From NCBI GenBank assembly GCA_021772455.1, contig JAJFLY010000034.1, positions 1 through 35,630 on the forward strand: 35,630 nt of DNA, given 5' to 3'. Below are positions 1 to 35,630 of the stretch, piece by piece. The stretch comes from Chlamydiota bacterium (lineage in GTDB: Bacteria > Chlamydiota > Chlamydiia > Chlamydiales > JAAKFR01). The position numbers and the translations under genes were made by a program. Within the stretch, counting starts at the first letter, position 1; each line of letters opens with the position of its first letter. The notes under the pieces are model-generated. The model saw only the letters and a list, made by a program, of their open reading frames with translations, searched no databases and had not been told where the DNA came from.

Positions 1-78
1 ATGAGGGTCGTCTTGTACGCCAAGGATTTTCAGCAGTTCTGAACTAACCACGTAAACTACAGTTGCATAAAGCTCCAT
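1..78 (-). CDS. Transposase, N-terminal fragment (runs off left edge)
   Basis: Twenty-six codons are visible, beginning MELYATVVYVV on the minus strand and cut by the window edge. A strong Shine-Dalgarno sequence (GGAGGA) lies five bases before the ATG at 78 and decides against the in-frame upstream ATG at 90. The peptide differs from the right-hand copy only in its last two residues (PH here, TQ there). The visible part has no catalytic residue, so the DDE assignment is inference from memory of similar chlamydial transposases. Confidence 0.6.
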   Translation of the reverse strand, partial: MELYATVVYVVSSELLKILGVQDDPH

Positions 79-140
79 ACTATCCTCCATTTGGATTTGG
101 TAGGGCACTATAACAACAAGTTTAGGTAGCAATCAGGGTC
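1..140 (-). mobile_element. Left IS end (partial insertion sequence), inverted copy of 35491-35630
   Basis: The reverse complement of this stretch matches the last 140 bases of the window with 135 identities and no gaps. Similarity stops sharply at 140/141, so the IS terminus is at about 139-140 and reads (minus strand) ACCCTGATTGCTACC inward to the element. Between terminus and transposase start lies a leader of about 60 bases. The element runs off the left edge. Its family is uncertain; the encoded N-terminus resembles IS982/IS4-type transposases that I recall from environmental chlamydiae. It has interrupted the AAA/DUF4143 gene whose remnant follows. Confidence 0.85.
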
Positions 141-575
141 ATAGGTCTTTGCCAAGCAATATTGGGATCAGATATCTCCGATTGGTTTTTACGCCCTCTT
201 AAAGGATTTGAAAACCGAGGAGAAATAGCCGAGGGATTTATTGGACAAGAATTGATATGTTATGCAAGTCCATACAATAAAGCTGAGCTCTACTTTTGGA
301 AAAGAAAAGCAAAAAATAGTTCGGCAGAAATTGATTACCTTGTTCAGAAAGATGAGCAGATTATTCCGATCAAAGTTAAAAGTGGACACGGCAATAGATT
401 GCGAAGCCTTCATATGTTTATGGAAACGCATCCAAAATCCAAAACTTCTATACGTTTTTCTGCTCTTAATTACTCGATCATAAATAAGTTGAATTCGAGG
501 CCTCTTTATGCTGTAGGCTCTCTTGCGCATCCAAGTCAGAAAGAAGCATTAACTTGGTTAGTTAATAGAGATTAA
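141..575 (+). pseudogene. AAA-family ATPase with DUF4143, 3' remnant truncated by IS
   Basis: The open frame enters directly from the IS junction and reads ILGSDISDW, then GEIAEGFIGQEL, AELYFWKR, AEIDYLVQ and IIPIKVKSG. This is the usual C-terminal part (DUF4143, restriction-endonuclease-like fold) of the large family of P-loop AAA_14/DUF4143 ATPases. The full proteins are about 380-450 residues. Here the Walker A and B half is missing, so only about 145 residues remain and the product cannot be a working ATPase. The first possible start is a TTG at 162 without a ribosome binding site. The stop codon overlaps that of the convergent hemN gene (TTAA). The loss is explained by the IS at 1-140. 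The 5' part would be expected on the far side of that IS if no rearrangement followed. Confidence 0.8.
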
Positions 576-1915
576 ACGGTTTGAGAAAATTTTTTGTGTC
601 CGTGTTCGATATAGGCGTCAAAGGTTGTCGCAACAACCCGGATAAGCAATTCGCCAAGCTCCGTTGCCACAATTTTATCTGGGGTGTTGAGAACAAGCCC
701 CTCCACCTCTAGCTGGGAAAGCTTGTCGAGTATATCTGCAAAGTGGGTATCAAAAGGCTCGCCATATCGCTTCTCAAACTCCTTTTTATCGAGCTCAAAG
801 GTTGCCATCAGCGTGTGGATCACCCACTTGCGCAAGATGTCCTCATCGGTCGAAACTTTGCCGCGGTGGACGGGAAGCTGATCTATATCAAGCGCGGCGT
901 AGTAGGAGGGGAGATCTTTGATGTTTTGTACGTACGTGTGGCGAGCACATCCAATCGCTGTCACCCCAAAGCCGAGCATTTCGTCTGCAAGCTGCGCCGT
1001 GTACCCTTGAAAATTTCTGCCAAGAGTGCGGTTGCGGAAGCATTTGGCCATCTCATCGGTCTCGAGCGCAAAGTGGTCCATTCCGATCGCCAAATACCCC
1101 GCTTCGACAAAACGTTTGCGCGCATCGGCGTAAATCTCGAACTTCTCCTCGGTTGAGGGGAGAGTCTCATCTTTGATGGCGAGTTGGTGTTTTTTAAGCC
1201 ATGGCACTTTGGCGTAGGAAAAGAGGGCTATCCGATCGGGGCGCATTTCGAGAATATCGGAAACCGTTTTATGAAATGTTTCGACCGTTTGGTGGGGGAG
1301 GCCATAAATCAAGTCGACATTAACCCCTTCGAAACCAATCTGGCGAGCCATTTCGTACGTTTCGATGGTCATTTCCAAGCTTTGCCGACGCTTCACAGCC
1401 TCCTGAACTTTCCAATTCGTGTCCTGGACGCCAAAACTGACCCGGTTAAAGCCGATTTTGCGCAAGAAATTGAGTTTTTCAAAGTTTGCCGTGCGAGGAT
1501 CGATCTCGATGGCGATCTCCTGCGAAAAATCAATATCGAACGAGGTGCGAATCTTTTCAAAGAGTCTGGCAAAGAGGGGAATCGAGAGTTTGGTTGGGGT
1601 GCCGCCCCCAAAATGGAGCTGGACAACGCGTCTTTTGCCGGTAAGGGCGGTAACCAAATCGATCTCTTTCATCAGATAGTCGACGTAGCGCTCTTCATTC
1701 TCAGGTTTCCGGTTTAAAACGACCGAGCAGCCACAGTAGAGGCACATCGTTTTGCAAAAGGGGATGTGAAAGTAGAGCGAGAGGGGGACATCTTCGAGCT
1801 CTAGAAGTTTTTGGTTGTAGGTTTCGGGCGCCAAATCTCCCCATTCAGGAGCTGTTGGGTAGGAGGTGTAGCGGGGAGCTGGTTGGTTAAACTTGCTCAG
1901 ATCGAAGGCGGACAT
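572..1915 (-). CDS. hemN: Oxygen-independent coproporphyrinogen III oxidase (radical SAM)
   Basis: HemN converts coproporphyrinogen III to protoporphyrinogen IX in heme synthesis without oxygen, using two S-adenosylmethionine molecules and a 4Fe-4S cluster. The 447-aa protein has the family N-terminus (PAPRYTSYPTA), the radical SAM cluster motif with C54, C58 and C61 followed by C63 (CKTMCLYCGC), and the SAM-binding HFGGGTP segment. Its length is close to that of E. coli HemN (457), which separates it from the shorter HemW-like proteins. Its ATG lies inside the 3' end of hemE (29-bp overlap), so the two are likely cotranscribed and translationally coupled. In Chlamydia hemG lies on the far side of hemN. 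Here that neighbour is replaced by the IS-truncated ATPase gene. Confidence 0.95.
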   Translation of the reverse strand: MSAFDLSKFNQPAPRYTSYPTAPEWGDLAPETYNQKLLELEDVPLSLYFHIPFCKTMCLYCGCSVVLNRKPENEERYVDYLMKEIDLVTALTGKRRVVQLHFGGGTPTKLSIPLFARLFEKIRTSFDIDFSQEIAIEIDPRTANFEKLNFLRKIGFNRVSFGVQDTNWKVQEAVKRRQSLEMTIETYEMARQIGFEGVNVDLIYGLPHQTVETFHKTVSDILEMRPDRIALFSYAKVPWLKKHQLAIKDETLPSTEEKFEIYADARKRFVEAGYLAIGMDHFALETDEMAKCFRNRTLGRNFQGYTAQLADEMLGFGVTAIGCARHTYVQNIKDLPSYYAALDIDQLPVHRGKVSTDEDILRKWVIHTLMATFELDKKEFEKRYGEPFDTHFADILDKLSQLEVEGLVLNTPDKIVATELGELLIRVVATTFDAYIEHGHKKFSQTV

Positions 1916-2876
1916 AATCGACCAAAAATTTGACGTTTTCTACAGGAATATCGGGCAAAAGACCGTGTCCCAGGTTAAAGATATAACCCGGATCGCCGCG
2001 CATTCCATCCAACAAACGATCGGCCGCAGCTGCGATTTGCGGTTGCGAGCCATAGAGGAGCATTGGATCGAGGTTCCCTTGTACAGCGATCGTTTTGGGG
2101 ATGGATTTGCGTATCGTGGGCAGATCACCACTCCAATCGATGCTAATCGCCGCTGGATTTAAGGTGGCAAGCTCTTCAGCAAAGAGCGATGAGCCTCTGC
2201 AAAATAGGATCACTGGAATGTCGAGCGCCTTTAGAATTTTGCCCATCGGCTTCAAGCAGTACTCGCGAAATTCCCAGATGCCAAGAGAGTTTGCCCACGA
2301 ATCAAAGAGCTGCACCGCATCGACACCAGCTGCAATCTGACATTTCAAATAGGCGATGGTGGCCTCTGTGATTTGGTCGAGAAGTTTGGAAAAACTTTCC
2401 GGTTCGCGGTAGAGCCATTGCTTTGTTTTTTTGAGATCGCGGCTCGATTTCCCTTCGATTAGATAGCTTGCGATTGTGAAGGGGGCGCCTGCAAACCCAA
2501 GCAACGGAACTTCAAGCCGTTTTTTTAGTGTCTCAATCCCTTGAATCACATGGGAATAGGCTTCCTCAGGTTTACGCATCTGAATCGCATCTGCCGAATC
2601 AAAGACGACAGGGCCGACTTGATCTTGAAAGTCGTAGCGGATCTGCATCCCGTCGAAAACGGTGAGGATGTCGCTGAAAAGAATCGCGGCGTCTACATTG
2701 AGGATGTTAAGGGGAAGCTCGGTCACCTCGACAATTGTTTTGGGGCAGTGGAACATTTCCAGAAGGGAGCGTCCTCGCCGCATGGCGCGGTACTCGGGCA
2801 AATAGCGACCCGCTTGCCGCATCAACCAGATGGGCGGTCTTCCCGTATTTCGGCACTGTAGAGCATCTAATAACAT
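1887..2876 (-). CDS. hemE: Uroporphyrinogen decarboxylase
   Basis: HemE removes four carboxyl groups from uroporphyrinogen III to give coproporphyrinogen III, two steps before HemN's product. From the ATG at 2876 the protein has 329 residues. It carries the family signature RQAGRYLPEYR (R20-R30), the catalytic aspartate in AAILFSDIL (D69, matching human D86), and a conserved GFAGAPFT loop. The frame stays open to a TTG at 2888, but the family normally begins a few residues before the RQAGRY motif, so I prefer the ATG. Neither start has a clear ribosome binding site. The gene is about 55 bp downstream of mfd and overlaps hemN, so it probably belongs to the alaS-mfd-hemE-hemN transcript. Confidence 0.93.
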   Translation of the reverse strand: MLLDALQCRNTGRPPIWLMRQAGRYLPEYRAMRRGRSLLEMFHCPKTIVEVTELPLNILNVDAAILFSDILTVFDGMQIRYDFQDQVGPVVFDSADAIQMRKPEEAYSHVIQGIETLKKRLEVPLLGFAGAPFTIASYLIEGKSSRDLKKTKQWLYREPESFSKLLDQITEATIAYLKCQIAAGVDAVQLFDSWANSLGIWEFREYCLKPMGKILKALDIPVILFCRGSSLFAEELATLNPAAISIDWSGDLPTIRKSIPKTIAVQGNLDPMLLYGSQPQIAAAADRLLDGMRGDPGYIFNLGHGLLPDIPVENVKFLVDYVRLRSEQV

Positions 2877-2931
2877 ATGTAGCCACAAAGACTACTCATA
2901 TGGAAGATTATAGACAATAGCATTGCAAGCC

Positions 2932-5900
2932 CTATTTTGTAGGGAAGTTCTCTTTGAGGGCATTGAGTAGCACATCTTTGAGCTCGAGAGGGGTTTGAGG
3001 GATGCGGATCACCATCTTATGGGTGATCTTATTCTTTTTGCCGTGCGATTGCTCGGCAATAAAAACAAGTTTTGTTAACTTCAGGAGGGTAAAACTGTTG
3101 CGCGCAGCAAATATCCTAAGGTGGGATAAGCAGCGGAGCCAGTCGACTTGAACGGGCAGAGGACCAAAACGATCGCGCACCTCTTCGATGATGAGATCTA
3201 CCTCTTCTTCATCTTCAGCATCGCCGAGGCGTTGGTAAACTTCCATACGTAGGGATGTTTCATTTACATAATCTTCTGGGAGGCGCGCATCGAACGGAAA
3301 CTCGATTTTCACCTCGTGGTAGAAGTTCGGAGTCTCTTTTTTCTGGAGGGCAGCGACCGTCTTTTTAAGGAGCTTGCAGTAGAGCTGGAAGCCGATCGCG
3401 GCGACGTGACCTGACTGCTCTGTTCCTAAAATGTTGCCCGCGCCCCGAATTTCGAGGTCGTGCATGGCGATTTTCATGCCGTTACCACCTTGGGTGAGGG
3501 CGGAAAGGCGTTTGCGGGAGATCTCGCTGAGCTCTTTTGTGGTGGGAACCATGAAGTAGCAGTACGCTTTGCGGTTCCACCGTCCAACACGCCCACGCAT
3601 TTGGTAGAGGTCAGCAAGCCCGAGTCTATCAGACCTATCGATCAAGATTGTATTGGCTTTGGGAATGTCGATCCCATTTTCGATGATGGAGGTGGCGACC
3701 AAAATGTCGGCATTACCCGATTTAAAGGTGTGGAAAACGGTGTCGAGCTCTGTCGCGCTCATTTGGCCGTGTCCGACGACGATGCGCGCACCTGGAACAA
3801 GCGTGCGGATTTGGTCTGCCATTTTGTAGATCGTTTCAACGCGGTTGTGGACGACGTACGCTTGCCCATCGCGGGCAAGTTCGCGCATAAGGGCGTTTTT
3901 GATGAGCTCATCAGATGATGTGCAGACGACCGATTGGATGGGGAGGCGATCTTCGGGAGGGGTATTGATCACCGAAAGGTCGCGCGCGCCAACAAGTGAC
4001 ATATAAAGGGTGCGAGGAATGGGTGTTGCGGAGAGGGTTAAGCAATCGACCTCGCTACGCAGCTTTTTGAGGTGCTCTTTTGCCCGCACTCCAAACCGTT
4101 GCTCTTCGTCGATAATAACGAGTCCTAAGTTTTTAAACTGGACGTCTTTACTGACGATGCGGTGTGTGCCGATCAAGATATCGATGTTTCCTTGGCCAGC
4201 CTCTTCGAGCGTTTGCTTGATCTCTTTGGGCTTGCGAAAGCGCGATAGCTGGTCAACTTTGATCGGGAAGTTGGCCATCCTGTCACGAAATGTTTCGTAG
4301 TGCTGCAGAGCAAGCATTGTGGTAGGAACGAGAACGGCAACTTGCATCCCTCCATCGACAACCGCTTTGAAGGCAGCGCGCATCGCCACCTCTGTTTTTC
4401 CATAGCCAACATCTCCGCAGACGAGGCGGTCCATCGACTGGGTCGTTTGCATATCAGTTCGGATGCTATCGATCGCAAGGAGTTGATCAGGGGTCTCTAC
4501 GTAAGGGAATTCTTCGCCAAATTGCTCCACCAATTCGCTATCTGATGGGTAGGCTGTGCCTCCCTTTACCACCCGTTCAGCTTGGAGTTTAAGCAAGTCT
4601 TGAGCGTAGCCGATAATCGCTTGTTGGGTCTTTTCGCGTGAACGTTGCCACCGCGAATTTCCCAGCGTGTGTAATTCGGGAGCCGTTTCGGTAGAGCCGA
4701 TGTACTTGGAAATGAGGTTGGCATTTTCCATCGGCACAAAGAGTTTTCCCCCTTGCGCGTACTCGACGAGCATATACTCGGTTTCTACCCCTAAGTGGTT
4801 TGTCCGCTTCTCAATGCCCAAGTATCTGCCGATTCCGTTATTCATGTGGACAACGGTCTCACCCGTATTGAGCGAAAGGATCTCGGTCGGATGGGTGTGG
4901 TAGTGGGTGCGCTGTTTTTGACGCCGTACTTTGTAGCGATGGGTGAATTCAGCTGCAGGAATGAGGGCAAAAAGAGGTTCGGTCAGCGTAAATCCCGAGG
5001 AGAGGTACCCTTTTTCGTAATCAGCTTCTAATTTGGCCTCCTCCACCTTCTTTTGGAGCGCTTTTTTCTCCGATTCATTTTGGTAGAGGCAGTGAATTTT
5101 GGAGAAATCTGTCAAGTAGGTAAGCGGGTCATCCTCATCGAGCGCAAAAAAAGGTGAACGCCATCGATTGGCTTGCAGATCTTGGTTAAAACACTCAAAA
5201 GAGATCGTGTCGGGGGGCTTAACCATTTGAACGGTACTAATCTCTTCAAGGGGATTTTCTGTAAAATAGAGTCTTTGATCGATTGGAATAGCATCGAGAG
5301 AGGCAAATAAGCGGGTTTTTGCGCCGGCCATGTTTTTGAATGAGACGTATTTTTCTTCGAGATGTTGGATCTCATCAAAAATGACGATTGTGTTAGGCCC
5401 TAAATAGTCAAAAAGGGTGGAAAGCTCATTTTCCTCGGCGAGCAATTCGAGCTCTTCGCCCGGGGTGATCACAATTTCATTGACCTTGTCGACAGATGTT
5501 TGGCTAATCGGATCGTATTTCCGAATCGACGAGATCTCATCGCCAAAAAATTCGATGCGAAACGGGTCGGGTGAATTGACAGGAAAGAGGTCGACAATGC
5601 CCCCTCGGACGGCAAATTCCCCCTTATCTGCAGCCACGGCATGTCTGTGATACCCCATTTCGGCCAAGTGGTCGGGGAGAAGATCGAAGGGGACCTCGCT
5701 CCCTTTTTTTAATAGGAGGTGGAGCTTCTCAAGACGATTTGGAGGGAGGAGTTTTTGTAGAACCGCTTGCAAATTGGTCACAATAATTTGAGGGGAATCG
5801 CTCTCTTGGATCTCCCTTAAAATGCGGTAGCGTTCCCCCACAATATCGGGGCTAGGAGGGATCTCTTCTGAAGGAAGCGACTCCCATGCAGGAAATTCAA

Positions 5901-6117
5901 GGGCCGTTTTATTAGAAAAATAAGGAAGGTCATCAAAAAGCCTGGTGGAGCTCGTTAAAATGACGAGATGCTTGCCAGATGCCTCTTGCGCAAGGGTTGC
6001 TAAAAGCGCTTTGGGGGCTTCCCAAAGTCCTTCGACAATAACGCTTGCGCCCGTTTCAATCTGGCCGCTAAACGCTTTGAGTTTGGAGTTGCTTAAGAAA
6101 CTTTTTGCATTAGGCAT
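2932..6117 (-). CDS. mfd: Transcription-repair coupling factor Mfd
   Basis: Mfd pushes stalled RNA polymerase off damaged DNA and recruits UvrA. The 1061-aa protein has the full order: an N-terminal UvrB-like module (about 1-330), the RNAP-interacting domain (around YLGIEKRTN and [12 protein letters not shown], about 420-490), then the RecG-like translocase. Motor motifs are visible: Walker [10 protein letters not shown] (K574), DEEQ box (D670-Q673), [13 protein letters not shown], and the helicase C-terminal GRVGRW motif. A TRCF domain closes the protein. It is slightly shorter than E. coli Mfd (1148) but similar to chlamydial homologs. The start codon lies 25 bp inside the alaS 3' end, which implies coupling. 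UvrA and UvrB are not in this window. Confidence 0.96.
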
Positions 6118-8678
6118 TGACGGGCCGCTTCTTTTGCTTCAGGTATTTTTTCAACTTGTGTTCCCCCTCCTTGTGCCTGATCGGCTTTGCCCCCTCCCTT
6201 TCCATCTAAAATGGGGGCGATAACCTTCAGAATTTCACCTGCATGCACCCCTTTTAAAATGAGGTCTTTTGAGACGCGGATCAAAAAGGAACATTTCCCT
6301 TCTTGTTTTGCAATCAAGAGCAACACAAGAGAGGGTGTTTTATTCATAATAATCTCGGCACATTCACGCAGTTCTTTCGCTTCGACACTCGCCTCATGGG
6401 CCAAAAATGGGACAGATCCAACTTGCTCGATGTGTTCCAAGAAATTTTCCACTTCAACAGCGAGTAATTTCTTCTTCAGCGCGTTATTCTCGTTATCGCT
6501 TGCCTTTAGCTCATCGCTTAGTCGTGCAATCTCACCTTCAAGCGATGTATCTGTATCTCGCACAAGCTTCTCCGCCTCTTTACCAGTAACCGCTTCAATG
6601 CGGCGGATTCCAGCTGCAATACTACTCTCTTTGGCGATGCGGAAATAGCCGATGTTCCCAACATGTGAGGTGTGTGTTCCTCCACACAACTCTTTGGAGT
6701 AGTCAATATCGATGACGCGAACTGTCGTGCCATACTTCTCTCCGAAAACCTGCTTGATATCGGGCTTCTTTTGCACCTCGCTAAATGCAAGCTCATACGT
6801 ATGTACAGGCCGGTTTTCGCGGATTTTTTCGTTCACCAAATCTTCGATCTCATTGAGCTCTTCTTTTGAGAGTCCTTTGTGGTGGCTGAAGTCGAAACGG
6901 AGACGTCCAGGCCCAACAACCGATCCTGCTTGGCGCACATGGGAGCCCAATACCTCTTCCAAGGCCCAGTCGAGCAAGTGGGTCGCTGTGTGGTTATTCG
7001 CAATTTTTTGGCGCCGCTCGGCATCGATGGAAACGGTCACTCGATCGCCCACACGCAAACTACCTGCTTTAAGAACTCCATGGTGGGCAATGACATCCGA
7101 GTAAGGGCTTTGACAGTCGGTCACTTGAAATCTAGTCGACTCGGTTACGATTAGCCCCTGATCACCGACCTGCCCTCCCATCTCTGCATAAAAGGGCGTT
7201 TGGTCGAGCAAAACAACCCCTTCTTCGCCAGGATGGAGCGCCACAACCTCTTGCCCCTCTTTCAATAACCCAAGCACCACAGCTTCTGAGGTAAGTTGTT
7301 GATAGCCTAAAAATTCACACGGGCCGTGTTTGGCAACATATCCTTCGAAAGACGACTCTTCAGCCATTTGCTCCGTTGATTTGCGCGCTCCACGCGACCG
7401 CTCCTTCGCCTCCCGTTCTAAATCTTCAAATCGGTTGATATCGACAGAGAGGTGGGCATCTTTGGCTAGCAGTAAAATCTCCTCAAGAGGTAAGCCGTAC
7501 GTATCTTTTAACTTAAAGGCGTCATCGCCAGAGATTTGACCAGACTCGTTTGCCTTTGTAATGATTTGATTTAGCATGTTGCCGCCCCGCTTCAACGTGC
7601 GCAAAAAGCCCTCTTCCTCAAGCGTGACGATTTCTTCGATCCGCTCACGTGCTGCCACAAGTTCGGGATAATCTTCTCCCATCTTCTCGATAAGAGCGGG
7701 GAGGATCTGGCTTAAAAATGGTTTGTCCAAACCGAGCTGACGGCCGTAGCGCACCGCTCTTCGCAACACCTTGCGCAGCACATAACCCCGCTCGATATTG
7801 CTCGGCTGCACACCATCTGCAATGGCAAACGCAAGTGAGCGCAAATGATCGGCGATCACCCGAAAAGCAGGAGCTGTATCTGATTTAGGGTCGTATTTTT
7901 TGCCGGAGATCTTTTCTATATTCGCGATTAAAGCGCGCAAAATATCGGTTTCAAAGAGTGTTTCAGCCCCAATTTTGAGAGAGGCGATCCTTTCAAGCCC
8001 AGCGCCCGTGTCGACCGACTTTTTCGGCAACGGATGCATTTCGCCTGTCGCATCGCGGTTAAATTCCATAAAGACGAGGTTCCAAAACTCGATAAAGCGC
8101 TCTCCATCGATATCTTCAGCTGGATTGCGCGCCGTGCCAAATTCAGGGCCACGATCGAAATAGAGCTCGGAGCATGGGCCGCACGGACCGGTGTCACCCA
8201 TCGACCAAAAGTTGTCCTCTGCGCCCATTCTCACGATCCGCTCTTCTGGAACATACGGCTTCCATAGCTCAAACGACTCCTCATCTTCATGAAAGACGGT
8301 CGCCCACAGATCTTTAGGATCGAATTCGAAGACGTTGAGCGAAACCTCCCACGCAAAGGCGATCGCCTCTTTTTTAAAGTAGTCTCCGAACGAGAAATTC
8401 CCGAGCATTTCAAAGAATGTCAAATGGCGGCTCGTGTGGCCCACATTTTCCAGATCGTTGTGCTTTCCACCGACGCGGATGCATTTTTGCGACGAAGTGG
8501 CGGTTCTGTAGTCACGCACGCTCTTGCCTAAAAAAACATCTTTAAACTGGTTCATTCCCGCGTTGATAAAGAGTAACGTGGGGTCATCATGGGGGACGAC
8601 AGCGGACGAGGGGACAAGGCTGTGCCCTTTTTCTTTAAAATAATTTAGGAAACGTCTGCGAATCTCTTGGCTATTCAT
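6093..8678 (-). CDS. alaS: Alanine--tRNA ligase
   Basis: AlaRS charges tRNA-Ala and hydrolyses mischarged Ser- and Gly-tRNA. The 861-aa protein starts [14 protein letters not shown] and has class II catalytic motifs ([33 protein letters not shown]). Its editing domain has all four zinc ligands: H563 and H567 (HTATH) and C665 and H669 (CGGTH), one residue off E. coli numbering. The C-Ala region ends with the glycine-rich [12 protein letters not shown] segment typical of the family. The gene is the first of a minus-strand run continuing into mfd, hemE and hemN. In Chlamydia, as I recall it, tkt is directly adjacent upstream. Here about 4 kb of accessory genes separate them. Confidence 0.97.
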
Positions 8679-8705
8679 AGTTTTTCATAGGTTATAAAAA
8701 GGGGG

Positions 8706-8734
8706 AGGATAGCAGGATGGCTATTCTATCTCAA
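8706..8734 (-). promoter_or_regulatory. Candidate promoter for alaS-mfd-hemE-hemN
   Basis: On the minus strand TTGAGA (8729-8734) and TATCCT (8706-8711) are separated by 17 bases, with the alaS ATG about 28 bases beyond the -10. The -35 box lies within a small palindrome, TATCTCAAGATA (8727-8738). It is the best housekeeping-type match in the 171-bp divergent region 8679-8849. No ribosome binding site is evident before alaS. Confidence 0.45.
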
Positions 8735-8791
8735 GATAAGAGGGGGGTATGGCTCAAGGCAGAACCTCCTTCTCTGCTAAGGGTCTTAAGT

Positions 8792-8819
8792 TTGCTGTTT
8801 TAATTAATGTCTCTAATAT
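8792..8819 (+). promoter_or_regulatory. Candidate hipBA promoter
   Basis: TTGCTG (8792-8797) and TAATAT (8814-8819) are separated by 16 bases, immediately before the palindrome at 8825. The hipB ATG at 8850 has an AAGGA ribosome binding site eight bases upstream. Confidence 0.5.
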
Positions 8820-8824
8820 TGTAC

Positions 8825-8837
8825 TATAACGATTATA
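8825..8837. promoter_or_regulatory. Palindromic operator candidate for HipB
   Basis: TATAACGATTATA is a perfect inverted repeat (TATAA/TTATA, 3-base spacer) just past the -10 box, where an autorepressor would block initiation. CTAATATT also occurs twice as a direct repeat (8813-8820 and 8842-8849) on either side of it. HipB proteins of other bacteria autorepress at palindromes near their promoter; that this one does so is inference. Confidence 0.45.
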
Positions 8838-8849
8838 AGGACTAATATT

Positions 8850-9176
8850 ATGAGCATTAAAAACACGCCTCTGCCTGCCACAAGAGCTCTAAAAAAACTA
8901 GGTCAAGACATTCGTGAGGCTAGGAAGCGACGTCGAATACCCATGCAACTTGCCGCAGACAGGGCGTCGATTAGTCGCGCAACCCTTAGCAAGATTGAAA
9001 AAGGCGATGAGGGGGTTTCTTTGGGGGCCTATGCTAAAATTATTTTTGTTCTGGGAATGATTGATCGATTGGCGAATTTAGCCGATCCATCAGTTGATGA
9101 ATTGGGTTTGGAATTGGAAGCTGAAAATTTACCTAAACGCATTCGCATTTCCCGAAAAGAAAAAGAGCTGGATTGA
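8850..9176 (+). CDS. hipB: HipB-like XRE-family antitoxin and repressor
   Basis: This 108-aa protein has a Cro/C1-type helix-turn-helix at about residues 18-75, with the recognition region ADRASISRATLSKIEKGDEGVSL. It lies three bases upstream of hipA on the same strand, the standard order for HipBA modules. In that family the antitoxin dimer binds operator DNA, neutralises the HipA kinase and represses the operon. The C-terminus (residues 85-108) is charged and rich in Lys, Arg and Glu. Together with hipA and the autotransporter it separates alaS from tkt, so it looks like an acquired accessory gene. The assignment rests on the HTH pattern and context. Confidence 0.85.
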   Translation: MSIKNTPLPATRALKKLGQDIREARKRRRIPMQLAADRASISRATLSKIEKGDEGVSLGAYAKIIFVLGMIDRLANLADPSVDELGLELEAENLPKRIRISRKEKELD

Positions 9177-9179
9177 CAA

Positions 9180-10433
9180 ATGGAACAAGCCATTTTGGTG
9201 TATATAGATCTTGAAGGTGTCCCCATGAAAGTTGGGCGGCTTTGGAGTCGGTATCGCCATGGACGTGAAAGCATGTCTTTTGAATATGACAGGGGGTGGT
9301 TGAATTATCCAAATCGATTTTCGTTAGATCCTGCTTTAAAATTATTGGCAGGTTCTTTTCATGCATCACCAGACAAACCTCTCTTTGGGGCAATTGACGA
9401 TTCTGCACCGGATCGTTGGGGCCGCTTACTTATGCGCAGGTCTGAGAGAAAAAAAGCAGAACGTGAAAAGCGAGTCGCGCGCTCCTTGAGGGAAATTGAT
9501 TTTTTATTGAATGTAGACGATGAAGGCAGACAGGGTGCGCTGCGCTTTAAAAAAGAGGAAAAAGACCCTTTTTTAACCACCTATGATCGAAATCATATTC
9601 CCCCTTTAATTGAGGTGGGTAAATTACTCAGAGCTGCAAGTAAAATATATCAAGAGTCTGATACTGAAGAAGATTTGCGATTATTACTCGCGCCGGGTTC
9701 TTCTTTGGGAGGAGCTAGGCCAAAGGCTTCTGTAAAAGACAAAGATGGACATTTAGCCATCGCTAAATTCCCGCGAAAAGATGATGAAATAGATACAATC
9801 GGCTGGGAAGCAGTTGCTCTTACGCTTGCAAGTAAGGCGGGAATCAAAGTGCCGGAGTGGCGCATTGAGTCCACTGGCCGTCAACAAATTCTTGTCTCAC
9901 GAAGATTTGATCGGAAAAAAGATATCCGTGTTCCTTTCCTGTCTGCGATGAGCGTATTAGAAGCAAAAGACAATGAAATGCATAGCTATCTTGAGATTGC
10001 CGATGCGATCCGAAAAATAAGCGCGTCCCCTAAAGAGGACTTAGAGTCGCTGTGGCGTCGCATTGTTTTTAATGTATTGATTTCCAATGTGGATGATCAT
10101 TTACGCAATCATGCGTTTCTTTACATAGGTCTGTCCGGTTGGCGCCTCTCTCCTGCATACGATTTGAATCCTACTCCGACTGATATTAGACCAAGGATTC
10201 TATCCACTGCAATCGACCTAGTAGATCCTAGCGCCTCTCTTGATCTAGCGATCGAGGTGGCCTATTATTTTGATCTTGATGATCTACAAACTAAAAAAAT
10301 TATAAAAGAAGTAGGAGCTGCTACAGCTTCATGGCGCAAAGAGGCTGCTAAGTTTAAGATAAAGAAAGACGAAATTGCCCGCATGGCTTCAGCTTTTGAA
10401 CACGAAGACCTTCAAAAGGCGATGCAATCATAG
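9180..10433 (+). CDS. hipA: HipA-family serine/threonine kinase toxin
   Basis: HipA kinases of this fold phosphorylate a translation target (glutamyl-tRNA synthetase in E. coli) and cause growth arrest or persistence. The 417-aa protein has the N-terminal HipA_N region (about 1-110, with the SAPDRWGR motif) and the C-terminal kinase domain. Visible active-site elements are the GSSLGGARPK loop (173-182) matching the autophosphorylated Ser150 region of E. coli HipA, a candidate nucleotide-binding lysine in HLAIAKFP (K196), the catalytic loop SNVDDHLRNH (D305, N310) and the metal-binding aspartate in SPAYDLNP (D328). Nothing essential appears lost, so the toxin could be active. The substrate cannot be read from the sequence. 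Confidence 0.9.
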   Translation: MEQAILVYIDLEGVPMKVGRLWSRYRHGRESMSFEYDRGWLNYPNRFSLDPALKLLAGSFHASPDKPLFGAIDDSAPDRWGRLLMRRSERKKAEREKRVARSLREIDFLLNVDDEGRQGALRFKKEEKDPFLTTYDRNHIPPLIEVGKLLRAASKIYQESDTEEDLRLLLAPGSSLGGARPKASVKDKDGHLAIAKFPRKDDEIDTIGWEAVALTLASKAGIKVPEWRIESTGRQQILVSRRFDRKKDIRVPFLSAMSVLEAKDNEMHSYLEIADAIRKISASPKEDLESLWRRIVFNVLISNVDDHLRNHAFLYIGLSGWRLSPAYDLNPTPTDIRPRILSTAIDLVDPSASLDLAIEVAYYFDLDDLQTKKIIKEVGAATASWRKEAAKFKIKKDEIARMASAFEHEDLQKAMQS

Positions 10434-10480
10434 GTCGAAAATAACACAAGAGGGATTCAATCTCAAGAAGTGGAAAAATT

Positions 10481-10510
10481 TTGCTGTTCTTTTTGATCAG
10501 AGTCTTATAT
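10481..10510 (+). promoter_or_regulatory. Weak candidate promoter for the autotransporter gene
   Basis: TTGCTG (10481-10486) is followed after 18 bases by TTATAT (10505-10510); TAAATA at 10515-10520, 16 bases after TTGATC, is an alternative. The 112-bp gap after hipA has no terminator that I can see, so read-through from hipBA is possible. TTAGGA at 10532 would serve as the ribosome binding site. Confidence 0.3.
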
Positions 10511-10545
10511 GCAGTAAATATACAATTATTTTAGGATTTTACTCG

Positions 10546-12705
10546 ATGAAGCCGATTTTTATTGTACTAGCCATTATTAATCTTTCTACTTTAGGTTATG
10601 GGTTAAGTTATACAATTAGGAGCACAGACTCTTCAACGACTCCGGTCACTCTTTTGAGTGCTGGTGACTCAATACTTATTGAGCGGGGAGGTACTCTTAC
10701 TACTGCAGCTTTGCCAGCGATAACTTTAGATGCGGATTTTCAAACAGCTAAAAACTATGGTACGGTCTCCACCGTAGGAGGTGTTGGTTCCCATGGAATT
10801 TTCAACGATCAAAGATTAAATCCCACTATCTCCAACAGAGGAACGATCTCGACTACAGGGTCGGCTTCCCACGGAATTTTCAACGACCGAGGAGATAATT
10901 CCATTATTACAAACAATGGTACGATCATCCTGACAGGTGATGGTAGCAGTGGAATGAATAACGATCAGGGGGCATCTCCCAGAATTTTAAATACCGGTAC
11001 GATTTCCATTGCAGGTTTCTTTGCTCGAGGAATTGTTAGCATGGTTGGAGATAATGTGGTGATTACGAACAGTGGATTGATCTCGAATATTGGCACTTTT
11101 GGTTGGGGGATTTATCTAGCGAGTGGAGATGATAGTGTGGTTTTAAACAGCGGAACCATAATCACTACAGGTATTATTGGCTATGGAATTTATATCGACT
11201 CTTCAGCAAATTCCATTGTTACCAATAGCGGTTCTATCCTAGTAACGGGTGATGACGCCTCAGGGATGCGAATAGAGGGAGCAGCAGAAAATAGTCTCGT
11301 AACCAATATTGGAGATATTTTTTCAATTGGGGGTGCCTCTCACGGTATGGCCAGTGTAGGGGTTGCAGATACAAGACTGATAAATAGTGGTTTTATTTCG
11401 ACTTTGGGACTAGCGGCACATGGAATTTCGAGCTCAGGTTCTAATGGTAGTATAACCAACAGCGGGTTTCTTGCCGTATCGGGTGTTGGTTCCTATGGAA
11501 TCGGCGCCCTTGGATCTGATGTGCTTGTGGTCAACTCCGGTACAGTTCAATCGGCTCAATCCGATGCGATCCATATGATTGGACCCAACCCCACTTTAGC
11601 ACTCCTTCGTGGCTCCAACATACAGGGCCCTGTCGAAACGATTGGCGATACAGTGAATCTCAACGTTGAAACAGGGCTTAACTTGGCACTCACCCTTTCT
11701 GCAGCAAGCTTAGGTTATAATGCCCTTGGGATCGAGGCTCCTTTTGTCTTATCTGGGAGTACGATTGGTGTGCTCGATCCAACTGGGTTTGCTTTGCAGC
11801 CAGACGTCATTGCCGATCTTTCCGATACAATCCTAGATGGCATTTTCCGCCATCGTTTGGGGTGCTGCACGCCTTGCGGTTGTGGGCCATGGGTTCAAGC
11901 AATCGGAAGCAATCGATCTCGAAGTGCCTCCCATATTCATTTGGGCTACGATAATTGGCAGGTCGGAGGGCTCGTTGGGTATGATAGAAATCTTTCGAAA
12001 GGGTCTCTCGGGCTCTTTGTCGGAGTTACACACGGTGAGGCCACAGTGGATGCAGATACCCAAAAAGGTTATATCAATAGTTATGTTGGTGGGGTAACGT
12101 ACGAAACATGTTTTTGCGATACGTATATCGGGCTTGCACTTACAGGTGGCTATGTCGATTGGGATAACGACCGTTTTGTGATGAATAACTTGGCGCCAGG
12201 CGGTGTTGAGAGAGCGCAAGCTGATATTGAGGGTTTTTTTGTCTCTCCTGAGATCTCCCTCTCATCTCAGTTTGCAAACCTTTGCCTACAACCGATTGCG
12301 AGTTTGACCATTCGCTATGCAGGGTTTTTCCCAGGTGGTTATCAAGAAAGTGGCTCAGCAACCAATTTTTCTGTGAAAGACCGTCAGATTGCCATGCTCA
12401 CAACACGCTCGGAAATCGCTATTCCGTATAGCAATACATGTAGAAAATGTTGCTGGAGTGTGGAGCCTTATGTAGGCGTGCTCGGAAGATATCAACTCAG
12501 TGGTTCTCGTGTTAAAGGAGAGCTTTTAGGAGAGTCGCTCCAGTTTGATCAGCCAGGCTACTATAATCTGGTCGCTTTTTTTACCGGTTTTCGGGGAGTT
12601 CAATCGTTTGGATCTCTTGATCTCACTCTCAATTTAGAAGCAAGTTTTGATTCATACAGTAGTACCCGCTTGCTTGGTGAGGGAGGGGTGAGCTGGAATT
12701 TCTGA
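10546..12705 (+). CDS. Autotransporter with tandem-repeat beta-helix passenger
   Basis: This is a type V secreted surface protein candidate of 719 aa from the ATG at 10546. I chose that start because it has a TTAGGA site and gives a signal peptide (MKPIFIVLAIINLSTLGYG); the frame is open further upstream but overlaps hipA. Residues about 70-350 hold eleven degenerate 22-27-residue repeats of the N-S-G-T-I...G-I type, expected to form a parallel beta-helix. A linker follows, and from about residue 440 a C-terminal barrel of about 280 residues ends in SWNF, with terminal Phe. All ten cysteines lie in the barrel half: C440, C441, C444, C446, C522, C524, C580, C632, C635, C636. It lacks the GGAI/FxxN repeats of Pmp proteins, so it is not a classical Pmp. 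Its binding partner is unknown. Confidence 0.85.
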   Translation: MKPIFIVLAIINLSTLGYGLSYTIRSTDSSTTPVTLLSAGDSILIERGGTLTTAALPAITLDADFQTAKNYGTVSTVGGVGSHGIFNDQRLNPTISNRGTISTTGSASHGIFNDRGDNSIITNNGTIILTGDGSSGMNNDQGASPRILNTGTISIAGFFARGIVSMVGDNVVITNSGLISNIGTFGWGIYLASGDDSVVLNSGTIITTGIIGYGIYIDSSANSIVTNSGSILVTGDDASGMRIEGAAENSLVTNIGDIFSIGGASHGMASVGVADTRLINSGFISTLGLAAHGISSSGSNGSITNSGFLAVSGVGSYGIGALGSDVLVVNSGTVQSAQSDAIHMIGPNPTLALLRGSNIQGPVETIGDTVNLNVETGLNLALTLSAASLGYNALGIEAPFVLSGSTIGVLDPTGFALQPDVIADLSDTILDGIFRHRLGCCTPCGCGPWVQAIGSNRSRSASHIHLGYDNWQVGGLVGYDRNLSKGSLGLFVGVTHGEATVDADTQKGYINSYVGGVTYETCFCDTYIGLALTGGYVDWDNDRFVMNNLAPGGVERAQADIEGFFVSPEISLSSQFANLCLQPIASLTIRYAGFFPGGYQESGSATNFSVKDRQIAMLTTRSEIAIPYSNTCRKCCWSVEPYVGVLGRYQLSGSRVKGELLGESLQFDQPGYYNLVAFFTGFRGVQSFGSLDLTLNLEASFDSYSSTRLLGEGGVSWNF
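10753..11600 (+). repeat. Eleven tandem 22-27-codon repeats in the autotransporter passenger
   Basis: Units begin at NYG, NRG, NNG, NTG, NSG, NSG, NSG, NIG, NSG, NSG and NSG and carry a second glycine (HGI, SGM, RGI, WGI, YGI and similar) about ten residues later. They vary a great deal at the DNA level, so the array is old rather than a recent expansion. This pattern is typical of filamentous beta-helix adhesin repeats. Confidence 0.8.
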
Positions 12706-12721
12706 TTATAGAATCCAGCTC

Positions 12722-12751
12722 TTGAGATTTTTCCTATGACCGCGTTACACT
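12722..12751 (+). promoter_or_regulatory. Candidate tkt promoter
   Basis: TTGAGA (12722-12727) and TACACT (12746-12751) are separated by 18 bases and lie 33 bases before the tkt start. AGGCGG upstream of the ATG at 12784 can act as the ribosome binding site. Confidence 0.4.
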
Positions 12752-12783
12752 GCCTTCTTTATTACGGTTAAATAGGCGGAAAG

Positions 12784-14787
12784 ATGGAAGGCAAAGGATT
12801 AGATGAGGAACAAAAGAAAATCTTGGGCAAAGTGGCAAATGCCATTCGCGAGCTCTCGATGGATGCGGTCCAAAAAGCAAACTCCGGCCACCCCGGTCTT
12901 CCCCTCGGCTGCGCCGAAATCGGCGCCTATCTCTATGGAGTAGCCCTAAAACACAATCCAAAAAACTCCAAGTGGCTCAACCGCGATCGTCTTGTTTTAT
13001 CAGCTGGCCACGGTTCGATGTGGCTCTATTCGTGCCTCCATTTAGCAGGATTCGACCTTTCACTCGATGATATCAAAGATTTTCGCAAGCTCCACTCAAA
13101 AACGCCTGGTCATCCCGAGTTTCGTCATACCGATGGAGTTGAGGCGACAACTGGCCCACTAGGTCAGGGGACAGGAAACGCGGTTGGAATGGCCCTTGCT
13201 GAAAAAATTCTCGCTGCAAAATTTAACACCAAAGAGCACACATTATTTGATTCCAAAGTTTTTTGTCTTTGTGGTGATGGCGATGTGATGGAGGGGATTA
13301 ACCATGAAGTTTCCTCTTTTGCAGGACACCTTCACCTCGATAACCTCATTGTGATTTATGATGCAAACAAGATTACGTTGGATGGTCCTCTTTCTGAGAG
13401 CATGGACGAAGATACCGCGGCGAGATTTCGTGCCTATGGGTGGGATGTTCTGGAGATGGATGGGTACGACTTTGATCAGATGCATGAGACGATTACGGCT
13501 GCGCGCACTAACCAGAAGCGTCCTGTATTAATCATTGCCCATACTGTCATTGGAAAAGGGTCGCCGAATAAGGCGGGGACAAGTAAAGCACACGGAGCGC
13601 CGCTTGGGCCCGAAGAGGTGGAGGCGACTAAGAAAAATCTTGGCCTTCCAGGCGAACCTTTCTATGTGCCAAAGGCTGTTGAGACCTATTTTGAAGAGAA
13701 GCTTCCCTCGGAGAAGAAGTTGGAAGATGAATGGAATGAAATGTTCCGCATGTGGGCAAAGGCAAATCCTGAGCTTCACAAAGAATTCGAGCTGATGGAG
13801 GGCAGAGAGCTCCCCATTAATCTCGAGCAAATTCTGTGGGATATTGAAATCGGTGCATCTGTTGCTGGGCGTAAAGCTTCAAACACCATTATCAATGAGC
13901 TTGCTACCCATCTTCCCGACCTTTACGGCGGCTCTGCCGATCTCTCGTGCTCTGATTTAACGATGCTCAAAAATTTCTCCGTCATCACCCCCGGAAATTT
14001 CCAGGGGCGCAACATCAAATACGGTGTGCGTGAATTTGGGATGGCAACGATTGCGAATGGAATGGCCTACACTGGCATGATTACCCCATATATCGGCACC
14101 TTTTTGACTTTCTCCGATTACATGCGCAATGCGATCCGACTTGCCTGTATGTCAAAGCTCCATGTGATCTACCAATTTACCCATGACTCGGTCTTTTTGG
14201 GCGAAGATGGCCCTACCCACCAGCCGGTCGAGCATTATGCAGCACTCCGTGCGATTCCAAATCTGCATGTGATGCGTCCTGCAGATGCGAATGAGGTGAA
14301 AATGTCGTGGATGGCAGCCCTTGCCTATGTTTCTCCAAGCGCAATTTTGCTTTCGCGCCAATCGCTTCCAACTCTCGAAGGGACTAAAGTTCCCTATAAA
14401 GAAGGGGTTGAGAGGGGCGCATACATCGTCAAAAAAGAGAGAGCCAAGCCCGACTACACCCTTTTTGCGACCGGTTCTGAGCTACACATAGCGATGAATG
14501 TCGCTGAAGAGCTTGAGAAGCGTGGCAAAGATGTGCGTGTTGTCTCAGTTCCATGTTGGGAGCTCTTTGAGATGCAAAATGATGAATATAAGGATTCTAT
14601 TTTAGATGGAGATCTTGGCATTCGCGTGAGCATTGAGGCGGGTGTTGACTTGGGCTGGCATAAGTTTATCGGGTTGAAGGGAATTTCAATCTGTATGGAG
14701 AGTTATGGGGCTTCTGCGCCTGCTGCGGTGTTGAGTGAGGAGTTTGGCTTCTCTATCGACACGATCCTCGAGCGCATTTTAGCGTGA
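12784..14787 (+). CDS. tkt: Transketolase
   Basis: Transketolase moves two-carbon units between sugar phosphates in the non-oxidative pentose phosphate pathway, using thiamine diphosphate and a divalent metal. The 667-aa protein has the N-terminal signature (QKANSGHPGLPLG), the substrate-loop histidine in SAGHGSMWLY, the ThDP/Mg motif GDGDVMEGINHE with the following YDANKITLDG, and the pyrimidine-domain loop around FTHDSVFLGEDGPTHQP. Its size matches the E. coli enzyme (663). It has its own candidate promoter and faces amn convergently with only ten bases between the stops and no obvious terminator. Chlamydia has the same gene (tktB) beside alaS. Confidence 0.97.
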   Translation: MEGKGLDEEQKKILGKVANAIRELSMDAVQKANSGHPGLPLGCAEIGAYLYGVALKHNPKNSKWLNRDRLVLSAGHGSMWLYSCLHLAGFDLSLDDIKDFRKLHSKTPGHPEFRHTDGVEATTGPLGQGTGNAVGMALAEKILAAKFNTKEHTLFDSKVFCLCGDGDVMEGINHEVSSFAGHLHLDNLIVIYDANKITLDGPLSESMDEDTAARFRAYGWDVLEMDGYDFDQMHETITAARTNQKRPVLIIAHTVIGKGSPNKAGTSKAHGAPLGPEEVEATKKNLGLPGEPFYVPKAVETYFEEKLPSEKKLEDEWNEMFRMWAKANPELHKEFELMEGRELPINLEQILWDIEIGASVAGRKASNTIINELATHLPDLYGGSADLSCSDLTMLKNFSVITPGNFQGRNIKYGVREFGMATIANGMAYTGMITPYIGTFLTFSDYMRNAIRLACMSKLHVIYQFTHDSVFLGEDGPTHQPVEHYAALRAIPNLHVMRPADANEVKMSWMAALAYVSPSAILLSRQSLPTLEGTKVPYKEGVERGAYIVKKERAKPDYTLFATGSELHIAMNVAEELEKRGKDVRVVSVPCWELFEMQNDEYKDSILDGDLGIRVSIEAGVDLGWHKFIGLKGISICMESYGASAPAAVLSEEFGFSIDTILERILA

Positions 14788-14797
14788 TAGGTGCTGT

Positions 14798-15619
14798 TTA
14801 AATGTCCGTTTTGGCAGATTTGCCGCGGAAAGCACCTTTCGCTTTGTGCTTCAGCATCTCTTTCATCACGTTGATGGTTTGAATTCCTTTTTCCAAGTGG
14901 TCTGTTGTGTAGGTGTCAAAGATCTTTTTGGCACTTTGTTTTGTTTTGATTCCATCTCGCTGTAAAGGGAGATCGGAGATCAGAAGAAGCGCTCCAAGAG
15001 GCAATTTGCGGCGATAGCTTGCCGTAAAGAGAGTGGCACACTCCATTTCAATCGCTTGCGCTTTGGTTTCGACGAGCTTCTCCTTAAACGCCTCATTGAA
15101 TTCCCAAAAACGGATGTTGGTCGTGTGGGTGATGCCGATGTGATAGGGGGATTGATCTTTGTCGAGTACTTCGGTAGCCGCTTTTTGCATAAGAAAATTT
15201 CCAAGAGCCGGCACTTCAGGGGGGAAGTAGAAGTCAGAAGTTCCATCACCACGAATTCCTGCAATGGGAAGAAAGTAGTCGCCAACTTTGTAGTGGCGCC
15301 GAAGCCCTCCACACATGCCGAGCATAAGCGCAGCTTTTACTTTTGGTAGAAAAGAGCATAAATCGACGATGAGGGCGGCAGCAGCTGAGCCTAATTTGAA
15401 GTCGATGATGCTGATGTCGAGCTCAGGGGCATGCGCTGCTGTGAACATCGACCCTTCCATAAGCGGCACTTGGTAGTTTTCGGCAAAATTGCGGATGTAA
15501 CGGTGGAAATTTGTGAGCAGAAGGTATGAGCCAAAACGGTCGACCTCTGAGCCTGAATACCGCTCGAGTGTGTCGCGCGCGATCTGCGCCTCGTGGGGGT
15601 CTACTTCATGAAAATCCAT
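14798..15619 (-). CDS. amn: AMP nucleosidase, short chlamydial form
   Basis: AMP nucleosidase splits AMP into adenine and ribose-5-phosphate. The 273-aa protein has the nucleoside phosphorylase fold: a glycine-rich LGMCGGLRRHYKVGD segment, phosphate-contact region GIRGDGTSDFYFPPEVPA, catalytic-side AIEMECATLFTASYRRK, and the final ALLLISDLPL strand. It is far shorter than E. coli Amn (484), lacking its N-terminal regulatory domain, as I recall for chlamydial homologs. It follows a 63-aa ORF by five bases, and an AGGG site inside the end of that ORF could start its translation. A role in the futalosine menaquinone route or another nucleoside hydrolase activity cannot be excluded by sequence. 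Confidence 0.88.
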   Translation of the reverse strand: MDFHEVDPHEAQIARDTLERYSGSEVDRFGSYLLLTNFHRYIRNFAENYQVPLMEGSMFTAAHAPELDISIIDFKLGSAAAALIVDLCSFLPKVKAALMLGMCGGLRRHYKVGDYFLPIAGIRGDGTSDFYFPPEVPALGNFLMQKAATEVLDKDQSPYHIGITHTTNIRFWEFNEAFKEKLVETKAQAIEMECATLFTASYRRKLPLGALLLISDLPLQRDGIKTKQSAKKIFDTYTTDHLEKGIQTINVMKEMLKHKAKGAFRGKSAKTDI

Positions 15620-15624
15620 CTATT

Positions 15625-15816
15625 TTAGCCCTTTTTGAATAGCAGGTTTAGAAAGGTGCGAAGCCACCCCTCTTTTTTCTTTTTGTGGGTATGGATGTTA
15701 TTGCCCCAGCCATTAAGCTCGTGCATCTCGCACCCGATAATCCCTTTGCCGGTCTCTACTTGCTCTTTGACCCATGGGTCGTCGGATTGATAGTCTTTAT
15801 AAGTGTTACGCCACAT
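15625..15816 (-). CDS. Small hypothetical protein upstream of amn (63 aa)
   Basis: I do not recognise this protein. It starts MWRNTYKDYQ, is rich in Trp, Lys and His, has two cysteine-free ends with a single Cys near residue 29, and closes with a basic amphipathic stretch (HKKKKEGWLRTFLNLLFKKG) that could touch membrane or nucleic acid. Evidence that it is real: it fills the gap between amn and the efp promoter, it is five bases upstream of amn on the same strand, and its composition looks coding. Against it: there is no clear ribosome binding site before the ATG. Confidence 0.5.
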   Translation of the reverse strand: MWRNTYKDYQSDDPWVKEQVETGKGIIGCEMHELNGWGNNIHTHKKKKEGWLRTFLNLLFKKG

Positions 15817-15830
15817 CGTATCTGAAATGT

Positions 15831-15859
15831 TTGCTTCTATCTTCTATCCTATATATAAT
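15831..15859 (+). promoter_or_regulatory. Strong candidate promoter of the efp operon
   Basis: TTGCTT (15831-15836), a 17-base spacer and a perfect TATAAT (15854-15859) lie 32 bases before the efp ATG. It is the best housekeeping consensus in the window and presumably drives efp, epmA, the HAD gene, the symporter and the FlgM-like gene. Confidence 0.7.
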
Positions 15860-15891
15860 CCCGAGATTTATTTCGAGTGAGGAGTGCTTTT

Positions 15892-16464
15892 ATGGGGCAA
15901 GTTAGTACAAATGAATTTCGAAGCGGCCTTAAAATAGAGGTCGATGGACAGCCCTACACGATTGTGACAAATCAATTCGTTAAGCCGGGGAAAGGGCAAG
16001 CTTTTAATCGAGTTCGTATCAGGCATTTGCGTTCAGGTCGTGTGGTTGAAAAGACGTTTAGGTCGGGAGAAACTTTTGAGCTGGCTGACATCGAAGAGTC
16101 AACTATGCGGCTTCTCTACGTCGATGGGGAGGGCGCGACATTTATGCACGATGAGACCTTCGAGCAAATCACTATCCCAATGGATAAAATTGAAGATGTG
16201 AAGCAATGGCTTGTTGATGATGTGATCTACGCTCTTGTATTTTATAAGGGTGAGCCGGTTACGATCGAACCGCCTACATTCATGGAGTTGACAATTACCC
16301 AAACGGATCCTGGTGCGCGTGGCGACACAGCTTCAGGACGTGTGCTCAAGCCTGCGACCATGTCGACAGGAGCTGTGGTTCAAGTGCCGATCTTTATCGA
16401 GGAAGGAGAGGTCGTTAAAGTCGATACACGCACCGGTGAGTATGTCTCTCGCGTTAACAAATAG
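15892..16464 (+). CDS. efp: Elongation factor P
   Basis: EF-P rescues ribosomes stalled at polyproline. The 190-aa protein (E. coli 188) has the three-domain layout, and the modification loop reads VKPGKGQAF with the modifiable lysine at K34, exactly as in E. coli. I chose the ATG at 15892 (MGQVSTNEFR) because GAGGAG sits seven bases before it; an ATG five codons upstream has no such site. The next gene, overlapping by 23 bp, is epmA, whose product attaches beta-lysine to this lysine. K34 together with epmA makes beta-lysylation the likely modification. Chlamydiae are known for two efp paralogs; this corresponds by position to the second. Confidence 0.95.
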   Translation: MGQVSTNEFRSGLKIEVDGQPYTIVTNQFVKPGKGQAFNRVRIRHLRSGRVVEKTFRSGETFELADIEESTMRLLYVDGEGATFMHDETFEQITIPMDKIEDVKQWLVDDVIYALVFYKGEPVTIEPPTFMELTITQTDPGARGDTASGRVLKPATMSTGAVVQVPIFIEEGEVVKVDTRTGEYVSRVNK

Positions 16465-17299
16465 ACTCGCTCTATTAAGAGACCGCGGAAAAATGCTTAG
16501 GCGTGCCCGCGGTTTTTTTGCATCAAATGCCGTTTTAGAGGTTGATGTTCCTATACTAAGTGAACGGGCCTCTGTCGATGTCCATATCGACCTCATTGAA
16601 TCGACCTGTTTGGGGAAAAAAGCGTATCTTCACTCCTCGCCCGAATATGGAATGAAACGCCTTCTTTCTGAGGGAATAGGGGATATTTATCAAATTGCGC
16701 ACGTTTTTCGCAGCGATGAGAGGGGAGAGCGCCACAACCCCGAATTTACCATGGTTGAATGGTACAGAAACGCTTTTTCTCTTGAGGAGATGATCGAAGA
16801 AACAGCGAGTTTTATCTCTCTTTTTTTACCAGATACTCCTGAATTTGAAAGGCTTGAATACAGGCAAGCTTTTTTGCGTTATGTGGGTTTTTTCCCCGAA
16901 TCGCTTGAAGAGCGCGATCGCCTCTTTGCACTTGAGGTGGAGCCAAATCTTCAAGCCTCCATTATCTATCGCTTTCCTGCTGAGCAAGCCGCTCTTTCCT
17001 GTGTAAAAGATGGTTATGCAGAGCGATTCGAATTTTTCTATAAAGGAATTGAGCTTGCTAACGGCTATCACGAGCTGACCGATCCAGTTGAGCATCGAAA
17101 GCGTTTTGAAAGGAATAATCTGGAGCGTCTTGCACTTGGGAAACCTAGCTATCCTATAGACACTCTCTTTTTGGAGGCGCTCGAGGAGGGGATTCCCGAC
17201 TGTTCGGGGGTGGCCGTTGGGTTTGATCGTTTAATGATGGTAAGGCATTGTGTCGATACAATCGACGAAGTGATTCCTTTTACATGGGAGAGAAGTTAA
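16442..17299 (+). CDS. epmA: EF-P (R)-beta-lysine ligase EpmA (PoxA/GenX)
   Basis: EpmA is a truncated class II lysyl-tRNA synthetase that lysylates EF-P. The 285-aa protein lacks any tRNA anticodon-binding domain. It carries SSPEYGMKRLL (65-75), motif 2 HVFRSDERGERHNPEFTMVEWY (87-108), GIELANGYHELTD (202-214) and motif 3 GVAVGFDRLMM (256-266), all close to E. coli EpmA (325 aa). The difference in length is mostly a shorter middle segment. The frame is open further upstream, but the ATG at 16442 fits the family start and overlaps efp by 23 bp, implying coupling. EpmB, which makes the beta-lysine, is not in this window. Confidence 0.92.
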   Translation: MSLALTNRLALLRDRGKMLRRARGFFASNAVLEVDVPILSERASVDVHIDLIESTCLGKKAYLHSSPEYGMKRLLSEGIGDIYQIAHVFRSDERGERHNPEFTMVEWYRNAFSLEEMIEETASFISLFLPDTPEFERLEYRQAFLRYVGFFPESLEERDRLFALEVEPNLQASIIYRFPAEQAALSCVKDGYAERFEFFYKGIELANGYHELTDPVEHRKRFERNNLERLALGKPSYPIDTLFLEALEEGIPDCSGVAVGFDRLMMVRHCVDTIDEVIPFTWERS

Positions 17300-17970
17300 T
17301 GGACGTTGCATTCCTGTTCGATAACGACGGTGTTTTGATCGACAGCAGTGAGTTGCATTGGCAATCGTGGGTCTTGTTGATGGAAGAGGAGCCTGAGCTG
17401 AAAATGACCCACGACCAGTTTAAGGAGGGGTTTGGGAAGCGTAACGATCTCATTTTACAAGAGCTCTTTCCTCATATTTCCAAAGAGAAGCACCAAACGT
17501 GGGCAGTGAGAAAAGAGGAGCTTTTCCGCAAATGCGCGCGCGGCAATATTTCCCTTTTGCCTGGCATGGAAACCTTTTTAAAAGCCGTTGTGGAGGCGCA
17601 AATTCCTCATATTATCGCCTCTTCAACCCCCAAAGAAAATCTAGAGCTTTTTATCTCTTCAACCGTGCTCAGAGACTATTTTGAGAACTATCTCTCCGCC
17701 GAACAGGTTGCCCTCGGTAAACCCGCTCCCGATATTTTCGTTGCGGCAGCGGCCCATATCGGTTTTGACCCTGCCGATTGTATTGTGGTGGAGGATGCCC
17801 CTGCTGGTATTGCATCTGGAAAAGCTGCAGGAGCGTTTGTTGTTGCACTAGAAACGACACATTGCAAAGAGTTGCTCTCAGATTACGATCTTATTTATCC
17901 AACACCTGCCGAGCTCAATTTACAAGAAATACTACAAGCCTTTACCCTCTGGAAAAAGGGAGATAAATGA
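17299..17970 (+). CDS. HAD-superfamily phosphatase/phosphomutase-like hydrolase
   Basis: The 223-aa protein is a HAD subfamily IA hydrolase with an alpha-helical cap. Motif I is FLFDNDGVLID with nucleophile D8 and acid-base D10, motif II is the SST of HIIASSTPKEN, and motifs III and IV are KPAPDIF and VVEDAPAGI. The combination resembles beta-phosphoglucomutase and sugar-phosphate phosphatases, but the substrate cannot be told. The ATG at 17299 shares one base with the epmA stop (TAATG). An alternative ATG lies five codons upstream. It is coupled on the other side to the symporter through ATGA. Confidence 0.85.
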   Translation: MDVAFLFDNDGVLIDSSELHWQSWVLLMEEEPELKMTHDQFKEGFGKRNDLILQELFPHISKEKHQTWAVRKEELFRKCARGNISLLPGMETFLKAVVEAQIPHIIASSTPKENLELFISSTVLRDYFENYLSAEQVALGKPAPDIFVAAAAHIGFDPADCIVVEDAPAGIASGKAAGAFVVALETTHCKELLSDYDLIYPTPAELNLQEILQAFTLWKKGDK

Positions 17971-19346
17971 GAGAACACTGGACCTCACGGCTTGGATTTA
18001 TCTTAGCTGCGCTCGGATCGGCGATCGGGCTCGGGACACTTTGGAAATTCCCATATGTGACCGGAGATAATGGGGGAGGGCTATTTGTCGTTTTCTATCT
18101 CTTTTTCACCCTCTTTTTGGGAATCCCCCTTTTCATCGGTGAGTTGATTTTGGGACGGCGCGCGCAGCGAGGCGCAGTTGGAGTCTTTGCCTCGCTATCG
18201 GGAGAGTCTAGCCCGTGGCGAACAGTTGGATGGTTTGCCGTTGCTTCCTCATTCCTCATTCTTTCTTATTATTGTGTGGTCGCGGGGTGGGGGTTAAATT
18301 ATCTCATGCTCTCGCTCAACCAAATGTATGAATTACAAACCCCTCTGCAAATTTCTGGTATCTTCAAAACTCTCTCCCATTCGGGCGACATCTCCCTATT
18401 TTGGAGCGCTATTTTTCTACTTATGACCATGGGCGTGATTTACCAGGGGGTACGTAAGGGAATCGAGCTATGGAGTCGCATCTTAACGATCTCCCTGCTT
18501 GTTTTGCTAGTTGGACTCTGCGCATACTCGGTTACCCTCGAGGGATTTGGAGCGGCAGTAAGCTTCCTCTTTCAGCCCCATCTACAAACGATTAAGCCTT
18601 CAGGGATTATTGAAGCGCTTGGCCTTTCATTTTTTACCCTCAGTTTGGCTCAAGGGATTATCCTCACATATGGAAGCTATCTGAAAAGCTCTGAAGATCT
18701 TCCTAAAACAGCATTGATTATTGGAGGGATGGTCGTACTCGTATCGATGCTCACCGTTCTAACGATTTTCCCTGTGATTTTTACTTTTAACCTTCCCCTA
18801 GAAGGTGGCGCTGGGTTGATTTTTGAAACGCTTCCCCTTCTTTTTAAGTCGCTTCCTGGCTCAATGGTCCTCTCAACTATCTTTTTTACCCTCTTTGTTT
18901 TTACCGCCCTTACCTCTTCTATGGCTCTGTTAGAAGTTGTGGTTGCGAACTTAATCGATCTCCATCAGTGGAGTCGCAGAAAAGCTGTCCTTTACTCGAC
19001 CCTAGCTGCGTTCATCGTTGGAATTCCAAGCGCCTTGGCAGGCTCTCAAGATCTATTCAAGGATTGGTTGCCCATGTATGGGACCAATTTCTTTAATACA
19101 ATCGATAATCTCGTCTCAATCTGGCTCCTACCACTAGGTGGCTTTTTCACAGCCCTATATATCGGGTGGCGTCTAAAGAAAGGGCTTGTAAAAGAGGAGT
19201 TTTTACAAGGGACAACGCTCGGTTATCTATTTACCGTCTGGTTTTTCCTTATCCGTTGGGTTGCTCCTTTTGCTGTTGTACTAATTTTCCTCCAAAAGGG
19301 GGGATTCATTAATCTAGACAAACTGATTTCATTGAAGTATACCTAA
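17967..19346 (+). CDS. Neurotransmitter:sodium symporter family transporter
   Basis: This 459-aa inner-membrane protein belongs to the SNF/NSS family, which import amino acids or related compounds with Na+. The N-terminus shows the family signature (SRLGFILAALGSAIGLG, then WKFPYVTGDNGGGLFVVFY) that builds the Na+ and substrate site in TM1. About eleven or twelve hydrophobic segments follow. Its length is typical of bacterial members such as LeuT (about 510) or slightly shorter. It starts inside the stop of the HAD gene (ATGA). In an intracellular bacterium it likely scavenges a host amino acid, but the substrate cannot be assigned. Confidence 0.9.
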   Translation: MREHWTSRLGFILAALGSAIGLGTLWKFPYVTGDNGGGLFVVFYLFFTLFLGIPLFIGELILGRRAQRGAVGVFASLSGESSPWRTVGWFAVASSFLILSYYCVVAGWGLNYLMLSLNQMYELQTPLQISGIFKTLSHSGDISLFWSAIFLLMTMGVIYQGVRKGIELWSRILTISLLVLLVGLCAYSVTLEGFGAAVSFLFQPHLQTIKPSGIIEALGLSFFTLSLAQGIILTYGSYLKSSEDLPKTALIIGGMVVLVSMLTVLTIFPVIFTFNLPLEGGAGLIFETLPLLFKSLPGSMVLSTIFFTLFVFTALTSSMALLEVVVANLIDLHQWSRRKAVLYSTLAAFIVGIPSALAGSQDLFKDWLPMYGTNFFNTIDNLVSIWLLPLGGFFTALYIGWRLKKGLVKEEFLQGTTLGYLFTVWFFLIRWVAPFAVVLIFLQKGGFINLDKLISLKYT

Positions 19347-19350
19347 GAGC

Positions 19351-19590
19351 ATGGAAGTTTCAGAGATCCAAAAAGCCAAATCGGCCAGTCAGGTTCAAAA
19401 AAAAGAGGGGATTTCTCAGAGTAAACCCGTCGATGGCCTCTCTATTTCTTCCGAATCGGGAAAAAAGGCCGAGTGGGTAAGTATGCTCAAAGAAATGCCT
19501 GATATGCGCCCTGAAAAAATGGAAGGTGCTCTCAAGAGCTCTCCCTCTAGCTTAGAGCTGGCCAGTGTTATGCTTAAAGCTGATACGTAA
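19351..19590 (+). CDS. FlgM-like anti-sigma factor (putative)
   Basis: This 79-aa protein has a disordered, Ser/Lys/Gln-rich N-terminal half and a C-terminal half resembling FlgM, the anti-sigma-28 factor. The stretch VDGLSISSES corresponds to the short strand-like FlgM start. MLKEMPDMRPEKMEGAL matches the FlgM core (often PDVREEKV), and LELASVMLKAD could be the final sigma-binding helix. FlgM proteins are usually 90-100 aa, so this is short. It lies four bases after the symporter, with AAGAG before the ATG, and its last 17 bp overlap the convergent phosphoesterase. Chlamydiae encode sigma-28, so a partner may exist even without flagella. I recall a small hypothetical gene near this position in C. 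trachomatis but cannot confirm homology. Confidence 0.55.
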   Translation: MEVSEIQKAKSASQVQKKEGISQSKPVDGLSISSESGKKAEWVSMLKEMPDMRPEKMEGALKSSPSSLELASVMLKADT

Positions 19591-20434
19591 ATCTCTTTTG
19601 CCAGTCGATTACCCAAGAAAATACCCCTTTTGTCTCCCGGAAAAGAAGGCGTTCAACAAGACATTCTTCTTCATGTAAATCGAAAAGATAAAACGTTCCG
19701 TCAGGCCGATGGGCGGCCGATCCACTATTAAACACAAGCGGCAACCCCTCATCTCTTCGATCTTTAATGTAATATTTGTGGTCGTGTCCATGGAAATAGA
19801 GTTTTACTTGAGGGTGTCGTTTCAAAACCTCTTGAAGTTCAACAGCCCTTCGCAGGTCGTGCATCTTGCGGTTGGTTGGATAAAGAGGGAAGTGATTCCC
19901 GACGATCACACGCTCATCCTTTGGAATCTCGCTAAGTACCTTTTCTAGCTCCACTTCCATCTCTTGATAAAATCGTCCCAGTGCAAAAAGAGGGGGAGTG
20001 GCGCATGCGCAGTCAAGTCCAACCCACCACCATCCCTTTCCAAGGAATTTTTTTTCAACGCGCTTATTTTTAAGATCCTCTGATGGAAAAAAGTCGTAGA
20101 ATCGGCGAGTCTCCTCGACCTCCTTAATATAACTGTCGTGATTGCCCGGCAGATAGTGGACCGGCTGGGAGAAAGAGTCGACAAAGTCCTTTCCAGCGGC
20201 AAACTCAGAGTCTAACGAAAGCGACGAGAAGTCTCCTGTGATACAGACATGCTCCACATTTAGAGAATCAAAAAGCTCTGGTAGGTGGGGGAGGTGCTCT
20301 ATTTGGTAGGCGTGTCTCCTAAAAAGCATGAGATTCATGTTTCCTATCCACCGTTTATTAGTGAACTGACTGAGACTAAGTGTGATATGTGAAAAATGAG
20401 GGTCTGATAAGTGTACAAGTCTTAATGTTTCCAT
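19574..20434 (-). CDS. Calcineurin-like metallophosphoesterase
   Basis: The 286-aa protein has the full set of dinuclear metal motifs: SDPH (D11, H13), GDF (D68), GNHD (N98-D100), GNHFP (H180) and the closing HGHDH (H214, H216, H218). This is the CpdA/YkuE-like class of phosphodiesterases. Candidate substrates include cyclic nucleotides or lipid pyrophosphates such as UDP-diacylglucosamine, but none can be chosen from the sequence. It has no signal peptide or membrane segment. Chlamydia carries a phosphoesterase at this same place beside groEL3 (CT754 from memory). It is convergent with and overlaps the FlgM-like gene by 17 bp. Confidence 0.88.
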   Translation of the reverse strand: METLRLVHLSDPHFSHITLSLSQFTNKRWIGNMNLMLFRRHAYQIEHLPHLPELFDSLNVEHVCITGDFSSLSLDSEFAAGKDFVDSFSQPVHYLPGNHDSYIKEVEETRRFYDFFPSEDLKNKRVEKKFLGKGWWWVGLDCACATPPLFALGRFYQEMEVELEKVLSEIPKDERVIVGNHFPLYPTNRKMHDLRRAVELQEVLKRHPQVKLYFHGHDHKYYIKDRRDEGLPLVFNSGSAAHRPDGTFYLFDLHEEECLVERLLFRETKGVFSWVIDWQKRFTYQL

Positions 20435-20558
20435 AATTTATTTATATCAGATTTGTTTTTTTCAGTCTCTAAATCCTAAGTTGTTGATAATAAGCACTTG
20501 CGTTGATTTGGAATTAAGTTTGTTTTAAACCTAAGTTACTAAAAATTAAATTTTTAAA

Positions 20559-20575
20559 TATATTTTGAAAATATA
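20559..20575. promoter_or_regulatory. Perfect 17-bp palindrome, candidate operator
   Basis: TATATTTTGAAAATATA has 8-bp arms around a central G and contains the TTGAAA (20565-20570) that would be the -35 box of the 56-aa gene. The surrounding 203-bp gap (20435-20637) is very AT-rich and holds no other feature that I can see apart from a probable divergent promoter. Confidence 0.4.
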
Positions 20576-20593
20576 ATCCATTTGTTATTAAAT
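20565..20593 (+). promoter_or_regulatory. Candidate promoter of the 56-aa gene
   Basis: TTGAAA (20565-20570) and TTAAAT (20588-20593) are separated by 17 bases. Transcription would begin near 20600, just before the second palindrome and the ribosome binding site. Confidence 0.35.
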
Positions 20594-20604
20594 AGAACTA
20601 ATTA

Positions 20605-20619
20605 GGGTTTATTAAACCC
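20605..20619. promoter_or_regulatory. Perfect 15-bp palindrome in the leader of the 56-aa gene
   Basis: GGGTTTATTAAACCC has 7-bp arms around one T and ends five bases before the AAGGGAG ribosome binding site. It could be an operator, or in RNA a small hairpin (GGGTT/AACCC, loop of five). Confidence 0.45.
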
Positions 20620-20637
20620 GATTAAGGGAGAAAAAGT

Positions 20638-20808
20638 ATGCCTAAAAGAAAGCACAATAAGCAGCAGAGGGATAACCAACAACGTCGCCCAGGGGAACGT
20701 TGGGATACAAGCTCTACGAATGAGCAGCAGCCTACAAATCCACAAGATAGGCCACGTCGCCCATCTCAGCGGGATGAGAAGTTCAATCAAAAAGGTGGCC
20801 AAAGTTAA
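20638..20808 (+). CDS. Small basic Gln/Arg-rich protein (56 aa)
   Basis: I do not recognise this protein. It begins MPKRKHNKQQRDNQQRR and ends QRDEKFNQKGGQS. It contains no hydrophobic core, about fifteen Lys/Arg residues and many Gln, Asn and Pro, so it is probably unstructured and may bind nucleic acid. Support for a real gene is strong for its size: AAGGGAG seven bases before the ATG, a candidate promoter, two perfect palindromes upstream and a hairpin terminator 74 bases after the stop. It lies between two minus-strand genes. A histone-like or RNA-binding role is conceivable, but nothing proves it. Confidence 0.6.
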   Translation: MPKRKHNKQQRDNQQRRPGERWDTSSTNEQQPTNPQDRPRRPSQRDEKFNQKGGQS

Positions 20809-20881
20809 TTTTGATATGCAGGTCTTTGCTCCCCTTTCAAAAGTCAGGGGGATTACCTAGATCTTTTTGGATTTAGGTGTT

Positions 20882-20915
20882 GGGGGTAGAATGCGCTAGC
20901 ATTCCACCCCCTTTT
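20882..20915 (+). terminator. Rho-independent terminator after the 56-aa gene
   Basis: GGGGGT-A-GAATGC, loop GCTA, GCATTC-C-ACCCCC forms a 12-bp stem with one mismatch, followed by TTTTAGTTT. The T-run is on the plus strand. The same stem ends four bases from the groEL stop, so it may also end groEL transcription on the minus strand, but no T-run follows there. Confidence 0.75.
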
Positions 20916-20918
20916 AGT

Positions 20919-22511
20919 TTAGCCCTCTTCGTCTTCTGGGGCATCGCCAATAAGTGCTTCTGAAATCAACACTATCCCAGCGACAGAAGCGGCGTGGATC
21001 AAGCAGTTCTTCGAAACCTTAACAGCATCTATCACACCCGCTTCGATCAGGTTTTCTACCTTTTCTGTGCGTGCATTAAATCCGATAGAGTCATCCTTTC
21101 CTTTTAGCTCGGCTAAAATAACTGAGCCGTCGTGGCCAGCATTTGTCACGATTTGACGCGTTGGAGCTTCACACGCTTTTGCTACAAGAGCTGCACCAAG
21201 GGCTTCATCACCTTCGAGCTTGAGAGAAGCAATAACTCGGCTTGCGTGTAGAAGAGCGATTCCACCTCCAGCTACGATACCTTCTTCTAAAGCAGCTTTT
21301 GTTGAACTTAAGCTATCCTCAAACATCTGCTTCTTCTGCTTCAGCTCAGGCTCTGTTGCAGCGCCTACGCGAATCACAGCAACGCCCCCTTTCAACTTGG
21401 CTTTACGTTCTAGAAGTTTTTCTTGGTCGTAGGTACTTGTCGATTGAGAATGCTCAGATTCGATTTGAGACACGCGCGCGTCAATCGCATCAGCATCACC
21501 CTTGCCACCAACAAGTGTTGTGGTCTCTTTTGTGATGATGACTCGCTCAGCTGAGCCTAATACATCGACGGTGACGTCTTTGAGGTAGATTCCAGCCTCT
21601 TCGGAAACAAGAGTTCCCCCTGTAAGAGCAGCAATGTCCATGAGCATCGCTTTGCGACGGTCACCAAAACCTGGAGCTTTCACAGCTGTGACGTTTAGGC
21701 TGCCGCGCATTTTGTTTACAACAAGTGTCGCAAGAACATCGGCTTCCAAATCTTCACAAATGATCAGAAGCTCACGCCCAGTTGTGGCAACAGCTTGTAG
21801 AACGGGGAGCATTTCTTGGATGGAAGCGATCTTTTTGTCGACGAGGAGAAGGTAAGGATTCCCCATTTCGATGGTCATCTTCTCTTGATTTTTAACAAAA
21901 TAGGCGCTGATATAGCCGCGGTCGAACTGCATTCCTTCGACCATTTCGATTGCTGTTTCGGTCCCTTTTGCCTCTTCGATGGTTACGACGCCAGCTTGAC
22001 CGACTTTTTCGATGGCATCCGCGATGAATGTCCCGATCTCTTCATTGCCTGAGGCTGAAACGGTTGCAATGTTTTTTGTGTCGTCTCTCCCTTTAACTGG
22101 GATCGCCATTTTCTCAAGCTCTTTGATCATCGCTTCGGTTGCCCTGTCGATGCCGCGCTTAATGCTAATCGGGCTCGTTCCAGCAGCGATATACTTGATT
22201 CCATGTTGGACAAGGGCATCGAGTAGTAGGGTTCCGGTTGTGGTGCCATCTCCACAAATGTCTTTGAGTTTAGAGGCAACCTCTTGGGCCATAGCGACGC
22301 CCATGTTTTCATACTGATCGGGTAGCTCGATATCCTTAACAATGCTGTTTCCATCATTTGTAATCGTCGGCGCGCCCCAACTTTTTTCGAGGCCCACATT
22401 GCGTCCTTTAGGACCGAGAGTTGAACGCACGGCGTCCGCAAGTTGTTGGATTCCTTTAGCTAGCTTGTCGCGTGCTTCCTGCTCAAAGATAATTTCTTTA
22501 GCTTCAGACAT
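20919..22511 (-). CDS. groEL: Chaperonin GroEL paralog (groEL3-type by position)
   Basis: This 530-aa chaperonin (E. coli 548) lies between the phosphoesterase and murF, the place of groEL3 in Chlamydia, and has no groES nearby. The ATP site looks intact: GDGTTT (D88), TNDG in place of TKDG, FEDSL in the second ATPase motif, and NARTE with VID near the C-terminus. The usual GGM-repeat tail is absent and the protein ends APEDEEG. No CIRCE heat-shock operator (TTAGCACTC inverted repeat) occurs in the 45-bp gap to rsmI, so it is probably not under HrcA control. Gene duplication and divergent function are inferred from position; the housekeeping groESL copy should be elsewhere. Confidence 0.92.
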   Translation of the reverse strand: MSEAKEIIFEQEARDKLAKGIQQLADAVRSTLGPKGRNVGLEKSWGAPTITNDGNSIVKDIELPDQYENMGVAMAQEVASKLKDICGDGTTTGTLLLDALVQHGIKYIAAGTSPISIKRGIDRATEAMIKELEKMAIPVKGRDDTKNIATVSASGNEEIGTFIADAIEKVGQAGVVTIEEAKGTETAIEMVEGMQFDRGYISAYFVKNQEKMTIEMGNPYLLLVDKKIASIQEMLPVLQAVATTGRELLIICEDLEADVLATLVVNKMRGSLNVTAVKAPGFGDRRKAMLMDIAALTGGTLVSEEAGIYLKDVTVDVLGSAERVIITKETTTLVGGKGDADAIDARVSQIESEHSQSTSTYDQEKLLERKAKLKGGVAVIRVGAATEPELKQKKQMFEDSLSSTKAALEEGIVAGGGIALLHASRVIASLKLEGDEALGAALVAKACEAPTRQIVTNAGHDGSVILAELKGKDDSIGFNARTEKVENLIEAGVIDAVKVSKNCLIHAASVAGIVLISEALIGDAPEDEEG

Positions 22512-22556
22512 AGGATCGTTACCTCATAAAAATTAATATTCAGAAGGGGAAGGATA

Positions 22557-23222
22557 TCACGTCGAGGGGGAGACCATCAAGACAAATTCTCCTTTAGGGG
22601 TCTTGGCTGAGAAATGCTCAAGAAGCTCGGCGGCGGTCCCGCTGGCAAACTCCTCGAACTTTTTGGTGAGCTCGCGCGCCACTACACAGCGACGCTCTGG
22701 CTCAAGCTCAACTAAAATTTTTAAAGAGGCGACGATTCTAAAAGGGGATTCATAAAAAATCGATGTTCCAGGGAAGGCTAAAGCTTCTTCAAATAGGCGG
22801 GTGATTTTTCCCTTTTTTCGAGGGAGAAATCCGATGAATTGAAAGCGCGCCGTATCCAATCCTGACGCTGAGAGCGCTGTGATTGCTGCGCACGCTCCAG
22901 GGATTGCAACGACCTCAACATCCTCTTTACGACAAGCTGCTACCAGTCGGCTCCCAGGATCTGAAATCCCAGGTGTTCCGGCATCAGAAACCAGCCCGAC
23001 CACTTTTCCTGCCAAAATATCCTCGACGACACCTCCAAGCTTCCCCCCTTCACTGTGAGCATTAAAGCTACGTAAGGGGACTTTTAACTCGTAATGGTTA
23101 AGGAGAATGCGCGTTCGACGGGTATCTTCGCAAAGCAAATAATCAAGATTTCGGATGGTTTCCACCGCCCGAAAAGAGAAATCACCTAAATTTCCAATAG
23201 GAGTTGAAATGAGATATAACAA
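22557..23222 (-). CDS. rsmI: 16S rRNA (cytidine-1402-2'-O)-methyltransferase
   Basis: RsmI methylates the 2'-O of C1402 at the ribosomal decoding centre. The 221-aa protein is a tetrapyrrole-methylase-fold enzyme with LISTPIGNLGDFSFRA at the start, CEDTRRT, VSDAGTPGISDPG and VVAIPGACAAITALSASGL, all classic RsmI segments. It is shorter than E. coli RsmI (286) and lacks its small C-terminal domain. The start appears to be TTG at 23222, since no ATG precedes LYLISTPIG in frame. It sits between tRNA-Cys and groEL on the same strand. Confidence 0.9.
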   Translation of the reverse strand: MLYLISTPIGNLGDFSFRAVETIRNLDYLLCEDTRRTRILLNHYELKVPLRSFNAHSEGGKLGGVVEDILAGKVVGLVSDAGTPGISDPGSRLVAACRKEDVEVVAIPGACAAITALSASGLDTARFQFIGFLPRKKGKITRLFEEALAFPGTSIFYESPFRIVASLKILVELEPERRCVVARELTKKFEEFASGTAAELLEHFSAKTPKGEFVLMVSPST

Positions 23223-23247
23223 CTAGAAAAGTCCAGAAAGAAAAAAA

Positions 23248-23318
23248 AGGTGGCACCCAGATTCGAACTGGGGATGGAGGCTTTGCAGGCCTCTGCCTTA
23301 CCACTTGGCGATGCCACC
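23248..23318 (-). tRNA. tRNA-Cys (anticodon GCA)
   Basis: The minus strand folds into a complete cloverleaf: acceptor GGTGGCA/TGCCACC, D stem GCC/GGC, anticodon stem GAGGC/GCCTC with loop CTGCAAA (anticodon GCA at 23284-23286), T stem CCCAG/CTGGG with TTCGAAT. The discriminator is T, as required for Cys. CCA is not encoded; a run of T follows. No clear promoter is visible just upstream, where the structured element lies. Confidence 0.96.
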
Positions 23319-23338
23319 ATGTGTCTTTCGGATCTTTC

Positions 23339-23429
23339 GGCGTGTGGTCGATGATCGCGGGTGAGTCCTAGTGAAAAACTATGTCCTCACCCGCGACCGT
23401 GACTTTCGTCACTTCATCAACCACACGCC
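23339..23429 (-). ncRNA. Putative structured RNA: three-way junction with GAAA tetraloop
   Basis: The 91 bases form three nested stems. P1 is GGCGTGTGGTCGATGA (23339-23354) with TCATCAACCACACGCC (23414-23429). P2 is TCGCGGGTGAG (23355-23365) with CTCACCCGCGA (23386-23396), an 11-bp perfect stem with a 20-base loop that can form a further TAGT/ACTA hairpin. P3 is GTGAC-TTTC-GTCAC (23399-23412). The one imperfect P1 pair is C opposite A on the plus strand but G-U on the minus strand, and the P3 loop becomes GAAA (GNRA) on the minus strand. Both signs favour a minus-strand RNA, upstream of tRNA-Cys. No known RNA family is recognised. A mobile MITE-like palindrome is the alternative. Confidence 0.5.
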
Positions 23430-23566
23430 AAAATCTCTCGAAAAACACCTGTCTTAGATGCTTTTCAGGATGAGTCCTAGTGAAAAACTATGTCCTCACC
23501 CGCGACCGTGACTTTCGTCACTTCATCAACCATACACCAAAATCTCTCGAAAACACCTATCTCAGG
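23362..23566. repeat. Tandem duplication of about 97 bp with a 109-bp period
   Basis: The segment from TGAGTCCTAGTGAAAAAC to about 23458 recurs at 23471-23566 with about five differences (two in the P1 arm, one A deleted, two near the end). The second copy keeps P3 and one strand of P1 and P2, but lacks the first 23 bases, so only the first copy can fold fully. The 340-bp region 23319-23658 holds no protein gene. Confidence 0.85.
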
Positions 23567-23612
23567 TACTTGTTGAGATAAGGTCCAGCCTAACAATCTT
23601 TTCGATAAAAGA
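23556..23612. other. Two further hairpins in the murF upstream region
   Basis: TATCTCA (23558-23564) pairs with TGAGATA (23574-23580), extendable by CC/GG past a bulge. TCTTTT-CGAT-AAAAGA (23597-23612) forms a perfect 6-bp stem. Neither is followed by a T-run, so they do not look like terminators. Confidence 0.5.
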
Positions 23613-23615
23613 CAA

Positions 23616-23644
23616 TTGAAATTTGCAGCAGACATAGGTAAGAT
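23616..23644 (+). promoter_or_regulatory. Candidate promoter for the murF cluster
   Basis: TTGAAA (23616-23621), a 17-base spacer and TAAGAT (23639-23644) end 14 bases before the murF ATG. The leader would be very short and has no Shine-Dalgarno sequence, so a nearly leaderless transcript or a promoter further upstream is possible. Confidence 0.4.
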
Positions 23645-23658
23645 GACGCCAATAGACT

Positions 23659-25011
23659 ATGAAGCCAATTCCATTTAATGCTCTTGCTAAGTACTTAGAG
23701 CTTTACCATAACAACCAAACCCTCGTAAGTGGGGTTGCAATCGATAGCCGCTTGCTGCAAGCAGGCGATCTATTTTTCGCTCTGCCGGGAAGTCACGTAG
23801 ATGGGCATGATTTTCTTGAAATGGTTGCTGCTAAAGGAGCTGCAGGAGCAGTTGTTAGAGAGGATTACCGTGGTGGGATGTTTGGTCTGCCGGTGTTGCA
23901 CGTCCCAGATGTCCTCGTTGCGCTGCAGGAATTGGCGCGAAAAAGTTTAGAAAAACGGGATTCTAAAGTGATTGCGATCACAGGATCTCTTGGAAAAACG
24001 ACGGTCAAGGAGTTTGCGGCAACCCTTTTACGTGGAAGCTTTAAGGTTTTTGCAAGCCCCCTTAGCTACAATTCACAAGCGACCGTTCCCTTAAGCATCC
24101 TAATGGCCGATGAAACAGAGGATTATCTCCTGTTGGAAATGGGAATGACCCATAAGGGAGATTTAGCAAATCTAATTAGGATCGCCCCACCAGATATTGC
24201 CCTTCTCACCACTGTTGCTATTCAACACGCGGTGAATTTTTCTGATGGGCTTACGGGAATAAGCCGGGAAAAGGCGTCGATTTTTTCCCACCCAAAGACG
24301 GAGCTTGGGCTTATGCACCACGATATCCAGTATTTTGATGAGGTGGTGTCGACCGGATCTTGTCCCAAAAAAAGCTTTTCTACAACCTCCACTGCAGCGG
24401 ATTACCATCTAGAAGTGAGAGGTGAGGGAGTCCGCATTCGAGTGAAGGGTGAAGATCCGATCGAAATTCCTCTTTCGTTACCCATAAAAGCGCATTACCA
24501 CAACTTTCTTGCCGCTGTTGCTTTAGCGCGGACACTAGATGTGCCGTGGTCTAAGATTTATGAGGCGGCTGATTTGATTTGCTTGCCAGCAATGCGCTTT
24601 GAAAAAATTGAGAAGCAGGGGGTTCTTTTTATTAACGATGCGTATAACGCCAATCCCGACTCGATGAGAGCGGCCTTAGAGGGCCTTCCTAAGCCCGAAT
24701 CTGGTGGGAAGGTGATCGCCGTCTTAAGTGAAATGGATGCACTCGGCATGTACACGGAAGGGGGGCACGCTCTTGTCGCCGAAACGGCGCTCCAATATGC
24801 CGATTTACTCCTTTGTGTGGGAAGTCGTTGTGAAACGATGCGCAAGATCTGGAAAAGAGAAAAGAAACCTGTTTTGCTCTTTGAAACGCGTAAAGATCTA
24901 GAAGCTTCTTTGGTAGAACATGTTAAATCTGGAGATGTGGTTCTATTAAAAGGGGCGCGGGCGTATGCTCTTGATCAAATTCTGGAAAATATTTTAACCG
25001 ATCCTCTTTAA
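23659..25011 (+). CDS. murF: UDP-MurNAc-tripeptide--D-Ala-D-Ala ligase
   Basis: MurF adds D-Ala-D-Ala to the UDP-MurNAc-tripeptide, completing the pentapeptide. The 450-aa Mur ligase has the N-terminal substrate domain (GVAIDSR, then GDLFFALPG), the ATP loop ITGSLGKTT (108-115), the metal and phosphate region LEMGMTHKGDL, and the late motif INDAYNANPDSM with the conserved asparagines. E. coli MurF has 452 residues. It is first in a plus-strand run through ftsQ and is seven bases upstream of mraY. It uses the dipeptide made by the Ddl half of the murC-ddl gene of the same cluster. Confidence 0.96.
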   Translation: MKPIPFNALAKYLELYHNNQTLVSGVAIDSRLLQAGDLFFALPGSHVDGHDFLEMVAAKGAAGAVVREDYRGGMFGLPVLHVPDVLVALQELARKSLEKRDSKVIAITGSLGKTTVKEFAATLLRGSFKVFASPLSYNSQATVPLSILMADETEDYLLLEMGMTHKGDLANLIRIAPPDIALLTTVAIQHAVNFSDGLTGISREKASIFSHPKTELGLMHHDIQYFDEVVSTGSCPKKSFSTTSTAADYHLEVRGEGVRIRVKGEDPIEIPLSLPIKAHYHNFLAAVALARTLDVPWSKIYEAADLICLPAMRFEKIEKQGVLFINDAYNANPDSMRAALEGLPKPESGGKVIAVLSEMDALGMYTEGGHALVAETALQYADLLLCVGSRCETMRKIWKREKKPVLLFETRKDLEASLVEHVKSGDVVLLKGARAYALDQILENILTDPL

Positions 25012-25018
25012 TACAGAC

Positions 25019-26224
25019 ATGCTCCTTATTCTTCTTTCATTTTTGCACGACTATCTCGGGATAAAAACCCCGGCGGTATTTGGTTATTGTTCTGCGCGGA
25101 TGGCGCTTGCGGCAATCACTTCCCTCTTGTTTACGATTTTTTTTGGGAAGCATTTCATCAAAAAACTCTATGAATGGAAAATTGGAGACAGGGTTAGAAG
25201 CGAAGATTGTCCTTTGCTCGGACAGCTCCATCGGAATAAAAATGACACCCCGACGATGGGCGGCATCTTGATTCTCGCCTCTCTTTTGCTCTCTCTTTTC
25301 CTTTGGATGGATCTGAAGAGTCCGCTCACTCTGATTCTTTTTGCTACGACAGTTGTGATTGGCACGCTTGGTTCGATCGATGACTACCTGAAGCTGCGTT
25401 ATAAGAATAAAAAGGGGCTCTCAGGAAAAGGGAAATTGTTAATTCAGTGCTTCTTCTCCTTTCTTATCGCCCTCTATTTGCTCTGGACTCCAATGACAGA
25501 AGCGCTCCACACAAAAAACTGGTTCCCTCCACCTCACGCGAAAGAGGAGGTGAGCGAGCTCTCTGAGTTGGCAATTCTCTCAACTCAAGAGTATGCCGCG
25601 CGTCTTTATGTCCCTTTTTTAAAGGAGCATATTATCGAATTTTCAGGCTTAGGGCTGCTCTTAATGGCTCTTTTTATCGCGCTCGTGATTACAGGTTCTT
25701 CGAACGCCGTCAATCTCACAGATGGGCTAGATGGGTTAGCAACGGGGACGGTTATGTTGGCCGCAAGTGCTTTTTCTTTAATTGCTTTTGTTTCAAATAA
25801 TCTCGATCTCTCCCGTTATTTGCATATTCTCTATATCGAGGGGAGTGGAGAGATTGCGATCTACCTGGCAGCCCTTGCAGGTGCTGCGCTTGGATTTCTT
25901 TGGTATAATGGACCGCCTGCTCAGGTTTTTATGGGAGATACCGGGTCGCTTACCCTTGGTGCCATCCTGGGAGTTTCGGCTGTTTTACTTAAACGGGAGC
26001 TGCTTCTTTGTATCATCGGTGGAGTTTTTGTGATTGAGGCTCTATCTGTTATGCTTCAAGTGGGTAGTTACAAACTGCGCAATAAAAAGCGTCTGTTTTT
26101 ATGTGCTCCTCTCCACCACCACTTCGAATATAAGGGGTGGGCGGAAACAAAGGTTGTCTTGCGCTTTTGGATTGTCGGTCTTTTATTCGCAATTGTCGGA
26201 ATCGCCACCCTGAAATTTCAATAA
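25019..26224 (+). CDS. mraY: Phospho-MurNAc-pentapeptide translocase (lipid I synthase)
   Basis: MraY transfers phospho-MurNAc-pentapeptide to undecaprenyl phosphate, making lipid I at the inner membrane. The 401-aa protein is polytopic (about ten segments). It shows TPTMGGIL, the aspartate pair D121-D122 in IDDYLKL, the GLSGKGKL loop, NAVNLTDGLDGLA, FMGDTGSLTLGA and the HHHFEYKGW signature near the end. It is about 40 residues longer than E. coli MraY (360). The excess lies mainly in a hydrophilic stretch at about residues 160-205 (WFPPPHAKEEVSELSE onwards), between membrane segments. The start is two bases before murD on the other end, implying one transcript. Confidence 0.95.
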   Translation: MLLILLSFLHDYLGIKTPAVFGYCSARMALAAITSLLFTIFFGKHFIKKLYEWKIGDRVRSEDCPLLGQLHRNKNDTPTMGGILILASLLLSLFLWMDLKSPLTLILFATTVVIGTLGSIDDYLKLRYKNKKGLSGKGKLLIQCFFSFLIALYLLWTPMTEALHTKNWFPPPHAKEEVSELSELAILSTQEYAARLYVPFLKEHIIEFSGLGLLLMALFIALVITGSSNAVNLTDGLDGLATGTVMLAASAFSLIAFVSNNLDLSRYLHILYIEGSGEIAIYLAALAGAALGFLWYNGPPAQVFMGDTGSLTLGAILGVSAVLLKRELLLCIIGGVFVIEALSVMLQVGSYKLRNKKRLFLCAPLHHHFEYKGWAETKVVLRFWIVGLLFAIVGIATLKFQ

Positions 26225-26225
26225 T

Positions 26226-27401
26226 ATGCATATCTTAATCATTGGATTAGGTGTTAGTGGTCGTGCAGTACGCGTCTTTTGTGAAAAAAGAGGGGACAAA
26301 ATCTCCCTCTACGACGATGCGCTTGCCTCAGATCAAATTTGCTTGGATGGCATTGAGATTGCAGTGAAGTCTCCGGGGATTCCCTTTTCCCACCCTTTTG
26401 TCGAAACGGTCAAAAGAAAAGGGATTCCGATCATTTCAGAAATTGATTTGGCGTTGAAACATCTCAAGGGGAAAACAGTTTTTGCGATCACCGGATCGAA
26501 TGGAAAAACTACCACAACACTTTTTGCTGCCCACCTTCTTAATACGGCTGGAAAAAAAGCCGTTGCCGCGGGGAATGTGGGGATACCTCTTATTTCGCAA
26601 GTAGATGCAGATGCCGAATATTTTGTCGTCGAATTAAGCTCTTTTCAACTTGAATCGATTGAGTTAGGACCTCTATTTGATGGGGGAGTTTTGCTCAACC
26701 TAACGCCCAATCATCTCGATCGTCATGAAACGTTTGATGCGTATGTACACGCTAAATTACGCCTCCGTTCGTGTTTGAAACCGGGGGCACCATTTTATGT
26801 AAGTCCAGATGTCGCAAAACAGTTTTCGCTTTTTGATGTTGAAACGATTTCCCCTCTCAGTTATAGAGATAATAGATTTTATCCGCATGATTTGGAAAAT
26901 GTTGCGGCAGCTTACGCCTTTACTGGAGTTAATGAAAGTGTACTTAAAAAAGCTTTGGCAACATTTGAAAAACCTCCACACCGCATCGAATTTGTGCGAA
27001 GGTTCAACGAAATCACATTTATCAACGACAGTAAAGCGACAAGTGTGGATGCTGTTGTTAAAGCGGTCGAAGCAATCCCAACTCCACTCGTTTTGATTGC
27101 AGGTGGCGTTGATAAAGGGGGGGCATACGAAACCTGGCTGCCCATTTTTCATGGGAAGGTGAAAAAAATTCTTGTGCTTGGAGAAGCTGCCGAGCGGATG
27201 GAGCGCGCACTTTCTTGTGAAATTGAGGTGGAAAGGGTAGTCGATTTGGAAGAAGGAGTGAGAAAGGCAGTGCTATTTGCAAAAAAAGGAGAAACAGTGT
27301 TGCTCTCACCAGGGTGTTCGAGTTATGATCATTTTAAGAACTACGAACACCGCGGAAATCGGTTTAAGGAAATGGTTTGTGCACTTAAGGAGTCCTCATG
27401 A
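26226..27401 (+). CDS. murD: UDP-MurNAc-L-alanine--D-glutamate ligase
   Basis: MurD adds D-glutamate to UDP-MurNAc-L-Ala in the cytoplasm. The 391-aa protein is short for the family (E. coli 438), mainly through a compact N-terminal domain. It has a Rossmann start ILIIGLGVSGRAV, the ATP loop ITGSNGKTTTT (88-98), the VELSSFQLE segment, NLTPNHLDRH with its conserved His and Asp, and the late INDSKATSVDAV and LLSPGCSSYDHF motifs specific for MurD. The stop is shared with the start of the LysM gene (ATGA). Confidence 0.96.
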   Translation: MHILIIGLGVSGRAVRVFCEKRGDKISLYDDALASDQICLDGIEIAVKSPGIPFSHPFVETVKRKGIPIISEIDLALKHLKGKTVFAITGSNGKTTTTLFAAHLLNTAGKKAVAAGNVGIPLISQVDADAEYFVVELSSFQLESIELGPLFDGGVLLNLTPNHLDRHETFDAYVHAKLRLRSCLKPGAPFYVSPDVAKQFSLFDVETISPLSYRDNRFYPHDLENVAAAYAFTGVNESVLKKALATFEKPPHRIEFVRRFNEITFINDSKATSVDAVVKAVEAIPTPLVLIAGGVDKGGAYETWLPIFHGKVKKILVLGEAAERMERALSCEIEVERVVDLEEGVRKAVLFAKKGETVLLSPGCSSYDHFKNYEHRGNRFKEMVCALKESS

Positions 27402-28051
27402 GCCGCAGAGATACAATTATTATAGCTGTATTAGTTAACTCAGCCTTGCTAATGGTTCTGTTTGCGACCGCCATTCGCACAGATAAGGCAGATGTTCAAC
27501 CGAAAAGACAGGCGCAACTTGCCAAAGCACCGGTTATCAGGGAGCAAGCGCCTGAAGAGGATCTTCTGAACCAATATGTGAGCTCAGTTCCAACGTTGGT
27601 CCAACCGAAAAAAGATGAGCCGGTCTCTTTCATAGAAGAGATTGAACTCGCCTACACGCCACCCGAGCCGATCAAAGAAAATAAAGTAATTGAAACTCCG
27701 AAAGCGCGTGCCAATTGTGTCGATGTCACTGTGAAAAAGGGGGATTATCTCGATAAAATTGCAACGGCGAATAACACCACCGTTTCTGCGATTATGGAAG
27801 CCAACGGTCTCGCTTCTTCCCAACTCAAAATCGGACAAGTCTTAAAAGTTCCTCTCTCCGATTCGAAGCCTGCAACCAAAACGCTGGCTCAAACTGTAAA
27901 TGAGGAATACTACACTGTCAAAGATGGAGACAATCCATGGTTGATCGCCACTCGCAACAACTTGCGCTTGGACGATTTGCTTCGTTTGAACGGATTGGAT
28001 GAACAAAAGGCGCGCCGTTTGCGTCCAGGCGACCGCTTACGTATCAGATGA
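27398..28051 (+). CDS. LysM-domain membrane-anchored protein (NlpD/amidase-activator-like)
   Basis: This 217-aa protein has an N-terminal membrane anchor (about residues 6-26), a proline- and charge-rich spacer, and two LysM peptidoglycan-binding domains at about 108-153 (VTVKKGDYLDKIA) and 170-217 (YYTVKDGDNPWLIA). There is no M23 peptidase domain, so it is not a full NlpD. The same place in Chlamydia holds a gene usually annotated nlpD, hence the shared name. It probably binds septal or remnant peptidoglycan in the periplasm. It overlaps murD and ftsW by four bases each (ATGA), which suggests production in fixed ratio with FtsW. Confidence 0.85.
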   Translation: MSRRDTIIIAVLVNSALLMVLFATAIRTDKADVQPKRQAQLAKAPVIREQAPEEDLLNQYVSSVPTLVQPKKDEPVSFIEEIELAYTPPEPIKENKVIETPKARANCVDVTVKKGDYLDKIATANNTTVSAIMEANGLASSQLKIGQVLKVPLSDSKPATKTLAQTVNEEYYTVKDGDNPWLIATRNNLRLDDLLRLNGLDEQKARRLRPGDRLRIR

Positions 28052-29202
28052 GACTTCTAATCCTCATCTGCGTCATTTTGATCTTTGCCCTTGGCTTGAT
28101 GATGGTGTTTAATACCTCATCGGCAGAAATTTTAGATCGTTCTCTTAATCAAAGCGTCCACCAAGCTTTTTTACGACAAATAATCTATGGGATTGTAGGT
28201 GTTTTTGTTGCGATCATGATCTGGAAGGTTGGTTACACTCACCTTTTACGCTTAAGCCCATATTTGCTTATGTGTGCTGTAATCCTTCTGATTCTTGTCT
28301 TTATCCCCGGAGTTGGTAAAGTGCGCAATGGGGCTCATCGCTGGGTGGGGATTGGAAGCTTTACGATTCAACCCTCCGAATTTGTAAAATACCTCGTTCC
28401 TATGGTCTATATCGAATGGATTGTGAGGCGCTACAAGCATCAGGTCTCCTTTTTTACTTTTTGTAAAATTGTGGCCACTTTGGCCATTCCAATGTTTTTG
28501 GTCATGGTCGAACCTGATAATGGAACAACCGCAGTAATTGGAGCAGCGCTTATCCCTCTTTTCTTTATCAGTGGCATTCGGTTCAAATATTGGGCGGTGC
28601 CGGTCTTGATTCTCCTAAGTATTGGGACCGTTGCAGCCTTTCAGCTCCCTTACGTGCAGGGGCGTATTCAGGTCTATCTCCATCCCGAGCTCGATATCAA
28701 GGGAAAAGGGCATCAACCCCATCAAGCAAAAATTGCAGCCGGATCAGGAAAGCTATTTGGAAGAGGGCCTGGAGCGAGTTTGCAAAAACTCACCTATCTA
28801 CCCGAAGCACAAAATGATTACATCGCAGCGATCTATGCTGAAGAATTTGGGTTTGTAGGAATTCTGCTTTTGATTACTCTGTATATGTTGCTTAGCTTTG
28901 GGGGATTTTCGATCGCTATGCGCACCTCCACAGTTTTAGGATGCTATTTAGCGATGACAATTACCTTTTTGATCACGCTGCAAGCATTTCTAAATCTTGG
29001 GGTTGTGTCAGGCTTGTTACCGAGTAAGGGGGTCAACCTTCCTTTTTTCAGCCAAGGGGGGACATCGTTAATTGCAAACATCATTGGGCTAACCATACTA
29101 CTCAATATCGGGAGTTATGAGAAAAAAGAGGATTATCTTGAGCGCAGGGGGAACCGGGGGGCATCTTTTCCCCGCCCAGGCAGTCGCGGAGTCGCTTTGT
29201 GA
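28048..29202 (+). CDS. ftsW: SEDS-family peptidoglycan polymerase FtsW
   Basis: FtsW is the SEDS glycosyltransferase that polymerises lipid II with its partner PBP. The 384-aa protein has about ten membrane segments and family motifs including RNGAHRWVGIGSFTIQPSEFVKY, VEPDNGTTAVI, and the late FLNLGVVSGLLPSKGVNLPFFSQGGTS. The last 30 or so residues after the final segment are hydrophilic and basic (RRGNRGASFPRPGSRG). This tail is coded by the 86 bp that overlap murG in another frame, so its sequence is constrained by the MurG nucleotide loop. It acts in the inner membrane. No ftsI or other PBP gene is in the window. Confidence 0.95.
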   Translation: MRLLILICVILIFALGLMMVFNTSSAEILDRSLNQSVHQAFLRQIIYGIVGVFVAIMIWKVGYTHLLRLSPYLLMCAVILLILVFIPGVGKVRNGAHRWVGIGSFTIQPSEFVKYLVPMVYIEWIVRRYKHQVSFFTFCKIVATLAIPMFLVMVEPDNGTTAVIGAALIPLFFISGIRFKYWAVPVLILLSIGTVAAFQLPYVQGRIQVYLHPELDIKGKGHQPHQAKIAAGSGKLFGRGPGASLQKLTYLPEAQNDYIAAIYAEEFGFVGILLLITLYMLLSFGGFSIAMRTSTVLGCYLAMTITFLITLQAFLNLGVVSGLLPSKGVNLPFFSQGGTSLIANIIGLTILLNIGSYEKKEDYLERRGNRGASFPRPGSRGVAL

Positions 29203-30142
29203 ACATGAGGTCCTATTTGTTGCTGGGGGCTTAAGTGAAAACCGTTTTTTTGACCGCTCCCAATTTGCCTTTGAAGAGATCCACTCTGCTACCTTCTCCC
29301 CCTCAAAGCCAATCCAAATGCTTCGAGGTGGGCGCCAAATCTTTAAAGGTGTGTGCGAGAGTCGCAAAATTTTGCGCGCCTTTTCTCCCGATATTGTCGT
29401 CGGTTTTGGAAGTTTTTACACGCTGCCTCTTCTTTTAGCGGCGAAGCAAAAAGGGCTTCCCATTATTCTCCATGAACAAAATGCAGCCCTTGGCAAGGTA
29501 AACCGCCTCTTTTCCCGTTTTGCTCATACCACAGCGCTCACCTTCCCAGTCCACGTTAGTGGGGGGGCGCGCCTTGTCCATTTTCCTTTGCGAGCGGTGC
29601 AAGAGAGGCTCGATCCTTGGGAGTATTTCGGCCTTGAGAAGGGTAAGCCAACCCTACTGGTTTGCGGTGGGTCGCAAGGAGCTTTGCGTTTAAACACACT
29701 TTTTTTAAGTGCGCTTCCTCACTTACCGGGTTATCAGGTGCTCCACTTTACCGGAAAAAATAGTGAGAACGTTGAAAAGCATTATGAGGGGATTCCTTCA
29801 TATGTGAAGCCCTTTGAGTCCAATCTACAACTTGCCATGGAGATTGCGGATTTGGCGATTTGCAGAGCAGGGGCATCGACGATTGCTGAGTTAACAGAAA
29901 CGCAGACCCCAGCACTCCTAATTCCCTTCCCTTATGCAACAGACAACCACCAAGAAAAAAATGCCCGCCACTATCCTGGAGGGAAGGTTTATCTGGAGAG
30001 TGAGCTTACGGGAGAAAAATTGGCTGGCTTGATCAAAACATTTCCTTTAGAAGAGAAAAAAAAGCAGATTCAAAATTTTAAACAAAAACGTAACCTCATG
30101 CATCTTTCGGATGTGATTCAGGATGTCCTCACAAATGGATAA
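29117..30142 (+). CDS. murG: UDP-GlcNAc:lipid I N-acetylglucosaminyltransferase
   Basis: MurG adds GlcNAc to lipid I to form lipid II on the cytoplasmic side of the membrane. The 341-aa protein (E. coli 355) begins MRKKRIILSAGGTGGHLFPA with the first glycine loop at 11-16, followed by FGSFYTLPLLLA, HEQNAALGKVNR, the second loop CGGSQGALRLN and the donor-site CRAGASTIAEL with LIPFPYATDNHQ. The ATG at 29117 is required to keep the GGTGGH loop, so the 86-bp overlap with ftsW is real. It ends eight bases inside the murC-ddl start. Confidence 0.96.
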   Translation: MRKKRIILSAGGTGGHLFPAQAVAESLCEHEVLFVAGGLSENRFFDRSQFAFEEIHSATFSPSKPIQMLRGGRQIFKGVCESRKILRAFSPDIVVGFGSFYTLPLLLAAKQKGLPIILHEQNAALGKVNRLFSRFAHTTALTFPVHVSGGARLVHFPLRAVQERLDPWEYFGLEKGKPTLLVCGGSQGALRLNTLFLSALPHLPGYQVLHFTGKNSENVEKHYEGIPSYVKPFESNLQLAMEIADLAICRAGASTIAELTETQTPALLIPFPYATDNHQEKNARHYPGGKVYLESELTGEKLAGLIKTFPLEEKKKQIQNFKQKRNLMHLSDVIQDVLTNG

Positions 30143-32495
30143 GAAAAAATACCACTTCATCGGCATTGGCGGCATCGGAATGAGCGCGCTCGCGCGTATT
30201 TTGCTAGATAAAAAACTTCCTGTTTCGGGCAGCGACAAGTGTTCATCTGCAAACATTGAAAATCTCGTGATAAAAGGAGCTGTGGTTCAAAATGAACACT
30301 CTGCCAAGCATATCTCTCCCGAGCATACCGTGGTTTTTAGTTCTGGAATCAAAGAGGGAAATCCCGAGCTTGAAGCGGCCAAGGCATTAAATTGTAATGT
30401 TATTCATAGATCAGAGCTTCTGGCTGATTTGATGAAAGGATATCGAACTTTAGCTGTTGCTGGAACCCATGGAAAGACGACAACCTCAGCACTTTTAGTC
30501 TCGGTATTAACAGAAGGGGAGCTCGATCCGAGCTTTGCTGTTGGAGGAATGGTTGAGGGGTTGAACGGACGGGTAGGAAAGGGGAAATTCTTCGTTGCAG
30601 AAGCTGATGAGAGCGATGGGAGTTTTTTAAACTACCACCCAGAAGGGGCTATCATCACCAATATCGAGTCTGAACATTTAGATCATTTTCAAACAGTTGA
30701 ACGGCTTAAGAGCGCATTTGAGACATTTATTTGTCAGGTGCAAAACCTCGAGCTCCTTTTTACATACGAAGATGTTGGACAGGGAAGGGGAACTTCCTAC
30801 GGTTTTTCAGAGAATTGTGACCTTCGTCTTTCCAACTACAGGCAAGAGGGGTGGAAAAGTCATTTTGATCTCACATTTGAGGGGCGTGTGTACAAAGACG
30901 TTGCGCTCGCGCTACCAGGTGAGCACAACGCACTAAATGCAGCGGCTGTTTTTGGTCTCGCTTTGCGCCTTGGGGTTGCAGAAGAGAAGATCCGAAATGC
31001 GTTCATCGCTTTCCCAGGGATTGGAAGACGTTGTCAAACGCGAGGGGAAAAGGGGGGCGTCTTGTTTTTAGATGACTATGCCCATCATCCCACCGAGATC
31101 GCAACCACGTTGAAAGGGGTGAAGTTTGCTGTTGAAGAGCGCAGGCTTGTTGTCCTCTTTCAACCCCACCGCTATACACGCACGCGAGACCACCTCAAAG
31201 CGTTCGCGGGAGCCTTTGAGATGGCTGACCAGGTCTATATAGACGAAATTTATCCAGCTGGTGAAGAGGCAATTGAAGGAATTACCGCAGACAGGGTCAT
31301 TGAAGAGATTCGAGCTGTTTCCACCGTCCCTTGCGCCAAATGGTCTGATACGGTTTCTCTGTTTCCCCATGATGTCTTTATGACAATTGGTGCGGGTGAT
31401 GTGACCAATGTCCATGATACAATAGGGGCGCCAGAAAAACTCACAGTTGGCGTGGTATTTGGAGGGCTCTCTTGCGAGCACGAAATTTCGATGAAATCGG
31501 CCCGATTTGTCTCCAGTTCATTGGACAAAACACTCTACAACGTGCGTTATTTCGGTATCGATAAGCAGGGGAATTGGGTAACAGGCGAGGAGGCCAAAGA
31601 GATCCTCGAAAATAATCCTGTTGTCGAATCCCCACGCTCTTCTCCCATTTTTGATGTCATAAAAGAGCTAGAGGCGTGTGATCTTTTCTTGCCGATTCTC
31701 CATGGAACCTATGGAGAGGATGGGACACTACAAGGTTTTTTTGAAATGCTCGGTAAGCCCTATACTGGACCCGATTATCGCGCAGCTGCCATTTCGATGG
31801 ACAAAGTACTCTCAAAACGACTCGTTGCCTCCCATGGTGTTCCTGTTGCCAAAGATATCTCTTTTGGGCACATCCAGTGGAGCCAAGAAAAATCGACGAT
31901 CTTAGAAAAAATCGACACCTTTCCCGTTTATGTAAAACCTGTTCACTTGGGGTCGAGCGTTGGAATTAGCTGCGTTAAAAGCAAAGAAGGGCTTGAGGCT
32001 GCTGTTGAGGAGGCTTTTCGTTTCGATACAAAGGTGATGATTGAAGAGGGAAAACTCAACTGTCGCGAGCTTGAATTTGCTGTTATAGGTAACACCCACG
32101 CCTTTGGAGTTGAGGTTCCGAATCCTGGTGAGAAGCTAGCTGAAGGGACCTTTGTCGATTACGAAAAAAAATACAGCGCCAATCCTGTTCAGACGACACT
32201 TGCGCCCGATCTCGACCCTAAAATTCTTGAAGAGGGAAAGAAGTTAGCACAAAAAGCATATCGTGCTGTTGAATGTAGCGGCATGGCGCGCGTCGACTTT
32301 TTGCTCGATGGCGACGGGAAATTCTGGTTTTTTGAGATGAATTCCATTCCCGGCCTACAGCAATTGAGTCTTTTTCCTAAAATTTGGAAACGAGAAGGGG
32401 TGGAACCTGAAAAATTATTCGACCGCCTCATCATTTTGTCCCTTCAAAGAAAACGACAACAGGATAGACATTTTCGATGTTTGGCAGGCTCTTAA
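30135..32495 (+). CDS. murC/ddl: MurC-Ddl fusion: UDP-MurNAc--L-Ala ligase and D-Ala--D-Ala ligase
   Basis: One 786-aa polypeptide carries two enzymes. The MurC part (about 1-430) has the nucleotide loop YHFIGIGGIGMSALA, ATP loop GTHGKT (110-115), EADESDGSF and the DDYAHHPTEI motif. The Ddl part (about 437-786) starts VGVVFGGLSCEHEISMKSA and shows HGTYGEDGTLQG, KPVHLGSSVGISCV and the terminal WFFEMNSIPGLQ ATP-grasp motif. The ATG at 30135 (MDKKKYHF) fits the MurC family better than the one four codons upstream. MurC-Ddl fusion is a known chlamydial trait, so it supports the phylum assignment. The product of the Ddl half feeds MurF. Confidence 0.96.
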   Translation: MDKKKYHFIGIGGIGMSALARILLDKKLPVSGSDKCSSANIENLVIKGAVVQNEHSAKHISPEHTVVFSSGIKEGNPELEAAKALNCNVIHRSELLADLMKGYRTLAVAGTHGKTTTSALLVSVLTEGELDPSFAVGGMVEGLNGRVGKGKFFVAEADESDGSFLNYHPEGAIITNIESEHLDHFQTVERLKSAFETFICQVQNLELLFTYEDVGQGRGTSYGFSENCDLRLSNYRQEGWKSHFDLTFEGRVYKDVALALPGEHNALNAAAVFGLALRLGVAEEKIRNAFIAFPGIGRRCQTRGEKGGVLFLDDYAHHPTEIATTLKGVKFAVEERRLVVLFQPHRYTRTRDHLKAFAGAFEMADQVYIDEIYPAGEEAIEGITADRVIEEIRAVSTVPCAKWSDTVSLFPHDVFMTIGAGDVTNVHDTIGAPEKLTVGVVFGGLSCEHEISMKSARFVSSSLDKTLYNVRYFGIDKQGNWVTGEEAKEILENNPVVESPRSSPIFDVIKELEACDLFLPILHGTYGEDGTLQGFFEMLGKPYTGPDYRAAAISMDKVLSKRLVASHGVPVAKDISFGHIQWSQEKSTILEKIDTFPVYVKPVHLGSSVGISCVKSKEGLEAAVEEAFRFDTKVMIEEGKLNCRELEFAVIGNTHAFGVEVPNPGEKLAEGTFVDYEKKYSANPVQTTLAPDLDPKILEEGKKLAQKAYRAVECSGMARVDFLLDGDGKFWFFEMNSIPGLQQLSLFPKIWKREGVEPEKLFDRLIILSLQRKRQQDRHFRCLAGS

Positions 32496-33274
32496 AACCC
32501 GGACCAAAATACAGTTGGAAAAGAGTCTTTTTTACGGTGGCTCTTTCTACCTTTTGTCTCTCAGGTGGGGCAACAGCAATTTATCTTTTCTATCGCTATA
32601 CCGACCATTTGCACACCACAAACGAGACCTCTGTGATCTACGCCGTTGTGCAAACAGCTGCGCAATATGCCCCCTTGCAAACAAGTTATTTGTCGGAGGT
32701 TTTGGAGCTCAGCGATGATCATCCAGTCAATTTTAGTCGATTTAACTTAGATGAAGCCCATGAGAGGTTGATGGCAACGCATATGATACGGGAGGCTTTG
32801 ATTAAGAAAATCAAGCCAGGCATCCTCTATGTCGACTATCAGATACGTCAGCCCATTGCCTATCTCGCCGACTACACAAATACGGCGATCGATGAAGAGG
32901 GGACGCTCTTTCCCTATTTACCTTTTCATCCACCCCGCCACCTTCCTCAAGTCTATTTGGGCGCTCACGCCCCACCCAATCCTTGGGGAGAGAGAATGCA
33001 TCCCAAGCAACTAGCTTTTGTAAGCGCAATTTTAGAGCGCTTTGATCCCGGCCGGGTTGAGCGGATAGATCTCTCCCAAAGCGAGGCTTTGAGTGCCGGA
33101 ACGCGCCAAATCGTTCTCGTTTTGAAAAATGGACCCATCGTCCGCCTCACTCCAAAAAAATATGCACAAGAACTGACGCATTATCATATACTCGCAATGC
33201 AGATACAAACAGGTAAAGGGTCTATCATCGATTTTAGAAATCCCGAAGTAGCTTACATTACTTATGGAAAGTGA
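32477..33274 (+). CDS. ftsQ: FtsQ-like division protein
   Basis: This 265-aa protein has a short cytoplasmic start, one membrane segment at about 17-38 and a periplasmic domain, the FtsQ/DivIB topology. Sequence identity to model FtsQ is not obvious, but the periplasmic part includes a POTRA-like stretch and ILYVDYQIRQPIAYLADY followed by AIDEEGTLFP, which match the FtsQ beta-domain pattern (I-R-x-P-x-A ... D-x-x-G). Its place directly after murC-ddl is also the place of ftsQ in dcw clusters. It overlaps murC-ddl by 19 bp and cutA by 11 bp. The next genes of a normal cluster, ftsA and ftsZ, are absent. Confidence 0.82.
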   Translation: MFGRLLKPGPKYSWKRVFFTVALSTFCLSGGATAIYLFYRYTDHLHTTNETSVIYAVVQTAAQYAPLQTSYLSEVLELSDDHPVNFSRFNLDEAHERLMATHMIREALIKKIKPGILYVDYQIRQPIAYLADYTNTAIDEEGTLFPYLPFHPPRHLPQVYLGAHAPPNPWGERMHPKQLAFVSAILERFDPGRVERIDLSQSEALSAGTRQIVLVLKNGPIVRLTPKKYAQELTHYHILAMQIQTGKGSIIDFRNPEVAYITYGK

Positions 33275-33593
33275 GTTTGTACAAATTTATTGGACCTGCG
33301 GAAGTTTGGACGAAGCGCGTCAAACAGCGCGTTATCTCGTCGAAAAAAAACTTGTAGCTTGCGCCAACATTATCCCTTGGATCGAGTCGATCTTCCCTTG
33401 GAATGATAAAGTCGATACGGTCCAGGAAACAAAAATTATTTTTAAAACTCAGACCGCTCTATTTAATGCAGTTAAAGAGGAGATTCTCGCGCGGTCCAAA
33501 TATGAAGTACCCGAAATTTTAATGGTTCCCATACTCGATGGGAATCAAGAATATCTCGAGTGGGTTGCACAAAACACCGCCCCTGTGAGATAG
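33264..33593 (+). CDS. cutA: CutA1 family divalent ion tolerance protein
   Basis: The 109-aa protein has the trimeric CutA1 pattern: an opening strand (FVQIYWTCGSLDEARQTA), KKLVACANIIPWIESIFPWNDKV, ETKIIFKTQ and the end motif YEVPEILMVPILDGNQEYLEWV. E. coli CutA is 112 residues. Originally linked to copper tolerance, its real role is unsettled. It overlaps ftsQ by 11 bp, and the same neighbour occurs in Chlamydia, so the link is ancient, though a functional link to division is not implied. Confidence 0.93.
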   Translation: MESEFVQIYWTCGSLDEARQTARYLVEKKLVACANIIPWIESIFPWNDKVDTVQETKIIFKTQTALFNAVKEEILARSKYEVPEILMVPILDGNQEYLEWVAQNTAPVR

Positions 33594-33634
33594 TTTGTCT
33601 TTATTCTGTACCATTTCAACATATAGGTATTTTT

Positions 33635-34000
33635 ATGGAAGATTTTGTAGCATATATCATTAAAAATCTCGTTTCTAAGCCGGAAGAGGTCGTCGTATCT
33701 TCTTCCTCTGACCAAGAAAAAGCTCGCATTGAAATTCGTGTTGCTCAAGAAGACGTCGGTAAAGTTATCGGTCGTCGTGGCAATACGATAAATGCGCTTC
33801 GCACGATTGTACGCACAGTGGCAACCCGTCTTGGCCAAAAAGTTCAAGTTGAGCTAATCCAAGACGAAGTTCCTGGAGAGTGTGACGAAGAGTGTGATGA
33901 CGAGTGCACCGAAGAGACGTGCGACCAAGAAGAGTGTACTTCCGAGGAGTGTAGCGAGCAAGAGTGCACCGAAGAGGCGTGCGAGCCTGCATTGGCATAA
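33635..34000 (+). CDS. KhpA-like KH-domain RNA-binding protein with cysteine-rich acidic tail
   Basis: Residues 1-77 are a KhpA/YlqC-type KH domain: MEDFVAYIIKNLVSKPEEV, then VAQEDVGKVIGRRGNTINALR with the GxxG loop G46-R-R-G49. KhpA binds RNA, usually with KhpB, and influences division and cell size in other bacteria. From residue 80 there is an unusual 40-residue tail of Glu, Asp and eight Cys: C83, C87, C91, then C96, C101, C106, C111 and C116, regularly five residues apart. The family normally ends near residue 80. The ATG at 33635 gives the normal KH start; the open frame further upstream overlaps cutA. The tail could bind metal or form disulfides in the oxidising elementary body, but this is inference. 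Confidence 0.85.
   Translation: MEDFVAYIIKNLVSKPEEVVVSSSSDQEKARIEIRVAQEDVGKVIGRRGNTINALRTIVRTVATRLGQKVQVELIQDEVPGECDEECDDECTEETCDQEECTSEECSEQECTEEACEPALA
33905..33979 (+). repeat. Five tandem 15-bp repeats encoding Cys-x-x-Glu-Glu-like pentads
   Basis: Units start at TGC/TGT codons at 33905, 33920, 33935, 33950 and 33965 and encode CTEET, CDQEE, CTSEE, CSEQE and CTEEA, followed by one more Cys. The related segment ECDEECDDE lies just before. The codons vary (TGC and TGT, GAA and GAG), so the periodicity is kept at protein level. Confidence 0.85.
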
Positions 34001-34004
34001 TATT

Positions 34005-34020
34005 GGGGGGCTTGCCCCTC
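34005..34020 (+). terminator. Weak hairpin after the KH gene
   Basis: GGGGGG-CTTG-CCCCTC is a 6-bp stem (one G-T pair) five bases after the stop codon, followed by CTTCTATTG instead of a clear T-run. It may attenuate rather than end transcription. The rest of the 76-bp gap to rsbV includes AAGGA at 34061 as the rsbV ribosome binding site. Confidence 0.35.
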
Positions 34021-34076
34021 CTTCTATTGAATTTATTTTCTGAATCGTAATAATAGAGCAAAAGGACGGGACATTT

Positions 34077-34409
34077 ATGGAAGCTCAAGTTGAAGAAAAA
34101 GGTGATGTTGTCATTGTACGTGTAACCGGACGCTTAGACGCGGCATCCTCTCCCCAGCTCGAAAAGAAAATTAATTCTATCATTGATTCAGGGCATTTCA
34201 AAATGGTTCTCAATTTTTCAGGTGTCGATTACCTGAGTAGCGCTGGAATGCGTTTAATGCTATCTGTTTCAAAAAAACTCAAACATCTGGAAGGCAAAGT
34301 TGTCGCCTGTTCACTTAATGACGAAGTTATGGAAGTGATCAAAATGGCAGGCTTTCACCAGGTATTGGAGCTCTATCCTAGTGAAGAAGAGAGTTTTAGT
34401 CACTTATAA
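34077..34409 (+). CDS. rsbV: Anti-anti-sigma factor (STAS domain), RsbV-like
   Basis: This 110-aa single STAS domain has the SpoIIAA/RsbV pattern: VVIVRVTGRLDAASSPQLEKKI and, around the phosphorylation site, NFSGVDYLSSAGMRLML with S54 and S55 (S55 aligned with Ser58 of SpoIIAA). In the partner-switch system the unphosphorylated form binds the RsbW kinase and frees the sigma factor. Chlamydia has two RsbV proteins; this one matches RsbV2 by its place before miaA. RsbW and RsbU are not in the window. Translation likely starts from the AAGGA site upstream of the ATG. Confidence 0.92.
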   Translation: MEAQVEEKGDVVIVRVTGRLDAASSPQLEKKINSIIDSGHFKMVLNFSGVDYLSSAGMRLMLSVSKKLKHLEGKVVACSLNDEVMEVIKMAGFHQVLELYPSEEESFSHL

Positions 34410-34421
34410 GAGAAGACGCTA

Positions 34422-35459
34422 GTGTGTGCTTTCATCCCCGAATGTGAAAAAGCAGACGCCCTTTCTTCCTTAGGTTCAATTCTTCCTCTAAAGAAGAAGA
34501 TCAAAGACATTTCTGGAACCAAGCCCCAAAAGATCATTCTAATAGCAGGCCCTACTGGCTGTGGTAAAACCGATCTTTCGCTCACCTTAGCAGAGCTAGT
34601 AAAAGGGGAGATTATTTCTGCCGATTCGATGCAAGTTTACAGGGGGATGGATATTGGAACCGCCAAAGTCTCGCAAGAGGACCAAGGGCGCATTCCCCAC
34701 CACCTCATTGACATCCGCCACATTCAAGAGAGCTTTAACGTTGTCGATTTCTACTTTGAAGCGCGCCAATGCATCGACTCAATTTTAGCCCGTAACCGCG
34801 TCCCCATCATCGTCGGTGGTTCAGGTTTTTATTTTCGCACATTACTCTACGGCCCCCCGAGTGGCCCACCTTCTATCCAAGAGGTGCGCGACGCCCTTGA
34901 AGAAGAGATGGAGCACCATGGACACGAGGCGATGTACGCGCGGCTAAAAGAGGTCGACCCCGTCTATGCCGCAACCATTACCTCGAAAGACCGCCATAAA
35001 GTGATCCGTGCCCTTGAAATTGTCACCTTGACCGGCGAGAAAGTGAGTAACAACCAGTGGAAGCGTACAGAGCCCCTTCCCGACTTTGACTTCCACAGCT
35101 GGTTTATCCACCGTCCCAGAGAGGTTCTTTACCCAATTATTGAAGCGCGCTGTGAGCACATGTTAGAAGGGGGGCTTGTTGATGAAGTGAAAGAGCTCCT
35201 CAAGCACGGCCTCAAGATGAACCCTTCAGCCTGCCAGGCTATTGGGTATCGTCAATGCCTAGATTTTCTTGAGACCTCGCAAAGCAAGGAAGAGTACATC
35301 AAGTTTGTCCGCAAGTTTAAAACGGCCTCGCGCCACTATGCCAAGCGTCAGTTTACCTGGTTTCGCAAGGAGCCTATATTTCGCTGGCTCAACGTTGACC
35401 TCCACGACCTGGAGACGGCCGCCGAGATGATTGCCCAAGAATACAACTCAACTTTGTAA
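34422..35459 (+). CDS. miaA: tRNA dimethylallyltransferase
   Basis: MiaA adds a dimethylallyl group to A37 of tRNAs reading UNN codons. The 345-aa protein has the P-loop IAGPTGCGKTDLS (G43-T50), the substrate motif SADSMQVYRGMDIGTAKV, HHLID, VGGSGFYFRTLLYG, and the C-terminal CQAIGYRQ and RHYAKRQFTWFRKE segments. The start is a GTG at 34422, twelve bases after rsbV with a purine-rich AGAGAAG upstream. This leaves about 39 residues before the P-loop, longer than the E. coli protein's 10-15. No ATG occurs before the P-loop, so a later alternative start would also be non-ATG. Confidence 0.95.
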   Translation: MCAFIPECEKADALSSLGSILPLKKKIKDISGTKPQKIILIAGPTGCGKTDLSLTLAELVKGEIISADSMQVYRGMDIGTAKVSQEDQGRIPHHLIDIRHIQESFNVVDFYFEARQCIDSILARNRVPIIVGGSGFYFRTLLYGPPSGPPSIQEVRDALEEEMEHHGHEAMYARLKEVDPVYAATITSKDRHKVIRALEIVTLTGEKVSNNQWKRTEPLPDFDFHSWFIHRPREVLYPIIEARCEHMLEGGLVDEVKELLKHGLKMNPSACQAIGYRQCLDFLETSQSKEEYIKFVRKFKTASRHYAKRQFTWFRKEPIFRWLNVDLHDLETAAEMIAQEYNSTL

Positions 35460-35490
35460 GGTGGCATTCTGGCTGCGCATAATGGCCCTA

Positions 35491-35630
35491 GACCCTGATT
35501 GCTACCTAAACTTGTTGTTATAGTGCTCTACCAAATCAAAATGGAGGATAGTATGGAGCTTTATGCAACTGTAGTTTACGTGGTTAGTTCTGAACTGCTG
35601 AAAATCCTTGGCGTACAAGACGACACTCAA
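35491..35630 (+). mobile_element. Right IS end (partial insertion sequence), inverted copy of 1-140
   Basis: This 140-base end starts GACCCTGATTGCTACC, 31 bases after the miaA stop, and runs off the right edge. It is the left copy in opposite orientation, with five substitutions and no gaps. Both copies point outward. The remaining 31 bases between miaA and the IS hold no feature that I can see. Confidence 0.85.
35553..35630 (+). CDS. Transposase, N-terminal fragment (runs off right edge)
   Basis: Twenty-six codons are visible, MELYATVVYVV to GVQDDTQ, from the ATG at 35553 behind GGAGGA (35543-35548). An upstream in-frame ATG at 35541 is less likely. It is the same protein start as on the minus strand at 78-1, with the final residues differing. 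The transposase family is not determined by this part. Confidence 0.6.
   Translation, partial: MELYATVVYVVSSELLKILGVQDDTQ

Follow-up and report, generated by a model that had tools for sequence, protein, structure and literature searches.

What is the long hairpin that adjoins the tRNA-Cys gene in this 35,630-nucleotide stretch of chlamydial DNA, here called the window? The sequence-only reading took it for an RNA candidate built around a three-way junction with a GNRA loop, and left its nature between a regulatory RNA, a tRNA leader and a mobile palindrome. The features of the locus are listed below; G000 is the genome of the window, and G001 and G002 are other species of its genus.

23248..23318, minus strand: tRNA-Cys (GCA), the downstream gene (Rfam, 63.3 bits)
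23320..23448, minus strand: whole element copy, a long hairpin abutting the 5' end of tRNA-Cys (match to covariance model R2, and fold z -13)
23320..23338, minus strand: 3' arm of the outer helix, terminating 2 nt from tRNA-Cys
23430..23448, minus strand: 5' arm of the outer helix, with tandem G.A and a bulged A, kept in G002
23339-23354 with 23414-23429, minus strand (5' arm 23414..23429; 3' arm 23339..23354): P1, 16 bp, from the fold and helix mapping
23355-23365 with 23386-23396, minus strand (5' arm 23386..23396; 3' arm 23355..23365): P2, 11 bp, from the fold
23366..23385, minus strand: apical part, a GACA / [UAGU-UUUUC-ACUA] / GGA internal loop with inner hairpin, the conserved signature
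23399-23403 with 23408-23412 (whole 23399..23412), minus strand: P3, 5 bp with a GAAA loop, a lineage-specific 17-nt insertion in the 5' strand
23587..23615, minus strand: candidate promoter TTGTCT-17-TAGGCT, with CAATTGTCTTTTAT identical in G000, G001 and G002

The three stems are present with the positions and sizes first described, and tRNA-Cys does adjoin them on the same strand. The helix exceeds that description, extending over 23320-23448 by way of a tandem G.A/A.G internal loop and the bulged A. The preference for the minus strand was borne out: the single imperfect pair of P1 reads U.G on the minus strand and C.A on the plus strand, the P3 loop reads GAAA and TTTC, respectively, and RNA folding of 23320-23450 gave a minimum free energy of -84.4 kcal/mol for the minus strand (z -13.0) and -66.7 for the plus strand (z -11.5), with 0 of 200 shuffles as good, the minus strand being better by 18 kcal/mol. 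A search of Rfam with the hairpin returned no family at gathering score, in agreement with the initial remark that no known RNA family has this layout. The three-way junction fared less well. In the sister species G002 (record JAJACP010000007.1, 'Chlamydiales bacterium isolate O_S4.2_2'; PMC9666466 has sponge samples named in this way) the hairpin is found at the same tRNA-Cys site, but P3 is missing there, as it is in nearly all members of the family described below, and was gained in the G000 lineage as a clean insertion of 17 nt. With no GNRA stem in the G002 ortholog, what is conserved is not the three-way junction but the long stem and its apical internal loop, and the apical loop GACAUAGUUnnUCACUAGGACUCA is the same in G000 and G002 save for two loop bases (nn).

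A partial tandem copy, absent from the sequence-only reading, lies at 23468-23553 (minus strand), with 97% identity over 86 nt to 23359-23444. It consists of the 5' arm, P3 and the apical loop without the 3' arm, and retains a 7-bp P2 that includes a G.U which would read A.C on the plus strand. G000 has a second, separate element site with a partial copy of this kind (5' arm and loop, 3' arm missing), at G000:C35:1-200 (L107/L211); at both sites, read along the motif strand, the partial copy lies upstream of the full one.

On the minus strand the order is candidate promoter, hairpin, tRNA-Cys and rsmI, with murF divergent on the plus strand; the names murF and rsmI are our own assignments from the ORF sequences. 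A scan for the sigma-70 consensus did not detect the candidate promoter at 23587..23615. CAATTGTCTTTTAT is kept in the three species of the genus and has a -10-like hexamer 17 nt beyond it; in G001 the leader is short, tRNA-Cys beginning shortly after CAATTGTCTTTTAT. The hairpin is therefore probably part of the transcribed pre-tRNA-Cys leader, and the leader option of the sequence-only reading probably describes its position correctly, judging from the sequence comparison.

The covariance-model search that had been suggested for this locus both recovered the hairpin and revealed a dispersed family. Model R1 was built from the tRNA-Cys hairpins of G000 and G002, and found similar hairpins at other sites in these two genomes and in three other genomes. 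Model R2 was built from six members found with R1, no tRNA-Cys sequence among them, using an alignment fitted to the structure; a MAFFT alignment of the divergent members misaligned the stems and was left unused. In the R2 alignment 91% of cells are paired and 38 of 51 pairs show double changes. R2 retrieved both tRNA-Cys hairpins at 94-95 bits (94.5 bits, E 1.3e-20, for the G000 copy), and matched 78 of 234 chlamydial genomes and 53 of 147 genera, a count to be read with the knowledge that matches of a covariance model to long palindromes can be non-specific; it had no match among the f7-group genomes listed, which in genome size and contig number resemble Chlamydiaceae. An apical sequence pattern independent of the model yielded 27, 26, 19, 13 and 12 copies in G153, G172, G155, G126 and G140, respectively, with near-zero counts for the reversed-pattern control. 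When 26 loci were inspected, most had GGACA-[UACUU...AAGUA]-GGCC, some had related loops, and a few were without the GACA motif. The subfamilies have in common a stem of about 31 bp (30-31 nt from basal to apical loop in the 5' and 3' arms of all subfamilies measured) and mostly a GACA/GG(A/C) apical internal loop, and differ in their ends. In G000 itself some 14 places match. They include, on contig C4, a 161-bp copy of the canonical type flanked by an AT duplication, and five or more nearly identical copies of a type about 101 bp long. Forty copies sampled in G153 and G172 were mostly intergenic.

Several further searches bear on the distribution. Among the 234 genomes the exact loop motif was found only in G000 (twice) and G002, and a 3-mismatch match in G186 was attributed to chance, as it lies inside a folD-like coding region. 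Viral contigs had no match to a first loop pattern; the one match to a second (L164) was discarded because it does not form the hairpin. The canonical element had no match in phage and plasmid collections, and canonical copies gave only sub-threshold matches to long hairpins of the miRNA type in Rfam. One subfamily, seen at L226 (352-512) and L228 (1892-2061), combines GAACCTATC ends with another interior and an inner stem GGACA-AUGUG...CACAU-GGCC. Further copies abut tRNA genes, at G002:C23:164-272 by tRNA-Arg and, as a weak match, at G000:C32:33470-33571 by tRNA-Phe; by a rough Poisson estimate tRNA-adjacent copies are above expectation in G000 (P 0.006) and G002 (P 0.0003).

Comparison of flanks indicates that members of this family have moved. 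The canonical element measures 160-163 bp in nearly all of 61 copies and has sharp inverted ends, GAACCTATC...GATAGGTTC, of which positions 1-9 are almost always complementary (60 canonical copies). The target duplication is exactly 2 bp: the left and right dinucleotides are identical in 47 of the 61 copies (28 expected from shuffles), there is no match at k=3 in the same 61 copies, and among dinucleotides that are not self-complementary 12 of 18 are identical and none is reverse-complementary. The consensus of the target before insertion is C-AT-A, asymmetric relative to the motif strand. An empty site was found in G173, which aligns across the joined flanks of a copy in its sister species G172 (660/660 at 81%), and the AT at this site belongs to a start codon. 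Several other canonical copies (L194 and other G172 and G153 loci) also lie exactly at start codons, the duplicated AT falling within ATG and the gene start following ...GGATAGGTTC. Canonical copies contain no transposase ORF. None of five isolated end matches examined as a possible autonomous parent transposon had a transposase; they proved to be internally deleted derivatives or members of another subfamily with the same ends. Derivatives of 44-53 bp that consist of the ends only are present at L224 (2017-2069) and L225 (about 2011-2054). Scattered copies bounded by target duplications had been named beforehand as the mark of a MITE, and many copies, 2-bp duplications and an empty site are what we find, so that the family evidence supports the option of a mobile palindrome. 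The copy at tRNA-Cys has neither the canonical GAACC ends nor a recognisable target duplication, and we therefore take its own mobility from its membership in the family.

These data suggest, with a probability of roughly 0.8 (0.82 by our own estimate), that the hairpin at tRNA-Cys is a MITE-like element, an old and now diverged copy of a non-coding palindrome dispersed in Chlamydiota. The common ancestor with G002 would have acquired it by insertion into the interval from the promoter to the 5' end of tRNA-Cys. This reading is carried by the hairpin's family membership and by the many copies, fixed length, 2-bp duplications, empty site and strand-biased foldability of that family.

The strand bias is seen in the arm mismatches. 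In 60 distinct canonical copies there are 243 G.U and 68 A.C mismatches on the motif strand, a ratio of about 4:1 overall; when one copy per 80% cluster is counted the numbers are 113:28 (p 3e-13, p-values being indicative only because the copies are related), and by position 40:8. Fold energy favors the motif strand in 58 of 60 copies, by a mean of 12 kcal/mol, and other subfamilies give a G.U:A.C count of 55:23. The tRNA-Cys copy of G002 is without the bias, having one G.U and two A.C. The ratio is the same whatever the direction of the flanking genes, so host mRNA is an unlikely cause and a strand-specific step of the element a likely one. We take the bias as a sign that the element, during its own life cycle, passes through a stage in which one particular strand is single and folded; mutation biased by strand in this intermediate is a possible alternative.

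The bias also bears on whether the family is a classical MITE, in which a DDE transposase would bind the inverted ends as duplex DNA and the hairpin fold would be incidental. Terminal inverted repeats, the 2-bp duplication, the many copies without an ORF and the internally deleted derivatives that retain the ends only all speak for this explanation, and relatives of IS630 and IS30 are known to duplicate 2 bp. We nevertheless regard it as possible but somewhat improbable, for the ends vary between subfamilies whereas the apical loop and stem length are kept, the target is asymmetric with respect to the motif strand, and G.U far exceeds A.C. For the MITE-like element that we favor, an active copy would form the hairpin from just one of its strands, present as ssDNA or RNA, an enzyme supplied in trans would recognise the apical GACA/GG(A/C) loop and the stem of about 31 bp, and the element would be inserted at C-AT-A with duplication of AT. 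At the tRNA-Cys site the hairpin would be transcribed as the pre-tRNA-Cys leader and removed by RNase P; RNase III might help by cutting the long stem, by analogy with Correia elements. It is a tentative proposal, which may well prove wrong, that these are phylum-wide non-coding mobile hairpins whose substrate is a folded single strand (ssDNA or RNA), recognised by its apical internal loop at a constant distance of about 31 bp along the stem and inserted at C-AT-A with duplication of 2 bp, and that they fit neither duplex-end MITEs nor REP/RAYT.

A further possibility is that a long-captured element has come under selection at this locus, either for a part in regulating or processing pre-tRNA-Cys or for an sRNA that the leader would release. 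The hairpin occupies the same site in two species with a nearly identical loop, 97% of cells are paired, and 10 of 48 comparable pairs show double-sided (compensatory) changes between G000 and G002 (0-2 in slid controls), a count from two sequences that represents events between two species rather than many independent ones. The compensatory changes looked for by the sequence-only reading are present in P1, including its 5' arm at 23414..23429, and in P2, P3 being absent from the ortholog. The tRNA-Cys leader fold is the strongest among 66 tRNA upstream regions of G000 and G002 (z -14 and -9, the next being -4.3), no other leader in this set having a comparable fold. In addition, the U.G pair and tandem G.A are conserved, and the tandem copies are 97% identical in arm and loop as opposed to 73% in the neighbouring 33 nt. 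Against selection at this site, the hairpin insertion is missing from the short tRNA-Cys leaders of G001 and of every other relative examined, and the same loop and architecture recur at many unrelated sites, so that conservation of the loop is a family trait. Compensatory changes can also arise when one arm of a palindrome is corrected to match the other, and such arm-to-arm correction is plausible here because the orthologous copies located between tRNA-Gln and prsA in G001 and G002 (L213, G001:C47:14387-14499; L218, G002:C4:36254-36364) differ in the strand that carries the apical motif, as if the loop had been inverted between the arms. The compensatory changes fit either RNA selection or such correction; retention of the U.G pair, the tandem G.A and the apical mismatches argues for incomplete correction. 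On balance we consider a selected leader RNA rather unlikely. Regulation of tRNA-Cys by the hairpin is not supported, and any regulatory effect would be secondary.

A terminator or attenuator between murF and tRNA-Cys would suit a very stable intergenic hairpin but is very unlikely, as neither strand has a U-tract after the stem (A-rich sequence follows both 3' arms), a terminator scan finds nothing there, and the position would be downstream of the tRNA-Cys promoter. An artefact (a chance palindrome, an assembly error, or a model matching any long palindrome) is hardly credible: several copies do lie at contig ends and the model also hits near-perfect palindromes on both strands, but against this stand the z of -13, orthologs in independently assembled genomes (three for the tRNA-Gln copy, two for the tRNA-Cys copy), the near-zero control of the sequence-pattern counts, and the constant 161-bp length with target duplications.

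MITE-like palindromes are known as a kind. Among those nearest in description are the Rickettsia palindromic elements (RPE), palindromes of 100-150 bp that fall into several families, occur in many copies and belong to an obligate intracellular bacterium (PMC10969869, PMC3733652). The chlamydial element is likewise short, palindromic and multi-copy with several families; RPEs differ in that they carry an ORF and often lie in frame within genes, whereas the 40 sampled chlamydial copies were mostly intergenic. Correia or NEMIS elements of Neisseria are also MITEs with inverted ends and have a 2-bp TA duplication, but their ends are different, their target is TA rather than AT, and their definition is without the full-length stem, conserved apical loop and strand bias seen here. 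Inversion has been reported for Correia elements, and RNase III cuts their transcribed hairpin (PMC10969869). ERIC, an intergenic palindrome of about 127 bp in transcribed regions, is similar in form but belongs to another phylum and has another sequence, whereas the chlamydial copies have fixed ends and 2-bp duplications. REP/REPIN sequences, moved by RAYT (an HUH tyrosine transposase), provide the model suggested by the strand bias, a one-strand hairpin recognised as ssDNA; REPs differ in being 20-40 bp long and in carrying a GTAG tag at the foot of the stem, the chlamydial element being 161 bp with GAACC/GGTTC feet. No target duplication is expected from Y1 transposition. The 3'ETS-leuZ and other sRNAs from tRNA-precursor spacers are structured RNAs cut from a tRNA precursor, as the hairpin would be, but here the structure is on the 5' side and probably derives from a mobile element. 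The open-access papers searched describe no chlamydial element of this kind; as measured against these papers and Rfam, the family, its apical signature, its fixed geometry and its strand bias are new.

Environmental chlamydiae are known for transposase expansions. The present family is ancient and still insertion-polymorphic between sister species, and its position next to genes and tRNAs makes it likely to affect transcripts and to interrupt assemblies. Its strand bias provides a direct handle on how hairpins without a transposase move, a question shared with the RPEs. The locus also carries a caution, in that strong covariation and a tRNA neighbour mimicked a new regulatory RNA where the origin was a mobile element.

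Two minor observations concern the rest of the window. A single sub-threshold Rfam match to CRISPR-DR25 at 22824-22845 (20.2 bits, E 0.55) lies inside the rsmI-like ORF and is most likely due to chance. At 20919-22511 there is a 530-aa ORF with an acidic C-terminus and without a GGM tail, which we take to resemble a GroEL-type chaperonin.
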